From NCBI RefSeq assembly GCF_007641255.1, contig NZ_CP036259.1, positions 2,728,001 through 2,792,000 on the forward strand: 64,000 bases of DNA. Direction: 5' to 3'. The stretch comes from Sporomusa termitida. GTDB taxonomy: Bacteria; Bacillota; Negativicutes; Sporomusales; Sporomusaceae. Under the pieces are notes generated by a model. That model was not told the DNA's origin. It made no database searches and worked only from the letters and a program-made list of their open reading frames with translations. Shown piece by piece: positions 1-64,000 of the stretch. Positions within the stretch are counted from its first letter, which is position 1. Each line of letters starts with the position of its first letter. Made by a program: the position numbers and the translations under genes.

Positions 1-1305
1 GCACGAACCACGCCCGGTGGTAAACACAATCATATTGGCACCGCCCGCAATCTGTCCGGTTGCTGATGCAGGATCATAGCCGGTAGTATCCATAAAGACG
101 AGACCCTTTTGTGTAACCGGCTGCGCGTATTCATACACAGCCATTAGTGGACCTGACCCGCCCTTTTTTACGCCTCCCAATGATTTCTCAAAAACATTTG
201 CCAACCCGCCTTTATTATTACCCGGACTTACCCTGCCATTAATCTGCATGTCGCGCCCGACACAATATTCCTCTTTCCACCAGCGCATTCTTGCCACCAG
301 TTTTTCCCCAACTTCCCGGCTGACCGCCCGACAAGTAAGAGTTTGTTCTAACCCGTAGATTTCCGAGGTTTCAGACAGAATTGCCGTTCCGCCATTGCGT
401 GTCAATAAATCCATTGCAGCTCCTAAGGACGGATTGGCTGACAAGCCAGAAAAGCCGTCAGAACCACCACACTGCAGCCCTATTGTAATATGGCTGGCAG
501 GAACTGTTTGCCGTCTAGCTTTATTGGCATCCGGCAACATTTCTTTTACTGCAGCAATACCTGCTTCAATTGTCTTACGCGTCCCGCCAATTTCTTGCAT
601 GATAAGAGTTCTGACATTTGGCCCAGGTTGTATATTCTCCGCCTTTAAGAAATCTTCCATCAGATTTCGCTCACAGCCAAGTCCAACAATCACCATTCCG
701 GCAAAATTAGGATGACGCACATAGCCACCGAGTGTTCTCCTTAGCACTGCCATAGGACCTGCGGTCGAATCCCCGCCGCACCCTTGATCATGACTGAGCT
801 GTACAACGCCGTTCACGTTGGCAAACTCAGCCAGCCGTTCTTCAGTAAAATAATCAGCAACTTTATTGACAACGGTGGCTGCACAATTAGAGATTGCTAT
901 CACTCCTATATAGTTACGAGTTGCCACTCGCCCGTCTTTCCTCACAATTCCCTGAAATGTTGCGCGCTCATTTTCCGGTATCATTTCCAGCGGCCGATAA
1001 TCGCGGCAGAAGGCATAATCGCGCTGATATTCATGGAATTCAATATTATGATCATGCAGCATCGTTCCCGGAGTCAGATCGACGGCAGCAAAGCCAATCA
1101 CCGTATTATATTTTAAAATTGGTTCCCCTTTGTGAATCGGTACTGTTGCGATTTTGTAGCCTGAAGGAACTTCACTGAGTGTGGTAATTTTTTCGTTTGG
1201 GATAACGGTGCCAGCCGGAATCACGGTGCGGGCCACAACTACATTATCCTTTGCATCCAAACGAATAACCGGACTGATTAGTTTCCTCCCTGATTGAATA
1301 GCCAT
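1..1305 (-). CDS. UxaA/GarD-family sugar-acid dehydratase (3' end outside window)
   Basis: The ORF runs off the left edge; 435 codons are present and homologs are about 500 aa. The ATG at 1305 follows a strong ribosome site (AGGGAGGAAG). An N-terminal SAF-like domain (about residues 1-95) is followed by a UxaA core with DGRVATRNYIGV, a cysteine segment GCGGDSTAGP, VGLGCE, LQCGGSDGFSG and SPGNNKGGLANVFEKSLGG. These are hallmark motifs of galactarate/altronate dehydratases (EC 4.2.1.42 / 4.2.1.7), which dehydrate hexarates or hexonates to keto-deoxy acids. It is the last visible gene of an operon with an IlvD-like dehydratase, a tartronate-semialdehyde reductase and an MFS carrier. The family is clear; whether the substrate is galactarate, altronate or another acid cannot be told. 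Confidence 0.85.
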   Translation of the reverse strand, partial: MAIQSGRKLISPVIRLDAKDNVVVARTVIPAGTVIPNEKITTLSEVPSGYKIATVPIHKGEPILKYNTVIGFAAVDLTPGTMLHDHNIEFHEYQRDYAFCRDYRPLEMIPENERATFQGIVRKDGRVATRNYIGVIAISNCAATVVNKVADYFTEERLAEFANVNGVVQLSHDQGCGGDSTAGPMAVLRRTLGGYVRHPNFAGMVIVGLGCERNLMEDFLKAENIQPGPNVRTLIMQEIGGTRKTIEAGIAAVKEMLPDANKARRQTVPASHITIGLQCGGSDGFSGLSANPSLGAAMDLLTRNGGTAILSETSEIYGLEQTLTCRAVSREVGEKLVARMRWWKEEYCVGRDMQINGRVSPGNNKGGLANVFEKSLGGVKKGGSGPLMAVYEYAQPVTQKGLVFMDTTGYDPASATGQIAGGANMIVFTTGRGSC

Positions 1306-1363
1306 TACTACTTCCTCCCTTTTCTTTCACGCTGAGTGACATATATGAATTGATGTTAATATT

Positions 1364-2740
1364 TTATTCTTTAAGTTCAAATCTCTGAATTTTTCCTACA
1401 ATAACCCAATAACTTAAGATAACCATTACACCATGGACACCGACGTAGATGAGCGCACCATTGAAAGAACCTGTTGCGTGCAGAATGTAGCCAATAACAA
1501 CGGGAGTAATGATACCAGACATCTGACCAATCGAATTAAATACACCACCCGTAAGCCCAACAATTTTCTTAGGAGCCGTATCAGCAACTACAGTCCACCC
1601 CAAATTACCAAAGCCTTTCCCAAAGAAGGCTGCACTCATTAGAAAAACAACCATCGCGTCTGTCTGCACATAATTACAGAGAATAATAAACGCGCTAAGA
1701 GTGAAGCCAATGGTAATTGGAATCTTTCTGGCAAGAGACAGTGAGCCAGTTTTTTTCAATATCCAGTCGGAAACAAACCCGGCAAGAACACCGCCGATGC
1801 CACCTGCAATAGCGGGTATTGATGCCATGAATCCGGCTTGGAGGATAGATAATCCACGTTCTTTTACCAAATAAATCGGAAACCATGACCAGTAAAACCA
1901 CGAAATAGCAGTAATACAGTATTGCGCTAGAAAAATGCCTCCCAGCATTCTGCTCTTAAACAATTGTCCAATATCACTTAGTTTTACTTTTGGTTTTGAA
2001 CTCGCTTCATTGGACTTGCTTTCCCCAATATTTGCGTCCATATCGATCAGGCCGCCACCTGCTTGAATTAAGTCAAGTTCAGCCTGATTAACACCTTTAT
2101 GCTTACTTGGCACCTGAAATAAGGCTTGCCAGATGAACGCCAATATGATCCCTAAGGCTCCCATGACAATATACACATAATGCCAACTGAAAGTATATGC
2201 CAGCCACCCCATAAAGGGAGTGAAGATCGCCAAAGAAAAATACTGCGCGCTGTTAAATATTGATCCGGCAATACCACGCTCATGACCCGGGAACCAACTG
2301 GCAATAATCTTTCCGGAAGATGGGCCAACAGGTGTCTCAAATATTCCAAGGCAAAAACGTAACCCTAATAATAGGAAGAACGCGATGCTCGAAGGAACGA
2401 TAAATCCCATCAGTACAGTCACAACAGACCACATAAATAAGCCAATGAAAATTGTTTTCTTCGAGCCAATTTTGTCACCTAGCCAGCCTGCCGGTACTTG
2501 GCCCAGAACATACGCCCAACTAAATGCCGAAAAAAGATAGCCCAACTGAACGGAATCAAACCCCAGATCTTTTCCCATCCCCACCCCGGCTACTGACAAC
2601 GTTGCCCTGTCGGCCGTACTTAAAGTGAGGATAATCGTTATTAGTGCTAACACTAAAAAGCGGTAACGGGTGGGTCTCTGGAGAGGTATTTCAGTTTGTA
2701 TTCCGTAGTCACTTTTCGCATTTGCGGCTTCCTTATTCAT
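1364..2740 (-). CDS. MFS sugar-acid transporter (anion:cation symporter family)
   Basis: 458 aa with about twelve hydrophobic segments, a cytoplasmic hydrophilic N-terminus and a charged central loop around residues 215-255. The motif GWLGDKIGSKKT between TM2 and TM3 is the MFS signature, and the GudP/ExuT/DgoT subfamily fits the sequence and the neighbourhood. It probably imports a hexarate or hexonate with protons. The ATG at 2740 is preceded by CAGGAGGGAGAAAATC. It lies 58 bp upstream of the UxaA-like gene and 229 bp downstream of the reductase gene; that gap shows no obvious terminator. The substrate is inferred only from the operon. Confidence 0.88.
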   Translation of the reverse strand: MNKEAANAKSDYGIQTEIPLQRPTRYRFLVLALITIILTLSTADRATLSVAGVGMGKDLGFDSVQLGYLFSAFSWAYVLGQVPAGWLGDKIGSKKTIFIGLFMWSVVTVLMGFIVPSSIAFFLLLGLRFCLGIFETPVGPSSGKIIASWFPGHERGIAGSIFNSAQYFSLAIFTPFMGWLAYTFSWHYVYIVMGALGIILAFIWQALFQVPSKHKGVNQAELDLIQAGGGLIDMDANIGESKSNEASSKPKVKLSDIGQLFKSRMLGGIFLAQYCITAISWFYWSWFPIYLVKERGLSILQAGFMASIPAIAGGIGGVLAGFVSDWILKKTGSLSLARKIPITIGFTLSAFIILCNYVQTDAMVVFLMSAAFFGKGFGNLGWTVVADTAPKKIVGLTGGVFNSIGQMSGIITPVVIGYILHATGSFNGALIYVGVHGVMVILSYWVIVGKIQRFELKE

Positions 2741-2969
2741 GATTTTCTCCCTCCTGTAAATTGAATAAAAAATTATGAAACATCAAAACATAGGCAATTC
2801 AATGTGTTGATTTATTATTCTGTATATTTCAGCTGCAAAATGCTAGGGCCGAAGACACTTCCTAAAAATCAGCAATCTACTTTTAGGATAGTAGTGTCCA
2901 GCACCTAGATCTAGCGTACAAATATGTTTGAACTTACTTTTATAACCAAACTCCTAATAACCTAGCAAA

Positions 2970-3863
2970 TCATTTACCTGTCCCTACTCTTACTTCCACG
3001 TCAGCCATCTCTTCAATTAGGCGGATAACATTGGTATGATCCTCTTCCCCCAAGCCTTTCGCCATACAAGTTTTGTAAAATTCATGTACGATGCTCGCCA
3101 CAGGCATGGGGGCATCGATACCCCGGCTAAGCTCCATCGCCAGACGCAGGTCCTTGTACTGCAGTTTGCTTTTAAAACCTGGGGCAAAATCTCCCTGAAG
3201 GATATTGGCGCCACGGATTTCGATCGCCCCGCATCTTGCATAGCCTGCGGACATAACCTCCATAATTTTGGCTGGGTCGGCACCTGCTTTGGTGCCCAGC
3301 ACAAGAGCTTCGCCTAGCGCCAGCACGGTGGAAGCCGCCAGCACCTGATTACAGGATTTTACAACCTGCCCCATCGAACTTCCGCCGACATGAGTCACGC
3401 GTTTACCCAACACATTAAAGACCGGCAGACAGGTTTCAAATGCTGCTTTTTCACCGCCTACCATGATCGACAGTGTACCGGCAATAGCGCCTTTGTCGCC
3501 GCCGCTGACGGGAGCATCCAGCATCAGCGCGCCGGTTTCTTTAACTTTGGCCGCCAATTCTTTAGTTGACAGCGCTGAGATTGTACTCATATCCACGATT
3601 ATTTTGCCTTGCTTGAGCACAGGCAGTACACTGGTGATTACCGCTTGTACCTGTGGAGTATCAGGCACCATGGTGATAGTAATGTCGGCCATTGCCACGA
3701 CGGACTGCGCATCCGTCTCCGCAATGGCGCCATCTTTTACTACATCCTGAATTTCGGACGCCTGAATGCTGTAAACATGTACCTGGTAACCAGCTGCCAA
3801 TAGATTCCGCACCATCGGTCTTCCCATAATTCCTAAGCCAATAAAGCCCAGTTTCTTTTCCAT
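2970..3863 (-). CDS. 2-hydroxy-3-oxopropionate (tartronate semialdehyde) reductase family
   Basis: 297 aa, typical length for beta-hydroxyacid dehydrogenases. The N-terminal Rossmann motif GFIGLGIMGRPM binds NAD(P), DAPVSGGDKGA (about 117-127) is the substrate loop, and K169 in GQVVKSCNQ is the expected catalytic lysine. GarR-type enzymes reduce tartronate semialdehyde to glycerate in galactarate/glucarate breakdown, which matches the flanking dehydratases and transporter. The start at 3863 has AAGGAAGG ten bases upstream. Alternatives in the same family (3-hydroxyisobutyrate or succinic-semialdehyde reductases) cannot be excluded. No GarL-type aldolase is visible in the window. Confidence 0.85.
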   Translation of the reverse strand: MEKKLGFIGLGIMGRPMVRNLLAAGYQVHVYSIQASEIQDVVKDGAIAETDAQSVVAMADITITMVPDTPQVQAVITSVLPVLKQGKIIVDMSTISALSTKELAAKVKETGALMLDAPVSGGDKGAIAGTLSIMVGGEKAAFETCLPVFNVLGKRVTHVGGSSMGQVVKSCNQVLAASTVLALGEALVLGTKAGADPAKIMEVMSAGYARCGAIEIRGANILQGDFAPGFKSKLQYKDLRLAMELSRGIDAPMPVASIVHEFYKTCMAKGLGEEDHTNVIRLIEEMADVEVRVGTGK

Positions 3864-3915
3864 ATTGCTGTTCCTTCCTTACATGGGCCAATTTTTTTGG
3901 CCCATGCATTTATTT

Positions 3916-5604
3916 TTATTTTTTCCTGAAATCGCGTTTTCCTAACACTGCGCCTTGCGCAATCGGCTGTACAAGTTCGCAGTACTGCGCCAAATAAGTA
4001 CCTGCCTTTAAATGAGGCTTGGCCGGAGGTGTCCATCTGCTTAAACGTTCATCAATTTCTGCATTAGCTATATGGGCATGAATAGTTCTGGCTTCCATAT
4101 CAATGGTAATGGTTTCTCCTTGTTTAACAATGGCCAATGGGCCGCCAGCCGCCGCTTCGGGCATCATCTGACCAACTACGATGCCTCGGTTTAAGCCGGA
4201 TAATTCACCGTCAGTAACAACCGCAACATAAGGCGCCAGACCGGCACCGTTCATAGCTGCGACAAAACTGCAGGCAAACACGGTGCCAGGACCACCGATC
4301 GGTCCCATATTTCTTAAAATAATAACATCACCTTTTTTGATTTCGCCCTTACCAATCGCTTCAATGGCTTCATCTTCACCGTCAAAAATATTTGCAGGCC
4401 CTTCAAACCGATCGATCCCCTGCGGTACGGCTGAGAGTTTAACGATACAGCCGTCCGGTGCAATATTGCCTCTAAAGATCGCAACGCCGGGACGTTTACT
4501 TTGCGGATCTTTAACAGTTTTAATTACTCTGTCGTCGTTAATTTTGGCATCGTCTATGTTTTCCGCGACAGTTGTTCCGTTTACTGTAAGAATTTCTTTA
4601 TTTAATTTATCTTCTAATCGTTTCATAACAGCTCTCGTACCACCTGCGGCTTCCAGATCCTCTGTACGATATGGTCCGTTTGGACGAACAGCTGTCAGTA
4701 GTGGAATTTTACTTGCCAGATTTTCGTACATTTTCACAACATCAATATCAAGTTCCGCCTCGGTAGCAATAGCTGATAAATGCCGGACCGTATTAACTGA
4801 GCCGCCCACAGCCTGAACGACCATAATTGCGTTTTCGATAGCTTTTTCTGTGACAATATCGCGAGGACAAATATTTTGATTGATCAGTTCAACGATTCTT
4901 TCCCCAACCTTGCGTGCATAATCATACAGCTTACGGCTTTCAGCCTTTACCGGCGAATTGCCAGCCAGGGATATGCCCAGCGCCTCTGCAACAATATGCA
5001 TCGAATTTGCTGTACCTAAGCCGGCACAAACCCCCGGTGTCTGGATTGCAGCTTCCGTCATATCGGTCAAATCTTCCAGGGAAATGGTGCCGGCCTGTAA
5101 TGCCCCCACCGCTTCATAGACATCGTCAATATCAACAAACTGTCCGCTGCTGCAATAACCGCCGACTTGATACCCGCAGGTTAATACCAGCGTAGGCACG
5201 TTCAGCCTGACGGCCGCCATAATATGGGCCGGTGTCGTTTTATCACATGACGATAAGCAGACCATGCCGTCCAGCACCGCTCCCTCGACCATGCATTCAA
5301 TTTCATTAACAATCAGATCCCGCGTTGGCATAAGATATCTCGCTTTTTTCCCAGCACTGGTAACAAAATCACTGGGCGCTACGGTTCTCACTTCAAAAGG
5401 GAGCCCGCCAGCCATACGAATCGCATTTTGCACTGCTTCTGAGACCTTGTTCACATGAATAAAGCAGCTTGATAACGTCGAAGAAGTGTTAATTACCGCA
5501 ATTTTCGGTTTTTTCATATCATCATCCGTAATACTCATAGCACGCCATTGCGCTCTTCTTACTGCCCACCTGGTTGTACCTGGTTCAAAGTCACTTCTGT
5601 ACAT
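3916..5604 (-). CDS. IlvD/EDD-family dehydratase (aldonic acid type)
   Basis: 562 aa. The SSCDKTTPAHIMAA motif (about residues 118-131) and a downstream CAGLGTANSM segment supply Fe-S cluster cysteines of the dihydroxyacid / phosphogluconate dehydratase family, and the C-terminal GLNRGIVVGQMMPEAA region is typical. The N-terminus GTTRWAVRRAQWRA resembles sugar-acid dehydratases (arabonate/xylonate/gluconate) more than the biosynthetic IlvD. It is the first gene of the catabolic operon, started by ATG 5604 after TAGGAGGAAGAAA. It probably dehydrates an aldonate to a 2-keto-3-deoxy acid. The exact substrate is unknown. Confidence 0.85.
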   Translation of the reverse strand: MYRSDFEPGTTRWAVRRAQWRAMSITDDDMKKPKIAVINTSSTLSSCFIHVNKVSEAVQNAIRMAGGLPFEVRTVAPSDFVTSAGKKARYLMPTRDLIVNEIECMVEGAVLDGMVCLSSCDKTTPAHIMAAVRLNVPTLVLTCGYQVGGYCSSGQFVDIDDVYEAVGALQAGTISLEDLTDMTEAAIQTPGVCAGLGTANSMHIVAEALGISLAGNSPVKAESRKLYDYARKVGERIVELINQNICPRDIVTEKAIENAIMVVQAVGGSVNTVRHLSAIATEAELDIDVVKMYENLASKIPLLTAVRPNGPYRTEDLEAAGGTRAVMKRLEDKLNKEILTVNGTTVAENIDDAKINDDRVIKTVKDPQSKRPGVAIFRGNIAPDGCIVKLSAVPQGIDRFEGPANIFDGEDEAIEAIGKGEIKKGDVIILRNMGPIGGPGTVFACSFVAAMNGAGLAPYVAVVTDGELSGLNRGIVVGQMMPEAAAGGPLAIVKQGETITIDMEARTIHAHIANAEIDERLSRWTPPAKPHLKAGTYLAQYCELVQPIAQGAVLGKRDFRKK

Positions 5605-5660
5605 TTTCTTCCTCCTAAGTACTTTTCTGTCGTACTCGATCAGTTTAGACGAGATAATCC

Positions 5661-5713
5661 ATTCTTGATATAGCTATAATATATGTGTAATATATCAGCG
5701 CTATATCAAGAAT
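5661..5713 (-). promoter_or_regulatory. Palindromic operator/promoter of the sugar-acid operon
   Basis: Perfect 14-bp inverted repeats ATTCTTGATATAGC (5661-5674) and GCTATATCAAGAAT (5700-5713) flank 25 bp of AT-rich DNA. A third half-site TATATCA lies at 5691-5697. On the minus strand the right arm supplies TTGATA, a -35-like hexamer, and the AT-rich core could hold the -10. The start codon of the first operon gene is 57 bp downstream. The site resembles a repressor operator overlapping the promoter; the regulator is not in the window. Confidence 0.6.
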
Positions 5714-5750
5714 ATCATATTGTAAAATAATTTGCAATAGTAGACAAAAT

Positions 5751-5801
5751 TTAAAAATACATGCTGGAAGATGAGCTACCAGATAAGTTACTTTGCTCCA
5801 T
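5751..5801 (-). CDS. Serine-rich 16-aa micro-ORF
   Basis: The reading frame MEQSNLSGSSSSSMYF starts at ATG 5801 behind AAGGAGGAATAATT, a ribosome site as good as any in the window. It lies between a terminator (5824-5857) and the sugar-acid operon promoter. Five consecutive serines precede MYF. No family is recognised. It could be a secreted-peptide precursor, the remnant start of a larger gene, or chance. Confidence 0.3.
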   Translation of the reverse strand: MEQSNLSGSSSSSMYF

Positions 5802-5823
5802 AATTATTCCTCCTTAGTTAAAT

Positions 5824-5857
5824 AAAAAATAGACGTCCAATGTAAATTGAACGTCTA
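5824..5857 (-). terminator. Rho-independent terminator
   Basis: A stem TAGACGTCCAAT / ATTGAACGTCTA with a 4-nt loop is followed, on the minus strand, by TATTTTTTATTT. It ends transcription of the remnant ORF just to its right. Confidence 0.8.
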
Positions 5858-5865
5858 AATCATCT

Positions 5866-6060
5866 TTAAAAATCCCAATCTTCTATCTGCTGATTTTTTG
5901 TGTCTACGCCCTCTATATTGATAACCGCAGTAACGCGAATTGACGATGTTCTTATTTCTTCTCCTTCTCCCACAAACACAATGCTTGTAGAAGTACTGAA
6001 ATCTGCTTCAACTATTCGTTTGCTGTAACACCATCAATGCTTTTCAACTGTCGACTTTAG
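5866..6060 (-). pseudogene. Frameshifted hypothetical gene remnant
   Basis: On the minus strand a frame ending SIDGVTANE-stop is followed in the +1 frame by a protein-like stretch (VEADFSTSTSIVFVG ... VINIEGVDTKNQ, ending EDWDF-stop at 5866) and then a good terminator. The second frame has no credible start codon, so a frameshift or decayed 5' end is likely. The product is not recognised. Confidence 0.35.
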
Positions 6061-6107
6061 GTGAGTGATATTGACAAAAGGGGGGTACATTACTGCTTTC
6101 AAAGCTC

Positions 6108-6578
6108 CTAACCTTCCGAGACGCCAGGGCGACCTTGAAGTGTCATCATAGTTGCTGTCATTGTTGCTACCAATTTTGGTTCTTCTGAACCTAAAGCGAA
6201 AACTTCGCCTGAGCAAACAGTAATCGTCTTCCCCGGCTTGACGACCATACCTCTGGCTAGAAACCTTTCACCCTTCGCAGGGGCAAGAAGATTAACCTTA
6301 AATTCAATTGTCAGGACCGAGGCCCCGGCAGGCATAAGACTCAAAGCTGCATAACCACAGGCACTATCAACGATGGTTGTTATAATGCCCGCATGTAGGA
6401 AACCGTGTTGTTGGGTAAGATTATCACGAAACTGCATTAGAATCTCAACTTCACCCGGAATGACCTTCACTAGTTCGGCACCAATAAGATTCATCACAGC
6501 TTGTTGGGTAAAACTCGCTTGAACACGGTTTGCAAAATCAGGAGTTTGCGGGGTAAAACGACTTCTTGATTCCGCCAT
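6108..6578 (-). CDS. PaaI-family hotdog thioesterase
   Basis: The chosen start ATG 6578 (MAESRSRFTPQ) has GAAAGGTGAG directly upstream; a longer frame to 6620 lacks a ribosome site. The 156-aa product has the hotdog signature: the N-terminal helix region, QHGFLHAGIITTIVDSACGYAA (active-site helix, with the HG preceding the hot-dog helix) and TIEFKVNLLAPAKG. Members hydrolyse acyl-CoA thioesters, for example aryl- or phenylacetyl-CoA. It is the last gene of an operon with the AraC regulator (45 bp upstream) and LysE. The substrate is unknown. Confidence 0.8.
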   Translation of the reverse strand: MAESRSRFTPQTPDFANRVQASFTQQAVMNLIGAELVKVIPGEVEILMQFRDNLTQQHGFLHAGIITTIVDSACGYAALSLMPAGASVLTIEFKVNLLAPAKGERFLARGMVVKPGKTITVCSGEVFALGSEEPKLVATMTATMMTLQGRPGVSEG

Positions 6579-6623
6579 ATTACTCTCACCTTTCTTATAA
6601 GTTCTTAAAAGTTTAAACATTCT

Positions 6624-7415
6624 CTAGTTCATGTTTAAATGTGACTTATATTCGAACGCTGTTATTCCATAGATTCTTTTGAAATGCTTATTTAAGTGAG
6701 ATAAATCAACAAACCCGCATTCTGCTACAGCCGAGTAAATATCCTTGTTTTTTTCTAGTAACTGCTTAGCACGATTTACCTTGCAAAATATAAAATATTG
6801 ATATGGGGAAATTCCGGCATTAGCTTTAAATAACCTGATAAACTGGTACTTTGAGATAGAAAACTCTTTGCATATTTCATCAAGGCTCATTACATCATCT
6901 AATTTAGAATAAATCATTTCCTTGGCTTTATGAATTAGCTTATTATCTCTTTTATAATCGATAAAGATATTAATTGGATTAAAGTTATCTACGAGGGATA
7001 GGAGCAGTTCACTACACAAGACTTTATCTTCTTCACGCTGAATTGCATTTGAAAGATTTAAGATACTATTCCTAAGAGCCTGATTATAGACAACTGGAGC
7101 TGCAAAACGAACCATATCCTTTTTTCCTAGTATATCCAAAAACAGTCTCGGCTCAATATATAGCATAACATAATCAAGACCCGAACTATCATGCGCCCTA
7201 CCATCATGTATCTGTTCAGGATTGAAGAGCATAACCCCATTCTCATATGACGCATGGAAACTGCCATCTAAATTATACTCTTGAATGCCACGCAGGGTCA
7301 CACCCAATGCATATTCCTCATGACAATGCTTCTTATATGTGAAATCTGTAAAACTAGCTGATAGCGCAGTGATATCTGATGATTTTTTATATATGAATCT
7401 TGCCATGTCCGTCAT
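6624..7415 (-). CDS. AraC-family transcriptional regulator
   Basis: 263 aa. The N-terminal cupin-like sensor domain carries HCHEEYALGVTLRG and FNPEQIHDGRA. The C-terminal 100 residues hold two helix-turn-helix units (LDEICKEFSISKYQFIRLFK and YSAVAECGFVDLSHLNKHFK) followed by the YGITAFEY tail. Its start overlaps the LysE stop codon by 4 bp (ATGA), so the two are translationally coupled; an alternative ATG lies at 7406. AraC proteins of this architecture often control the adjacent LysE exporter in response to an amino acid or analogue. Confidence 0.85.
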   Translation of the reverse strand: MTDMARFIYKKSSDITALSASFTDFTYKKHCHEEYALGVTLRGIQEYNLDGSFHASYENGVMLFNPEQIHDGRAHDSSGLDYVMLYIEPRLFLDILGKKDMVRFAAPVVYNQALRNSILNLSNAIQREEDKVLCSELLLSLVDNFNPINIFIDYKRDNKLIHKAKEMIYSKLDDVMSLDEICKEFSISKYQFIRLFKANAGISPYQYFIFCKVNRAKQLLEKNKDIYSAVAECGFVDLSHLNKHFKRIYGITAFEYKSHLNMN

Positions 7416-8008
7416 CTCCCAATAAGCTCAACCAATCCTGAGCCCATTATAGCAGAATATATCAGAAAAAGTGACATACTTACATTAACCAGTTTTTGAT
7501 ACTTCAGCAAGATTTCCTTGAAAATCGCCCCGAAAATCACCCAAGTGACAAATGCTAAAAAGCCAATAGCAGTAATAATCGCAACAAATATCGCTAATAA
7601 ATGGGGGTCAGTGTAGTATGGCATAACAAAACTGGGGATTACCGTCATTGTAAACAACACTACCTTGGGATTTACAAACTGCATGATAAAACCCGACCTA
7701 AGCGTTGCAACTTGTTTTTCAGTTGACCCTGATGTATCCATTTTGTATATCTGATAGGCCAAATACAAAATATAAAGGGTCCCTATGATCTGCATTACAA
7801 TCAATATTTTCGGTATTATGGACACAAGCACGGTATTTAATATGGCGGAGATGGCAAGTAGGGCCCCAAAGGCAATTGTTGCTCCATACGAATATTCCAT
7901 AGCTCTTTTTATGCCAAACCCCTGCACCGTAGACAATATAACAATATTGGTAGGTCCAGGTGTAAATGTTACAATAACGCAGTATATTAAAAAAGATGTA
8001 ATGTTCAT
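7412..8008 (-). CDS. LysE/RhtB-family amino-acid exporter
   Basis: 198 aa with about six membrane segments and the family motif TFTPGPTNIVILSTVQGFG near the N-terminus, plus QFVNPKVVLFTMTV in the middle. Members export amino acids or toxic analogues across the cytoplasmic membrane. The ATG at 8008 has GAGGAGC upstream. First gene of a three-gene minus-strand operon with AraC and PaaI. Confidence 0.87.
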   Translation of the reverse strand: MNITSFLIYCVIVTFTPGPTNIVILSTVQGFGIKRAMEYSYGATIAFGALLAISAILNTVLVSIIPKILIVMQIIGTLYILYLAYQIYKMDTSGSTEKQVATLRSGFIMQFVNPKVVLFTMTVIPSFVMPYYTDPHLLAIFVAIITAIGFLAFVTWVIFGAIFKEILLKYQKLVNVSMSLFLIYSAIMGSGLVELIGR

Positions 8009-8128
8009 GATATAAGCTCCTCGGAAGTTAATATCATAAATTATACATCAAGAAAAACAGATGCATATAGTACATTATTGCAAGGCTGCAAATAATCAAT
8101 ATCAGTCCGACAAAATGCACTTATGAAA

Positions 8129-8159
8129 AACGCCCGCTACCTTCCTGGCAGCAGGCGTT
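8129..8159 (-). terminator. Hairpin with T-tract, minus direction
   Basis: Arms AACGCCcGCT / AGCaGGCGTT are followed on the minus strand by TTTTTC. It lies immediately outside the left edge of the duplicated CBO0543 segment and upstream of LysE, with no obvious gene ending into it. This suggests the upstream gene was replaced by the duplicated segment. Confidence 0.6.
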
Positions 8160-8290
8160 AAACAGCGCAACCCACATGCGTAATAAAGAGGCAGTTTTGA
8201 ATACTGCCTCAGATCAAGGGTAAAATATAAAGTAGCGCTTTACTACCTATTACGAGTTTAGTTATTGATGGTATAACAGGAGATCATTGT

Positions 8291-8746
8291 ATGAATATGG
8301 ATATTATTCTCATCACTGCCAATATGCTTATACATCCCACTATAGTTGCTGTTCTTTATTGGCAAAAACCTTTGCCTTCGCGGCGACTTCTGAATTTATT
8401 CTTTTTTAGTTCATGGCTTGCATTTACAAGTAATCTGCTAGGTCTTCACTTTGGGACGTGGGATTTCCCTTCACCAACAATTGGTCGGCCGGGGACAGAA
8501 TTGCTGTATGGCCTTTTGGGCCTGCCACCTAAAGCAATAATGCTTGTGTACCTTTTGAAGCCGTCCGTTTCCTACAACACCGTAGTAATCGCCATTGTTT
8601 CAGCGTTGACCATCTCCTGGGAATGGGCTGGTCTAAAATACTCGCATCTTCTGGTATATCATCACTGGCACCTCTCTTTGACATATCTGGCGGCATTTAC
8701 AGCCTATTCTTTTCTCGCATTTTTATGGCAGAAGAAAGTTCTATAG
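8291..8746 (+). CDS. CBO0543-like membrane protein A, copy 1
   Basis: 151 aa with four to five hydrophobic segments and the conserved-looking motif GTWDFPSPTIGRPGTELLYG between them. ATG 8291 follows ACAGGAGATCATTGT. It is convergent with the 207-aa CBO0543 protein with only 13 bp between stop codons. The copy at 49581 differs by a single residue (FTA to FTV near the C-terminus). This resembles small integral membrane proteins found in spore-forming Firmicutes; function unknown. Family assignment rests on general character and the CBO0543 neighbour. Confidence 0.65.
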   Translation: MNMDIILITANMLIHPTIVAVLYWQKPLPSRRLLNLFFFSSWLAFTSNLLGLHFGTWDFPSPTIGRPGTELLYGLLGLPPKAIMLVYLLKPSVSYNTVVIAIVSALTISWEWAGLKYSHLLVYHHWHLSLTYLAAFTAYSFLAFLWQKKVL

Positions 8747-8759
8747 ACCTATCTATTGT

Positions 8760-9383
8760 TTACTTTTCGTCCTTATCGCCGTCAAATAATTTCATTGCCG
8801 GGCTGAGTGCCGTAAACAACGTTGATCGTCTGTTTTCTGTTGCGTATTGTTGCTCAATATTGGCAATCCAAATAACGAAACTCCTTACGCCCCAGGGAAT
8901 AGCCATGAGATATATAAATGAATTGATATAATTCCAATTTCCAAGCCATAATACATCTGCCCAAACATACAAAGGATGGGCAATAAAAGCAAATAATCCC
9001 GCTACAATAGTGTTTAGTAAAACAAAACGCCACCACGTATTACCGTATTGATAAGCCAACATATGAAATATCGGGTTCATGGTATATGAAAAAGGGAATA
9101 TGCTTGCCTTTAAAGGAATAATGCGGGTCTTATATTCCCACAGACCATATTCAGTCGCAATTACGTCAGTGCATACAAATAGAAATGTCAATATAAAACC
9201 AAATAAAAGTATTTCACGCAATCTGCTCTTGTCGATTAGGATAAATAATAGCACACAAGATATCGCAAGAAAACCAGCAATGACCAACCACCCCAGAGCC
9301 AGAGCTTCTTTAGTACTCCAATGAAAGTATGAAATTTTCGCCGAAATGATCACCGCGTTTACCAATTGATAAAAAGTATCCAT
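8760..9383 (-). CDS. CBO0543-family integral membrane protein B, copy 1
   Basis: 207 aa with about six membrane spans. WSTKEALALGW, IDKSRLREILLFG, TDVIATEYGLWEY and IAHPLYVWADVLWLGNWNY are the recognisable family motifs. ATG 9383 is preceded by GATGGAGGTAAT. The copy at 50050 differs at roughly a dozen residues, so this partner diverges faster than protein A. The family is common in Clostridia, Bacilli and Negativicutes; function unknown. A third, distant homolog is at 35575. Confidence 0.75.
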   Translation of the reverse strand: MDTFYQLVNAVIISAKISYFHWSTKEALALGWLVIAGFLAISCVLLFILIDKSRLREILLFGFILTFLFVCTDVIATEYGLWEYKTRIIPLKASIFPFSYTMNPIFHMLAYQYGNTWWRFVLLNTIVAGLFAFIAHPLYVWADVLWLGNWNYINSFIYLMAIPWGVRSFVIWIANIEQQYATENRRSTLFTALSPAMKLFDGDKDEK

Positions 9384-9540
9384 ATTACCTCCATCGTCAA
9401 CTTTTCTTTAGCTTTGACAGATGGAAAAACTTTATACCATACGAGACTTCTATCACCTTCCTAGCACCTATAGATAGGGTTTCGTTAATCCGTTACTTGC
9501 CTGTAGACAGTAACGTGCAGGGATAAATCCACACGGTCAA

Positions 9541-11613
9541 ATTCCCAAAAAATCCGCGCAAAAATTGAGGCCAAAACCCGCCGCAACGATGTCGTTGACG
9601 AACTGTTCGGACAGAAGATCGCCGATCCCTATCGGTGGCTGGAGAATGACGTTCGCACTGACAAGGCTGTCGCCGATTGGGTCGCGGCTCAAAATGCGGT
9701 CACGCAATCCTATCTCGCTACCTTACCCGGGCGCGAGTCTTCAGGGAGCGGCTGAGGGCCCTGTTCGATCACGAGCGGGTCACCGCGCCACACAAGCGGG
9801 GCGGGCGCTATTTCTACACGCGCAATCCGGGCCTCAACAATCAGGCGGCCCTTTACGTTCGCGACGGGGCGGCCGGAGCGGATCACGTCCTGATCGATCC
9901 CAACCAATGGTCGGAAGACGGCACGACCGCGCTCGCGGAATGGTCGGCGTCGAAAGACGGCTCCCATGTAGCCTATGCGATCCAGGAGGGCGGCACGGAC
10001 TGGCGCACGATCCGTGTCCTGGATGTGAACACCGGCCGCATACTCGAAGACGAGGTCCAATGGGCGCGCTTCACCCAGATCTCGTGGTCGAAGGACGGCT
10101 CCGGCTTCTTCTACTCGCGCTACCCCGAACCGGACGAAGGCACCGCGTTCGAGGCGAGCCTTGCCGGCCACGCGATCTATTTCCACACGCTGGGCACGCC
10201 CCAGGCGCAGGACCGGCTCATCCATGCCACGCCCGCTCAGTCGAATCTGGTCCACATATCCAGCGTCACCGATGACGGTCGATATCTGATGATCTACTCG
10301 ACGCCCGGCTCCAGTACCGTGGCGCTGTCAGTTGCGGACCTCTCGACGCCCGACTGGGCGGTGCGCCCTCTGGTGGAAAACTTCGACACCGAATGGGGCG
10401 TCATCGGCAATGTCGGAACGAAACTCTTCCTGATGACCACGCGGGACGCAGAGCACCGCAAGATCGTGACGCTCGATCTCGCCGATCCCGCTCCGGTCTT
10501 TACCGACCTTGTGGGCGAACAGGAGGTCGTTCTAAATGATGCGGCGCTGTTCGGCGGCCGACTGTTGGCATCCTATCTTGTCGATGCCAAGGCCCAGGTC
10601 CACCGCTACAAGCTCGACGGAACGCCCGATGGCGTCGTCGAGCTTCCCGGCATCGGCAGCGCTGGCGGATTTCTCGGCAATCCGGAGGAGCCGGAAAGCT
10701 TCTTCGTCTTCACCAGCTTCGACGCCCCGTCACGGTTTACCGCTACGACGTAACCGCGAACACAAGGGAGGTGTGGGCCGCACCGAAGGTCGATGCAGAC
10801 CTCGACCGGATCGTGGTAGATCAGCGCTTCTACACCGCCAAGGACGGCACGCGCATTCCGATGTTCATCGTCCGGCGGAGAGACGCGACCGGCCCCGCTC
10901 CGACCTTGCTCTATGGCTATGGCGGCTTCGGTATCAGCATGATACCCGTCTGGTCGCCCGCGTGGTTCGCCTGGGTGGAACAGGGCGGCGTGCTGGCGGT
11001 GGCCAACATTCGTGGCGGCGGCGAATACGGCAAGGCGTGGCACGATGCGGGCCGGCTTGAAAAAAAACAGAACGTCTTCGACGATTTCATCGCCGCCGGC
11101 GAATATCTGAAAGCTGGTGGGACCACGCCCGCCGCTGGGCTGGCGATCCAGGGCGAATCCGGCGGCGGCCTTCTCGTCGGCGCCGTCGTCAACCAGCGCC
11201 CGGACCTGTTTGCGGCTTCCCTTGCAGGCGTCGGCGTCATGGACATGCTTCGCTACCACCGGTTCACCGGCGGACAGTTGTGGATGGCCGATTTCGGAGA
11301 CCCCGCGCAGGAGGCGGATTTCCGCAATCTCCGTGCCTATTCGCCCTACCACAACATAGTGCCAGGCCGGGATTATCCCGCGATCCTGGCCACGACCGCC
11401 GACACGGACAACCGCGTCGTGCCAGGCCATACCTTCAAGTATATCGCTGCCCTTCAGGCTGCTGACCTCGGCCCGAAGCCGCACCTGGTTCGCATCGAAA
11501 CCCGGGCCGGTCATGGCGCCGGCAAGCCGCTGGACAAGATCATCCAGGAGGTGGCCGACTTATGGGCTTTCGCCGCTTATTGGACCGGGCTCAACGTGGA
11601 GGCCGCGCGATAA
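9541..11613 (+). pseudogene. Prolyl oligopeptidase (S9A), GC-rich, two frameshifts, 5'-truncated
   Basis: Reading across three frames gives almost a whole prolyl oligopeptidase: RRNDVVDELFGQKIADPYRWLEND, then from about 9735 (one base missing after LPGR) VFRERLRALFDHERVT through the propeller, then from about 10735 (one base missing in FDAP-VTVYRYD) the hydrolase domain. There, S130 (GESGGG; usual motif GGSNGG), D211 (TADTDNR) and H248 (RAGHGAGKP), numbered in the last frame from 10771, form the expected triad. It has no start codon or signal peptide. Codon use is strongly G/C-ending, unlike everything around it, and resembles alphaproteobacteria (sphingomonads). It begins within about 12 bp of the right edge of the CBO0543 duplication. 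Foreign DNA, or an assembly/contamination artefact. Confidence 0.8.
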
Positions 11614-11776
11614 CCGGCATACAGTGTATTTTTTTGATCATTTTTCTTGGCTTGTTCCTTGGCCTTTGTTGGCAGCTTTTTGCTGCTTCTCGACCCATTA
11701 ATCCGTCGCTTCCATGCAGTTGAATAAGCCGAGCTTGCGCTCTTGGTTCTTTCATAGAAACCTTTCTGATGTTTAC

Positions 11777-11805
11777 GGCGGTATAAATCATCGATTTATA
11801 CCGCC
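11777..11805. terminator. Strong hairpin downstream of the TonB receptor
   Basis: A perfect 12-bp stem GGCGGTATAAAT / ATTTATACCGCC with a 5-nt loop lies 22 bp beyond the receptor stop codon. T-rich sequence follows on the plus side (ATTTTATTC). It may serve both directions. Confidence 0.6.
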
Positions 11806-11827
11806 ATTTTATTCTTATATCCTGTTG

Positions 11828-13747
11828 TTAAAACGTGTGTTCAATACCCATGAGGAAGTGTCTCCCCAACATAGGATATCTGCCGGGGTATTTACCTGTG
11901 TTTATCATCTCGTAGGCTTCGTCTGTCAGGTTCATGCCTTTGGCATAAATTCTTGTTTGGCCGCTCAATTTATAGCCTGCGGTCAGGTCAAGCGTTACAT
12001 ACGAGCTGTTGCTGTAGGTCGATTCATCGCGCCCTGTGCCGGCAAGAAGCGTTGCGCCTGCATCAAACCTGCCGTTGTCATATTGGGTGCTCAGCCAGTA
12101 GCCGTTCGGCCTGCTGTTTAAATAGTCCAGATAGTAACCATCTGAGGCATTCTGTTTTTCTACTTTTGCATAAGAATACCCGGCGCTTACCTTAAAATCA
12201 GCCGTCATATTCCGGGTTATGCTAAGCTCCAGGCCGCGTCGTTTTTCTCTATTCAAATTTATGTATTTACCTGGTGAGCCGCTTTGCCAGGCCAGGGCGT
12301 TTTTCATCTCGCTGATGTACAGGCTGGTTTGCAAATACGTCTTTTTATCAAGATTGCTGTTGAGGCCAAGGGTCCATGTATCGCCGCTCTCAGGCACTAA
12401 ATCGGGATTGCCGATCATATTTTCCGTATTGGAATAGCGCATGGTCATGGAAGGGTTCTTGATTGATTGCCCCCAGGCCAGATACATGTTGGTGACATCT
12501 GAAAGTTCTTTATTCAAAGAAATGTGGGCAGTGGTATCATTGCCGAAATCACTGTGATGATCATAACGCGCGCCCAGATTTAACGACCAGCGATTGCCTA
12601 AATCAAGACGGTTTTCTAAAAATAAGGCGCTGGTGCTGACATGCGCTCCCGATTGGATCCCGCTGCTTAATTGGTCAAATTTTTCGCGGCGTACATCCAA
12701 GCCGGAAATAAGCGTGTAGGTATCGGCAACAAGCCAGCTTTGCTGATACTCCGCGCCTACAGCGTACAGCTTATGTTTATAGGGATTTGTTCCGTAGATT
12801 GTTTGCGCATCGCTGTGATTGCGGTATATGCGGAAGAAGTCGGCTTTGCCCCTATCTTTATTCCAGGAGTACGTTATTGACGTATTAAAATCACTGCCGT
12901 CCCGTTCCGCTCCCGGTTGATTGACCTTCCCTTCCGAAACAGGATTCTTAATATATAAACCATAACCGTTATTCTCAGACATTCCTTCTATTTCAAAAGA
13001 AAGCTCTTTGTCTGAGCCGTAAAGTTTATCGACACGCAGATTGGCATACTCGCGGTCAATGTAGCTGTCACTAAATTCATCTTTGTTCCCTGATATGGCA
13101 TTGCGGAATTGATAATTATCGCGTTTATGCTTTTCAATCGTGAACATATACCGGAGACTGTCAGAGCCGCCTTGCTGCGTCAAGGTAGTACGCCGGTCAT
13201 TCCATGTGCCGAAATCCTGGGCTAAAGTCGTTTTTTCTTCCACAGATTTTTTGGTGATAATATTGATCACACCGCCTACGGCATCACTGCCGTATAAGGC
13301 CGAGTTCGGCCCGCGTACAATTTCTATTCTTTCGATATTTTTTACCGCGAGATTGTTCATATTAAACGCGCGGCTGTTGCCGCTGACAACCAGATGACTC
13401 CAGTTCATTCTTCTTCCATTGACTAAAACCAATACACGGTCATCGCCATTAATGACCGGATAAGAATACACCGAGCCATTCGCCGGAATATGGACATTAT
13501 GAGCACGCAAAATATCCGATACCTGAGAAAAAGCCCCTTTTTCAATGGCCTCATTTGCAATAACGGTAACATTCGCCGCCACTTTGCTGAGTTTTTCCGG
13601 AATGCGGCTAGCCGTGACCACATAAGAGTCAAACGCAAATTCCGAAACTTCCGACTGACTTTCTTCCTGCGCAAACGCCTGGCCGCCTGCTGTCAGCGTT
13701 GCTGCCGCCAATACCAGGGCTGTAAAGACCCGCCTTGTCCTTCTCAT
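11828..13747 (-). CDS. TonB-dependent outer-membrane receptor (catecholate siderophore/colicin-type)
   Basis: About 639 aa from ATG 13747 (AAGGAGTGAGGAA upstream). The signal peptide is MRRTRRVFTALVLAAATLTAGGQAFA. A TonB-box-like segment (DSYVVTASR) precedes the plug domain (VTVIANEAIEKGAFSQVSDIL, ERIEIVRGPNSALYGSDAVGGVINIITK). The 22-strand barrel follows and ends in aromatic F (MGIEHTF-stop). It takes up ferric siderophores or similar ligands through the outer membrane using TonB-ExbBD energy. A Fur-like box at 13806-13824 indicates iron repression. It stands alone; no periplasmic binding protein or ABC transporter is adjacent. Its presence is the best evidence for a diderm cell envelope. 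Confidence 0.9.
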   Translation of the reverse strand: MRRTRRVFTALVLAAATLTAGGQAFAQEESQSEVSEFAFDSYVVTASRIPEKLSKVAANVTVIANEAIEKGAFSQVSDILRAHNVHIPANGSVYSYPVINGDDRVLVLVNGRRMNWSHLVVSGNSRAFNMNNLAVKNIERIEIVRGPNSALYGSDAVGGVINIITKKSVEEKTTLAQDFGTWNDRRTTLTQQGGSDSLRYMFTIEKHKRDNYQFRNAISGNKDEFSDSYIDREYANLRVDKLYGSDKELSFEIEGMSENNGYGLYIKNPVSEGKVNQPGAERDGSDFNTSITYSWNKDRGKADFFRIYRNHSDAQTIYGTNPYKHKLYAVGAEYQQSWLVADTYTLISGLDVRREKFDQLSSGIQSGAHVSTSALFLENRLDLGNRWSLNLGARYDHHSDFGNDTTAHISLNKELSDVTNMYLAWGQSIKNPSMTMRYSNTENMIGNPDLVPESGDTWTLGLNSNLDKKTYLQTSLYISEMKNALAWQSGSPGKYINLNREKRRGLELSITRNMTADFKVSAGYSYAKVEKQNASDGYYLDYLNSRPNGYWLSTQYDNGRFDAGATLLAGTGRDESTYSNSSYVTLDLTAGYKLSGQTRIYAKGMNLTDEAYEMINTGKYPGRYPMLGRHFLMGIEHTF

Positions 13748-13805
13748 TTCCTCACTCCTTACATAATTTTCAGCATCGGTAGTATCCAAAAATAACTACA
13801 CTAAA

Positions 13806-13824
13806 GATAACAATAATCATTCTC
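13806..13824 (-). promoter_or_regulatory. Fur box
   Basis: GATAACAATAATCATTCTC matches 16 of 19 positions of the Fur consensus GATAATGATAATCATTATC. It is 59 bp upstream of the receptor start codon. Confidence 0.75.
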
Positions 13825-13979
13825 AATCATATATGCTGACTTTTTTTGTGTCAATAGTTTCGTTTTCTTCCATGTGTTTAACTTGTGCTAATGTCACCTA
13901 GTAGACTATCGCGATAAAATGCCATTATGGACAACGAGGTACTTTACCTAACGTCTCAAAACAACTGATAAAACTGTAG

Positions 13980-14336
13980 TTAATTTGATGTTTTAGAAAT
14001 TTGAACGGTAAGTCTGGAGATTTTACCTTCTTTGATTATAAAATGATGGTCAAGCATGAGTGGGTCGGGAAGTCCGGTTTTGTCGAAATTACCGTCTACT
14101 CTGGCAGTGACGACAATCTCCTGGTTGCGCTGAACTGTATTTGTGACCTCATATTTGACTTTGGCCGCAAATACATCGGTTTCACTCCATTCTTTGATTG
14201 CATTTATGCCACTATACTCATGAGCGCCATCAATAAGAATGGCATTATTGGTAAAGTTGGCAATAAACGCATCAGGGTCAGGGCCGTTGGCAGCATGAAA
14301 AAAAGCGTCAACAGGCTGAGGCAGTTTTGTAAGCAT
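13980..14336 (-). CDS. SnoaL/NTF2-like fold protein
   Basis: 118 aa, the normal size for a cone-shaped NTF2-like domain. Visible features are the N-terminal helix (PVDAFFHAANGPDPDAFIANF), NNAILIDGAHEYSGINAIKEW and a C-terminal sheet (MLDHHFIIKEGKISRLTVQI). Such proteins are small isomerases/hydrolases or ligand binders; no specific reaction can be assigned. ATG 14336 follows AAAGGGGGTGATATT. The gene is divergent from the saccharopine-dehydrogenase-like gene, and the shared intergenic region has two copies of a 22-bp dyad. Confidence 0.75.
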   Translation of the reverse strand: MLTKLPQPVDAFFHAANGPDPDAFIANFTNNAILIDGAHEYSGINAIKEWSETDVFAAKVKYEVTNTVQRNQEIVVTARVDGNFDKTGLPDPLMLDHHFIIKEGKISRLTVQISKTSN

Positions 14337-14396
14337 AATATCACCCCCTTTCTATATTGTGTGATTAGTTAACCACCTAATATCATAACTAATGTG

Positions 14397-14418
14397 ATAT
14401 GACAACAGTGTGTCATAT
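14397..14418. promoter_or_regulatory. Dyad operator ATATGACA-N6-TGTCATAT (site 1)
   Basis: ATATGACA ACAGTG TGTCATAT is a perfect 8+8 dyad located 61 bp upstream of the SnoaL-like start. Related sites occur at 14505 and 19780. Confidence 0.6.
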
Positions 14419-14504
14419 TAAGTTTATGTATATAGCTTTAATTGTATTTTTTTGAGATTTACGATCCTGAATAAGACAGGAATTAAATATAAACTGCAAT
14501 TTAA

Positions 14505-14526
14505 ATATGACATACTGTTGTCCTAT
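14505..14526. promoter_or_regulatory. Dyad operator ATATGACA-N6-TGTCcTAT (site 2)
   Basis: Fifteen of sixteen dyad positions are kept. It lies about 90 bp upstream of the GTG start of the saccharopine-dehydrogenase-like gene. Confidence 0.6.
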
Positions 14527-14615
14527 TTCCATGTATATAATGGAGAAAACATAGGGAGCATACTAATACATCAGGTACAATCCTTTGCATGGTAGAATAA
14601 TCTATGGAGGTAAAA

Positions 14616-15620
14616 GTGACTATAAAAATGGCTAAGCATAAAGTCCTTGTTTATGGAGCGACTGGTTATACTGGTAAACTCATTTGCCTGAGACTCAAGG
14701 AACTTAATATCAATTTTGCTATTGCAGGAAGAGATAAAGCCAAAGTGGCTGAATTATCCTCGCAGTTAAATGTGCCCAACTTTGTTTTTGCAACTAGTGA
14801 TTTCGGGGGATGGCAAGAAGCTCTTAGCGGGTGTGCATGCTTAATCAATGCGGCTGGGCCTTTTGCCCTTACTGCCGAGAACGCAATGCATGCCTGCTTG
14901 CAAAACAAAATTCATTATTTGGATATTAGCGCCGAAATACCAACTTACCAGCTCGCTGCAGCTCTGGATCAACAAGCAAAGGAAGCTGGAATTATGATAA
15001 TCTCTGGAGCCGGCCTATTTGTTGCTTATGATGCCCTGGTTGTCCATACAGCGAAAAGAGTAAAATGCGCGCAGCAACTTTTCGTCGCATTTAGTCATTA
15101 TGGTGGATTTTCGCAAGGCTCCATTAAGAGCGCCAAGTACATTGAGGAGCTCGGTTTACTGATTCGTGAGAATGGAGAGTTGCAACAAATCACTGACGCA
15201 AACCCGAAGGCTTTTGATTTTGGGGAAGGACCGCAAGAGTGTTTTCCTACCTCGCTAGGCGGGACTATCTTGTCCTATAAATCCACAGCAATTCCTAATA
15301 TAAGAGAATACTTTCAGGTGCAATTATCGGCACTGACGACTAATCCTACAGATATAAAAAATCTTCCAGAGGGGCCAACCGCTGAAGAACGTGCTGCGGG
15401 GAGAAATAAATTAGCGGTGGAGGTGATTGGGAGCAGCGGTGATTCCGCCTATTCAATTGCCGACCTGCCTTCAGGGTATACACTAACGCCGTTGTCTGTC
15501 GTTGCCGTAACATGTCGGATAGTAAATGGAGATTTCAAGGCTGGGTATCAAACATCAGGCTCCGCTTATGGAGAAAATATCATAAGCGATATTCCGAATT
15601 CGCGTATTATTGACTGTTGA
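14616..15620 (+). CDS. Saccharopine dehydrogenase-like NAD(P)-binding protein
   Basis: About 334 aa. The start is taken as GTG 14616 because GGAGG ends five bases before it; the ATG at 14604 overlaps that ribosome site. The N-terminal Rossmann fold has VLVYGATGYTGKLICLRL and INFAIAGRDKAKV, followed by CACLINAAGPFALTAENAMHAC and HYLDISAEIPTY, as in trans-acting saccharopine-dehydrogenase-like oxidoreductases. The substrate is unknown. Regulated probably through the dyad at 14505. A decayed fragment of a paralog lies at 33213-33352. Confidence 0.8.
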   Translation: MTIKMAKHKVLVYGATGYTGKLICLRLKELNINFAIAGRDKAKVAELSSQLNVPNFVFATSDFGGWQEALSGCACLINAAGPFALTAENAMHACLQNKIHYLDISAEIPTYQLAAALDQQAKEAGIMIISGAGLFVAYDALVVHTAKRVKCAQQLFVAFSHYGGFSQGSIKSAKYIEELGLLIRENGELQQITDANPKAFDFGEGPQECFPTSLGGTILSYKSTAIPNIREYFQVQLSALTTNPTDIKNLPEGPTAEERAAGRNKLAVEVIGSSGDSAYSIADLPSGYTLTPLSVVAVTCRIVNGDFKAGYQTSGSAYGENIISDIPNSRIIDC

Positions 15621-15756
15621 TCTTAAGGCATGTGTTTGCCACCAGCGGGGAAAGCGTTCAAATACTCTGCACAAAAGGCGCCTTATTAGGGTTTGAGAAT
15701 CAGCAGAATAAAGATCGAGTAAGGCTACGTTTATAAAAAATAACGGATATTCAAAA

Positions 15757-15795
15757 ATAATCCTGTATATAACAGAAGCTTTATACAGGATTATT
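15757..15795. terminator. Bidirectional terminator
   Basis: AATAATCCTGTATA and TATACAGGATTATT form a long stem between the plus-strand dehydrogenase gene and the minus-strand PAS-like gene. Confidence 0.8.
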
Positions 15796-15809
15796 ATTAC
15801 TTAATTTTT

Positions 15810-16208
15810 TTATGTTTTTCTTAAATAACCGTGTGATTCAGCGGCCGGGCTGATGACCACATGGACAAAGTAATCAGGCAGTCCATCCAGCGGCAGCCAG
15901 TACATAAGAAATTCCTTACCGTCCGGGGTTTTTGATTTGATATACGCGGGCTGTTGCGTGGCAAGAGCCTGATTCGCCAAACAATTTTTATGGCGCTCGG
16001 GCGGATCAATGTTAGCACAGTTCATTCCCTCTGTTAGTCCCCACTCGCGACAAATTTTATTAACAGCAATAATCTCTTTGCTTTTATCAGCCAGTATAAC
16101 CGGCTCAGGGAAATTCCCCCACATCAGTTGAAATGCACGAATTGTCTCGGAATGAATGATGGCTGCACCTTCGCTTTCTGTTTCCTTTAAATACACAACT
16201 TGCGCCAA
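15810..16208 (-). CDS. PAS-like small protein (paralog of the frameshifted gene at 47242)
   Basis: The core (LMWGNFPEPVILADKSKEII, then NCLANQALATQQPAYIK and a YWLPLDGLPDYFVHV tail) matches the gene at 47242-47579 throughout. The FPEPVILADKSKEIIAVN part looks like the start of a PAS fold, with a conserved cysteine pair (MNCANIDPPERHKNC). The start is unclear: the paralog begins at the position aligned with 16160, where this copy has ATC/ATT instead of ATG, and the first in-frame ATG is 16124. The frame overlaps the end of the old-yellow-enzyme ORF by over 50 bp, hinting at a frameshift near 16200. Possible small sensor; function unknown. Confidence 0.6.
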   Translation of the reverse strand: MAQVVYLKETESEGAAIIHSETIRAFQLMWGNFPEPVILADKSKEIIAVNKICREWGLTEGMNCANIDPPERHKNCLANQALATQQPAYIKSKTPDGKEFLMYWLPLDGLPDYFVHVVISPAAESHGYLRKT

Positions 16209-17262
16209 TCTTATGGCAGCCGTTGCAGGAAATGCATTTGGCCGGTTCCAGGTTTCCCGATTGCCACCGGTTAATTAGGTCGCTTTCACATATCAGCGGT
16301 CGGCAAAGAGCAAAATAATCAATATTGCTTTCATTTAAAAAATTCATCATTGCCGGTATGTCGCGATAGCCGCCTACGGCAATGACGGGAATGCGAATGA
16401 GTTGTTTCATTTCAGCAGTATGCTTTAGAAAGTAGGGTGTCTGGCCTTTGGCTATCGTTCTTGCATAGCCTTCATTCGGACGGGATGAGGGGCCGCCGCC
16501 GCTGATTTCCACAGCGGTTATGCCTAACTCCGCCAGCTTTTGGCAGACGTATTTGCATTCGGCAAAAGTCAAGCCTTGCTCCCTAAAGTCTTCACTATTG
16601 ATTTTAATTAAGACGGGATATTCCGGACCAACCTTTGCCCGTATTTTCTGATAGGTCTCTATAATCATTCGGCTACGGTTTTCGATGCCTCCGCCATATG
16701 CATCGGTGCGTCGATTAAAGTAAGGAGTTAGAAATTGGCTTAGCAGTGTTTCGTGGGCTGCATGAATTTGTACGCCGTCAAAGCCTACTGCTTTTGCCCG
16801 GAAGGCCGCTGCAGCGAACGCTTCCTGCAGTACGATAATATCTTCCTGTGTCATTGCCTTGGCGGCAACGTTGTTATGTCCCGCTTCATCCAGCATACTG
16901 GGCACCCAAATGACTTTGCCGGGCACAGCGGATAAAAATTTTTGAAATCCCGGACTGACGAGCTGCACGATTATGTTTGCCTGATATTGATGGGCCATAG
17001 CAGTCAATTTTTTGTATTCATCGAGGAAAGAATCATTAAAAATTCCCATTTGCTTGGGCAGTAGGGTTTCCAATTCACAAACGGCTGTCGCACCGGTAAT
17101 AATCGTTCCGACGCCGCCTTTTGCCAAATCTTCATACATTTGAAACAGCGCTTCTGTCATATGACCGTGTCCGTCAGCAACGCCCTCATAGGTAGCAGGC
17201 CGGATAAAGCGGTTTTTTAGTGTAAGACCGCTAAGCTCTGTTTGATCAAACAATGATTTCAT
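16105..17262 (-). CDS. NADH:flavin oxidoreductase / old yellow enzyme
   Basis: About 385 aa from ATG 17262 (TTAGGAGTGATTTC upstream). TIM-barrel motifs: LKNRFIRPATYEG, DGVQIHAAHETLLSQFLTPYFNRRTDAYGG, the EISGGGPSSRP loop, and a C-terminal ISCNGCHKI that resembles the cysteine stretch at the end of bacterial OYE homologs. Residues after about CVFKGN look like out-of-frame reading of the next gene, so the true stop may have been lost by an indel. The enzyme reduces activated alkenes or nitro compounds with FMN and NAD(P)H. It lies downstream of a flavoprotein gene and shares a duplicated promoter region with it; the TetR gene at 18266 is the likely regulator. Confidence 0.82.
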   Translation of the reverse strand: MKSLFDQTELSGLTLKNRFIRPATYEGVADGHGHMTEALFQMYEDLAKGGVGTIITGATAVCELETLLPKQMGIFNDSFLDEYKKLTAMAHQYQANIIVQLVSPGFQKFLSAVPGKVIWVPSMLDEAGHNNVAAKAMTQEDIIVLQEAFAAAAFRAKAVGFDGVQIHAAHETLLSQFLTPYFNRRTDAYGGGIENRSRMIIETYQKIRAKVGPEYPVLIKINSEDFREQGLTFAECKYVCQKLAELGITAVEISGGGPSSRPNEGYARTIAKGQTPYFLKHTAEMKQLIRIPVIAVGGYRDIPAMMNFLNESNIDYFALCRPLICESDLINRWQSGNLEPAKCISCNGCHKIGASCVFKGNRKRRCSHHSFRDNSCISTDVGEFP

Positions 17263-17294
17263 GAAATCACTCCTAATTCCAAATGTTGCATATC

Positions 17295-17384
17295 CCATGC
17301 AGGCCAAAGCAACATGTTGTATATGTTGCAGCTATTGATTATGTTAATAACTGAAAGAGTACCTGGCAATAGATAAAACTACGG
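17295..17384. repeat. Duplicated promoter region, copy 1
   Basis: About 90 bp upstream of the OYE gene match 18104-18192 upstream of the flavoprotein gene, including the shared block AATAACTGAAAGAGTACC. AACATGTTGTATATGTTGC inside it is partly palindromic and may bind a regulator. Confidence 0.75.
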
Positions 17385-17390
17385 AAAGCA

Positions 17391-17969
17391 TTAACCTTTC
17401 AATTGTTTTAAAAGGGTCGCTATATTTTTACCCAAAGTTTGAAATGTTTGTATACCTTCTTCATCCTTTTGGACATCGCCCGGATTAAGGGCTAACGTCA
17501 TGTTCCAGTAGCTAGAAGACGGCATAACCATCTCGGAAATACCGAAGAAAAAATTAATTGCAGAGTAAGTAAAAGTTGCTCCGGCTCGACGAACAGAAAC
17601 CACTGCAGCCCCGACTTTACCTCTGAGCATGTCACCCCCATTAGCCTTTGATACAAATCCACAGCGATCGATGAGTGCCTTTACTTCTGTAGACACGTTA
17701 CTACAATAAGTTGGAGAACCAATGATAATTCCGTCCGCCTCAATCATTTTCCGGATAAAAATATTCATTTCATCGTCCTGGCGTATACAGCGGTTATCCT
17801 TTGTTTCCAAGCACATCCCACAAGCAAGACACCCGAAAACTTTGCGCCCTCCTAATTGAATAATTTCCGTCTCAATGCCTTCATTTTTTAATTCTGCTAA
17901 AACAATTTTCAGGCTCTGCTCTGTATTTCCATTAATTCTTGGACTTCCGTTAAAAGCAATCACTTTCAA
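17391..17969 (-). CDS. Iron-sulfur flavoprotein / NADPH-dependent FMN reductase family
   Basis: The start is taken as TTG 17969 (LKVIAFNGSPR) behind GAGAAAGGTGA; the longer ORF to 18110 reads through a fossil of the neighbouring gene. 192 aa: the flavodoxin-like phosphate loop GSPRINGNTEQSL, a cysteine cluster GCLACGMCLETKDNRC (C-x2-C-x2-C-x6-C type, as in 4Fe-4S Isf proteins), and GSPTYCSNVSTEVKALIDR for FMN binding. It probably transfers electrons or reduces quinones/xenobiotics in the cytoplasm. Confidence 0.8.
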   Translation of the reverse strand: MKVIAFNGSPRINGNTEQSLKIVLAELKNEGIETEIIQLGGRKVFGCLACGMCLETKDNRCIRQDDEMNIFIRKMIEADGIIIGSPTYCSNVSTEVKALIDRCGFVSKANGGDMLRGKVGAAVVSVRRAGATFTYSAINFFFGISEMVMPSSSYWNMTLALNPGDVQKDEEGIQTFQTLGKNIATLLKQLKG

Positions 17970-18049
17970 TTCCGTCACCTTTCTCTCATTTTTAGTAATA
18001 TCATTTTGCTGCCGTTTTCTATATTGCCGCCATATTTGTAGGGTCATTT

Positions 18050-18103
18050 CCCTTACCAACGTGTTATGTCCCGCTTCTTCTATCACACTGGATCCCATAC
18101 ATC
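18050..18103 (-). pseudogene. Fossil fragment of an old-yellow-enzyme gene
   Basis: The plus-strand bases AACGTGTTATGTCCCGCTTC followed by TCTATCACACTGG match the coding part of the OYE gene at about 16869-16903 (protein DEAGHNN versus EEAGHNT). It sits directly beside promoter-region repeat copy 2, so an ancestral OYE duplicate seems to have been internally deleted. Confidence 0.6.
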
Positions 18104-18192
18104 CATACATGCCAAAACAACACGTTGTATATGACGCAACTATTTATTATGATAATAACTGAAAGAGTACCTAGCAATAGATAAAACTACGG
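18104..18192. repeat. Duplicated promoter region, copy 2
   Basis: Counterpart of 17295-17384, placed between the flavoprotein gene and the divergent TetR operator. Confidence 0.75.
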
Positions 18193-18196
18193 GAAT

Positions 18197-18234
18197 GTTG
18201 GTTAACCAACAGCAATGAATAAATGTTGGTTAAC
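18197..18234. promoter_or_regulatory. TetR-type operator
   Basis: A perfect 14-bp palindrome GTTGGTTAACCAAC (18197-18210) is followed at 18225-18234 by a repeated GTTGGTTAAC half. It lies between the flavoprotein gene and the TetR gene and ends 31 bp before the TetR start codon, ideal for control of both. Confidence 0.7.
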
Positions 18235-18265
18235 GTTAAATATCGTATAGGAAAAGGTGAAAGCT

Positions 18266-18859
18266 ATGGCAGGACGCCTCAAAGAGAACGATCCGAGGGT
18301 TATCCGGACACGTCAGTTAATTCAAGATGCGTTTCATTCACTGAGTAAGGAGAAAAAATTTAATGATATTACCATTCGCGATATTACGGAACGGGCTGCA
18401 ATCAACAGGGGAACGTTTTATGCTCATTTTGCTGATAAGTATGCTCTAATGGAATTGATTATTGAGGATACATTTATGACGACTGTATACCAACAACTTC
18501 AGTCTCAGGAAGAACTGACACCGGAGGCACTGCGAAATTTGATTATTTCCGTGTGCAGGTATCATGAACAATTGAGCACAAGCTGCAGGCGTACAGCGCA
18601 AGCCGTTTTTCCGCTTATCGAAATGAAAGTAAAAAGCCAGTTGGAGCAAATGGTGTCCAACTGGCTGGCTAAACGGGCGGCCAAACCGGAAGCGGATAAA
18701 AGTATACAATGGGCGGCGGTCATGGTCAGCCAATCAATCTATGGTGCTGCGTATCTTTGGAATGCCAGGGGACGAAAACCATCGGTCACTATTTTTGCAG
18801 ATGAAATTCTGTGTTTCTTATTGCCGGGACTGCAGGCAGTAATAGAAAAAGAGGATTAA
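18266..18859 (+). CDS. TetR-family transcriptional regulator
   Basis: 197 aa from ATG 18266 (AAAGGTG, six-base spacing). The DNA-binding domain is visible: TRQLIQDAFHSLSKEKKFNDITIRDITERAAINRGTFYAHFADKYAL. The C-terminal ligand domain is unremarkable (a TetR_C_11-like type). It is divergent from the flavoprotein/OYE pair and has its own palindromic operator, so it probably represses these redox genes until an electrophile or xenobiotic binds. Confidence 0.85.
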   Translation: MAGRLKENDPRVIRTRQLIQDAFHSLSKEKKFNDITIRDITERAAINRGTFYAHFADKYALMELIIEDTFMTTVYQQLQSQEELTPEALRNLIISVCRYHEQLSTSCRRTAQAVFPLIEMKVKSQLEQMVSNWLAKRAAKPEADKSIQWAAVMVSQSIYGAAYLWNARGRKPSVTIFADEILCFLLPGLQAVIEKED

Positions 18860-18882
18860 ATACAGTTAAAAAATTCTTATCG

Positions 18883-19209
18883 TTAACCTTTTAAATTTTT
18901 TTCCGTTTTTGATAAAAAATTCTCCAAGGCTTCATTGATATCAAAATTCATGCGGTCAGCCAAAATTATCAACCACCATATACACTCGCCAAGTTTATGT
19001 TCCAGTTCAGATTTGGAATCTCCATTTGTTGGCCAACGGCCCTGCTGAGACATTGTCAGACGACCAACCAATCCAGCATCTGTCAGAAAAGCCAGCGCAT
19101 CTTCTTCTACTGTCCATTCTTTTTCATGATACTGTTTTTCTAATTGATGGTAGCATTCTCTTATTTGAACGGAGCGTTTAATCACTTCATTTAAGTTCAT
19201 ATTGTTCAT
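18883..19209 (-). CDS. MazG-like nucleotide pyrophosphohydrolase family protein
   Basis: 108 aa, nearly all helical. SELEHKLGECIWWLIILADRMNFDINEAL resembles the second metal-binding helix pair of MazG/dCTPase-type all-alpha NTP pyrophosphatases, and the C-terminal KTEKNLKG is typical. ATG 19209 follows AGAGGACAGTT. It may clean up modified nucleotides; some metal ligands look degenerate, so activity is uncertain. Confidence 0.6.
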   Translation of the reverse strand: MNNMNLNEVIKRSVQIRECYHQLEKQYHEKEWTVEEDALAFLTDAGLVGRLTMSQQGRWPTNGDSKSELEHKLGECIWWLIILADRMNFDINEALENFLSKTEKNLKG

Positions 19210-19383
19210 AACTGTCCTCTTCTTTCCTCATAGATTTTCAGTTTATCTGTTAGCGTAATGATAAGATCTTCATTTATATGGTCACCCCCATTACGATTGC
19301 CACATAGATGTAACCTGACTACAAATTTTAATACTCATTTGGACTTAACCACTATGCCCCTATGTTATAACCTAGCTGGTTTC

Positions 19384-19671
19384 TTATGATTCAGAACATA
19401 CGACAGCAATGCTCTCTATCACATCTGCCATATATTGGGATACTTCGATATGCACAGGATGAACGATATAAGCCTCTAAATCTTCCATGGAATCATATTG
19501 AGCGATCTGCAAGATGTCATAGGATGACGCATCTTGGCGTATGTTTACTTTGACTGTTAGATCACGAAGAGATTCAATTTTATCCTTCATACTGAGCAAT
19601 TTATCCCTGGCATTTCCAATATTTTCACTGTTCCTATCCTTTAGTTTAATTAGTATATTATTAGTGATCAT
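19384..19671 (-). CDS. Stress-responsive Dabb-domain (alpha/beta barrel) protein
   Basis: 95 aa from ATG 19671 (AAAGGAGTAAAAAA); the upstream in-frame extension has no ribosome site. ITNNILIKLKDRNSENIGNARDKLL, a middle strand VKVNIRQDASSYDILQIAQYDSMEDLEAY and HPVHIEVSQYM are the classic pattern of this dimeric ferredoxin-like fold. The reaction is unknown. The 22-bp dyad at 19780 links its control with the SnoaL and saccharopine-dehydrogenase-like genes. Confidence 0.8.
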   Translation of the reverse strand: MITNNILIKLKDRNSENIGNARDKLLSMKDKIESLRDLTVKVNIRQDASSYDILQIAQYDSMEDLEAYIVHPVHIEVSQYMADVIESIAVVCSES

Positions 19672-19779
19672 TTTTTTACTCCTTTCTGATTTTTTATTTG
19701 TATTTATGTCTGCCAACTATTCCTCTTTGCTGAGGCAATCTCTTATCACCTCCTGTTTTTCTTTAGTATACACAAGTTA

Positions 19780-19801
19780 ATAAGACAATAGTATGTCATA
19801 T
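19780..19801. promoter_or_regulatory. Dyad operator AtAaGACA-N6-TGTCATAT (site 3)
   Basis: Same spacing and near-identical arms as sites 14397 and 14505, located about 110 bp upstream of the Dabb gene. Confidence 0.6.
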
Positions 19802-19946
19802 TAAACTAATCGTTGATAAATTTCTAAAGCTTGCCTTATCCGTATCACGAAAATCTTACACGATCTTTCAATGGCTTCGCAATGTACTGTACATTTCAGG
19901 AGGATATTTATTAAAACTGGTAATTCCAACTGTTTACAAAAATAAA

Positions 19947-19992
19947 CAACCCTGAACTTGCTTTCTGATAACGAAGAAGCAATTCAGGGTTG
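19947..19992 (-). terminator. Terminator-like hairpin
   Basis: CAACCCTGAA and TTCAGGGTTG arms with additional pairing inside; TTTATTTTTG follows on the minus strand. It may back up termination of the non-coding RNA transcribed toward it. Between 19802 and 20137 nothing else was recognised. Confidence 0.6.
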
Positions 19993-20137
19993 GTATGCCT
20001 ACTAGATCATCATTCTATTGTAAGTAGGCTTCTCTATGAAGACCTGTTTTTCCCCTTACCTACTGCTGTAATTTTATAAGCAAAGCATTCATGGACGCTG
20101 ACGCGGTGTCCACTTGATTAGATTCGTAGAAAAACAA

Positions 20138-20387
20138 AAGGAGAAAGGTTTCCCCTTCTCCTTTTTAAAGCGAGCATCCTTACAGCCATCTTTCACTTAA
20201 CAGAGTGATCCATTAAGCGGAGCGGAACAAACTTTCTTTTCGGACAATCGAAATCGGTCAACTCACATTAACAAAAAAGCGACTACCGTCTGGACTGGTT
20301 AACAACTTACAAAAACCTCAGAAACCTGAATTCCCAACATTCTCGCGATACTGTAAAACCCGTAGTCGCTGTAAGGTTGCTCGCTCT
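20138..20387 (-). ncRNA. Structured non-coding RNA with own promoter and terminator
   Basis: On the minus strand a TTGACA (20416-20421), 17-bp spacer and TAGTCT (20393-20398) precede a transcript starting near 20387. Its 5' end (20368-20385) pairs with 20169-20186 over 18 positions with one mismatch. Inside, GCGACTAC (RNA 5' side 20369-20362) pairs with GTAGTCGC (20286-20279). The RNA ends with AAAAGGAGAA / TTCTCCTTTT and a T-rich tail at 20138-20168. No ORF is present. The closing stem plus internal branches recall large regulatory RNAs of Firmicutes (raiA-type or 6S-like), but I cannot assign the class. Confidence 0.7.
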
Positions 20388-20392
20388 ACTAT

Positions 20393-20421
20393 AGACTAAC
20401 ATGATGCCGGAACATTGTCAA
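20393..20421 (-). promoter_or_regulatory. Promoter of the non-coding RNA
   Basis: TTGACA-N17-TAGTCT; the predicted start point falls at the first base of the closing helix. From 20422 to 20734 no gene or clear signal was found. Confidence 0.6.
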
Positions 20422-20734
20422 TATGATTCACATCCAAAGCCCTGCTCAAGCCCTGAAATCGGCTCCTTGAAACACAGAAAGTCCGCATCAGCGAATAGCT
20501 GGCCGATTTTTCCTCCAACTACGCCGTTAGTATTGATTACATAATAAAAAACATCACCCCGTGAACTGTTCTAGAACAACGGACAGGAAAATTCGAATGG
20601 AGATCATAGGTTCCCTGACTCCTTGATGTTTAGCCGTGGACCGGCATTTACCGGTTGCGGTCGTCGCTAAAGCGCATTTTCAGGATCGGTTAATTGACCC
20701 GGTCATGGGCCATCTCGTTTCGGAAAAGATCATC

Positions 20735-21667
20735 CTATGATTTCGGTTGACTTTCTGAAATCGTTGCAATGGAATCAAGCACACCACTGCGAAACTGAAG
20801 CTGCTTAGTGCCATAGATCCAAACCGAATCATGCTTTTCCCGGCGGGAGGGGTTGCCCCAGCTAAGCTGTACTTGTTCTTTGGTCATCCCTTCTTCTACA
20901 TTTCCGGCTTGAATTTTCTGCCACAAAGTGTCAGATCCGCCGAGGCTAATTCTCGGATTTTCCATAAACAAGGCATTTTGCCAAGGAGGTGCCTCGGTCC
21001 AGGATTGAATGGGCATGTTGGTCCAACTGTATGCGATGGGTAAAATCGCTTTTTCCCCATTCACGTCAACAATCAGCCAAATGGGCTCCTGCGATTTATT
21101 GCCTGCGTAGACATCAAGCACGACAACCGGACCGCCAATTGGCGTGGACACTGACGCCGGCGTTCTATTCCGGCCAGGGATATACAGCCCGGTCAGTTCT
21201 CTATACTTAGGGTAAACCGTTTTTCCCAGAAATTGCTGCCGGGCATTTTTCAGGTCAGCGCTTAACACCAAGCCCTCCAACTGGCCCCGCATGGTACGCC
21301 CCACTAATTTTTCACCGGTTTCCTTTACCGTCATATAGACCATATATTCTTTTTGCCTGTTGCCGGCCGCAAACGATACGATTTCAGTAACGACAACTTG
21401 CTTGCCAACATATTCCGCATAGGGAATACGCAGGGAACGATCGCCCTCCAATCCGCGGGCTGCTTGCTCTGCGGCAAATATCTCGTAGCCGGCGGACTGC
21501 TTTTCCGCCGGCAAAGCCAGAAAAGTGAAGGCCTGCCCTGTCCATTGTTCGACTCTCACATCAGCCGGCGGCGCCGCCTTGACTGCATTTGCCGCCACCG
21601 CCCCGGCACTGCCCAAGCCAACTAATAAACTCAACACCAGCAACATCCGTAAACTTAGCATTTTCAT
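20735..21667 (-). CDS. Secreted protein with BamE/SmpA-like C-terminal motif (paralog 1)
   Basis: 310 aa with a signal peptide (MKMLSLRMLLVLSLLVGLGSA). A long beta-rich middle contains IPYAEYVGKQVVVTEIV and a RTMRGQLEGLVLSADLKNARQQFLGKTVYPKYRELTGLY segment. The last 55 residues (VEEGMTKEQVQLSWGNPSRRE, VWIYGTKQLQF) resemble the GMTKEQV...GxP...W.Y pattern of SmpA/OmlA/BamE domains, suggesting a periplasmic or outer-membrane role. ATG 21667 follows GAGGAGGAAATAAGT. It is the distal gene of the envelope block; the paralog at 31268 shares its whole length. Function unknown. Confidence 0.7.
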   Translation of the reverse strand: MKMLSLRMLLVLSLLVGLGSAGAVAANAVKAAPPADVRVEQWTGQAFTFLALPAEKQSAGYEIFAAEQAARGLEGDRSLRIPYAEYVGKQVVVTEIVSFAAGNRQKEYMVYMTVKETGEKLVGRTMRGQLEGLVLSADLKNARQQFLGKTVYPKYRELTGLYIPGRNRTPASVSTPIGGPVVVLDVYAGNKSQEPIWLIVDVNGEKAILPIAYSWTNMPIQSWTEAPPWQNALFMENPRISLGGSDTLWQKIQAGNVEEGMTKEQVQLSWGNPSRREKHDSVWIYGTKQLQFRSGVLDSIATISESQPKS

Positions 21668-21693
21668 ACTTATTTCCTCCTCATATTATTTCC

Positions 21694-22266
21694 TTAGTTC
21701 AAGTCATTATCCTTAAAATAGCGAATGCCCCTGACCGTTATGCTGGCTTCGAGACCTTTGTCGGTCAATTGATACATCCAGACGTCCGGAGCCACGGAAA
21801 CAGCCCCCTGCAAGGAATCGCCGCTCACACTGTCCGTGGCGGCAACCGTCGCCTGACCGCCAAATTCCCAGCCGCTATCGGCAAAATCGGCAAAGGCTTT
21901 TTCGGTGCCAAAGACAAAAAGCACTTTGTATTTTTTGATCCCCAGCCCAAAGCCGACTTGTACATCGCTTGTTTTCATGAAGATCTCTTGCCCGGTGCGG
22001 TTGTTGACCGACATGCCCTTACCGCCCCCGCCGCCTAAAAAGACCACTTTAACGTCGGTGATGGCGAACGCGGCATACCCGGCTGCGTTCGCGACAGCGT
22101 CTCTGGCCTTGGGCTGAACGCTGTAAACTTCGTTGAGCGTTTCCTGCGTTGCCTCCCGGATGGCCTGGCGCTTTTCTTCAACGGTGGCCGCGCTTACCAC
22201 GGCGCCCGTCATCCCCAGCAATACAATCAGCAGGGTGAATATTTTTGTCAATATGTTAAAACGCAT
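21694..22266 (-). CDS. SYLF (YSC84-like) lipid-binding domain protein, secreted
   Basis: 190 aa from ATG 22266, with signal peptide MRFNILTKIFTLLIVLLGMTGAVVSA. The SYLF signature is clear: a lysine/glutamate helix, NAAGYAAFAITDVKVVFLGGGGGKGMSVNN, DVQVGFGLGIKKYKVLFVFG and a C-terminal DKGLEASI strand. Bacterial members are periplasmic and thought to bind lipids. The ribosome site is weak (AGAGATGA). It lies 26 bp upstream of the BamE-like gene. Confidence 0.85.
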   Translation of the reverse strand: MRFNILTKIFTLLIVLLGMTGAVVSAATVEEKRQAIREATQETLNEVYSVQPKARDAVANAAGYAAFAITDVKVVFLGGGGGKGMSVNNRTGQEIFMKTSDVQVGFGLGIKKYKVLFVFGTEKAFADFADSGWEFGGQATVAATDSVSGDSLQGAVSVAPDVWMYQLTDKGLEASITVRGIRYFKDNDLN

Positions 22267-22312
22267 GTTGTCATCTCTTTCTGTTGCCCGGATCCATTTT
22301 TCATAAATGGTC

Positions 22313-22462
22313 CTACAAGGTTCGCCGTCCTGTAATAAAATTAACCAAAAATACGATGACGGCAATTACGAGCAGAATGTGGATCAGGCCGCCCATAGTA
22401 TAGGATGTAACGATCCCTAACAGCCACATTACGATCAAAATAATGCAGATTGTTTGCAGCAT
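22313..22462 (-). CDS. lmo0937-family small membrane protein
   Basis: 49 aa, starting MLQTICIILIVMWLLGIVTS and ending FITGRRTL, with two hydrophobic helices separated by YTMGGLIH. Size and pattern match the widespread lmo0937 family. ATG 22462 follows CAGGGAGGAGAGAGACT, a very strong site. Usually found among stress genes; function unknown. Confidence 0.8.
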   Translation of the reverse strand: MLQTICIILIVMWLLGIVTSYTMGGLIHILLVIAVIVFLVNFITGRRTL

Positions 22463-22529
22463 AGTCTCTCTCCTCCCTGTAGTTTATCTTAAGGTCTGCG
22501 GACAAACGTCAGGCAGGCCCGACTCCCCG

Positions 22530-22988
22530 TTAAAACTTAAAGGTCAGGCCAATGCCGGTACGGTTGTGATCGCTGCCGCCATCCGGCCTGAAGGTAAGGT
22601 AGTTGACGTTGATATCCAAATTGTCGACCAGGTTGTAGTTGACCCCAACTTGCATTTCTGTAAAGTCGCTGCCGGCAATCAGTGACACGTAGCCATCCAG
22701 AGCAGGGGCCAATGCCATGTTCGCCGCTGCGCCGACGTAAGGATTGGAACCATGGTAATCCCGGTTGCCAAGAATGGCTCTAAAGCCCCTGAAATCATAT
22801 TGTCCGTAAAAGTCGTGCTCCTGCAATCCTAATGTAAGATTATTGGTGAGTTTGTGCTCCACATAGAAATCGTCATCCACAAAACCGATGGCTGTCCGGC
22901 CTCTATCCAGGTTATTGATCGGAGCGGCAAACCCAGTGCCGATACCGGTTACGAAAAGAAGCAATAAAGCGAATATCATTTTTTTCAA
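22530..22988 (-). CDS. Small outer-membrane beta-barrel protein
   Basis: 152 aa with signal peptide KKMIFALLLLFVTGIGTGFA; mature part made of alternating strands (TNNLTLGLQEHDFYGQYDF, NMALAPALDGYVSLIAG, MQVGVNYNLVDNLDINVNYL) and ending in the BAM-recognised terminal phenylalanine (GIGLTFKF). The start is TTG 22988 after GGGGG. A likely eight-strand barrel in the outer membrane; ligand unknown. Supports a diderm host. Confidence 0.7.
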   Translation of the reverse strand: MKKMIFALLLLFVTGIGTGFAAPINNLDRGRTAIGFVDDDFYVEHKLTNNLTLGLQEHDFYGQYDFRGFRAILGNRDYHGSNPYVGAAANMALAPALDGYVSLIAGSDFTEMQVGVNYNLVDNLDINVNYLTFRPDGGSDHNRTGIGLTFKF

Positions 22989-23088
22989 CAGAAAAACCCC
23001 CTATTATTTTAACTTTGGCCTACCACGATGCCAGAACCATTACCATCCAATTGCACTTCTGACCTACTGCCTGTTTTCATATAAGCTT

Positions 23089-23319
23089 CTACCGGCCAGC
23101 CTTCCTGCGCCAGTTCATCCAGCGCAAATCGCCAATGCGGTCGCTGTAAGCAGCCATGCAGGCAATCGCCGCCAGATAGAGCTTGTACGCTTCCTCATAC
23201 TCGGCCAACGCTCCGGCCTGAACGGTAACGGGCAACAGCAAGCAACCCACAATAATCACTTTGCTGATGAAGGTTGCTATGGTGACCTTCCAGCGGGCTT
23301 TTCTACTAACCGTTTTCAT
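23089..23319 (-). CDS. Small secreted or membrane-anchored protein
   Basis: 76 aa from ATG 23319 (TTAGGAAAAAG upstream): positively charged N-terminus, hydrophobic segment FISKVIIVGCLLLPVTVQAGA with a plausible signal-peptidase site, and a short AEYEEAYKLYLAAIACMAAYSDR tail. The final WMNWRRKAGR looks like out-of-frame reading, so a late frameshift is possible. Not recognised. Confidence 0.5.
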   Translation of the reverse strand: MKTVSRKARWKVTIATFISKVIIVGCLLLPVTVQAGALAEYEEAYKLYLAAIACMAAYSDRIGDLRWMNWRRKAGR

Positions 23320-23338
23320 TCTTTTTCCTAATCGAAAA

Positions 23339-23404
23339 TTATAGGATACCAAAATATTTCATAATGGCAACCGCGAGAATAACGGCCACAATCGTGTATA
23401 CCAT
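23339..23404 (-). CDS. 21-aa hydrophobic micro-protein
   Basis: MVYTIVAVILAVAIMKYFGI plus L, one transmembrane helix, started by ATG 23404 behind GTAGAGGAGGGATGGTTAC. It lies in line with the envelope operon. Comparable single-helix peptides are common in stress operons but are usually left unannotated. Confidence 0.5.
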   Translation of the reverse strand: MVYTIVAVILAVAIMKYFGIL

Positions 23405-23444
23405 GTAACCATCCCTCCTCTACCGCTTGGTCAGACTCTTGTTC

Positions 23445-23810
23445 TCATCCGATTTTTGTGAATACAGACTTTAAAATTTCGCCAATCACCTTCACATAGA
23501 TGATGAAGGTTTCCACTCCGTCATGCAAGCCGTCTGCCGTATCTGCCAAATCCGCCTTTAATGACCGAACTGCGTGACTTGTTTGGCCAATCGTTTCCGT
23601 CATGCTGACGCAGAGCAAATTGAGGTTCATCAATGCGGCCGGGAGCAAGGAAAGCGTCTCACGGATGTCCTTGTCGTGAGCGGCTAAAACTTGCCGGGCC
23701 TGGTTGAACAAGAGAATTGCCTGACGGAGAATGGCGATCAAATACGCACTGACAATGACCATCATCGAAATAAGGACGAACAAGCCAAAGTCATACAATG
23801 TAATATACAT
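23445..23810 (-). CDS. DUF948-like membrane-anchored coiled protein
   Basis: 121 aa from ATG 23810 (CAAGGGAACCC). One N-terminal transmembrane helix (GLFVLISMMVIVSAYLIAIL) followed by a helical domain (ARQVLAAHDKDIRETLSLL, TIGQTSHAVRSLKADLADTA) ending near an amphipathic helix. The layout matches DUF948 proteins that accompany YtxH in Firmicutes, as here. Function unknown, envelope or stress related. Confidence 0.6.
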   Translation of the reverse strand: MYITLYDFGLFVLISMMVIVSAYLIAILRQAILLFNQARQVLAAHDKDIRETLSLLPAALMNLNLLCVSMTETIGQTSHAVRSLKADLADTADGLHDGVETFIIYVKVIGEILKSVFTKIG

Positions 23811-23893
23811 GGGTTCCCTTGCTTTCAACAGAATGACTTAGCGAACAGCCGCGCACTCCGGCCCAGCCGTTCGTTGTTTTTCATCAAGAAGTT

Positions 23894-24193
23894 TTACTTC
23901 TTTATGGTTAGCTCTTCGGTGACTTTTGTCTTTGTTTCATGCAGCTTTTCTTTGGCTTCTTCCGCCTTTTCTTTGGCGCTTGTCAAGACGTCCTTAGCCT
24001 TGCGGGGAAATTCCTTAGCAGCATTGGCAATATCCTTGCGCGTTTCCCTGCCGGACTTAGGGGTCAAAAGGACACCGGCAACTGCCCCGACTGTCAAGCC
24101 TACAGCCGCCCCGATGACGGTACCATTTATTTTTTTTTCCTGCCTTTTGCAAACGGATTTCTTTCCTTTTTCAATTAGCTCTCTAATAGACAT
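23894..24193 (-). CDS. YtxH-domain protein
   Basis: 99 aa: basic N-terminus, glycine-rich membrane helix GTVIGAAVGLTVGAVAGVLLTPKSGRETR (the YtxH motif ending in TPKSGRETRKDI), then a long charged helix (AKEKAEEAKEKLHETKTKV). ATG 24193 after ATCGGAGGTAAAAAAC. General-stress membrane protein family. Confidence 0.88.
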   Translation of the reverse strand: MSIRELIEKGKKSVCKRQEKKINGTVIGAAVGLTVGAVAGVLLTPKSGRETRKDIANAAKEFPRKAKDVLTSAKEKAEEAKEKLHETKTKVTEELTIKK

Positions 24194-24235
24194 GTTTTTT
24201 ACCTCCGATATTTTATGATGACACCATTGCGCTGA

Positions 24236-24520
24236 TTAAAAGACGCTTTCATTGGCGATCTGCAGTTCTTTATGTTTTTGGGCAAATGCATTTCTCAGTT
24301 TTTCAAGGCTTCTTACCCGGCCGAGATATTCCGCTCTCATTGCAGCCTGCACCGAGGCAGCTTTTCCCAGCATCTTCGCCAGTTGAGCATTACTTCGCAT
24401 TAAATGACCTTCGGTTCTATTCAGCGCTCTGTCCAGATCCAACTCATGCACTTCGCGTGCACCTCCTGCTTCATTCCAGTTGTCACTTGCTAACCCCGCC
24501 TGTATGCGGCTAAAGCGCAT
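24236..24520 (-). CDS. Hypothetical helical protein
   Basis: 94 aa if started at ATG 24520, 14 bp after the LapA stop codon; a longer frame to 24580 would overlap LapA. Predicted helical (LDRALNRTEGHLMRSNAQLAK, AEYLGRVRSLEKLRNAFAQK). No family recognised and no strong ribosome site, so coupling to LapA translation is likely. Confidence 0.45.
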   Translation of the reverse strand: MRFSRIQAGLASDNWNEAGGAREVHELDLDRALNRTEGHLMRSNAQLAKMLGKAASVQAAMRAEYLGRVRSLEKLRNAFAQKHKELQIANESVF

Positions 24521-24533
24521 CCGGCCGCCGAGC

Positions 24534-24860
24534 CTACCCCCGCGTTTCCAGCAATTGCTCCGCTGCCAATTTCTCTTCAAACCGGGTATCCCGATCTAAG
24601 ATTTCCGTTTTTATTAACGCCTGCTCCAACTCATGGATCCGGTTTTCCGCCTGCCGCAGCGATAGGCGCAAGCGAAGCTGGACCATCCCTTGACTAAGTA
24701 ATGCAATAAGAATGCCTGCCCCTGTCGAGCCTAGGACTACGATGGCAAACGAAGTAGTGCCGCTCCAAGCCAAAAAATGGATCGTCACCGGTATGGCGTT
24801 CTGTAACGCAAAGAAGGTAATCAACACGGCAAAAACCATGGCAAAAATTAAATAGATCAA
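24534..24860 (-). CDS. LapA-domain (DUF1049) membrane protein
   Basis: 108 aa, TTG start 24860 behind AAAGGAGGGAACCC. Two transmembrane helices with the LapA pattern FFALQNAIPVTIHFLAW and VVLGSTGAGILIALL, followed by a coiled-coil (LRQAENRIHELEQALI). LapA/LapB-type proteins act in envelope homeostasis; here it sits with other envelope stress genes. Confidence 0.82.
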   Translation of the reverse strand: MIYLIFAMVFAVLITFFALQNAIPVTIHFLAWSGTTSFAIVVLGSTGAGILIALLSQGMVQLRLRLSLRQAENRIHELEQALIKTEILDRDTRFEEKLAAEQLLETRG

Positions 24861-25025
24861 ACAGGGTTCCCTCCTTTAACATCAGTTTGACCTCGGGAAG
24901 CATGTGATAGGAAGTAGGGTGGCGAAGCGTTACGCTAAAAAACTCACCGGCCTGCACGATGGACTAAGTCATAAACAGACGATTTTTTCCCTCTGACTCC
25001 TTGCTCCTTAGTTGAACGCCGGGAA

Positions 25026-25229
25026 CTACTTTTTGTGGTTGCTGATAAAACTCTTATATTCCTCTTCGGCCTTGTCCTTGGTGTACCCATATTTCGTTTG
25101 CAGAAGCCCCATCAGTTTCTCTGATTTTCCCTCTACAGTGGTAAGATCGTCGTCGGTGAGTTTGCCCCACTTTTCTTTGACACCGCCTTTCAGCTCATGC
25201 CATTTCCCTTTCAGTATATCTTCGTTCAT
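25026..25229 (-). CDS. CsbD-family stress protein
   Basis: 67 aa. LKGKWHELKGGVKEKWGKLTDDDL and LMGLLQTKYGYTKDKAEEE are diagnostic of CsbD. ATG 25229 follows TAGGAGGAAAAT. First gene behind the sigma-54 promoter at 25291-25306. Confidence 0.92.
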   Translation of the reverse strand: MNEDILKGKWHELKGGVKEKWGKLTDDDLTTVEGKSEKLMGLLQTKYGYTKDKAEEEYKSFISNHKK

Positions 25230-25290
25230 ATTTTCCTCCTAATTGACTTCATTTTGGGCTTACTGCCACCCTACCCGTCCTTAATAGTAC

Positions 25291-25306
25291 GCAATAAGCG
25301 TGCCAA
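25291..25306 (-). promoter_or_regulatory. Sigma-54 promoter of the envelope/stress operon
   Basis: The minus strand reads TTGGCACGCTTATTGC, matching the RpoN consensus TTGGCACR-N4-TTGC at every position. It ends 61 bp upstream of the csbD start codon, and a sigma-54 activator gene lies about 420 bp further upstream. Confidence 0.8.
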
Positions 25307-25546
25307 CACCGCCCCTTACCCCCGCCCCCTTTACGCCGCCTGCAATGACGGGAAAAATGCTTCCAGCGGTCTGTATAGCCGGTGGTCCTTTCCGCACAAC
25401 AGATTCGTTCACGCTGACCTGAACGGATCATTCCCGGCGGTCTTTTGCTGCCTATCCCCTTGCCTGCCGTACCGCGCAGGTTCAGCGCATGCTATAGTCT
25501 CCCGCAAAATATTGCCTGGGGCTGCGGGCGCGGCAGGATGACCAAT

Positions 25547-25640
25547 GCAAAAAGCATGGCTCCTTTTTTGCGGGTGTTCGTATTGCTTGCGAACAAACAA
25601 TACCCCCAAAGAGCCATGCTTTTGCCTGTTTTTATTTATT
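25547..25640 (+). terminator. Long hairpin with T-rich tail
   Basis: GCAAAAAGCATGGCTC and GAGCCATGCTTTTGC form the arms; inner GGGTGTTCGTATTG / CAATACCCCC pairing extends it. TGTTTTTATTTATT follows on the plus side. It lies between the sigma-54 regulator and the csbD promoter and may insulate them. The rest of 25307-25726 shows no gene. Confidence 0.6.
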
Positions 25641-25726
25641 TGCACGAGATTGCCCGCCAATGCTAAGCCATTTCGTTGTTCTTGACTGGAATGCATTCCG
25701 GCCAAGAACCGGCCCAGACCAGCAAT

Positions 25727-27242
25727 TTACGCCTTGGGCACCGCAGTGTTCACAACGTCCGTTGGCAACTGGCGCGGTTTTTTGGTTGCCTTTTTTCGTT
25801 CCAACCGGCAGTAAAGGGAACGCCGGGAGATCCCTAAATATTTGGCGGCCTCCGTTTTATTCTCATGGCACAGTGCTAAAGACTGATGGACAAGACTGTC
25901 GATAAATTCTTCCAAATCGAGCCCTGTTGCGGGTAAAAGAAAGCGATGAGGGTCAAGCGTCCGGGCGTTCAATGGTACGTCCAAAGGGGTGGAGGCCACT
26001 TTCTGCAGGGTATTCAAATTCAGATGCAGGGATTTGAGCTCCACATCGTCATACATCAGCACGGCCAATTCCATCGTATTCCTGAGTTCACGCACATTCC
26101 CCGGCCAGTCGTAAGCCAGCAGCAGATCAGCCGCACTTGGGCCGATCCGGCGAAAACGCTTCCCTTTTTGTTCGGCAAACTGCTTGAGAAACATTTCAGC
26201 AAGCGGAATAATATCATCCGTACGCTCGCGCAGGGGGGGGAATGACGATATGACCGACTTTCAGCCGGAAAAACAAATCCCGGCGAAAAGTTCCCTGTGC
26301 CACCCGCTGCTCTAAATCCGCATTGGTGGCACAGATAATCCGCACATCCGTCTTTATTTTTTTCAAACCGCCAACGCGGTAAAATTCCTTTTCCTGTATA
26401 ACTCTCAGCAGCTTCCCCTGCAGCTCCAAAGGGATCTCGCCCACTTCGTCCAGCAGCAATGTACCGCCTTGCGCCACATCCAGTTTCCCTTTCTGCCCTT
26501 TCGTCAGGCCGCCGGTAAAAGAACCGGGCTCATAACCAAACAGCTCGCTTTCAAATAAACCGGCGGTCAGGGCCGCGCAATTCAGGTCAATGAAGGGCTC
26601 CTGGGTAATCCTATTGCCATAATGAATGATTCTAGAGATGATTTCCTTGCCGGTACCTGTCTCTCCCTGGATCAGCACCGGTATGGACCGGCCTTCATGA
26701 AATATTGCGGCCAATCGCAATAACTGGTTCATTTGGTCGGAGAAAAAACCGACATGATCGATTCCGGCGATTTGTGAGAGTACCTGTTTCAGCCGGGATA
26801 CCTCACGCCGCGTCTCTGCGGTTGCCGCTTGCACTTCTTCGCCAAAACGGTCGGTCAGCACTTTGTTCTCACGGAGCAATGCGCGGTGTTCGACAATCCG
26901 CTCCGTAACCGCCGCCAGTTCAATCACGTTCACCGGCTTTAGCAGATAATCATAGGCCCCTTCCAGTAAGATATCGACAGCGGCTCCCCGATCATCATAA
27001 TTGGTAAACAAAACGACATCTGCTTTTTCTCCGGGCAGGGCCGTTATGCGATGCAGCAAATCTTGCCCTGGCATCGCCGGCATTTTGATATCCGTCAGCA
27101 CCATCGAAAAAGCACCCGCAGTATAGGTGGCGTACGCTGCTTCGACGTCGCTTCGTTCCGTGACATGATGCCCCATTTCCCGCAAAAATCCGGCAACTCC
27201 CGCTCTGCTGTCCGTATCATAATCAACAAGTAAAATATTCAA
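25727..27242 (-). CDS. Sigma-54-dependent NtrC-type response regulator, frameshifted in a C8 tract
   Basis: Two ORFs, 26214-27242 and 25727-26194, join perfectly if the tract at 26232-26239 (eight G on plus) is one base shorter. Domains: receiver (D51 in LTDIKMP, K102 in LLKP), AAA+ (Walker A GETGTGKE 193-200, LLLDEVGEIPLELQGKLL), then WPGNVRELRN and a Fis-type helix-turn-helix (TEAAKYLGISRRSLYCRLER). The sigma-54 contact loop reads GSFTGG (240-245) rather than GAFTGA. It lies divergent from a PAS histidine kinase and upstream of the sigma-54 promoter at 25291, so it likely activates the envelope operon. Whether the frameshift is real, phase-variable or an error is open. Confidence 0.85.
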
Positions 27243-27631
27243 CCGAACTCCCTTCTCCTGCCCCCGCCCTTATTACGGCGATTTCAAACAGGAATGCCGC
27301 CGCTGCTGACTGCCTTCATCCGCTACGCGCTACGACGGTCGAAACCAAACCTTCTATGAAGAGATTCGGCAAACTAATGCATTATCCTCTAACGATACCA
27401 GTTTATTTTAACATTATGTAAACAACCATATCCGCCTTGCATCAATACGTGAACCGATACGCTCATGCTTTCTCACCCCTATTCCTTCTGTAATAGACAA
27501 GCCAACCCCTTCCTACTCCGCCTCTTTGAACTATTTAACGGAAAATGTAGGATAATTCCCTGAAAATGTTGAATATAATAAAGTTGTAAAAAAAAATACT
27601 GGCGAATCATTTGCCAGGGGGTGGCCATCAA

Positions 27632-29302
27632 ATGGACAAACAAAGCCGAAATGTAAAAACTGCCGAGCAGAAAGGAAGAAAACGGATCGAAAATACAAAA
27701 GGAACACAGACTGCCGATTATTTTGCAGAGGATATTGCTGCTGGTAAAATACCGGAGGGTGCTGAGTGTCCGGCCGGTTATCAGGATTTATTTGACAACC
27801 TGCCCAATGGGTGTGCCTATTACCGGGTCCTATTTGACGCAGCAGGAAACTCTGTTGATGACCTGATCTATACGAAAGTCAATTCGGCCTATGCTGCCAA
27901 TATAGGGCGTCCACGGAGCGAACTGATCGGCAAGCGGGTGACAGAGGTTTTTCCGCACCTGACTGAAACAAGCCGCCAGTGGCTGCAAACGTATATAAAA
28001 GTGGCCTTGTCCGGGGAGCCGGTGGCCTTTACTCAATATTCCGATCAGCAAGACAAGTGGTATGCCATTGCTGCATACAGCCCGCAGCGTGGTCATGTGG
28101 TTGAGATATCGGAAGATATTACCGAGAGAAAACAAGCCGAGGCCAACGCAGAGCAGTATATGGCTGAACTGGCAAAGAAAAACAGGGAGCTCACGGCCAC
28201 CCAGTCCCGTTACCGGGGCCTGTTGGACCATATGCAGGAAATATTCGAATACCATCGGGTAATCGCCGATGATCATGGCCAGCCGGTTGATCTCGAATTT
28301 GCCGAAGTCAATCCCGCTTTCGAAATGCGGACAGGCCTCAAGGTTGCGGAGGTTGTGGGGAAACGCCTGCCTGTGGTCAACCATGGCATTGACAAAGCCA
28401 CTTGGATTAAAATATTAGGCGACGTAGAGCTCACGGGGCAGCCGATCATGCTGGAGCAATACTCAAAAAATACCGATTCCTGGTACAGAGTGTCTGCCTA
28501 TAGCCCGGAGAAAGGGCATGTTGCCAGCATTCTGGAGGATATTACCGAACAAAAAAAAGCGGAAATTCAAAAAAGCGCGAACCAAAAGCAAGTCGCGTTG
28601 ATCGAAAGAGTGGCATGGTTAGGCGCCTTGGCCTCAGGGGTGGCTCACGAGATTAATCAGCCGCTGCAAGCACTGAAGATCATGGCCGATGGGATGATCT
28701 ATTGGCATGATAAAGGGAAAGAAACGAGTATTGAAAAGGTCATTGAGAACTGCCGGGGTATTTCGGTGCAGGCCGGCTATATCACGGCTATTCTCGAATG
28801 GATGCAGGATTCCGTAAACAGGGCTTGGTCTCACACCCCGGAAGCAGTCGATTTAAACAAAATGATTAAGCAAGCAATCAGTATGGTTCAAGAAAGATTA
28901 AGGGCCCACAGTATTCAGCTACGGGAAAACAACACGTGTACGGTTTCCCCTACCGTATGGGGAGATGTCAGGCGGTTAGAAGAAATCGTCATCATTATTT
29001 TGGTCAATGCCATCGAGTCTTTTGAGGGTGTGGACCAGGCCAAAAAAGAGATTGTGATTACGACCTCATGTACCGAGGAAAAAGCGGTCATCGAGATTAG
29101 CAATAATGGACCGCCTATTCCTGAAGAGATTATCGGAAAAATATTTAAACCGTTTTTTTCCTCCGCAAAGTCCGGCAGCAAACTGGGCATGGGGCTGTCC
29201 ATTGTAAAATCTATTGTCAATATCCATAACGGAACGATTCAGGTTGCCAGCTTGAACCAGCAAGTGACGTTTCGAATTGAATTTCCGCAATATGGGCCAT
29301 GA
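27632..29302 (+). CDS. Cytoplasmic PAS-PAS sensor histidine kinase
   Basis: 556 aa from ATG 27632 (AGGGGGTGG upstream). Two tandem PAS domains (about 45-165 and 185-305; each ends with a VVEIS/VASILEDITE motif), no transmembrane segment. Catalytic part: H-box SGVAHEINQPLQAL with H339, N-box LVNAIESF, and G2 KLGMGLSIVKSIV. It belongs to the family that pairs with NtrC-type regulators. The divergent regulator at 25727-27242 is the obvious partner. The 389-bp gap between them (27243-27631) holds AT-rich promoter-like DNA but no distinct site I can name. Confidence 0.88.
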   Translation: MDKQSRNVKTAEQKGRKRIENTKGTQTADYFAEDIAAGKIPEGAECPAGYQDLFDNLPNGCAYYRVLFDAAGNSVDDLIYTKVNSAYAANIGRPRSELIGKRVTEVFPHLTETSRQWLQTYIKVALSGEPVAFTQYSDQQDKWYAIAAYSPQRGHVVEISEDITERKQAEANAEQYMAELAKKNRELTATQSRYRGLLDHMQEIFEYHRVIADDHGQPVDLEFAEVNPAFEMRTGLKVAEVVGKRLPVVNHGIDKATWIKILGDVELTGQPIMLEQYSKNTDSWYRVSAYSPEKGHVASILEDITEQKKAEIQKSANQKQVALIERVAWLGALASGVAHEINQPLQALKIMADGMIYWHDKGKETSIEKVIENCRGISVQAGYITAILEWMQDSVNRAWSHTPEAVDLNKMIKQAISMVQERLRAHSIQLRENNTCTVSPTVWGDVRRLEEIVIIILVNAIESFEGVDQAKKEIVITTSCTEEKAVIEISNNGPPIPEEIIGKIFKPFFSSAKSGSKLGMGLSIVKSIVNIHNGTIQVASLNQQVTFRIEFPQYGP

Positions 29303-29343
29303 GGACAGCGGTGCGTGACCCCATATTGAACATTACTCCCTTT

Positions 29344-30381
29344 TTATTCGATTTGTGCAACCAGCTTGGCTGCTTCTGCGACAACTAATCTTACCAAACC
29401 AAAAAGCGGCACGGCAATAAACATGCCTATGGTTCCCCAGAAATAATTGCCTATCAAGATGACAATTATGATAACTGCTGGATGCAGGCCAGCGGATTTC
29501 CCTTGTAAGCGCGGCATTATGAAATTGCCTTCTGTTTGTTGAATGATCAAAACCGCAGCCAATGTGATAATTGCTTGACTAAACCCGCTGGTTAATAAGG
29601 CAATCATGGTTGCAAGGATACCAGCTAAAATCGAGCCAAAATAAGGAATGAAATTGAGGACTCCTGCAAGCACGCCCAACAGAACAGAAAACTTGACGCC
29701 GATCAACATAAAAACGATGGTGGATAAAACCCCGACGATCAAAGCGATCAAAGCTTGCATTTTTATATAGCTCCAAATAACGAGATCTGTGCCTTCCATC
29801 AGATTGATTGTCGTTTGACGCAAACTTTTGGGCATATGGTCCACAATATACTGTGCCATTTCTTTGCCAGAAGCTAAGAAGTAAACGATCATGCTTAAAG
29901 CAAGGATCAGATCCACACCATTTAGAATAGATCCTAAGCCCGAAATGATGACAGATTCCAAGAAGTTCCCCAGCCAACTAATTAATTCAGCAACATATTG
30001 TTTCAACTCTCCCAGCATGGTTGGGGAGAATCCAACTTTCTCCAGATAAATAAATCCAGCCGCGATAACCTGATTAAAATTTTCACTAATGGACTGATAC
30101 TCGTTGATAAGTTCAGTAGCCTGACTCACTATCAGCGATAAAATAACATTACTTATAGCAACTAAGACAACAATGATCACCGTGGAGATAATGCTAATCG
30201 CAAGCCACTTTTTTATCTTTAGTTTTTTTTCGGTGTATTCCACCAAGGGATTCAGCAGGCAGGCTGCCACAAGGGCAATCAAGACCGGTTGCAAAGCTGG
30301 CGCAGCTTGAAATACAACCCAACCGATGGCGGCTCCCAGTATGGTGATTGCCCATAATTTTGTATTAGACATATTTAACAT
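29344..30381 (-). CDS. AI-2E family transporter / permease
   Basis: 345 aa with about seven to eight membrane spans. AALQPVLIALVAACLLNPLVEY near the N-terminus and NFIPYFGSILAGILATMIAL with a C-terminal GTIGMFIAVPLFGLVRLV are family hallmarks. Members export AI-2 (TqsA) or act as Na+/H+ antiporters, so the name should not be over-read. ATG 30381 follows GAGGGGTTTTT. Monocistronic, convergent with the histidine kinase. Confidence 0.85.
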   Translation of the reverse strand: MLNMSNTKLWAITILGAAIGWVVFQAAPALQPVLIALVAACLLNPLVEYTEKKLKIKKWLAISIISTVIIVVLVAISNVILSLIVSQATELINEYQSISENFNQVIAAGFIYLEKVGFSPTMLGELKQYVAELISWLGNFLESVIISGLGSILNGVDLILALSMIVYFLASGKEMAQYIVDHMPKSLRQTTINLMEGTDLVIWSYIKMQALIALIVGVLSTIVFMLIGVKFSVLLGVLAGVLNFIPYFGSILAGILATMIALLTSGFSQAIITLAAVLIIQQTEGNFIMPRLQGKSAGLHPAVIIIVILIGNYFWGTIGMFIAVPLFGLVRLVVAEAAKLVAQIE

Positions 30382-30990
30382 AAAAACCCCTCATTTATAA
30401 CTTCTTAATTATCATGCCAAGTTTAAGTTATTTACTTCCCAATATTTAACCTTACTTCCCTCCTTCATGTTGTTCCTTTTTCCCAGCCATTCTTAAATGA
30501 TAGAACATCTGGCGCCTGCATCAATACGATAGTTTTTAGGTATTGGACTAAAATCATTCGACTATAACAACTATAACCCCTAAGTTTATTTTATGTCAAC
30601 AAAGGGGCTATTGATGTTTAATGCAATGACCGTAACCGCGCAACCGAAGCATTTCTACATGAACTTTTTGGCAAAACCACCCCAAACCGGCATTTTCTTT
30701 ATCCTCAAAATGTAAAAATCCCGCATAAAACACAAGAAAATAATGTATATTTCTAACCTATGTAATGCCACAAATGCCGATTTACGGGCTTTTTCGTACT
30801 TTTGATATTTTATCCACCAAGACAACAGCACGTCGTGATACGCCTGGTCTATGTAATACCCACATTTCTTGTCTCAATATACAAAAGAAGCAAAGGACCT
30901 TTCTTCTTGATGGCTTTAAGAAGGTATTTTGCAAGATATCCAATATTGTCTAATTATAATATACAATTGTTTATTCAAGGAAAACTATTA

Positions 30991-31019
30991 TTGACATAAA
31001 CTACTATATATCGTATAAT
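30991..31019 (+). promoter_or_regulatory. Consensus sigma-A promoter
   Basis: TTGACA-N17-TATAAT matches both hexamers perfectly. Upstream DNA (30382-30990) is AT-rich with no recognisable gene. Confidence 0.75.
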
Positions 31020-31025
31020 GACTTA

Positions 31026-31160
31026 TAAGGTATTTGAAGTTTCCGACGATTACTACAATGCAATATTGTGTTTTAGCCGCCAGGGGATATTTAAAACTGG
31101 GTGTGATATTATCATACTCGCCGGCCTGCGCCGAATATCCAGCATGGGGGCTTTTTCTTA
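31026..31160 (+). ncRNA. Structured leader or small RNA ending in a terminator-like hairpin
   Basis: Downstream of the promoter at 30991, AGCC (31075) ... GGATATT (31085-31091) can pair with AATATCC (31134-31140) ... GGCT (31149-31152), followed by CTTTTTCTT. The transcript would be about 130 nt, ending some 110 bp before the secreted-protein gene at 31268. It is either a small RNA or a conditional terminator in that gene's leader. No known riboswitch motif was recognised. Confidence 0.45.
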
Positions 31161-31267
31161 TGCATAAATGCAAGCATAAGCACATGTGCTAATCAATAAA
31201 GCTGCTCTTATCCGGGCGATTGGTTTCACATTTTTATAGCAATAAATAAAAATTTGGGGGAAAACAA

Positions 31268-32221
31268 ATGAAAATGTTCAGCTTGCGTATTTTCTTGGTT
31301 TTGAGTTTACTGGCAGGGTTGGGGACAGTTGGTTCTGTTGGGGCGGCCAAGGCACCCAGTGCAAACCCGGCAGCTAATGTAATGGTCGAACAATGGGTAG
31401 GCCATAACTTCACTTTTCTTGCTTTACCTGTCGATAAGCAAGCGGCAGGCTACGAGATTTTTATAGGCGAAGAAGCAGTTCATGGTTTCCAGGGGGACCG
31501 TTCGGTTCGAATTCCCTACGCTGAATATGTTGGCAAACAAATTACAGTTACCGGAATAGTACCTTTTCCCGCTGGCTATAATCAAAAGGAATATATTGTT
31601 ACTATGACGGTAGATGATACCGGCGAGAAGCTGGCTGCCCGTACCATGCGCGGGCAATTAGAAGGCCTGGTGTTAACCTCTGATTTGACTAATGCCCGGC
31701 AACAATTCTTAGGAACTACGGTTTACCCTAAGTTTAGAGATTTGTCAGGACTATATTGGACTAACACGACAATGCCAAGGTCAGTCTCCCTGCCAATTGG
31801 CAGCCCGGTTACCGTCGTCGATGTGTATGCAGGCAATCAATCGCAAAAACCGATTTGGCTGATTGTTTCAGTAAACGGGGAAAAAGCGATTCTCCCCATT
31901 GCTTACAGTTGGACCAATACTCCAGTTGAAGCGTGGACTGAGGCTCCCCCGTGGCAAGCTGATCTGTTTGCGGCAGACCCCAAAATCAGTCTGGGCGGAT
32001 CTTATGCTTTGTGGGCGCAAATTGAAAATGGGGATATAGAAGAAGGCATGACTAAAGAGCAGGTACATCTTAGTTGGGGTAAGCCTATGCGTACTGAAAA
32101 AAACGATTCGGTTTGGCTATATGGCACTAAGAGACTTACATTCCATGGCGTTGTGCTGGCTTCCATTGAAACTCTTTCGGAAACAAATGAGACGTCAATC
32201 GATACAGTTTCTGTTAAGTGA
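31268..32221 (+). CDS. Secreted protein with BamE/SmpA-like C-terminal motif (paralog 2)
   Basis: 317 aa, similar along its whole length to the product of 20735-21667, with signal peptide MKMFSLRIFLVLSLLAGLGTVGSVGA. Shared blocks: VRIPYAEYVGKQITVTG, RTMRGQLEGLVLTSDL, PKISLGGSYALW and the C-terminal IEEGMTKEQVHLSWGKPM. ATG 31268 follows GGGGGAAAACAA. It precedes the GlsB gene. Probably periplasmic or surface associated; function unknown. Confidence 0.7.
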   Translation: MKMFSLRIFLVLSLLAGLGTVGSVGAAKAPSANPAANVMVEQWVGHNFTFLALPVDKQAAGYEIFIGEEAVHGFQGDRSVRIPYAEYVGKQITVTGIVPFPAGYNQKEYIVTMTVDDTGEKLAARTMRGQLEGLVLTSDLTNARQQFLGTTVYPKFRDLSGLYWTNTTMPRSVSLPIGSPVTVVDVYAGNQSQKPIWLIVSVNGEKAILPIAYSWTNTPVEAWTEAPPWQADLFAADPKISLGGSYALWAQIENGDIEEGMTKEQVHLSWGKPMRTEKNDSVWLYGTKRLTFHGVVLASIETLSETNETSIDTVSVK

Positions 32222-32263
32222 TTTTGAGGGTGGTTAATTTAAAACTGAGACGGAGGATTACGT

Positions 32264-32491
32264 ATGCTTTGGTTTCTGATAATTGGTATTATTGCGGGTT
32301 GGTTGGCTGGTCAGGTTATAAAGGGCGGAGGCTTTGGCCTTGTCGGTGATTTAGTCATCGGTGTAGTAGGCTCTTTTATCGGCGGATATTTGTTTAGCCT
32401 TTTAGGGATCAGTACCTATGGCACAATCGGTGAAATCATCATGGCAACTTTCGGAGCGATTATACTGTTATGGGTTATACGAATTTTTTAA
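32264..32491 (+). CDS. GlsB/YeaQ/YmgE family stress-response membrane protein
   Basis: 75 aa, three hydrophobic helices with the family pattern IIAGWLAGQVIKGGGFGLVGDLVIGVVGSFIGG. ATG 32264 follows GACGGAGGATTACGT. Co-directional with the BamE-like gene 42 bp upstream. Confidence 0.9.
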   Translation: MLWFLIIGIIAGWLAGQVIKGGGFGLVGDLVIGVVGSFIGGYLFSLLGISTYGTIGEIIMATFGAIILLWVIRIF

Positions 32492-32621
32492 GTAACTTTT
32501 TATGCTGGCCAGACAAGAGGATAGTCATTAAGGTGCAGCGGCAGATCAAGAAATACCAATCTGAGGTAGTGATGCCTCGTTGGCAAAAGTAATTCAATAA
32601 ATATTAGGAACGTGAAGAAAA

Positions 32622-32972
32622 ATGAGACGTATGATTGCAATGTTATTCTCAACTGTCTTAATGCTAGTTTTTGCAGCCGGATGTGGAAATATCACAGGTG
32701 GTGAATTTACCGGTAAATGGGTAAATTCTGAAAGGTCTGCAGAAACAGTTGAAATTAAGCGAAATGGAGAAAGTTTTATTGTAACGCAGAGTACCCCTAC
32801 TACTATCGCTAAAATCGTTAACAATGATGAAAAGAGAACAAGAGAATATACAGCTGTTTTAAAAGATGGCGTTCTCACTGTAAACACAGGGTCCGAAGCG
32901 AAAACCATATCTTATGTAAAAGATGGCGATTATCTGCTATTTGAAGAACATAAATTTATAAGACAAAAATAA
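32622..32972 (+). CDS. Small lipoprotein
   Basis: 116 aa with a lipoprotein signal (MRRMIAMLFSTVLMLVFAAGC; lipobox FAAGC, C21). The mature part (GEFTGKWVNSERSAETVEIK, DGDYLLFEEHKFIR) resembles small beta-barrel lipoprotein domains that read as a 'how much did the value change' fold, but no family is certain. Last gene of this plus-strand cluster; terminator at 33117. Confidence 0.65.
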   Translation: MRRMIAMLFSTVLMLVFAAGCGNITGGEFTGKWVNSERSAETVEIKRNGESFIVTQSTPTTIAKIVNNDEKRTREYTAVLKDGVLTVNTGSEAKTISYVKDGDYLLFEEHKFIRQK

Positions 32973-33116
32973 CTTTATTATAGCATTGGATGTTATTGAT
33001 AGCAGAAGTTTGATCCCGGCCCAAAAAGAAACAGATTGAATAGTCCTAGCCGGAGGAAGATAAAGAATACCAGCAACACGAGATTGATGAAACTGTTAAA
33101 CACATTGTTTGTAAAG

Positions 33117-33143
33117 CTTAGAGCCTTAAGGCTCTTTTCTTTT
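33117..33143 (+). terminator. Rho-independent terminator
   Basis: AGAGCC-TTAA-GGCTCT followed by TTTCTTTT. Confidence 0.8.
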
Positions 33144-33212
33144 ATCTATATTTCATTATAAAGGATTTGAGTTTCGCAGGGATTCAATACGATCTACCTT
33201 GATTATACCAAA

Positions 33213-33352
33213 AGGGCAACAGCCGAAGAACGTGCTGAGGGAAGAAAAAAATTAGCTGTGGAGGTGATTGGGAGCAACGGTGATTCTCCTATTCAATTGC
33301 AGACCTGCTTTCAGGGGTATACGCTAACTTCGTTGTCTGTCGTTGCCGTTAC
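33213..33352 (+). pseudogene. Fossil of a saccharopine-dehydrogenase-like gene
   Basis: About 140 bp match 15386-15521 of the intact gene: GAAGAACGTGCTG, then TTAGC-GTGGAGGTGATTGGGAGCA, CCTATTCAATTGC and GTTGTCTGTCGTTGCCGT are shared, with several indels breaking the frame. Both ends are abrupt. Confidence 0.8.
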
Positions 33353-33446
33353 GAGCGCGCCGTCTCTCCCGGTAGTGTATGAGCCAGTCTGCCGCCACCC
33401 GGTTTTCCCTCTTAATCTGCTCCTTTACGTCCACTGCTGGCATCAT
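33324..33446 (-). CDS. Short hypothetical ORF, probably 3'-replaced
   Basis: MMPAVDVKEQIKRENRVAAD... from ATG 33446 (GAGGGTGGGGAT upstream), 40 codons. The last dozen codons run antisense into the saccharopine-dehydrogenase fossil, so the original 3' end was lost. Not recognised. Confidence 0.3.
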   Translation of the reverse strand: MMPAVDVKEQIKRENRVAADWLIHYRERRRARNGNDRQRS

Positions 33447-33560
33447 ATCCCCACCCTCAAAATAATATAAACGCAGATTAGGGCAGACTAGCTGCCCTTT
33501 TTGATATAAACTTATTACTATAGGCATCCTATATTTAATTAAAACAGAAAGGAGAATTAT

Positions 33561-33764
33561 ATGGAAAACATAATTTCCACAATCCACCATACCCCTTGGT
33601 TGCTTACTTTAATTGTCATATGGAGTATAGCATGGAAAGCTGTCGCCACTTGGCATGCTGCCCGGAATAGTCAATTAGGATGGTTTATCGCACTATTCAT
33701 TATTAACACCCTCGGCGTGTTAGAAATCATCTATCTTGCCTTCTTCTCAAAAAGAAAATCATAA
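33561..33764 (+). CDS. DUF5652-like small membrane protein
   Basis: 67 aa with two membrane helices, TPWLLTLIVIWSIAWKAVA and WFIALFIINTLGVLEIIYLA, and basic tail FFSKRKS. ATG 33561 follows GAAAGGAGAATTAT. Function unknown. Confidence 0.75.
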   Translation: MENIISTIHHTPWLLTLIVIWSIAWKAVATWHAARNSQLGWFIALFIINTLGVLEIIYLAFFSKRKS

Positions 33765-33931
33765 CAAGGGTTCATACGGCATACATAAAATTTCCGTCCC
33801 ACTCCCATATTCACTGCATGCCCTTGGCCTTTACACAGTCACACATTATCAGCATCCTCACCTAATCTTTCAGATTTTTACCTGATGTATATAAGCTGAG
33901 CTAGGAAATACTAACATCGGAGGTGATTTCC

Positions 33932-34063
33932 TTGAAAAATTCTACTGATCATAACAAAAAGTTTGATCGTAAGACTCATGTCATTTCAAACTTGAATGGC
34001 AAAGACACACCCCCTGATATTAAGAAAAATGTCTATGCGGATCAAAAAGAAGGCAACAGATAG
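33932..34063 (+). CDS. 43-aa hydrophilic small protein
   Basis: Starts with TTG 33932 (KNSTDHNKKFDRKTHVISNL...) behind GGAGGTGATTTCC, a near-perfect anti-Shine-Dalgarno match, and is followed by a terminator (34088-34130). It is very polar with 14 Lys/Arg/His. No family recognised, but expression signals are excellent. Confidence 0.55.
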   Translation: MKNSTDHNKKFDRKTHVISNLNGKDTPPDIKKNVYADQKEGNR

Positions 34064-34087
34064 CGACCACACTTTATCGCTAGAGCC

Positions 34088-34130
34088 GCCAGAGTAACTG
34101 TTTTTACAGTTCTCTGGCTTCTTTTATTGC
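34088..34130 (+). terminator. Rho-independent terminator
   Basis: GCCAGAGTAACTG / CAGTTCTCTGGC with a T-rich loop and TTCTTTTATT tail. Confidence 0.8.
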
Positions 34131-34298
34131 TAAGTCCAGCCGCTTCGATGTTATAACGAACAAGATGGCTTCCACCTGCACATATGGCAAGTCGTTAAAA
34201 GACTTAACCATTTTCATGGCCGGATCACGCTAGACCTCATTGTTCATGTATTTACCGGACCACTCATCTACGACCATTAATTTGCTTTCCGCGGGCAT
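34104..34298 (-). pseudogene. Small gene with in-frame stop
   Basis: Minus-strand frame MPAESKLMVVDEWSGKYMNN continues past a TAG (codon 23) into RDPAMKMVKSFNDLPYV, VEAILFVITSKRLDLAI and stops at 34104. Both halves look protein-like. Upstream is a run of G on this strand instead of a clean ribosome site. Not recognised. Confidence 0.4.
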
Positions 34299-34303
34299 TT
34301 CAT

Positions 34304-34316
34304 CCCCCCCCCCCCC
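34304..34316. repeat. C13 homopolymer
   Basis: Thirteen consecutive C, 5 bases upstream of the pseudogene start codon at 34298. Such tracts slip easily. From 34317 to 34772 no gene or clear signal was seen apart from low-complexity AT-rich DNA. Confidence 0.8.
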
Positions 34317-34772
34317 ACACAAAAAATCATGCATAACATAAACCACTATCACATATAAATAGACTGGGATAATTTACGCTTAATACTCTTAAACAAAGAT
34401 GCTATAGTAACGCAACTTGGTTAAGTCCCAACTCACTCAAAAACTGACTTGGCGGCATGCTTGTGATCGCCTTGGACAGCCCTGACAAATGCCCTCTTAT
34501 TTTACCCCGTCCCCGGCAGCGTGGATTCGTGCTTATTCAAATCCCCATTGTTTGTAAACAATGATAAGTCTAAAAAAATATACTCCTTATGCTCCCAACC
34601 TTCCTTAGAGCAGAGATTGAGAATACCTAATATGCCCTCCTATCTGTTGTCTCTTGACAATAAATTCATATCCTGTATATAGATAACAGTCAACCTTTTA
34701 TTATTGTTATTAACAATATTTTTTATTGCCTTGCTATTGTCTACAGGCAATGTAATAAAGTACAATATAATT

Positions 34773-35028
34773 ACGGAATATAACTGCTGAACAACTTCAA
34801 GAAGCAGCTGGATATCTGGATTTTACTGAGCCTCAAGAAGATAAAAAACCAAAAGACCTCGAAAAGTTTTTGGACAATCATGAAATCAGGTTTGATGGCA
34901 TACCACTTACTGAAGATGACAAAGCCAACATCCGCAAATCACTGGAAACCATCTTCTGGGACGCCAGAGAGAAAAATAAAAAGGCTCGGGCAGAAGCCAA
35001 AGCCAGAAAGGAGAAAAGTCATGACTAA
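34773..35028 (+). pseudogene. C-terminal fragment of a phage-type XRE regulator
   Basis: An open frame without a start reads LRNITAEQLQEAAGYLDFT, then LEKFLDNHEIRFDGIPLTED and IRKSLETIFWDAREK, ending at 35028. This resembles the region after the helix-turn-helix of Cro/CI-like regulators (minimally conserved 'DKANIRKSLETIF' tail). The N-terminal DNA-binding part is absent, cut at about 34772 after an in-frame stop. It overlaps the next gene (ATGACTAA). Confidence 0.6.
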
Positions 35029-35296
35029 TGAAGAATTTCAACGACTAGTCCTTGAGAAACTTGGGAAGTTAGAACAAGGCCAACAACATCTGTTTGAACA
35101 CTTAAACAGCGTTGAGTCAAAAATTAATACCGGATTCAAAAACACACGCGAGGCAAATGATGCTTTACTTGGCTTAGTCGAGAAAACCTATCGAGAAGCA
35201 GAATTTATTCCACGAGTTGAAGCTAAAATAGATCTTCTAGCTAAACGACTTTTTGAAAACGAAGCAGAAATCGCACTACTCAAACGCGCTAAGTAA
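35021..35296 (+). CDS. Coiled-coil small protein
   Basis: 91 aa from ATG 35021 (AGAAAGGAGAAAAGTC). Heptad-like helices: FQRLVLEKLGKLEQGQQHLF, LNSVESKINTGFKNTREAND, VEAKIDLLAKRLFENEAEIA. It overlaps the XRE fragment stop, as in intact phage-like pairs where an XRE regulator is followed by such a protein. The role is unknown. Confidence 0.65.
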   Translation: MTNEEFQRLVLEKLGKLEQGQQHLFEHLNSVESKINTGFKNTREANDALLGLVEKTYREAEFIPRVEAKIDLLAKRLFENEAEIALLKRAK

Positions 35297-35325
35297 TAAC
35301 CGTATTACTCAAGCGCGTTTTTATT
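35281..35325 (+). terminator. Rho-independent terminator
   Basis: AACGCGCT-AGTAATA / TATTACT-AGCGCGTT overlapping the stop codon, then TTTATTT. 35326-35574 shows no gene. Confidence 0.8.
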
Positions 35326-35574
35326 TGTCAATCTATGTCGAACATTTGTTCCGAAGAGGTTGAATTATGACTCCCGAAATAAAACTGGCTCCTATCGGGA
35401 GCGACCGCAAAAACGACTACATACGTCATAAAGAAAAGCAAAAAATCCACTGTTATTCCGATGATTATGGATACAGCGGATTTTATTTATTTCCCTTCCT
35501 GCCAGCCCATATAGGGCGACTCTTAGTTTGATTCTAAAAAAGCGCCATTGAAAGTTTATGTGGCTCTTATCCTA

Positions 35575-36207
35575 CTATTCGTCTTGCCTCTCGTATTCTT
35601 TGTCTAATGGTTTCATAGCAGGGGCGAGCTTGAAATTTTCCTGTTTAAATAAATCTTTGGCATGTTTGTAATTTTGCTCAATCTTGAGGATTCCGAGCAA
35701 TACGAATCGCGCCAAAAAAGCTATTCCCATAACCAAGACAAAGCTATAAATAAGATTCCACTTGTATAGCGTTAAGAAATGGAATATTGTTAATAGCGGG
35801 AAGAACACAAAAGAGATAATCCCCACGGTTATGGTAGTCCAAATAAGGAATTTCTTCCACGAATGGCAATATTGATGAACCGCCATTAAAGCCAACGGTG
35901 TCAGAGTGAAATCATGCAGAAACGGGGTGGGAATAAATGGAGTTTCGCGAATATTGTAACTCCAAAGGCCAATGTTGCTTGCGATAATATCCATCACGAT
36001 TCTACCAACAGCTACGAATGACCCAAACAATAGTATTTGGGATAATCGCTGTTTATCTACTATTACCCACCAGATGGCATAAGAAATGGCAACGAGGACG
36101 ACCAAGCTCCACCACTGAACAGTAAAGAGTATTTGTGTTTTCCATTGGGTGTATGTTAAATTCCACAATTCAAGTCTAAGCTGATGTATCATCTCAGCAG
36201 TAATCAT
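35575..36207 (-). CDS. CBO0543-family membrane protein (third member)
   Basis: 210 aa from ATG 36207 (CCAAGGAGGGCTCTAT); the longer frame to 36252 has no ribosome site. Six membrane spans; DKQRLSQILLFGSFVAVGRIVMDIIASNIGLWSYN aligns with the 207-aa protein at 8760 (DKSRLREILLFG...EYGLWEY), and IEQNYKHA and APAMKPLD resemble its C-terminus. Function unknown. An IS element begins 75 bp upstream. Confidence 0.75.
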   Translation of the reverse strand: MITAEMIHQLRLELWNLTYTQWKTQILFTVQWWSLVVLVAISYAIWWVIVDKQRLSQILLFGSFVAVGRIVMDIIASNIGLWSYNIRETPFIPTPFLHDFTLTPLALMAVHQYCHSWKKFLIWTTITVGIISFVFFPLLTIFHFLTLYKWNLIYSFVLVMGIAFLARFVLLGILKIEQNYKHAKDLFKQENFKLAPAMKPLDKEYERQDE

Positions 36208-36348
36208 ATAGAGCCCTCCTTGGGTTGTAATGCGCTCTTTAGTATCTCCCATGTGAAGTGTTTTATATGCGAAAGTATACTTGCCCCGTCCCCCCTTTGA
36301 TGGACAGTAGAAACGCGTAGTATACTGGAATCAGAGAGGGGAATGAAA

Positions 36349-36636
36349 ATGGTGAAACAGTTTAGCGCCGAGTTTAAACTGCAAGCGGTGAAAAGAGTAG
36401 AAGCGACCGGTGGGCCGGTATCCAAAGTGGCAGCCGAGTTAGGGATCAATGAGAATACGCTTCATGGGTGGTTGAAAAAGTATCGGGAAAAACCTAATGC
36501 CCCTTTTCCCGGCAGCGGCAAGCTCAGTCCAGACGATGAGCGGCTAAGAAAGCTAGAACGAGAAAATCGTGACCTGCGGGAGGAAAATGAGATTTTAAAA
36601 AAGGCGGCAGCGTACTTCGCGAAGAACCAGAAATAA
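36349..36636 (+). CDS. IS3-family OrfA (helix-turn-helix, leucine zipper)
   Basis: 95 aa: VKQFSAEFKLQAVKRVEATG, PVSKVAAELGINENTLHGWLKKY and a C-terminal zipper (RLRKLERENRDLREENEILKKA). ATG 36349 has AGAGGGG eight bases upstream. The A6G run at 36598-36604 is a candidate slippery site for producing the OrfAB fusion. Confidence 0.9.
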   Translation: MVKQFSAEFKLQAVKRVEATGGPVSKVAAELGINENTLHGWLKKYREKPNAPFPGSGKLSPDDERLRKLERENRDLREENEILKKAAAYFAKNQK

Positions 36637-36676
36637 AAGGTTCAAATTTATCAAAGCTAACCGCCAAACCTATCGG

Positions 36677-37498
36677 GTGGAGAAGCTGTGCAAAGTGCTG
36701 GGGGTATCCCGCAGTGGCTACTATGCATGGGAAAATCGCCCGAAAAGCCAAAGGGACTTAGAAAACGAGGCCATCTTGGCGCAGATTGAGCAACTTCATC
36801 AAACGAAACGCCATGTTTATGGTTGCCGTAAAATCTATCAAGAGTTGCGCCGTAAGGGTCTGAGAGTAAATCATAAGCGGATAGAACGCCTGATGAAGCA
36901 GGCGGGCATTCACTCTAAAACAGCCAAAATATTCAAGGCCACTACGAATTCGAAACATGCCCTTGCCGTTGCCGAAAACCTGTTAAACCGTGAGTTTACA
37001 GCCTCCAGGCCCAATCAAAAAATGGTCAGTGACATCACCTATCTATGGACGGAGGAAGGCTGGCTGTACGTGGCTGCCATCATTGACCTATGCGGGCAAA
37101 GAGTGGTCGGATTATCCATGAGTGAGCGGATGACCAAAGAACTGGTCATGCAGGCGTTAGACAGTGTCTGCAAGCGAGCTCGGCCGCCCCACGGCGTACT
37201 CATTCACTCCGATCGTGGCAGCCAGTATTGCTCTAAGGATTATCAGGATGTGCTCAAAGAGCGCGGATTTATTTGCAGCATGTCCAGGAAGGGCAACTGT
37301 TGGGACAACGCACCAATGGAGGCATTTTGGGGCAAGATGAAATATGAATGGCTGATCGGGCAACGGTTTCAGACCCGCGAACAGGCCAGGGCCGCCGTAT
37401 TTGAATATGTGGAAATCTTTTATAACCGGCAACGAATTCATGCCACCAATGGATACCGAACTCCCGAAGAGTACTATTTGTTGGCTATGGCTGCTTAA
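36677..37498 (+). CDS. IS3-family OrfB transposase (DDE)
   Basis: 273 aa from GTG 36677, though the coding frame is open upstream (KFIKANRQTYR) and is probably translated by frameshifting from OrfA. DDE residues are visible: VSDITYLWTEEGWLYVAAIIDL (D1), VLIHSDRGSQYCS (D2) and [11 protein letters not shown] (E). The C-terminal [25 protein letters not shown] is typical. Appears intact. Confidence 0.9.
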   Translation: MEKLCKVLGVSRSGYYAWENRPKSQRDLENEAILAQIEQLHQTKRHVYGCRKIYQELRRKGLRVNHKRIERLMKQAGIHSKTAKIFKATTNSKHALAVAENLLNREFTASRPNQKMVSDITYLWTEEGWLYVAAIIDLCGQRVVGLSMSERMTKELVMQALDSVCKRARPPHGVLIHSDRGSQYCSKDYQDVLKERGFICSMSRKGNCWDNAPMEAFWGKMKYEWLIGQRFQTREQARAAVFEYVEIFYNRQRIHATNGYRTPEEYYLLAMAA

Positions 37499-37779
37499 AT
37501 CAGCGAAATAGTAAGCTATCCTGTGAAAAACTATGTTATCCTTGTGCTTTTTCTGTCTATTGAACGGGGGACGCCGCATACTCCGCCCGTTATGCGCTTG
37601 CCTTTCCCCGCTGGGAGGATCGCAGACAAGGGGACCAAAAGAATATGAACGACCGGTGGTTGAATGAATCCATAATCAACTGCTCTGCATGGGAGGCAAA
37701 AAACAAGCACCGGGCAACCGGTGCAGGCAATTTTTATCTTGCTAGTCAACAATATCATTTATAAAAAACGCAGGGGACA

Positions 37780-38120
37780 GGGAATGTGTTTTAATCCCGG
37801 CGGGACGCAACGGCGCCGGGTTATTTTATAAAAAGATTGCCTGTTTTTTGGTAATCGGCACCACCCGTCCAACGGGCGGTTTGCTCGCCCCTATAAGGGG
37901 CCTGTTACCGGCCAGTGCCTAAAGACGCTGGGCTTTCACATTGTTCAAGCCTTAACGCCTTTGACTCGTTGCCCCCCTTAAAAGGGTATTTATCAACCCC
38001 CGTATTGGACTTCACCAACTAGTAAGCGCCCATGCTGGACACACCGCAAAAACAGACTCCTACCACTTTGTGGTAGGAACATTACCGCTAACGGACTTAA
38101 TGGCGAACTCCATCGCCTCT
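37780..38120 (-). other. Structured non-coding segment, possibly a group II intron domain remnant
   Basis: From the IS edge to the next gene (37579-38167) no ORF is credible. A terminator-like hairpin AATCCCGGCG / CGCCGGGTTATTTT lies at 37792-37826. Further right, on the minus strand, CCTACCACAAAGTGGTAGG, CTTACTAGTTGGTGAAGTCC, GGCCGGTAACAGGCCCC and CCGCCCGTTGGACGGGTGG form several short stems. The CTAGTTGGTGAAGTCC block reminds me of domain I of bacterial group II introns, but no maturase or 3' domain V was found. Confidence 0.3.
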
Positions 38121-38167
38121 TTCTGTATATGTAATTTTTAAATTATTGAGCAGTTTTCTCCCATAAA

Positions 38168-39013
38168 TTAAACGAAATTACCAGCGTCAACTTTATCATG
38201 TCCAGGACATCGGTCCCCGCATAAACGATCCGCCCATGTAAGCTTGCGATAATTTATTAGCTCATTTTTATCTATCGCAGCAACTTTTTGCAAGCATGTT
38301 TTGCATAACTTTCTACCCGCTGCCCGGGCCAATGCTGACGACAGGCCTAGTTCCTCTAAACGAATGCTTCTCTCCGGTATTGTTATATCTTCAACCGCTA
38401 CAGCCTGATCACTAACTATGATAAGCCCCGTATCTCCCTTGAACTCGGGATCACTACGCTCTGTATTGGGAACTCCTAATTTGCGGGCCAGTTTTCGATA
38501 TTTTTGAACAGACGATCCACTAAGACTTCCGTCGATAATCAACTTATTCGCTCTGGGATCTTTTAACGACTGAATGATTTCGGGATAGACGGCCGCCTCC
38601 AATACTTGTTTTTTTGTTAATTTTTTTAAGACCCGTTCTTTAAACTCACCAAGATAATAGATTTTTTCATCATGCTTTAATTCCGGTGCCCTATGCATTC
38701 CCACCATTAAAGCCTGTTCCAGTTTATCCTTCTGTACCCAATTGCTAATGGATTCCGTTTGAAGAGTATTATCCATATAAACCTCCATTTCGCCGCTACC
38801 GCTGCGACTTTGAGAAGTAACGGAAAGAGATTGACAAATCATAAGCCCCATCCCATTGGCCGTTCTTTGTAAATAGTGATGCAGCAACTCGTTACCCATC
38901 ATCCCATCTTGGTCCGCCGGCATCCCGAAAGGCACCATTGGCGCCATGACCACTCGGTTTTTAAAATTGACATTTTTAATCCTGATTGAATCAAATATTC
39001 TCAATGGGTTCAC
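38168..39013 (-). CDS. Chimeric ORF: old-yellow-enzyme N-terminus fused to a YueI-family protein
   Basis: 281 aa. Residues 1-75 (IFDSIRIKNVNFKNRVVMAP, HYLQRTANGMGLMICQSLSV) are the N-terminal strand/helix of an OYE. From about residue 90 the sequence is YueI/DUF1694: KDKLEQALMVGMHRAPELKH, YLGEFKERVLKKLTKKQVLEA, NKLIIDGSLSGSSVQKYRKLARKLGVP and TGLIIVSDQAVAV. The C-terminus has CKTCLQKVA with a paired cysteine motif. GTG 39013 with a poor ribosome site. The fusion most likely arose by deletion; the YueI part could still fold. Confidence 0.7.
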   Translation of the reverse strand: MNPLRIFDSIRIKNVNFKNRVVMAPMVPFGMPADQDGMMGNELLHHYLQRTANGMGLMICQSLSVTSQSRSGSGEMEVYMDNTLQTESISNWVQKDKLEQALMVGMHRAPELKHDEKIYYLGEFKERVLKKLTKKQVLEAAVYPEIIQSLKDPRANKLIIDGSLSGSSVQKYRKLARKLGVPNTERSDPEFKGDTGLIIVSDQAVAVEDITIPERSIRLEELGLSSALARAAGRKLCKTCLQKVAAIDKNELINYRKLTWADRLCGDRCPGHDKVDAGNFV

Positions 39014-39045
39014 CCCCTACTGCTCAATAGTACGTTACCCTCCTT

Positions 39046-39125
39046 TTAATGTTCAGGTTCGAGTCCGTTTACGTAAATCCTCCATGTGATACAAGCTTTC
39101 CTCAAAGATATTTATTGGTATTTGA
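39046..39125. repeat. Dispersed 80-bp repeat, copy 1
   Basis: TTTTAATGTTCAGGTTCGAGTCC and TTTACGTAAATCCTCC, GATACAAGCTTTCC and ATTGGTATTTGA recur at 46063-46143 with small indels. Both copies are intergenic. The GGTTCGAGTCC core resembles a tRNA T-arm, but no tRNA can be folded around it. Confidence 0.75.
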
Positions 39126-39153
39126 TACATCTTACATAGTATTATTATTCCAA

Positions 39154-39183
39154 AAAACATCAGGCCCGAAAGCCTGATGTTTT
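39154..39183. terminator. Bidirectional terminator
   Basis: AAAACATCAGGC-CCGAAA-GCCTGATGTTTT. Confidence 0.8.
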
Positions 39184-39303
39184 CTAACTACGTCTAAGGA
39201 AACATGTACCATATTTTCCCATAGCAATAACAAGCGGGCGTCAAAAAACAAAAGACGGCAACCGGCAGTATGAAGTGCCTTTATCGCCGGAGAAAGAGTA
39301 TGT

Positions 39304-39333
39304 TTGACTGGAGAAAACCATCACAAGTATGAT
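39304..39333 (+). promoter_or_regulatory. Sigma-A promoter of the lipoprotein gene
   Basis: TTGACT-N18-TATGAT, 112 bp upstream of the lipoprotein start codon. Confidence 0.5.
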
Positions 39334-39445
39334 AACATGGTAAATAGAGATTTATACGCATCAAACCCAATCAGAAGAGGGTTATGGATATCCCTCTGCA
39401 TCCATGTTTTCTACTAAATTTTGTCCGAGCGAAGGAGACGTATCG

Positions 39446-40084
39446 ATGCGAAAGAAAGCGGCTTTTCTCTTAGTTTTGCTATTCGTTTTATTGATAGCAG
39501 CAAGTTGCACGAATGAGAAAACAGATAAAGAAAACTCCGAATTAGAAACGTATTTAAACAAGAATGAACAAATAATTGAAGACATAAAAAAACAGCCCAT
39601 CGGGGCAACGGGTCCTAAATTAGTTTATGCGTATAAACAATACGCAGTTATATTGAATTTCAACGGAATATTGATTTATGATTTTGATCAAGAAAACATT
39701 GTCCATACCGTCGATAACAAGTCTTTGGGGCTTAATAAACTACAGGGCAGCGATTACACTATTATAAAATCAAATAATGAAGCTTTCGCTTTGGGAAACG
39801 CAGGTGCTATTGAAAGCTCCGCATATGTATATAATATGCAAAAAAACGAATTACATGCATCCAATGCGCAAGGAATAAAAGAATTTAAAGCAGTAAAAGA
39901 AGTGGACAATAAGGAGCTGTTTAGCGCCATACTCAATAATAATGCCGGAAATGCCGTTTACGATGATAGCGGCAATATTGTATTGCTAACATATCGTTAT
40001 GAGGACGGAACAGACAGTTGGATCTTATCTATACTAGAAAAAGAGAGTTTAAAAGGAATAAAGCAGGTTAACGTTTTTAAGTAG
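39446..40084 (+). CDS. Hypothetical lipoprotein
   Basis: 212 aa from ATG 39446 (GCGAAGGAGACGTATCG). Signal MRKKAAFLLVLLFVLLIAASC with lipobox IAASC (C21), then a charged linker (TNEKTDKENSELETYL) and a repetitive beta-rich domain (YAVILNFNGILIYDFDQENI, ILLTYRYEDGTDSWILSIL-like strands). Surface or periplasm-anchored; function unknown. Confidence 0.7.
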   Translation: MRKKAAFLLVLLFVLLIAASCTNEKTDKENSELETYLNKNEQIIEDIKKQPIGATGPKLVYAYKQYAVILNFNGILIYDFDQENIVHTVDNKSLGLNKLQGSDYTIIKSNNEAFALGNAGAIESSAYVYNMQKNELHASNAQGIKEFKAVKEVDNKELFSAILNNNAGNAVYDDSGNIVLLTYRYEDGTDSWILSILEKESLKGIKQVNVFK

Positions 40085-40269
40085 CTTTCTTCAACTGTTA
40101 TGAACACAGTTGAGACACATAGCAACATAAAAGGGGCTGCTCTGAAAACACAGCTCGACAGAAAGTTACGAGAGCACACCAAATACGCCTGGGGGGCTGT
40201 GGTAGCGCGGAAAATAAAGGATATACGTGCGTTGGGGAATCCCTGGACTGTCAACATAAAACTAGACAG

Positions 40270-40617
40270 TTTTATTAAGGGACTTATACTGAAGTGGACT
40301 GAGATAGCCCAAAGTGGAATGAAGCCTCTTTTCATTAAACCATTGAACATATTCATCTAGTCCACTTTTGAGCTGTTCAAGTGTTCCAACACGGCTGTTC
40401 CTGACAATTCAGACTTAATCAATTTATAGGTTGCTTCTGACACGGCGTTATCATATGGACAGCCTTTCATGCTCAAGGAACGCTTGATGCCAAAGGTCTT
40501 GATTACATCGTCAATCAGTTGGTTCTTAAACTCACCGCCGCGGTCCGTGTGAAAGCCTTGATATTCTTGCCTTGGGGCCAGCTTGCTAAATTGTTATTTT
40601 CGCACAGTCTGACGTCC
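40270..40617 (-). pseudogene. IS3-family OrfB remnant
   Basis: Minus-strand frames contain GFHTDRGGEFKNQLIDDVI, KRSLSMKGCPYDNAVSEATY, IKSEL and then, after a stop and frameshift, the YVQWFNEKRLHSTLGYLSP tail characteristic of IS3 transposases. The N-terminal two thirds are missing; the remnant abuts the polymerase Y fragment at 40618. Confidence 0.8.
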
Positions 40618-40890
40618 CTACTGTCCCTTATTTGGTTCTACTACCATAATCGGGGAACGCTTGGGAATTTCAAAGAGCCGGTTTCCGGTCTTGATATTAT
40701 ATTCCGATTTAACCCTCGGGCTGCTGGCCAGTACGACTGCACCGGCTCTCCTTGCATCCGATACGACAGCAATATAGGCTTCTAGTGGATCAAGCCCCCG
40801 CCGAACCGCCTCTACGGACGCAAAGAATGATTTTGCGTCGACGCACAATACGCTCCTGCGGGGAAAACAAGAAAAATCAACGAGCCCCAT
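40618..40890 (-). pseudogene. 5' fragment of DNA polymerase Y gene (copy 1)
   Basis: The first 87 codons (MGLVDFSCFPRRSVLCVDAK ... IMVVEPN) are nearly identical to the complete gene at 53456-54733, then the reading frame ends in KGQ-stop at the IS remnant. Palm-domain catalytic residues beyond D18 are absent. Confidence 0.9.
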
Positions 40891-41038
40891 CGCTTTTGCC
40901 TTCTTTCTCTTTCATCTGCTCGTTGTGCTCAGACAGAAGCATTCCCGCCCACTTGACCATACATCGGTCGACATAAACTACCCGAGCCATCTGCTGGTAA
41001 ATAGGGATACTTAGTAAATTTACAGTATGTTCGCTCAT
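40877..41038 (-). CDS. Conserved 53-aa protein upstream of polymerase Y (copy 1)
   Basis: MSEHTVNLLSIPIYQQMARV through CMVKWAGMLLSEHNEQMKEK. ATG 41038 follows GAGGTGAATAGTG. It overlaps the polymerase Y start by 14 bp, implying translational coupling, and is kept in all three copies of the module. Position is where YolD-type proteins stand in Bacillus UvrX operons, but it is shorter and not clearly YolD. Confidence 0.6.
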   Translation of the reverse strand: MSEHTVNLLSIPIYQQMARVVYVDRCMVKWAGMLLSEHNEQMKEKEGKSDGAR

Positions 41039-41067
41039 CACTATTCACCTCTATTTACATAATGCTA

Positions 41068-41079
41068 GAACGTATGTTC
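41068..41079 (-). promoter_or_regulatory. LexA (SOS) box
   Basis: GAACGTATGTTC fits GAAC-N4-GTTC exactly, 30 bp upstream of the 53-aa ORF. Confidence 0.75.
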
Positions 41080-41240
41080 CATGTAAATGTCGATGGACTT
41101 GGTAATTTTTGCTAACTTGAATAGAAGTAAAGCCGGGCACAATGGCCCGGCTTTACTGCCACTTTTCTCCATAAACTATAGTTGAAATCAATTTGCATTT
41201 TTGTGATGTTTTCTAGGCTTGTCTGAAGAAACATAAACCA

Positions 41241-41426
41241 TTATTTTACACAGCCCGTGAACCCAGGCCCCGCCTGGAAGTGTCCGTTAATGCTGACGGA
41301 AAAATCCGTGTCCGTCCACTCCCGGAGGATGGGCGCAATATGCTCGGCAATGGTTGCCCGCGCCTCTGCATACTGTATGTCCCGCTTGTCCGGCGTGATG
41401 GGGTTGCGGACAAAAATCAGCTTCAT
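41241..41426 (-). CDS. Hypothetical 61-aa protein
   Basis: MKLIFVRNPITPDKRDIQYA ... SVSINGHFQAGPGFTGCVK, ATG 41426 after TAGGGTGGTGCC. It is protein-like but matches no family I recognise. It lies divergent from the YefM-YoeB pair. Confidence 0.4.
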   Translation of the reverse strand: MKLIFVRNPITPDKRDIQYAEARATIAEHIAPILREWTDTDFSVSINGHFQAGPGFTGCVK

Positions 41427-41485
41427 GGCACCACCCTAGCAAAAAAATATTATTTCTATGACGTTGCATAAAATTAAATTATATC

Positions 41486-41501
41486 GTACAATATATTGTA
41501 C
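41486..41501 (+). promoter_or_regulatory. YefM/YoeB operator
   Basis: The perfect palindrome GTACAATATATTGTAC contains TGTAC steps like known YefM operators and lies 14 bp before the antitoxin start codon. Confidence 0.65.
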
Positions 41502-41515
41502 AGGGAGGGATTAGA

Positions 41516-41770
41516 ATGATAGCAGCCAACTATAGCACCGTGAGAGAAAATTTCAAAGAGTATTGCGACAGGGCGAATAACGATGTAGAGACTATTTTTG
41601 TAACCCGCAAGAGCGGCGGCAACGTGGTTATCCTGTCGGAAGCTGAATACAATAACATGATCGAAAACCTATACATCCGCAGCAACAAAGCCAACTATGA
41701 CCGGCTAACGAAATCCATTGAGCGATTGAATCAAGGCAAGGGCATCAAGAAGGAATTAATGAATGATTAA
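41516..41770 (+). CDS. yefM: YefM-type antitoxin
   Basis: 84 aa: ANYSTVRENFKEYCDRANND, TIFVTRKSGGNVVILSEAEYN. The N-terminal Phd/YefM DNA-binding fold and C-terminal toxin-neutralising tail are typical. ATG 41516 after AGGGAGGGATTAGA. It overlaps the toxin gene by 8 bp. It should bind the palindrome at 41486 together with YoeB. Confidence 0.9.
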   Translation: MIAANYSTVRENFKEYCDRANNDVETIFVTRKSGGNVVILSEAEYNNMIENLYIRSNKANYDRLTKSIERLNQGKGIKKELMND

Positions 41771-42020
41771 AGTCTGGGACGATGATGCTTGGAACGATTA
41801 CCTGTACTGGCAAGACACGGATCGAAAGATGGTAAAGAAAATCAATGCTCTCATCAAAGATATCGAACGAACTCCTTTCGATGGTCTCGGCAAACCAGAA
41901 CCCTTAAAACATACGTTGTCAGGTTTTTGGAGCCGCCGGATCGACCCCGAACACAGACTGATATACCGGATCAGAGACGATAAACTCGAAATTGCCCAAT
42001 GCCGCTATCATTATGATTGA
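41763..42020 (+). CDS. yoeB: YoeB-type ribosome-dependent mRNA interferase toxin
   Basis: 85 aa, the usual length. E46, R65, H83 and Y84 correspond to the YoeB catalytic set (EPLKHTLSGFWSRRIDPEHRLIYRI; CRYHYD). It cleaves mRNA in the ribosomal A site when the antitoxin is degraded. Appears intact. Confidence 0.92.
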   Translation: MIKVWDDDAWNDYLYWQDTDRKMVKKINALIKDIERTPFDGLGKPEPLKHTLSGFWSRRIDPEHRLIYRIRDDKLEIAQCRYHYD

Positions 42021-42138
42021 TCTAGCAACCGAAGCTTGACGCTCAAACAGGACTTCCTATAGAGGCTTGTCACTCAATTCGTTAATGAATAAACCGCTCT
42101 TAGCGCAACCCGACCGGGCAAGATTTCATGCACATTCC

Positions 42139-43242
42139 TCAATATTCTATTAGGGCTGTCGAAGTGTTTCCATTACTAAGACCCCATTCATCACGAATTG
42201 CTCGGGCCATTTCCTGAACCTTTATGTTCTCATTTTCACAGGCTGCGATAATATAGGATTTATATTCTTTCTGATAATTGTTTCGCATAAAACACAGTAC
42301 GTTGACCTTCCATTTCCAAAGCTCATCCGATGATAAATAAAAAAACTTCGGTTGTATCTTTTCTTTGTAATAATCCTCGTCCATTTCTAAAATACTTTCC
42401 GGTGTTAGCGTAGGAGCCAGTTCAGACAGACCGGGAAAATCCTCGTTCTCCTGCCATCTTCCCTTATTCATGGGGCATACGTCCTGACAAATATCACATC
42501 CATAGATGCATCTGCCAAACGCTTTACTAAGAGGCTCCTTTGGCAAATTGCGTCCACCGAATGTGGTTAGAAAGGAAACGCATGTGGTCGGCAGCATTGT
42601 ATAAGGCTCAGACAGCGAGCGTGTTGGGCAGGCCACTACGCAGCGGTTGCAGCCCTTGGGACAAGGCGGCAAATCGGATGTTTCACGCAGCTCCATTTCC
42701 TTGTCTGTCAGCCATGCCTCCAGAGCCACCCATGAACCGGATTGCGCGTAAAAGAAATTGTTCCGACGGATAACCCCCAGTCCTGCTTGCATGGCCGCCC
42801 ATCGCAGCCCGACAATTCCACATTTTCGGTTGGTGGCAACTTGCAGTCCAAGGCTTTGTAAGTATTGATCCATAGCTTGGCTGCTCTTATATTCTTTAAG
42901 CTCAGGATCAGCCCGCAAATCAAGCAAATACGATTTGGCAATTTGCCCTTTAACAGGTTGTGGTATTTTATACCTCCCATACCTCCTGGCAAGTACAACC
43001 ACAGACTTGGCCCATGGGTACGAAATCTGCAGGTTAAGGAGGCGACGCTGCCCCTGATAAAACTTTTCAGATGCGGGAACTTTCTGGATGCGTTCCTCCA
43101 ATTTTTCCGCATACCCATCCATCTCCTGAATTGGAATAATGCCGCACTTTTCATAACCTAGCTCATCGGACGCAAAGAATGATTTTGCATCGACGCACAA
43201 TACGCTCCTGCGGGGGAAACAAGAAAAATCAACGAGCCCCAT
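42139..43242 (-). CDS. Chimeric ORF: polymerase Y N-terminus fused to a QueG-like Fe-S protein
   Basis: 367 aa. Residues 1-25 (MGLVDFSCFPRRSVLCVDAK) equal the polymerase Y start; from residue 26 (DELGYEKCGIIPIQEMDGYA) the sequence is an epoxyqueuosine-reductase-like protein with CPKGCNRCVVACPTRSL and CIYGCDICQDVCPMN, i.e. two 4Fe-4S ferredoxin motifs. Residues 40-250 include WAAMQAGLGVIRRNNFFYA as in QueG. The authentic QueG-like N-terminus was replaced through a junction at the bases CGGACGCAAAG. The LexA box of this module copy is missing, so expression is uncertain. Confidence 0.75.
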   Translation of the reverse strand: MGLVDFSCFPRRSVLCVDAKSFFASDELGYEKCGIIPIQEMDGYAEKLEERIQKVPASEKFYQGQRRLLNLQISYPWAKSVVVLARRYGRYKIPQPVKGQIAKSYLLDLRADPELKEYKSSQAMDQYLQSLGLQVATNRKCGIVGLRWAAMQAGLGVIRRNNFFYAQSGSWVALEAWLTDKEMELRETSDLPPCPKGCNRCVVACPTRSLSEPYTMLPTTCVSFLTTFGGRNLPKEPLSKAFGRCIYGCDICQDVCPMNKGRWQENEDFPGLSELAPTLTPESILEMDEDYYKEKIQPKFFYLSSDELWKWKVNVLCFMRNNYQKEYKSYIIAACENENIKVQEMARAIRDEWGLSNGNTSTALIEY

Positions 43243-43363
43243 TGCTTTTGCCGTCTTTCTCTTTCATCTGCTCGTTGTGCTCAGACAGAAGCATTCCCGC
43301 CCACTTGACCATACATCGGTCGACATAAACTACCCGAGCCATCTGCTGGTAAATAGGGATACT
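43229..43363 (-). pseudogene. 3' part of the 53-aa SOS-module ORF (copy 2)
   Basis: The sequence after SIPIYQQMARVVYVDRCMVK is kept up to the polymerase start, but the first eleven codons, ribosome site and LexA box are replaced by the AraC fragment at 43364. Confidence 0.75.
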
Positions 43364-43513
43364 TCATATGTGCATAGAGATATACCCTATAGAAAGTTCA
43401 TTATGGACATGAGACTTATACGCATGGGGGTTGTTTCTACATCGCTTGATCTCCACGCCTTCAATAATACTTCTGCCAAATTCCATATATCTGTCTTGTC
43501 CAATACTACTCAT
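43364..43513 (-). pseudogene. N-terminal fragment of an AraC-type regulator
   Basis: 49 codons from ATG 43513: MEFGRSIIEGVEIKRCRNNP, HVHNELSIGYIS, then a stop created at the junction with the SOS module. HVHNELSIGY is the cupin strand of AraC regulators controlling LysE-like exporters. Helix-turn-helix domain lost. Confidence 0.6.
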
Positions 43514-43701
43514 ATAATCCTTGTCTGATCAATTCAAACACTTTCCTTCCATATTTTTTATGTCCTCAAGGGTTAATGTGACAATAGCAGTGGCTGCAAA
43601 TTAACGCAAAACGCTAAATTGGCAATAGTTTCAAGCGCGTTCAATTCGCACCCACGCTTTCTGTATGCATCAAGGGTTATTATCAGGTGGAAATAAAACA
43701 C

Positions 43702-43785
43702 GAAAAACCGTATTTACAGACCATGAGAGGGTGGGGTAGGAGCGTCCGCAATCGTCCATATTCAGTATTACGGATACGGTTTTTC
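43702..43785. terminator. Terminator at the end of the alpha/beta hydrolase gene
   Basis: GAAAAACCGTAT (43702) and ATACGGTTTTTC (43774) pair; the right arm includes the hydrolase stop codon region, so the loop is large. Confidence 0.5.
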
Positions 43786-44574
43786 CGACTCACAATGACT
43801 TATAAAAGAAAACAATATCCTGTTGAATTGTTCCGGCTGGTCCAGATTTGCCACATGGCCCGCATTGGCAATGGTTTTTACTGCACAACCCGGATAATGT
43901 TTTTGCCAATCCGGAAGATGCTTTTGGATGGTTCCTCGTGTATCCTGCTCACCGGCAACAACCAAAAGAGGCACGTTATACTTGAACAGTTCTTCATGCA
44001 GGCAGGTTGTAAAACCCTGCCACGAAACCAGAAACTCCTGCTTGTCGATTTCTTCAAACATCTGCCCAACCCTCAGCAGCGCCGGTTTTGTATAGGTGCT
44101 TCCTTTTGCCATCGCTTTTTTCAGCCCCTTCCAGGTGTAAAGATACTTCATCATTGCCCCGGAGGATGCGAGCAGTATCTTTTCCCATTTGGGGTAAGGT
44201 ATAAATAACGGCGTCACCCCTGTCAGCATATACCCAGCGGCCCCCCCGAAAAGGAAGGCATATTCCTGTACGACAAAGGCACCCATTGACAGCCCGCACA
44301 GTAAATATTGCCCAGGCTTTTCTGAATTGAGTATGGCGTGAATATCCTCTGCCGCCAGTTTCACGCTAAATTCACTTGCGGGTCTTGAATTTCCATGGCC
44401 CCGTACATCAATGTTAATCACGGCATAGCCACTTTCCTGCAAAAATGTAACCTGAGGCTGCCACATGGCACGATACAGTCCATAACCATGCACTAAAATA
44501 ATGGTAATGGCCCGGTTCCCCGCTAAATAATCATAAGCTACTTTGCATCCTTCTTGATTTACAAACTTTTCCAT
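43768..44574 (-). CDS. Alpha/beta hydrolase
   Basis: 268 aa from ATG 44574 (TGGGAGGGAAT). VHGYGLYRAMWQPQ is the oxyanion region, CGLSMGAF has nucleophile S96, GEQDTRG the acid and NAGHVANL the histidine. Carboxylesterase / haloperoxidase-like family; substrate unknown. It stands 111 bp downstream of the metallo-hydrolase gene, same strand. Confidence 0.85.
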   Translation of the reverse strand: MEKFVNQEGCKVAYDYLAGNRAITIILVHGYGLYRAMWQPQVTFLQESGYAVINIDVRGHGNSRPASEFSVKLAAEDIHAILNSEKPGQYLLCGLSMGAFVVQEYAFLFGGAAGYMLTGVTPLFIPYPKWEKILLASSGAMMKYLYTWKGLKKAMAKGSTYTKPALLRVGQMFEEIDKQEFLVSWQGFTTCLHEELFKYNVPLLVVAGEQDTRGTIQKHLPDWQKHYPGCAVKTIANAGHVANLDQPEQFNRILFSFISHCESEKPYP

Positions 44575-44697
44575 ATTCCCTCCCATTAATTATGCAAATC
44601 GCGCCGCTGATACCCAAAATAGGTAAAATAGCAGGCTACCGCAACGATAATAGCGGTAAGGAGAAGATATGTGCACCCTCCCGGGTTTATCAGCCTC

Positions 44698-45819
44698 TCA
44701 ATTCATTCCTTCCCACCAGGGAGAAAAGACTTGTTGCTCATTTGCAAGCTCTAGCGGCTCTCCGATCATTGGTGTAAGCAGCCTATAGTTCTTATTCTGA
44801 CTGGCAGCAGTGATTCGCTGAAACGGTTCGTCCCAGGGATGGTTGGCAATGGCAAACTTTCCTACATGCGCCGGCATCAAGGCTTTGGCCTTCAGGGCTT
44901 CGGCAGCCTGTACCGCTTCTTCCGGTGTCATGTGTACATGCGGCCAATTTTTGTCGTATTGGCCGTTATCCAAAACAACAAGATCGAAGCCGTTTAAGCT
45001 TTCGCCAATTTGCTTAAAATGCGGCCCATAGCCACTGTCACCGCTGAAAAATATCCGGCGTTCAGGGGTTACCAGGGCCAAGCTTGCCCACAGCGTCTTA
45101 TTTCTGGTCAGCATACGCCCGGAAAAATGACGGGCCGGCAGCACATGAACAGTGAAATCAGCTTCCAGCGCCACTGCGGTAAACCAGTCAGCTTCATGGA
45201 TGAGGTCCGCCGCAAAGCCCCATTGCTCGAAATACGCGCCTACGCCTAAACCGCAGAGCACCTGTTTGACTTTGGGCTTCAGGGCGCTAATCGCGGAATA
45301 ATCCAGATGATCCCAGTGATCGTGAGTAATCAGCAAATAATCGATTTCCGGCATATCTTCCGCCGTGTACGGATTGGTCCCCTCAAAAGCCCTGTTGACA
45401 AAAGGGACAGGGGCTGCATAAGCGCTAAATACCGGATCAATCAGGATCCGTTTTCCCCCGAGCTGCATATAGTACGAAGAATGTCCCAGCCAAATCACTA
45501 TATCCTTATCCCTGTCTAAGGCCATCAGGTCTGTCTTTACGGCAGGAATAGGCTCTGTCGGTGCCAGCCGTTCTTTGGGAATAAAAAGATACTCCAACCA
45601 TAACGAAACGGGACTGGTTCCCTCAACACGCGGGGGAATGGGAACTAAATTCTGAAATTGCCCGTCAGCGTAATGCGGTGAACTCTTGATTTGTTCAAGG
45701 CGTGTACCTTCCGGCAAGGTTCCAAATTTAGGATGCTGTAGATAAATACCTATACCGAGAGCTATTATAACAAGGATTATGAAGGGAACTAATAGCATTT
45801 TTCGTAACCGCCCTTTCAT
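44698..45819 (-). CDS. Membrane-anchored MBL-fold metallo-hydrolase (NAPE-PLD/RomA-like)
   Basis: 373 aa from ATG 45819. N-terminal membrane anchor LLVPFIILVIIALGIGIYLQ; then IVIWLGHSSYYMQLGGKRIL, metal motif LITHDHWDHLDY (HxHxDH), LPARHFSGR, FFSGDSGYGPHF and PAHVGKFA. These are metal ligands of the NAPE-PLD-like branch. The start codon overlaps the stop of a 29-aa ORF (ATGA), so translation is probably coupled. Substrate unknown; phospholipid or lactone hydrolysis is plausible. Confidence 0.85.
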   Translation of the reverse strand: MKGRLRKMLLVPFIILVIIALGIGIYLQHPKFGTLPEGTRLEQIKSSPHYADGQFQNLVPIPPRVEGTSPVSLWLEYLFIPKERLAPTEPIPAVKTDLMALDRDKDIVIWLGHSSYYMQLGGKRILIDPVFSAYAAPVPFVNRAFEGTNPYTAEDMPEIDYLLITHDHWDHLDYSAISALKPKVKQVLCGLGVGAYFEQWGFAADLIHEADWFTAVALEADFTVHVLPARHFSGRMLTRNKTLWASLALVTPERRIFFSGDSGYGPHFKQIGESLNGFDLVVLDNGQYDKNWPHVHMTPEEAVQAAEALKAKALMPAHVGKFAIANHPWDEPFQRITAASQNKNYRLLTPMIGEPLELANEQQVFSPWWEGMN

Positions 45820-45905
45820 GCCATTCTCCCAAAAGCCAATCTTAGTTTGGATATAGCAACAGCTAACGTGAAATTGAACCATGCGAAGTTTCGATATTGC
45901 TTCAT
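45816..45905 (-). CDS. 29-aa micro-ORF coupled to the MBL hydrolase
   Basis: MKQYRNFAWFNFTLAVAISK... from ATG 45905 (GAGAGGATGATTATT); its stop TGA overlaps the hydrolase ATG by 4 bp. A near-identical start (SQYRNFAWFNFK) lies at 63966-64000 behind a similar ribosome site, which argues for a real conserved peptide. Confidence 0.55.
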   Translation of the reverse strand: MKQYRNFAWFNFTLAVAISKLRLAFGRMA

Positions 45906-46062
45906 AATAATCATCCTCTCGATTGGCAATTTTATTATTTCCTTCCCGTAGTTTTCCAAAAACCAATCATTTGCATTCCCGTAATTCTCTTTAGTATCGA
46001 ACTCCCAGTATGAGTAGAAATTAACACATTTTACGATTTTCGTTAATTCCCTTGGGGCAATC

Positions 46063-46143
46063 CTTTTTAATGTTCAGGTTTCGAGTCCTTTTACGTAAAT
46101 CCTCCCTGTTGATACAAGCTTTCCAAAGATATTGGTATTTGAA
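46063..46143. repeat. Dispersed 80-bp repeat, copy 2
   Basis: Counterpart of 39046-39125. Nothing else was recognised between 45906 and 46215. Confidence 0.75.
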
Positions 46144-46215
46144 AGTTAACAAATCCTTTATGCTCCAATCAGCTCAGGTGATACTGAAAAATCATTCCCA
46201 TACTCTTTTGTGCAT

Positions 46216-46258
46216 AAAAAAACTCAATTGGCTGCCAAACTGCTAATTGAGTTTTTTT
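46216..46258. terminator. Bidirectional terminator
   Basis: AAAAAAACTCAATT and AATTGAGTTTTTTT arms with a 15-nt loop. Confidence 0.8.
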
Positions 46259-46395
46259 ATAGATAAAGGTTCCTTACCAAGGTAGATCAACGCTAAACAA
46301 AAAAATGACCGCTGAGGTTTCACGTTCCTAGTACCGGCGGCACACATATCATTGTCAAGCTTAGGACTGCAAATCACTTTGAAATTGCACTGACT

Positions 46396-46491
46396 TTATG
46401 GATTATCACGCCTAAATAAATTAAGCTCTTCTATCGCCGCCTCAAACCGCTGATGAACTTCGGTCGTATCCTGTGCTTTTCTTGTGCTCAT
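46396..46491 (-). CDS. 31-aa hypothetical ORF
   Basis: MSTRKAQDTTEVHQRFEAAI...; ATG 46491 behind AGAGGTAAC. Helical and charged; no family recognised. Divergent from the toxin-antitoxin pair. Confidence 0.3.
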   Translation of the reverse strand: MSTRKAQDTTEVHQRFEAAIEELNLFRRDNP

Positions 46492-46621
46492 GTTACCTCT
46501 GAACGCACAGTTAATCAACTCATTTTCTATATAATATTCTTCTTTTACTATGATAATTAATTGTATTATTTTCCGAAATAGGATATAATATGACCAAGAT
46601 ACACAAAGGCAGGTGTTTGCT

Positions 46622-46921
46622 ATGTCCGTTATTATCCGGCCGGTTTCAGATTTATCCAAAAAGGTTTCAGAAATTGAGTCCATATGCTTTGAACAGAATT
46701 CGCCCGTTTATCTAACCAAGAATGGCTCCAACCATATGGTGCTGACCAGTCACGAGCATTACGAAAAACTCCTCGCGCAACTTCGCCTGTATGAGAAACT
46801 TTTACTGGCCGAGGCTGAGAATCGGCGGGGAGAAATGCTTGATTTTAACGCTGTGATGGATGAGATTGACGCTGAAGCGGCAGGGAGTTCAGGTGGGAAT
46901 GAGCAAAAAGTATCGTATTGA
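46622..46921 (+). CDS. Phd/YefM-type antitoxin
   Basis: 99 aa from ATG 46622 (AAAGGCAGGTGTTTGCT). SVIIRPVSDLSKKVSEIESI, NSPVYLTKNGSNHMVLTSHEHYEKL is the antitoxin fold; the C-terminal helix (NAVMDEIDAEAAG) should neutralise the toxin. Overlaps the next gene by 23 bp. Confidence 0.85.
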   Translation: MSVIIRPVSDLSKKVSEIESICFEQNSPVYLTKNGSNHMVLTSHEHYEKLLAQLRLYEKLLLAEAENRRGEMLDFNAVMDEIDAEAAGSSGGNEQKVSY

Positions 46922-47213
46922 AATTGCCCCCTCCGCCGCTAAAGATTTAAAAGAAATCATTCGCTTTATTGCCAGAGACAATGCTACTGCCGCTCAAACG
47001 CTGGCAAAGTCAATTCGTGATAAAATTAATACCGTGCTTACCGCCAATCCCTTCTTATGTACCATTTTATTGGACTATCCTGCTTTGGCAACCGCCGGTT
47101 ACCGCCGCCTGGCCGTTCATAAGCATTATTCAGTTTTGTACGTAATCGTCAATTCGTCTGTGAAGATCATGCATATCTGGGATAACCGCCGCAATTGGGA
47201 TTTAATTGAGTAA
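46899..47213 (+). CDS. RelE/ParE-family toxin
   Basis: 104 aa from ATG 46899: KYRIEIAPSAAKDLKEIIRFIARDN is the RelE/ParE N-terminal helix, GYRRLAVHKHYSVLYVIV the central strand, and MHIWDNRRNWDLI the C-terminal strand. Such proteins either cleave mRNA or inhibit gyrase; the sequence does not discriminate. Intact. Confidence 0.85.
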   Translation: MSKKYRIEIAPSAAKDLKEIIRFIARDNATAAQTLAKSIRDKINTVLTANPFLCTILLDYPALATAGYRRLAVHKHYSVLYVIVNSSVKIMHIWDNRRNWDLIE

Positions 47214-47241
47214 GTGTCTGCTTCTTTCTTTTAGCCATTTA

Positions 47242-47579
47242 TCATTTTTCCAAAGCTGCGTCGTAATCAATCGTTACTCCCACTCCGAAATGGATAAAAT
47301 GCTCAGGATACCCCGCTATCGGCAGCCAATACGAAATGATTTCCCTCTCACCCAATTTCCCTTTGACGAATGTAGGCTTCTGTGTTGCTAATGCCTGGTT
47401 TGCCAAACAGTCCCGATGAGGTTCAGTGCCAATTTTTGCACAGTTCATCCCCTACGTCCAAAGCTTCGACCCGCTGCATTGACAGCGATGATTTCCCTGC
47501 TTTTATGTACCAGCGTAGCCGGTTCCGGATAATTCCCCCACATAAGCTCAAAGGCTTCCATTACTTTAGAATCAATCAT
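47242..47579 (-). pseudogene. PAS-like small protein, one frameshift (paralog of 15810)
   Basis: ATG 47579 behind AAAGGAGGAATTGAGA begins MIDSKVMEAFELMWGNYPEP and runs to FGRRG-stop; one base is missing there and the protein resumes MNCAKIGTEPHRDCLANQAL to the stop at 47242. The whole aligns with the product of 15810-16208. The promoter, ribosome site and both cysteines are kept, so the frameshift may be recent or a sequencing error. Confidence 0.7.
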
Positions 47580-47644
47580 GTCTCAATTCCTCCTTTACTG
47601 ATTAGGCATTTTCTTTCTCTATAAAAGTACCCTCATACCATTAC

Positions 47645-47670
47645 GACGAAATTCAATCCAATTTATTGCA
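47645..47670 (-). promoter_or_regulatory. Candidate ECF-sigma promoter 1
   Basis: The minus strand reads TGCAAT-N16-CGTC, the same as 49351-49376 upstream of the ECF operon. It lies 66 bp before the PAS-like gene. Confidence 0.5.
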
Positions 47671-47824
47671 GTGCGATGATATATTTTAGAAATGAGTATG
47701 CCGCATTGTTGCTTTACCGTACGTCGATCTGCCCAAGTCATCGCTTCTTTCTGTTGTTATATTGCAATAGATAGCAGGGTATGATAAATAAGCACTATTT
47801 GCCCATGCCGTATGGAGGATGCTT

Positions 47825-48008
47825 ATGGACAACAAGGAATTATTGCCACTAGTAAAATATTTACAACGAGCGGAAGCTACGGAACGAGAAATTTGCTTCA
47901 ATATTGCCCGGCAGGTTAAGGATGATGGCTGTTGTAAGTTTAAGTGTAGCTGCAATCTCTTTTCTAATCGGTTTGGTAGTGAAAAACCTCCTGGGGATTG
48001 AGCTGTAA
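47825..48008 (+). CDS. Small membrane protein, frameshifted or two overlapping ORFs
   Basis: ATG 47825 (TATGGAGGATGCTT) starts MDNKELLPLVKYLQRAEATE REICFNIARQVK; in that frame the tail is cysteine-rich nonsense ending 48001. In the +1 frame from 47922 the DNA encodes MMAVVSLSVAAISFLIGLVV KNLLGIEL (stop 48008), a clean membrane helix. A single indel would join them into a 60-aa tail-anchored protein. A hairpin TAATCTCTC / GAGAGATTA follows at 48007-48031. Confidence 0.5.
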
Positions 48009-48052
48009 TCTCTCTGGGTGGAGAGATTAGAAATCTTGTACGGTCAAATTTT

Positions 48053-48454
48053 TTATTGCCTGTTATCTTGCTGCGATATTTCTTGTTCCAGTAGTCTTTT
48101 GGTGTATTTTTCTAAAGAAGCCGCCCCTTCTTCTTCCCACCATTTTTCATAATATGGATCACTCTTCTCTGCAGTATACTGGGGAAAAGCTGTATGGCAT
48201 CCTGCTTGCGGCTGGTTCGCCTCCTTGTGGTAACCCTGGCTGCCAAAAAGCAGCCGCATCAGGATGACAAGTCCCGCTCCCTGCCAATACGTGATTTCCT
48301 TCCAGCCCCAGATATCAGGCAACAAGCTGTTCCACAGCAGCATGACAAAAAAGCCAAAACCAAGACCAAACAATATGGATAATGCCAGTCCGAGACAAAT
48401 TTGAATAAGGATATGCCTTGTTTTCGTTATACAAAAATTACACTGCCATTGCAT
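48053..48454 (-). CDS. Membrane protein downstream of the ECF sigma gene
   Basis: 133 aa from ATG 48454 (GAGGTGGATACT). It starts MQWQCNFCITKTRHI with CxxC, then has two membrane helices and a long soluble C-terminus (DPYYEKWWEEEGAASLEKYT). It sits 24 bp after the ECF gene, the usual position for an anti-sigma factor or sensor partner, but no anti-sigma domain is recognised. Confidence 0.6.
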   Translation of the reverse strand: MQWQCNFCITKTRHILIQICLGLALSILFGLGFGFFVMLLWNSLLPDIWGWKEITYWQGAGLVILMRLLFGSQGYHKEANQPQAGCHTAFPQYTAEKSDPYYEKWWEEEGAASLEKYTKRLLEQEISQQDNRQ

Positions 48455-48478
48455 AGTATCCACCTCTATCAATATAAA

Positions 48479-49000
48479 TCATTCTTCTTGCAGCGTCTTG
48501 CGCAGCGCCTGCGTCGTCCGCGATAGCAGCGTACCGATGGGCTCACCCCATTTTAGCGATAATTCTTTAAAGGTATAGCCATCCAGTTCGGTAGCCGCCC
48601 AAACGGCACGCTGTTTGGGCTCTAACTTTATTAACGCATTCTTTAATCGCAAGGCAAACTCTTTTTTCTCTACCAAGCTTTCCACATCGCCTGTCGTGTC
48701 CATCAGCTTCTCGCCCCTCGGCAAACCAGTATCCTTATCCAAAGCATCTAAAGATAACGGCGTCTTCGCCTGCCGGAAATGATCCCATATTTTATGCTTT
48801 ACCGACTGATATAGATAAGCAGCCAGGTTTTCCATATGGTTGTCAGCAGTCATCCGGTTATACACATTAAAGAGTACATCTGCCACGATGTCTTCCGCAT
48901 CCATGTCGGAGATGCCGGTCAGCCTTTGCCGAACATAGCGCAGCAACTTCGGCTGCTCCTTTTTTATAACACTGACAAATTCATTTTGTTGTTTGCGCAC
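48479..49000 (-). CDS. ECF-type RNA polymerase sigma factor
   Basis: 173 aa. Region 2: AEDIVADVLFNVYNRM, AYLYQSVKHKIWDHFRQAK. Region 4: LIKLEPKQRAVWAATELDGYTFKELSLKWGEPIGTLLSRTTQALRKTL. The start is GTG 49000, with AGAGGA 12 bases upstream. It probably directs its own operon and the PAS-like gene through TGCAAT-N16-CGTC promoters. Confidence 0.85.
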   Translation of the reverse strand: MRKQQNEFVSVIKKEQPKLLRYVRQRLTGISDMDAEDIVADVLFNVYNRMTADNHMENLAAYLYQSVKHKIWDHFRQAKTPLSLDALDKDTGLPRGEKLMDTTGDVESLVEKKEFALRLKNALIKLEPKQRAVWAATELDGYTFKELSLKWGEPIGTLLSRTTQALRKTLQEE

Positions 49001-49106
49001 AGTAAAAACATTCCTCTAATGCAAATTCATCATCATTCCTATTCATTTTCATTGTAATAACAGCCTTTCCACTTACAGCGACCGGTTTCCTGCCAAGACG
49101 CGACAG

Positions 49107-49307
49107 CTAAAAAATGGGTGCTGTCTCACGCTCGGCGGGGTTAATTCCTAAAAAACGTAACAAACATAAAACAACTGCCAATACCCCTATCAATAAATGG
49201 CATTGTCTAACCCAGCCAGCCTTTGCTTTAACATACAGGAAGCAGCCGGTAATAGCTGCTCCGGCAATAGACGTACGGAACAGTAAATCCCAAACATCCC
49301 TACCCAT
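49107..49307 (-). CDS. Small two-helix membrane protein
   Basis: 66 aa from ATG 49307 (AGTAGAGGTGAAA): LFRTSIAGAAITGCFLYVKA and CHLLIGVLAVVLCLLRFLGI are membrane helices. First gene after the candidate ECF promoter and 106 bp before the sigma gene. Function unknown. Confidence 0.6.
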   Translation of the reverse strand: MGRDVWDLLFRTSIAGAAITGCFLYVKAKAGWVRQCHLLIGVLAVVLCLLRFLGINPAERETAPIF

Positions 49308-49350
49308 TTTCACCTCTACTTTATCAGCAAAATGACACTTCTACTATTAT

Positions 49351-49376
49351 GACGAAATTAGATCCGTTTTATTGCA
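49351..49376 (-). promoter_or_regulatory. Candidate ECF-sigma promoter 2 (autoregulatory)
   Basis: TGCAAT-N16-CGTC on the minus strand, 44 bp upstream of the small membrane gene heading the ECF operon. The spacing and CGTC -10 are typical for ECF sigma factors. Confidence 0.5.
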
Positions 49377-49580
49377 GTGTAATTTAATGCTTTTATACAT
49401 CGGCAGTAAACCAGAACATTGATGGCCTAAAGATAACGAGTTTTGGCTGATAAACAGCGCACCTACATGCGTAATAAAGAGGCAGTTTGAATACTGCCTC
49501 GGATCAAGGGTAAAATATAAAGTAGCGCTTTACTATCTATTATGAGTTTAGTTATTGATGGTATAACAGGAGACCATTGT

Positions 49581-50036
49581 ATGAATATGGATATTATTCT
49601 CATCACTGCCAATATGCTTATACATCCCACTATAGTTGCTGTTCTTTATTGGCAAAAACCTTTGCCTTCGCGGCGACTTCTGAATTTATTCTTTTTTAGT
49701 TCATGGCTTGCATTTACAAGTAATCTGCTGGGTCTTCACTTTGGGACGTGGGATTTCCCTTCACCAACAATTGGTCGGCCTGGGACAGAATTGCTATATG
49801 GCCTTTTGGGCCTGCCACCTAAAGCAATAATGCTTGTGTACCTTTTGAAGCCGTCCGTTTCCTACAACACCGTAGTAATCGCCATTGTTTCAGCGTTGAC
49901 CATCTCCTGGGAATGGGCTGGTCTAAAATACTCGCATCTTCTGGTATATCATCACTGGCACCTCTCTTTGACATATCTGGCGGCATTTACAGTCTATTCT
50001 TTTCTCGCATTTTTATGGCAGAAGAAAGTTCTATAA
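49581..50036 (+). CDS. CBO0543-like membrane protein A, copy 2
   Basis: 151 aa from ATG 49581 (ACAGGAGACCATTGT); the in-frame extension to 49542 has no ribosome site. One residue differs from copy 1 (V for A in the last membrane helix). Confidence 0.65.
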   Translation: MNMDIILITANMLIHPTIVAVLYWQKPLPSRRLLNLFFFSSWLAFTSNLLGLHFGTWDFPSPTIGRPGTELLYGLLGLPPKAIMLVYLLKPSVSYNTVVIAIVSALTISWEWAGLKYSHLLVYHHWHLSLTYLAAFTVYSFLAFLWQKKVL

Positions 50037-50049
50037 ACCTATCTATTGT

Positions 50050-50673
50050 TTACTTTTCGTCCTTATCGCCGTCAAGTAATTTCATTGCCGGGCTGAGTGC
50101 CCTAAACAACGTTGATCGTCTGTTTTCTGTTGCGTATTGTTGCTCAATATTGGCAATCCAAATAACGAAACTCCTTACGCCCCAGGGAATGGCCATGAGA
50201 TATATAAATGAATTGATATAATTCCAATTTCCAAGCCATAATACATCTGCCCAAACATACAAAGGATGGGCAATAAAAGCAAATAATCCCGCTACAATAG
50301 TGTTTAGTGAAACAAAACGCCACCGCGTATTACCGTATTGATAAGCCAGCATATGAAATATCGGGTTCATGGTATATGAAAAAGGGAATATGCTTGCCTT
50401 TATAGGAATAATGCGGGTCTTATATTCCCACAGGCCATATTCAGTCGCAATTACGTCAGTGTATACAAATAGAAATGTCAATATAAAACCAAACAAAAGT
50501 ATTTCACGCAATCTGCTCTTGTCGATTAGGATAAATAATAGCACACAAGCTATCGCAAGAAAACCAGCAACGACCAACCACCCCAGAGAAAGAACTTCTT
50601 TAGTACTCCAATGGAAGTATGAAATATTCGCCGAAATGATCACCGCGTTTACCAATTGATAAAAAGTATCCAT
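50050..50673 (-). CDS. CBO0543-family membrane protein B, copy 2
   Basis: 207 aa, same start signal as copy 1. Substitutions relative to copy 1 cluster at the N-terminal helix (SANISYF, EVLSLGW, VVAGFLAIAC) and near GNTRWRFVSLNT; the catalytic-looking aromatic motifs are unchanged. Function unknown. Confidence 0.75.
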   Translation of the reverse strand: MDTFYQLVNAVIISANISYFHWSTKEVLSLGWLVVAGFLAIACVLLFILIDKSRLREILLFGFILTFLFVYTDVIATEYGLWEYKTRIIPIKASIFPFSYTMNPIFHMLAYQYGNTRWRFVSLNTIVAGLFAFIAHPLYVWADVLWLGNWNYINSFIYLMAIPWGVRSFVIWIANIEQQYATENRRSTLFRALSPAMKLLDGDKDEK

Positions 50674-50870
50674 ATTACCTCCATCGCCAACTTTTCTTTA
50701 TCTTTGACAGATGGAAAAACTTTATACATACGAGACTTCTATCACCTTCCTAGCACAGATAGATCATTAATCCGTTACTTTCCTGTAGACAGTAACGTGC
50801 AGGGATAAATCGAAGAAATTAAAATATTTCTAATTTCCATTATATAGTGTCTATACCCTTTTAAAGCAAC

Positions 50871-50908
50871 AAAAAACACCAAGCACAAAACCTTGGTGTT
50901 TTCTTTTT
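50871..50908. terminator. Terminator-like hairpin
   Basis: AAAAACACCAAG / CTTGGTGTTTT with CTTTTT following on the plus side. The remaining gap to the IS element (50909-50950) is featureless. Confidence 0.7.
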
Positions 50909-51017
50909 AGCCAAATGCAACACTCCACGTGCATCGAAATTACATAAGGTTGCGGCGTCCCCCGTTCAATAGACAGAAAAAGCACAAGGATAACATAGTT
51001 TTTCACAGGATAGCTTA

Positions 51018-51878
51018 CTATTTCGCTGATTTAAGCAGCCATAGCCAACAAATAGTACTCTTCGGGAGTTCGGTATCCATTGGTGGCATGAATTCGTTGC
51101 CGGTTATAAAAGATTTCCACATATTCAAATACGGCGCCCTGGCCTGTTCGCGGGTCTGAAACCGTTGCCCGATCAGCCATTCATATTTCATCTTGCCCCA
51201 AAATGCCTCCATTGGTGCGTTGTCCCAACAGTTGCCCTTCCTGGACATGCTGCAAATAAATCCGCGCTCTTTGAGTACATCCTGATAATCCTTAGAGCAA
51301 TACTGGCTGCCACGATCGGAGTGAATGAGTACGCCGTGGGGCGGCCGAGCTCGCTTGCAGACACTGTCTAACGCCTGCATGACCAGTTCTTTGGTCATCC
51401 GCTCACTCATGGATAATCCGACCACTCTTTGCCCGCATAGGTCAATGATGGCAGCCACGTACAGCCAGCCTTCCTCCGTCCATAGATAGGTGATGTCACT
51501 GACCATTTTTTGATTGGGCCTGGAGGCTGTAAACTCACGGTTTAACAGGTTTTCGGCAACGGCAAGGGCATGTTTCGAATTCGTAGTGGCCTTGAATATT
51601 TTGGCTGTTTTAGAGTGAATGCCCGCCTGCTTCATCAGGCGTTCTATCCGCTTATGATTTACTCTCAGACCCTTACGGCGCAACTCTTGATAGATTTTAC
51701 GGCAACCATAAACATGGCGTTTCGTTTGATGAAGTTGCTCAATCTGCGCCAAGATGGCCTCGTTTTCTAAGTCCCTTTGGCTTTTCGGGCGATTTTCCCA
51801 TGCATAGTAGCCACTGCGGGAACCCCCAGCACTTTGCACAGCTTCTCCACCCGATAGGTTTGGCGGTTAGCTTTGATA
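51018..51878 (-). pseudogene. IS3-family OrfB, two single-base deletions
   Basis: Compared with copy 1, one base is missing in GGGGGT(A)TCCCGC near the N-terminus and one in GGGC(C)GCCG near the C-terminus, so the last 35 residues are out of frame. The DDE residues remain in the middle frame but the transposase cannot be complete. Confidence 0.85.
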
Positions 51879-51891
51879 AATTTGAACCGTT

Positions 51892-52179
51892 TTATTTCTG
51901 GTTCTTCGCGAAGTACGCTGCCGCCTTTTTTAAAATCTCATTTTCCTCCCGCAGGTCACGATTTTCTCGTTCTAGCTTTCTTAGTCGCTCATCGTCTGGA
52001 CTGAGCTTGCCGCTGCCGGGAAACGGGGCATTAGGTTTTTCCCGATACTTTTTCAACCACCCATGAAGCGTATTCTCATTGATCCCTAACTCGGCTGCCA
52101 CTTTGGATACCGGCCCACCGGTCGCTTCTACTCTTTTCACCGCTTGCAGTTTAAACTCGGCGCTAAACTGTTTCACCAT
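51892..52179 (-). CDS. IS3-family OrfA, copy 2
   Basis: 95 aa identical to copy 1 (helix-turn-helix plus zipper). Start MVKQFSAEF at 52179. Confidence 0.9.
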   Translation of the reverse strand: MVKQFSAEFKLQAVKRVEATGGPVSKVAAELGINENTLHGWLKKYREKPNAPFPGSGKLSPDDERLRKLERENRDLREENEILKKAAAYFAKNQK

Positions 52180-52245
52180 TTCATTCCCCTCTCTGATTCC
52201 AGTATACTACGCGTTTCTACTGTCCATCAAAGGGGGGACGGGGCA

Positions 52246-52906
52246 CTGTATCATACCCTGAGCGTCAAGTTTTGCCTTGAATATTCTGTTCGTATACTGG
52301 AATCCCCGGTCACTATGAAACAGAGGTTTTGCGTTTGGGTATTTTATGGCGGCTTCATCGAACGTGTCAAACACTAACTTGTTGTTATTGCTGTGGCCAA
52401 TAGCATAGGAAACAATACTTTTATCTTTCAGGTCGAGAATCGCGCTGAGGTACATCTTTTCACTGTCCCCATATTTAAACTCTGTAACATCCGTAAGCCA
52501 CTTTTCGTTGAGCTTTTCAGCAGTGAACTGACGGTTGAGGATATTTTCCGCCGTGATCTCCGGTGTGGATTTGACATAGTTGGGTTTCTTCCGGCGAATA
52601 ACCGATTTCATCCCCAGTGCTTTTGATGACTCTATAAACGCGCTTTTTGTTGCAGTGCAGGTGAAACCGACGCTCTAAGTTGAGCTGCATCCGACGGTAT
52701 CCGAATATCCCATTGGACTCTTGGTAGAGTATGCACATATAGTCAATCACCTCAGTATCCTTGGCTGCTTGTTCGCTGCCGTCTCGGTGAAGCCATTTAT
52801 AATAAGAGGAACGGTTCAGTTTGAGAATGTCGCAAAGCGCACGGATAGGATACCGCTTCTCTTCATGTACATCGCTTACCGCCAAATACTGATTCTCAAG
52901 CCGCAC
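52246..52906 (-). pseudogene. IS150-like OrfB, frameshifted and truncated
   Basis: Frame one (from 52906) has RYPIRALCDILKLNRSSYYK and GIFGYRRMQLNLERR; after a frameshift near 52600 it continues KSVIRRKKPNYVKSTPEI, KWLTDVTEFKYGDSEKMYLS and LFHSDRGFQYT (D2) and is then cut off before the DDE glutamate. Confidence 0.85.
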
Positions 52907-52911
52907 TAGGC

Positions 52912-53238
52912 TTAGTCCACGCCTCGCCCCCTTTCGAGTGCCTCCATTTTTTTTAACAAGTCGTTCTCCATCTGAAGCCTCAGATTTTCAGCTTCTTTGA
53001 GCTTTAACTGCGCACGCAGTTTTTCAACCTCGCTCATAGAAGCTTCCTCTTTGCATTTGCCACGGCGATCAACGAGGCCCTCAGGACCATCGTTTTCGTA
53101 TTTCCTGACCCATCCATAAATTTGCTGATAGGACACACTGTAGCGTTCAATGGCCTTCCCGTAGTCCTTATTGTTGGCTATGCAATAGCTGACAATCTCA
53201 ATGCGTTCCTCTATTGTCGTCTTGCGGCTTTTTACCAT
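52912..53238 (-). CDS. IS150-like OrfA
   Basis: 108 aa: TIEERIEIVSYCIANNKDYG, YSVSYQQIYGWVRKYENDGP and a zipper (EVEKLRAQLKLKEAENLRLQ). Intact but orphaned by the broken OrfB. Confidence 0.85.
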   Translation of the reverse strand: MVKSRKTTIEERIEIVSYCIANNKDYGKAIERYSVSYQQIYGWVRKYENDGPEGLVDRRGKCKEEASMSEVEKLRAQLKLKEAENLRLQMENDLLKKMEALERGRGVD

Positions 53239-53337
53239 GTAGATCGAACCCCCACTATGGACCTATTTCCCCAGATAGATAGGCTCTGACCAATTCCACT
53301 TTCTTTTCGATGGCAATTTCCCTTTATGGGGCATAAA

Positions 53338-53401
53338 ATATGCTCCCCTTTCCATATACAGTGTTTTTTTATTTCCACTGTCTACTTTAAGGGGAGCATA
53401 T
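53338..53401. repeat. Mini inverted-repeat element (IR-IR remnant)
   Basis: ATATGCTCCCCTT (53338-53350) and AAGGGGAGCATAT (53389-53401) are perfect inverted repeats, with ACAGTG / CACTGT inside. ATATGCTCCCCTTAAAGTAGACAG resembles the end of a clostridial IS3-type element; here both ends meet with almost nothing between them. Confidence 0.55.
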
Positions 53402-53455
53402 CAAATCCGGGAGCCGTTTTTTTATGCCCTATGTTGCCATTAACCCAGCATTACA

Positions 53456-54733
53456 TCATTCGCTTTTTCCTTTATGTCCGCCTACATAATCCGCCCGTTC
53501 AAGGAAGGTTCCACCCGCCATCGACCCAGCATAAAAGATCGCTTTTTTGCCAAATCGCTTCCGGAGATCATCTACTACTCTATCTATCGCACGTGTCTTT
53601 TCTTCTCCTTCAAAAAATAGTTCCAACTGCTGAAGTCCTTGTGATACGATTGTCCCAGCAGTAATATTTACTGACCGTACCGGCTCACCCTGCCACCGCT
53701 TAATAAACTCCTGGCGGGCCGCTTCACTAATGATATCCGTTGAGTTCTTCGGGCGAACCAGCTTAATCCGTGCAGTAAAGCCCAAGTGTAATTCTCTATC
53801 CGAGTACCCTATTCCCAGATGTACCTCGCGGCATTTTTCCTGGTGCTTACGCAGCCTAGCGCATACATCGCTCACCATTTCCTTGATGATCATTAGAATT
53901 TCTGCTTTTACATCGTAATCCCGCATCAATATCTGGTTTTTACTATAGGATTTACTTTTCGGCCGTTCCTTCTGGCTAATGATGCTGGCATCCAAGCCCC
54001 AGGCGTGGTAATATAACTGCAACCCCATTACGCCTAGCGTTTTCTGCAACCGCACTGGATTGGCGTGAGCCAGCCCCTCAATCGTATAAATACCCATTCG
54101 CTTGAGTTTCTCATCGTAGCCTCTGGATATGCCCCAAAACGCAGTCAGCGGCTGTATTTTCCATACCGTTTCCGGCACCATCTCATACGTCCATTTGGCA
54201 ATCCACGGCGGACGCTTTTTCGCTTCATTATCCAGTGCCAGTTTTGCCAACAGCGGATTATCGCCAATGCCTACCGCCACAATAAGCCCCAGCTCATCCT
54301 TCACCATCTTTAAGATGGCTTCCGCCATCGCCTCTGAGGGTCCAAACAAATTGTGCGATGCAGTAACATCCAATATGGACTCATCAATGCTATAAACGTG
54401 TAGATCTTCATCTGCTACGAAGCGGCGGAATATATTTTGTATGGCCTGGTTCACATGGATATATAACGCCATATTGGGTTCTACTACCATAATCGGCGAA
54501 CGTTTGGGTATTTCAAAGAGCCGGTTTCCGGTCTTGATATTATATTCCGATTTAACCCTCGGGCTGCTGGCCAGTACGACCGCACCGGCTCTCCTTACAT
54601 CCGACACTACAGCAATATAGGCTTCTAGTGGATCAAGCCCCCGCCGAACCGCCTCTACGGACGCAAAGAATGATTTTACGTCGACGCACAATACGCTCCT
54701 GCGGGGAAAACGAGAAAAATCAACGAGACCCAT
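53456..54733 (-). CDS. Y-family DNA polymerase (UvrX/ImpB type), complete copy
   Basis: 425 aa. Palm motifs LCVDVKSFFASVEAV (D18) and VYSIDESILDVT (D118, E119); GIGDNPLLAKLALDN is the thumb-proximal signature; little-finger domain with IGYSDRELHLGF. It performs error-prone lesion bypass under SOS control. The ATG at 54733 lies within the end of the 55-aa ORF (overlap 14 bp), and a LexA box is at 54911. Two truncated copies of its 5' end lie at 40618 and 43168. Confidence 0.9.
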   Translation of the reverse strand: MGLVDFSRFPRRSVLCVDVKSFFASVEAVRRGLDPLEAYIAVVSDVRRAGAVVLASSPRVKSEYNIKTGNRLFEIPKRSPIMVVEPNMALYIHVNQAIQNIFRRFVADEDLHVYSIDESILDVTASHNLFGPSEAMAEAILKMVKDELGLIVAVGIGDNPLLAKLALDNEAKKRPPWIAKWTYEMVPETVWKIQPLTAFWGISRGYDEKLKRMGIYTIEGLAHANPVRLQKTLGVMGLQLYYHAWGLDASIISQKERPKSKSYSKNQILMRDYDVKAEILMIIKEMVSDVCARLRKHQEKCREVHLGIGYSDRELHLGFTARIKLVRPKNSTDIISEAARQEFIKRWQGEPVRSVNITAGTIVSQGLQQLELFFEGEEKTRAIDRVVDDLRKRFGKKAIFYAGSMAGGTFLERADYVGGHKGKSE

Positions 54734-54884
54734 CGCTTTTACTTTCTTTCTCTTTCATCTGTTCGTTGTGCTCAGACAGAAGCATTCCCGCCCACTTGAC
54801 CATACATCGGTCGACGTAAAATATCCGAGCCATCTGCTGGTAAATAGGGATACTTAGTAAATTTATAGTATGTTCGCTCACCAC
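54720..54884 (-). CDS. Conserved small protein upstream of polymerase Y (copy 3)
   Basis: 54 aa, GTG start 54884 (or 54881) after GGAGGTGGATA. SEHTINLLSIPIYQQMARIF and CMVKWAGMLLSEHNEQMKEK match copy 1. Overlaps the polymerase start codon. Unknown accessory or regulatory role. Confidence 0.6.
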   Translation of the reverse strand: MVSEHTINLLSIPIYQQMARIFYVDRCMVKWAGMLLSEHNEQMKEKESKSDGSR

Positions 54885-54910
54885 TATCCACCTCCATATA
54901 CATAATACCA

Positions 54911-54922
54911 GAACATGTGTTC
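54911..54922 (-). promoter_or_regulatory. LexA (SOS) box
   Basis: GAACATGTGTTC, perfect GAAC-N4-GTTC dyad, 27 bp upstream of the small ORF of the polymerase Y operon. Confidence 0.8.
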
Positions 54923-54972
54923 TTATGTAAATGTTGATGGGCTTGGTAATTTTCGCCAACTTAAATAGAAAT

Positions 54973-55015
54973 AACGCCGTCTAAGATGGCCATCAAAACC
55001 ACCCTAGCCGGCGTT
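54973..55015. terminator. Terminator-like hairpin
   Basis: AACGCCG / CGGCGTT arms with TTCCTTTC on the plus side. Confidence 0.5.
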
Positions 55016-55050
55016 TCCTTTCACACTCAATTTCCATACCATCGAGCAAG

Positions 55051-55490
55051 CTAACAACCACTTGCTCCTAAATAGTATTTTCTCTCTACGTCAGAGGGAA
55101 CATATACCATATTTTTCCACAATCCTGAGCCCTTGTCGAGGCTGCCATGGATCAGCAGTGTGGGCGCCTTTATCTGTTCAAGCCTGCCAAACAAGTCGGT
55201 ATTGAAGCCGGTAGGTGTGATTTCGCTTCTTTGGAAGGATATGAACGGCTTACCGGCGTCCGGCTCCAGCATGGCTTTCTGCACTTCAGTGATTAAGGCG
55301 TCGCTCACCTTGGATTTATCGCTAAGCAAGTTATATGCTAATGACCATCTGATGATAGCACGGTACTTGCCTGTCCATGCGTATAGATGCTCATTGAGCT
55401 TTGAACGGATATACCAATGGGTTATGCGATGCCATGGCAGTTTATCGAATAGCCCCCATGCGTCAACTGGCACCAGAATCTTGAAAATAC
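55051..55490 (-). pseudogene. C-terminal fragment of an alpha/beta hydrolase
   Basis: The minus frame has LYAWTGKYRAIIRWSLAYNL, FGRLEQIKAPTLLIHGSLDKG (strand carrying the acid residue) and stops soon after, without the final catalytic histidine. The nucleophile half is missing; the left part joins a metallophosphoesterase fragment. Confidence 0.6.
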
Positions 55491-55812
55491 CCCCAATCAT
55501 TTTCATAAATCACATCAGTGATTAGGCAGCCGGGGAAGATCTGCCCGCGATGGGTATGACCTGACAGCATCAAGTCAATGCCTTCCTGCTGTGCAATGTC
55601 AAGTTCATCAGGCTGATGATCCAATAGAATTGCAGGTTTTGTAAGGTTTACACCTTTCATAAGTATGTCTAAAGGCTGCCTGTCGCGGTCGGTTCGGTCT
55701 TTGAGTGCAATGAGCGTGAATTGCCCTTGAACCTATACTGTCTCATCATACAGTACATTGATTCCGCTGCGCTCCAATGCTTCCAACCGCCTCACTTTGT
55801 TAGTATCTAATT
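55463..55812 (-). pseudogene. Metallophosphoesterase remnant
   Basis: Minus frame: LEALERSGINVLYDETV, an in-frame TAG, VQGQFTLIALKDRTDRDRQP, KPAILLDHQPDELDIAQQEG, DLMLSGHTHRGQIFPG and ENDWGY. The GHTHxGQ metal motif is kept but the N-terminal metal ligands and C-terminus are gone. Confidence 0.7.
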
Positions 55813-55817
55813 TACAC

Positions 55818-56732
55818 TCATATGAGTTCTCCATTTACCTCTAGTACGTTTCTTGCCATTTGCTCATATTCATCGAGTCCCGATATTGTAGCAAACTCGG
55901 CGATCGCAACTGGGTAAGCAGCAGTTAGCTCAATGATATGTTCTTTCATTTTGGGCCAAAAATATCCACCTGATTGCTTGTATGCCTCAATCAGCGAATC
56001 AAGTCCCTCTTCGCCAAATGTCATGTAATGAGCAACAAAGTCATTTGACATATCGGTTACTTTTGCTTCAGTCCAATCTATCAATCCCGTTACCTTTGCA
56101 TCTTTATCAATCAGAATATGACCGGCATGTACCTCTCCATGAATAAACCCTGTTTCACTGGGCCAACTCTCATGATCATTCAGCCAGGTCTGCCATCGAT
56201 GCCACAAGGCTTCACCCACTCCATACTTTTCTTTCACGGCATTCATACGCCTTTTCATCGATTGACGGGCTTCTGCCGGTGTATGGACAACCATTCCCGC
56301 TTCAGTGGCTCTTTCCTTTGGAATACGGTGTAAAGCGACCAGTGCTTTTCCCAGTGTCTGGTGGAAAATCGCTGGAACATTATTGATATCGATTTCCCAT
56401 ACATATGCCTGTTGCTCAGGATCTATCGTGCCAGCCGGAACACCATTTAACTTCTTGTAGGCAATTAGTTCTTCTGTATAAATCGACCAGATTGGCGACT
56501 GAAAAAGGCTGATATATTGGTTTACAATGTCTAATATATTCTTCTCCATCTTTGTTTTAGGAATGACATCCTGTCGTCTGGGAAATCGTAATACCCACTC
56601 ATTTCCGAGCTGATCAGTGACAAACACAACCTGAAAATCGAGACCTGATTCGTTAAATACCAGCGTATCATTGTTTAGTTTTATATTATATTTCTCCATA
56701 ATATCCATTACTTGCTCTTTGTTTTTTTCCAT
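55818..56732 (-). CDS. Macrolide 2'-phosphotransferase-like kinase (Mph family)
   Basis: 304 aa, normal length. Features: nucleotide-binding [35 protein letters not shown], catalytic loop [15 protein letters not shown], metal-binding [12 protein letters not shown]. In Mph enzymes the loop reads HGD; here position 200 is glutamate, so catalysis may be impaired. ATG 56732 follows GAGGATGTGAGAGTGG. With the Vat-like and ABC-F genes downstream in reading order it forms a macrolide/streptogramin-type resistance cluster, probably chromosomal in origin. Confidence 0.82.
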
Positions 56733-56799
56733 CCACTCTCACATCCTCAGCTAATAAATCCGCTTCCACTGTATTTGAAACAACCAGAATATTTTCTCT

Positions 56800-57453
56800 T
56801 CACTTTTCATTCTCCAACAACTTTCTAATGGTAACAATATCATTGGTAGAAACTAATATCTCAAGCTTATCAAATATTTCTTGCTCATCCCAATTCCACC
56901 ATTGAAGCTTCAACAGCAATTCAATCATTTCATCGCTAAACCTCTTTTTAATCAATCCAGCCGGGTTGCCGCCGACAATCGCATAAGGCTCTACATTTTT
57001 TGTTATGGTCGTATTGGCGGCGATAATTGCACCGTCACCAACCTTAACTCCCGGCATAATCGTAACATTCTGCCCAATCCACACATCATTGCCGATTACC
57101 GTATCTCCTTTAAACGGCAGCTGCTCCACTGCAGGTGCAACCTTCTCCCAGCCTCCACCAAAGATATTGAATGGATATGTCGTCACGCCATCCATACGAT
57201 GGTTCGCTCCGTTCATAATAAATGTTACGCCTTCAGCAATAGCGCAGAATTTCCCAATGATTAATTTATCCTCCAAAAACTCATAATGATGCTGGATGCG
57301 CTCATAAAAATTCTCGGGAGAATTCTTGTTGTCGCTGTAATATGTGTAATCGCCGATCTCCACATTTAGCTTACGTGGCAGGTTTTTTATATAACAAACC
57401 GTTCTTATATTCTCGTTTGGATACAGCTTGGTTTTGTCTGGTGCTACTAACAT
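56800..57453 (-). CDS. Vat-like streptogramin A / xenobiotic O-acetyltransferase
   Basis: 217 aa. Left-handed beta-helix hexapeptides (IIGKFCAIAEGVTFIM, TVIGNDVWIGQNVTIMPGVKVGDGAIIAANTTITKNV) with active-site H85 in NGANHRMDG and PYAIVGGNPAGLIKKRF. It transfers acetyl from acetyl-CoA to virginiamycin M-type drugs or related alcohols. CatB-type chloramphenicol acetyltransferase is the alternative, but the Vat length and HRMDG fit better. No strong ribosome site visible beyond AAAGGGAGTGC. Confidence 0.85.
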   Translation of the reverse strand: MLVAPDKTKLYPNENIRTVCYIKNLPRKLNVEIGDYTYYSDNKNSPENFYERIQHHYEFLEDKLIIGKFCAIAEGVTFIMNGANHRMDGVTTYPFNIFGGGWEKVAPAVEQLPFKGDTVIGNDVWIGQNVTIMPGVKVGDGAIIAANTTITKNVEPYAIVGGNPAGLIKKRFSDEMIELLLKLQWWNWDEQEIFDKLEILVSTNDIVTIRKLLENEK

Positions 57454-57617
57454 ATATTAGCACTCCCTTTTAAATTCTTCTACCTCTCAAGCTATCAAGG
57501 CCGCCTTAATATTCATTTATCTACTTACGGTATAGCAGCGAGCCCTCGAATAGAGGGCCTGCTGCTTAGCTTTGTATGAATTTTCGTCCCCTTTCTTAGT
57601 CTGCGGCACTATCAAGC

Positions 57618-59075
57618 TCAATAGTCCTCTACTATTTTGCCTTCTCTAATTTCATAAACTCTGTCCGCTACCTTCTCCACCAGCCGTTTATCATGCGAAA
57701 TAAAGAAAATCGTACCAGCGTAATTTTTCATCAGTGCTTCCAATGCTTCCACACTGTGTAGGTCAAGGAAGTTGCTCGGCTCATCCATGAGCAGGATATT
57801 ATACCGGTCAAGCAGTAGTTTGGCTAACTGAAGTTTAATCAATTCACCGCCACTGAGTACCGACAGTTCCTTACAGATGTCGCTTTGGGCAAAACCCATT
57901 GACGCCAGTACGGAACGGATTTCTGAAACCTGATAGTCGCACTCTTCCTGCACAAAATCCATAACGCTTTGGTTGCGATTGTACTTATAGCCGTTTTGAG
58001 CAAAGTAACCGATTTCTGCTTTTGGCGGAACAGAGATGCCGGGCTCCCGCCTCAAAATCATCTGGAAAAGAGTTGTCTTGCCTGCGCCATTTCCTCCGCT
58101 CAACGCCACCTTTGCCCCAAGCGGGATTTGAAAAGAGGCTTTATCGAACAACACTCGCTCGCCAAATCGCTTGCTGATTTCAGTTCCAGTAATCGGATAG
58201 GGGTTATGAAGCGCCAAGGCTTTACTTTGCCGGAAACGAATGGTGTGAAGTGTCTTCGGTGCCTGCATATCACCCAGGGTAGCAATGCGATGCTCCATGT
58301 TTTTGGCTGCGTTATAGAGAGCTTTTTGTTTACTGCCCGTTGTTTTTTGATGAGCAAGGCGGCCGCCACTTTCGGAACTATTTTTCTTAGCAGCGCCTTT
58401 TTGATCAACCTTGCGGGCTTGCTTTCGTTTTTCCTCGACAGCCTGTTCCAACCGGCTCCGCTCGGCAATAAACTTTTCATATTGGGCAGCTTGCTGCTGA
58501 CGTTCTTCTTCTTTCTGGCGCAGGTAGTCGGAATAGCCACCCCAATATTCGGTAATCTTCCCATCTTTTAATTCCCATATTTTATCCACTACCTCATCCA
58601 GAAAGTAGCGGTCATGGCTGATGATCAGCAATGCACCGGAGAAATATTTAAGCTGACCAATCAGGAAGCCAGTGCCCTCCCGGTCCAAATGACATGTTGG
58701 CTCATCGGCAAAAATTCCATGTACCTGTCCAGAAAGAGCCTGGGCGATTTTCAATCGTGTTTCCTCACCGCCGCTCATACTTTCTACTTTCAGCCGGTCC
58801 ACTCCCAGCCTGCCCATTAGAGCGTGATCGTTTATCTCCTGTAAAACTACTTCTTCCAGTTGCCGGATGTAGGTGAATTGCCCCAAACGGCTTATTTTAG
58901 AGCCGGGTGGTGTTATTTCCCCTAAAAGTACTTTTAGCAGGGTGCTTTTTCCAGCGCCGTTGCCGCCTACCAGTCCGATACGATCATACGCATACAGTTC
59001 CAGGTCATCAATATCTAAAACATCCCGTCCTTTATATTCCACACAGATGTCTTTTGCTTTAATCAATAGTTCCAT
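57618..59075 (-). CDS. ABC-F ribosomal protection ATPase
   Basis: 485 aa, two ABC domains and no membrane segment. First domain: [44 protein letters not shown]; long basic linker ([20 protein letters not shown] ... [15 protein letters not shown]) of antibiotic-resistance length; second domain: [47 protein letters not shown]. Such proteins bind the ribosomal E site and dislodge lincosamides, streptogramins, pleuromutilins or macrolides. The long 5' leader with two micro-ORFs suggests drug-induced attenuation. ATG 59075 after CAGGAGGGTTATA. Confidence 0.88.
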
Positions 59076-59146
59076 TATAACCCTCCTGTTGAATCGCAGT
59101 TTGTCTCTTGCCCGCAGGAATATCCTGCGATTTGAACAAGGGAGGA

Positions 59147-59167
59147 TTATGAAAAAATATAGTACAT
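59147..59167 (-). CDS. Leader peptide MYYIFS
   Basis: ATG 59167, seven bases after AGGAGG (AGGAGGTAACAGT). Six residues then TAA, 72 bp upstream of the ABC-F start codon. Confidence 0.5.
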
Positions 59168-59444
59168 ACTGTTACCTCCTAGTATTCTTCAGTTCATTCT
59201 TGCGTAATCATTTTCTAAGCATCATGCATGCATCATGCATGAGTTATCTAGGCAATAAAAAATGCAGGCCACAAGTCAGCAATGCGGGCTTGGGTCTGCA
59301 TAATCAACGAGAAAAAGACACGCCAGAGAAAGGGATAGCCACAAAAGGCTACTCCTCGCCAGTATCCATGTCCCAATTCGTAAAATTAAGCACAACAAAA
59401 AAGCCCACAGTTGTGGATGGTTCTACCGCTTTTTTATTGCTGGC

Positions 59445-59471
59445 TTATCTAATACGAATGGAATGCAACAT
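59445..59471 (-). CDS. Leader peptide MLHSIRIR
   Basis: ATG 59471 behind AAAGGAGATGCCATATCT. Eight residues then TAA, immediately before the terminator hairpin. Confidence 0.5.
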   Translation of the reverse strand: MLHSIRIR

Positions 59472-59752
59472 AGATATGGCATCTCCTTTATCCTTAAAAG
59501 TTCATTTATTATAGAATAGTAAATCCGTAGTTGTCAAGTTTGCATACGTATAGTACCATCAGGGTTGTTAGGCTGCTCTCACTGAACTCGACAGTAAAGC
59601 GTGACTTTGTAGTTCTATTATGATCGAAGACATGGGGACGGTGGAATTGTCCTATTCAAATTATTTTCGACAGCACACTATCATCGTCCTACGAAAGCGA
59701 AAACGCGTATTCAAACAATCTTTATCATCTACTCCGCGCTTTCGCTTAATAT

Positions 59753-59905
59753 AAAAGCAGGTCTTTTTTCATCTCCTCAAACTTAGAAATAATAGTTTCC
59801 AGGTTTTTTTCAATGTTTTGAACCTGAACGCTTGTTATCTTCCCATGCTTATATGCAGTCAGCCACTCGTCATGCGCGAGTTGTTCAGGATTGTTCTGAA
59901 ATCAT
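59753..59905 (-). pseudogene. C-terminal fragment of an unidentified gene
   Basis: Open frame QNNPEQLAHDEWLTAYKHGK, VQVQNIEKNLETIISKFEEM, KKDLLLY-stop with an in-frame stop instead of a start. Charged and helical; origin unknown. The remainder of 59538-60050 is featureless, apart from a stretch ATGGGGACGGTGG seen near many IS ends. Confidence 0.35.
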
Positions 59906-60050
59906 AGATCAAATCAAACAATACGGTTTTGCCGTAAAACTATTCACCACTCAAGCCCTAAAAACAGGCATTAATGTTAGAGGTAAAAAATGCCCAAATA
60001 CCGGTAACGCTCTCCCCTCGTTTGTGCCCTGCTCGGGCCTTCCCGCCTTC

Positions 60051-60102
60051 TTGACAAAAATAAAAAAGCATGTTATATTTTATTTAACGTTAACGTTAAA
60101 TA
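60051..60102 (+). promoter_or_regulatory. Promoter and 22-bp palindromic operator of the MerR gene
   Basis: TTGACA-N17-TATATT (60051-60079) runs directly into the perfect palindrome TATTTAACGTTAACGTTAAA plus TA (60081-60102). A binding protein there would block initiation. Confidence 0.7.
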
Positions 60103-60114
60103 GGGGCATAAATA

Positions 60115-60495
60115 ATGAGCGACTATAAGATTGGTGAGCTTGCCAAATTGACAAATTTGACAACGAGAACGATTCGCTATTATGAGGAGCTAGGCCTGTT
60201 GGGCACCAGGGATGGCCGATGCCAGGGACAAACTCGCTATTTTGACAACAATGATATTGAACGTCTCAAAAAAATACATCAATTAAAAGGGTTGGGACTT
60301 TCCCTGGAAGAAATCGCTCAAGTCATCGATCTTTATTTTACTGATGGAAGAATTTTAGAGGGAAAACGCAAAGTGATTGAAATATTAAGCACCCATGTCT
60401 CCTCAACTGAAAAAAAAATAATAGAACTGACTGCCTTCAAAAAAGAAAGCGAAGAAAATATAGCCCGAATTAAAGCCATCATGAAGGAATATTGA
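60115..60495 (+). CDS. MerR-family transcriptional regulator
   Basis: 126 aa. KIGELAKLTNLTTRTIRYYEELGLL is the winged helix; FDNNDIERLKKIHQLKGLGLSLEEIAQVI follows and a C-terminal coiled coil (ISTHVSSTEKKIIELTAFKK). No cysteine sensor is present, so it is of the drug/organic-ligand type. ATG 60115 has a weak site (AGGGGC). The same operator occurs before the adjacent MFS gene. Confidence 0.85.
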   Translation: MSDYKIGELAKLTNLTTRTIRYYEELGLLGTRDGRCQGQTRYFDNNDIERLKKIHQLKGLGLSLEEIAQVIDLYFTDGRILEGKRKVIEILSTHVSSTEKKIIELTAFKKESEENIARIKAIMKEY

Positions 60496-60527
60496 AAAGA
60501 AATGCATTGATTTTTTTTGGCAATTTA

Positions 60528-60544
60528 TTTAACGTTAACGTAAA
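60528..60544 (+). promoter_or_regulatory. Operator copy before the MFS gene
   Basis: TTTAACGTTAACGTAAA repeats the MerR operator with one base missing, 35 bp upstream of the MFS start codon. Confidence 0.65.
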
Positions 60545-61035
60545 GATTAAATTATTACCACGTTAAGAAAGAGGGGCTAATGATCGCTTTATGTTTAACC
60601 TTGAGTGGCCTGCTTGTGCTTTGTAGCTTGTACATACTCATCCCGTTGCTGAATGTACTTTCACAGGACCTGCAATCGCCCCACCATCTAACGGCCTATA
60701 CAAATACGGGATTTTCTTTATTTTATGCAATTGGTTTTTTATGCGCGGGAAAACTGATTCCTCAATATGGCCCCAAACGGATTTTGGTTTATGGCATGTT
60801 TGGGCTGGCCATTACGACCTGGATCACAGGTCTGGCAACCTCGATACAGATGCTGATTTTGTTTCGGGCTGTGCAAGGCTTTATTGCAGCCGCGTTTGCA
60901 CCAGCGGCATTAACGTATATATCCGATCATTATCCTCCGGAGAAAATGTCAACGCCGGATTAAAAATGACCGAATCGCCGGTTGAAAAATGACCCACTCG
61001 CCGGAAGTAAAAACGCCGGAGCCCGTAACCGCCGA

Positions 61036-61833
61036 TCAAGATATCGCCGGTTTGTCCGCTGCATGGATGTCAGCCGGTGGCACCGTTTTTACGCCGGTCT
61101 TCAATCTATCCCTGAGTCTATAAGTGTCTCCGCGAATGTTGATGACATGGGCATGATGCAGTAACCGGTCCAGCAAGGCCGTTGCAATTACGGTGTCGCT
61201 CATTAATTCGCCCCAGTCGCTAAAGAACTTGTTGCTAGTAAGTATTATGCTGCCCTTCTCGTAGCGTGAGCAGATTAGCTGGAACATTAACTCCGCTGCC
61301 TCGCGGTCGAGCTGCGCATACCCAACCTCATCAATGATCAGTATGGCTGGCCTTGTGTAGACCCTCCATCGCCGGTCCAGTTTACCGGTCAGCATGGCTT
61401 TTTTCAAATCAGCAATGAGCTGAGCCAAGCTGACGAAATATACTGTGAGGCCTGCTCTGAGCGCCTCAACCGCCAGGCCAACGGCAAGATGGGTCTTACC
61501 CACACCAGGCGGACCGAGAAACACTACATTTTCTCGCCGTGCCGCAAAGGCTAGTGTTGCCAGTTCTTTCATTTGTCTGCTATCTATGCCTGGCTGAAAG
61601 TTGAAATCGAAATCATCCAGTGTTTTACGGTGCGGAAGACGAGATAATTTCATCCTTGTTTCTTCGCTGCGCCGTTTACGCTCGGCGTTCTCTACTTCGA
61701 GAAGCCCTCCGAGGAATGATAAATAAGTTAGTTCACTGTGAGCCGCAGCCTCAAGCCGTGCATCCAGCAGCTCAGATGCCGTGCTAAGTCCCAGTTCTTT
61801 TAAAAGGTCACGGGTGTGTTCCAGTTCTATCAT
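61036..61833 (-). CDS. istB: IstB, IS21 helper ATPase
   Basis: 265 aa. Walker A GPPGVGKTHLAVGL, Walker B ILIIDEVGYAQL, and the IstB signature LELLDARLEAAAHSELTYLSFL-like N-terminus plus LTSNKFFSDWGELMSD. It overlaps istA at the coupled stop/start near 61833. Intact. Confidence 0.95.
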   Translation of the reverse strand: MIELEHTRDLLKELGLSTASELLDARLEAAAHSELTYLSFLGGLLEVENAERKRRSEETRMKLSRLPHRKTLDDFDFNFQPGIDSRQMKELATLAFAARRENVVFLGPPGVGKTHLAVGLAVEALRAGLTVYFVSLAQLIADLKKAMLTGKLDRRWRVYTRPAILIIDEVGYAQLDREAAELMFQLICSRYEKGSIILTSNKFFSDWGELMSDTVIATALLDRLLHHAHVINIRGDTYRLRDRLKTGVKTVPPADIHAADKPAIS

Positions 61834-63050
61834 CAGATCACCCCGGCAACCCTGTCATACAAGCTGAGCGGCCTGATTTCAACCGTCGGGTTGTCCGTCT
61901 GCTTCGCATACGAAAACGGGGCTGCCATCCCATTTCTTTCTGCCAATCCTTCATACTGGCCTTTGAGCCAGACGATTCTGCCCGATGTATATACCACTTT
62001 ATGATGGGCGATTCTCACTTCGCCGTCATAAGCCTCAAATTTGTCACCGGAAATTCGCACTCTGACTTCACGTCCGCTATACTGCCAAGGTACGCCGTAT
62101 TTAGCTCCATCAAAGCTGACAAAACCATCGCGCGTCACTTTTCGCAGTTCCCAGCGATAGTTATCGCGAACCGCTTTATCCGGTAGAGGCAGGAGCGGCT
62201 CCTTCTGTAAAGCATGAAGTGGTATTTCGCCCGTAGTACCATGTGGTTTGCTATCCACTTTACGGCACCACTCCAGTGCCTGAAGATTCAGGTCGTCAAC
62301 ATCCAGAAACTGTCTGCCTGGAAGGAAGTTGTTTTTTACATAGTCCACAAGCCGTTCTACCTTACCTTTAGTCTGAGGCCTTCTCGGCCGACAAACTTTT
62401 GGTAGGAAGCCCATATCGGCGGCAAAATCCTCAAAGCGCTTATTCCAGAGCGGCTTGCCGGCCTCGCTGCCATCAATGACTGTCTTCATCCTGTCAGTGA
62501 GAACAACCTGGGGAACACCGCCGAAATATTCGAAGGCGTTTACCATGCAGCGAAGCAGGCTGTAGAAATCGCAGCGTTTCGTGAACTCCACATACTTACT
62601 TCTTGAGCTACCCATGATCATCACGAATACCGGCGTTTTATGAACGATGCCATGCTCATCCAGGTAGTGAGTGATGCCCCAGTCCATCTGAGCCTGTTTA
62701 CCGGGAGGGGTTTCATATCGCCTTACCGCCGGTGAATTCCTTGCTGGACGCATGTCCTTCACATAGTCCTTAAGGATGGTAATGCCGCCTGTATAACCAA
62801 GGTTTTGTAGGTGTTCATAGATTACTACACAGTTGAATATGCCGTTTTGTACCATTTCGTCGATTATGGACTTAAATGGATCGAGTTTAGAAGGCCTTGT
62901 CCGACCTTTCAGCCGGTGCTGTCCTGTATCACCGGCAGCATATTTCTTTGCCGTATTTTTCGATATACCTAATTCTTTGCCAATTGTATACGGGGATTGA
63001 CCCGCCAAAGCTTTTTGCCGTATCATAAGTATTAGCCCACTCCTTAACAT
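61833..63050 (-). CDS. istA: IstA, IS21 transposase
   Basis: 405 aa. N-terminal helix-turn-helix (GQSPYTIGKELGISKNTAKK), DDE core (QMDWGITHYLDEHGIVHKT; VLTDRMKTVIDG; PQTKGKVERLVDYVKNNFL) and a C-terminal beta domain. ATG 63050 after CCAGGAGGTAGCAA. Intact. Confidence 0.95.
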   Translation of the reverse strand: MLRSGLILMIRQKALAGQSPYTIGKELGISKNTAKKYAAGDTGQHRLKGRTRPSKLDPFKSIIDEMVQNGIFNCVVIYEHLQNLGYTGGITILKDYVKDMRPARNSPAVRRYETPPGKQAQMDWGITHYLDEHGIVHKTPVFVMIMGSSRSKYVEFTKRCDFYSLLRCMVNAFEYFGGVPQVVLTDRMKTVIDGSEAGKPLWNKRFEDFAADMGFLPKVCRPRRPQTKGKVERLVDYVKNNFLPGRQFLDVDDLNLQALEWCRKVDSKPHGTTGEIPLHALQKEPLLPLPDKAVRDNYRWELRKVTRDGFVSFDGAKYGVPWQYSGREVRVRISGDKFEAYDGEVRIAHHKVVYTSGRIVWLKGQYEGLAERNGMAAPFSYAKQTDNPTVEIRPLSLYDRVAGVI

Positions 63051-63952
63051 TTGCTACCTCCTGGTGATCTTGTCAATCCCCATGGTAGCTTATGATTTTG
63101 GTGTGGGTCAATTTCTTTTCGGCTCTATGGGTCAATTATATCCCGGCGGTGACAAAAAGGATTGTCGTCATGTCCTGGGTCACAACAGGCTTTATCACGG
63201 CCGGCATTATCGGCCAGATTTTTTCTTCAGCCGTGAATGATTATTGGGGCTGGCGGGGGATTTTCGCACTGCTGGCGTTCGCTTATTTGATATTGGCGCT
63301 GCTGAATAATTTTTTGTTGGCGCATTCGTCGCCAAGTGAGGCCAAGCAAGAAAACCTCTTTCCCGCAGTCAAAAAATTCATGAGCCATCCTGATTTGCCC
63401 AAAGCCTATTTCGCGGCATTTACGCTATTGTTGTCATTTGTTGCATTGTATTCGTCACTGGACAGGTACTTGTTCTCGAAATTCCAGCTGAATTCCCAGG
63501 AGGCTTTTTATATTCGCACCATGGGCATTGCGGGAATTGCCGGCTCCTTATTCGTGCCTAAACTGGCACAAAAACTCTCCTTTCAGCAACTGGCGGCATT
63601 GGGAATCGCGTTGATGCTGAGTGGTTTGCTTTTATGCGTCTGGTCGGGCTCAGTGGCAGGGGTGCAAATGGCTCTGATTATCTTTATTGCAGGGTTGCTG
63701 ATCACGATTCCCAGCATCATTACCCTGATCGGGCAATTAGCCGGCAAGATGCGGAACATGGCTGTCACCTGGTATACTTTTATCTTATTTGTCGGTGCAA
63801 GCGTCGGGCCCCTTATCGCCAGTGCAGGTGATTTTTCGCTTGTTATTGGTATCTTAGCTTTCATGTTAAGCATAGCCTTTTTTTCGGTCCTGCGAATTGC
63901 GTCCGGTAAAGGGGGGGGGAGCGGTTAACGTAAAATGCCACTCAAGAGGAGA

Positions 63953-64000
63953 TGATTATATAAGTCAATATCGAAACTTCGCGTGGTTTAATTTCAAGTT
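63953..64000 (+). other. Start of a second QYRNFAWFNF micro-ORF (cut by window end)
   Basis: GAGGAGATGATTAT is followed by ATA AGT and then codons for QYRNFAWFNFK, matching the 29-aa ORF at 45816-45905. The start codon appears as ATA here. The window ends after 36 coding bases. Confidence 0.45.

Follow-up and report, generated by a model that had tools for sequence, protein, structure and literature searches.

Does the segment at positions 20138-20421 of the window (the whole stretch of 64,000 nt from Sporomusa termitida analysed here) encode a stand-alone structured RNA, and to which class would such an RNA belong? A sequence-only reading of this DNA had proposed a large structured RNA gene with a dedicated promoter and terminator, and all of these elements could be located in the sequence (Table 1). 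The transcript had also been described as free of ORFs, and no overlapping ORF of at least 60 aa was found. No strand had been given; the RNA gene lies on the minus strand.

Table 1. Elements of the RNA gene, in window coordinates.
Feature	Position	Strand	Evidence or remark
Promoter	20393..20421	-	TTGACA 20421-20416, N17, TAGTCT 20398-20393; TG of an extended -10
ncRNA core, 217 nt	20169..20385	-	Model R1, 228.8 bits (the window sequence itself is among the R1 members); fold z; homologs
Closing helix P1, 5' strand AGCGAGCAACCTTACAGC	20368..20385	-	Covaries with 20169-20186
Helix P2, 5' strand GACT	20364..20367	-	Pairs with 20293-20296
5' arm hairpin (P4/P4b region)	20306..20347	-	Family form TTGCA...GGAAA...TTTCC...TGCAA
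Helix P2, 3' strand AGTC	20293..20296	-	Pairs with 20364-20367
U-rich linker GACGGTAGTCGCTTTTTTGTT (family form GGRUAGUGUUUUUUGUUU)	20270..20290	-	No supported pairing partner
Variable 3' domain, with hairpin 20196-20217	20187..20269	-	Family-wide mean conservation, 0.37 bits per column
Closing helix P1, 3' strand GCTGTAAGGATGCTCGCT	20169..20186	-	Covaries with 20368-20385
Intrinsic terminator directly 3' of P1	20130..20166	-	13-pair hairpin 20165-20136 and T-run

Strand, Promoter and Terminator

Folded together with its terminator, the minus-strand RNA reaches -98.3 kcal/mol (z = -6.1), and none of 200 shuffled sequences was equally stable. The plus strand was dropped as the RNA strand, since the plus-strand stretch that was folded gave a weaker result (z = -2.2). 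In other family members the z-scores are moderate (sense -2.9, antisense -3.2), and because their sense folds are no better than the antisense ones, fold energy alone leaves the strand unsettled. Read on the minus strand, the helices contain 100 G.U pairs and 30 A.C mismatches, an excess that favours an RNA on this strand, although the strand is also rich in G+T.

The promoter of the window copy ends 7 nt before the closing helix P1. Across the 42-member alignment (A9), the promoter takes the form TTGNNN-N17-TANNNT with the TG of an extended -10, and for 39 of the 42 homologs the best promoter shows a spacer of 17 nt, its -10 stopping exactly 7 nt short of the first base of the helix. At the other end, the terminator begins within a few nucleotides of the 3' strand of P1 in the 42 members; hairpins of -15 kcal/mol or lower occur within 45 nt past P1 in 41 of them, 29 of these being followed by a T-run under the rule used. 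As judged from these elements, it is confirmed that the window holds a stand-alone structured RNA gene on its minus strand, and from promoter and terminator we infer that it is transcribed. Downstream of the terminator, the same strand carries two more hairpins (window 19935-20035), one of which (AACCCTGAA...TTCAGGGTT followed by GTTTATTTTTG) also has the shape of an intrinsic terminator.

Secondary Structure and Covariation

Throughout the family the elements follow one order: promoter, 5' strand of P1, P2, 5' arm, P2', unpaired linker, 3' domain, 3' strand of P1 and terminator. The sequence-only reading had made its claim depend on covariation in homologs, and the helices do covary. In the 31-pair structure 92.6% of cells are paired (slid controls, at most 54%), with 70 double-change cells against 24.5 ± 5.9 after shuffling (0 of 500 shuffles reached the observed value) and 14 pairs with double changes against 8.5 ± 1.7; alignment A9 (n = 42) was fitted to the structure, so that these counts lean towards it, and the slides and shuffles serve as the control.

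The closing helix had been described as spanning 18 positions, and 17 of these are paired in the window, where AGCGAGCA.CCTTACAGC (20385-20368) faces GCTGTAAGG.TGCTCGCT (20186-20169) with one A.A mismatch. The family form of P1 comprises 16-17 bp of nearly fixed sequence (5' strand AGCACCATCCTTAYAG, 3' strand CTRTAAGGATGGTTGCT); 96.3% of its cells are paired and double changes occur at five pairs, one of which is U-A in 23 members and C-G in 19. The second long-range helix of that reading (20279-20286 with 20362-20369) fared worse. The 8-nt complementarity GCGACTAC/GTAGTCGC exists, but as a conserved helix it was rejected: no compensatory change was seen among 42 homologs, and pairing reached 61.9%, compared with 63.0% in shuffles. 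It competes with P2, which is the conserved pairing, with 86.9% of cells paired, double changes at three of four pairs and slid controls at no more than 45%; P2 is also present in the minimum-energy fold of the window.

In the two helices of the 5' arm 88% of cells are paired, and six of ten pairs show double changes. Of the unpaired parts of the RNA, the linker is conserved best, with 1.6-2.0 bits in the GU-GU columns and the U-run. The 3' domain differs in length among members, and at one locus (L055, from about 1500 towards lower coordinates, minus strand) it is enlarged by a tandem array of repeats, each about 37 nt long (GTCAGTAGTTTGTTTGCAAGTAGTGARCGTTAGYTAA).

Distribution of the Family

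A BLAST search of 60 relatives gave six matches, three of them close copies (86-87%) and three partial. Covariance models reached further: R1, built from six sequences, gave matches in 33 of 380 Negativicutes genomes, and R2, built from twelve diverse sequences, in 49 of the same 380, including all nine genomes of the window's genus. With R2, RNA-bearing genomes carry one to four copies, mostly one or two, and sequences outside its training set scored 55-96 bits, apart from one that reached 114. Scanning named genomes for a pattern added Lucifera butyrica, Propionispora and Anaerospora hongkongensis, as well as several MAGs of Pelotomaculum and one each of Heliobacteriaceae and Clostridia, and R2 confirmed these members at full length. 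The phylum to which a Pelotomaculum genome belongs was sampled evenly, and 6 of the 299 genomes had the RNA. The window RNA almost certainly belongs to an RNA family whose hosts are anaerobes, spore formers for the most part, among the Negativicutes and the Clostridia-type Bacillota.

Gene Neighbourhood and History of the Copies

The window copy is flanked by two genes, one with a Dabb domain and the other without a Pfam match, and across the family the adjoining genes are conserved only within genera. Since the neighbours are not conserved and the RNA contains no ORF, it probably acts in trans.

The same genome has a second copy (C1:785255), which clusters with the copies of its genus and shares a downstream HAD-like gene with several of them. 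The window copy, 54% identical to it, groups instead (support 1.0) with copies of two other families, to which it is 87-89% identical. Its homology to these copies covers no more than the promoter-RNA-terminator unit, except in one case (L003), where about 90 nt on the 3' side are also partly shared. The pattern fits a subtype that may have been gained horizontally as a whole RNA gene, beside the genus-typical copy.

Several further observations concern the surroundings of family members. The closest copy from another family (genome G026; L003 537-884 and 2084-3277, both minus strand) has a seryl-tRNA synthetase gene on one side and, on the other, a partial duplicate of the 3' end of that gene. 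In several genomes (loci L026/L078, L031, L073, L077 and L112), the RNA gene is found within about 0.1-2 kb of RNase P RNA, 6S RNA, or tRNA and SRP RNA. In Rfam scans of homologous loci, RNase P, SRP RNA, 6S, tRNA or introns turned up in the vicinity, and none of them overlapped the RNA element. Two genomes carry paralogous copies 11-18 kb apart (G008:C58 at 41899 and 59542; G015:C7 at 41372 and 52495), which suggests local duplication or an island. Elsewhere in the window, 59255-59468 on the minus strand is a full-length match to the Rfam family RF02862, 'Enterococcus sRNA 1300' (86.8 bits; gathering score 48.8), in a Negativicute, far beyond the host range that the family name implies.

Alternative Explanations

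A widespread class such as raiA or 6S, or else a new one, had been envisaged for this RNA; the new one holds, and raiA, 6S and OLE are unsupported. The Infernal check against Rfam proposed for these three classes gave no gathering-level match at the window locus in Rfam 15, and a scan of 20060-20500 down to E <= 10 returned only a sub-threshold plastid 3'UTR match that covers the terminator and is attributed to chance. A Pelotomaculum member likewise gave chance matches only, and scans of homologous loci gave no gathering-level match overlapping the RNA. Candidates were rejected individually: raiA (RF03072; gathering score 101.3 bits) did not match anywhere in 20060-20500 with the threshold relaxed to E <= 10, 6S RNA (RF00013; 46.4 bits) has none at the locus, and OLE RNA, at about 600 nt, compares with a 217-nt core plus terminator and gave no Rfam match. 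A bacterial Y RNA was dismissed with no Rfam match and a Ro60 orthologue (TROVE, PF05731) in 0 of the 60 relatives' genomes. The genome has a true raiA (C1:3505758, 194 bits) and three 6S RNAs elsewhere, with no match at the locus, and the window RNA is therefore neither. A divergent member of one of these or another known class, although alike in size, closing helix, own promoter and terminator, is very improbable. A cis-acting leader or riboswitch of the adjoining gene would likewise be structured and linked to a terminator, but the downstream genes vary among genera and point either way, a terminator stands at the end of the copies, with no antiterminator seen to compete with it; such a leader is extremely unlikely. 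Palindromic ends might also mark a miniature transposable element, in which the closing helix would be terminal inverted repeats recognised as DNA. The window subtype does recur in different families at 87-89%, its flanks having little homology or none, and a few genomes hold two to four copies. Most genomes, however, hold one or two; the internal helices covary, the promoter is fixed 7 nt ahead of the helix with a terminator on the 3' side, and one strand has more G.U pairs than A.C mismatches. Phage or plasmid origin was rejected as well: phage records gave no family match, the single match in plasmid records covers the terminator only, and eight viral contigs with the short pattern contain no family member by R2. 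A miniature transposable element is regarded as very unlikely.

The reading that competes more seriously with a protein-bound RNA is a base-pairing sRNA, probably assisted by Hfq, with the linker as its seed for mRNAs. The linker tops the conservation of the unpaired parts, and 54 of 60 relatives have Hfq, among them all RNA-bearing genomes that are near-complete. Hfq is thus possible as a partner but not indicated, being too common to discriminate. A genus-wide search for exact complements of the linker gave no widely shared target. Outside the known RNA copies there were 14 such matches against one in the control, mostly within unrelated ORFs, and sharing was seen only for the murE coding sequence, in three close species; one match (G006:C35) resembles the copy at G008:C81 and looks like a further RNA copy. 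A seed carrier, moreover, would hardly need the strictly conserved helix sequence and the 5' arm. A base-pairing sRNA of this kind is judged rather unlikely. A CsrA sponge was also considered and rejected, the GGA motif being barely above shuffles (3.6 versus 3.0).

Possible Role and Significance

Among Negativicutes, Spo0A was detected in 44 of 49 RNA-bearing genomes and in 12 of 331 without the RNA, counts that ignore phylogeny. At the family level the link is weak: one family (f29) has the RNA with Spo0A not detected, and about seven families have Spo0A without the RNA. The link to sporulation is suggestive, and shared ancestry could explain the co-occurrence.

Taken as a whole, the explanation considered best, and rather likely, is a trans-acting structured ncRNA gene (about 220 nt plus terminator) of an undescribed family, together with the role proposed here. 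The sequence itself shows the layout: the vegetative-type promoter places the 5' end of the RNA at the conserved closing helix, the covarying 5' arm and then the variable 3' domain come next, and the intrinsic terminator closes the transcript. The proposed mode of action is tentative. Transcription by the vegetative sigma factor may yield a stable and abundant RNA. P1 and the 5' arm may act as a scaffold of near-fixed sequence recognised by a protein, and the unpaired linker may be the working site, in contact with a protein such as Hfq or with a partner RNA. In its likeliest role, the RNA would be bound by a protein and act as a general regulator, either of growth phase or of sporulation entry, with an effect perhaps like that of 6S or raiA/ModT and no relation to either. 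In its boldest form, the proposal is of a new major ncRNA class across Negativicutes and Pelotomaculum-type Clostridia, which as a core RNP regulator would control the change from growth to sporulation and back, the single-stranded linker being its working site; this is conceivable, and is offered as a conjecture.

Structured RNA classes without a protein-coding neighbour are rarely as widely conserved as 6S or raiA, and those that are have opened new biology. The present family stands out by its near-invariant helix sequence, fixed promoter and conserved single-stranded motif, and by occurring mostly together with Spo0A. It supplies a concrete gene that can be deleted in cultured relatives (Propionispora, Anaerospora, Lucifera) and a covariance model for addition to RNA catalogues.

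Comparison with Known RNA Classes

No description of the family was found in Rfam 15 or in the open-access literature searched. Two surveys of structured RNAs mention Negativicutes only for other motifs (PMC6429828, PMC8632094), and a literature search with the conserved 11-mer matched 35 papers, the listed ten being unrelated.

OLE resembles the window RNA as a large structured RNA of anaerobic Bacillota. In bacterial Y RNA the ends pair and the internal domain is variable, an arrangement that the window RNA shares. 6S RNA is of similar length, with ends paired in a long helix and a sigma-70-type promoter, but it is a long rod with one bubble, whereas the window RNA branches in its 5' arm and has a U-rich linker that is conserved. 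Like the window RNA, raiA/ModT is structured, stands alone, measures about 200 nt and occurs in Bacillota; the C. difficile RNA works in trans and is required for normal sporulation (PMC11706538). The two differ in their helices and conserved stretches, with no sequence or covariance match between them. The architecture of own promoter, closing helix and terminator is of a known kind, and the family itself appears to be new.
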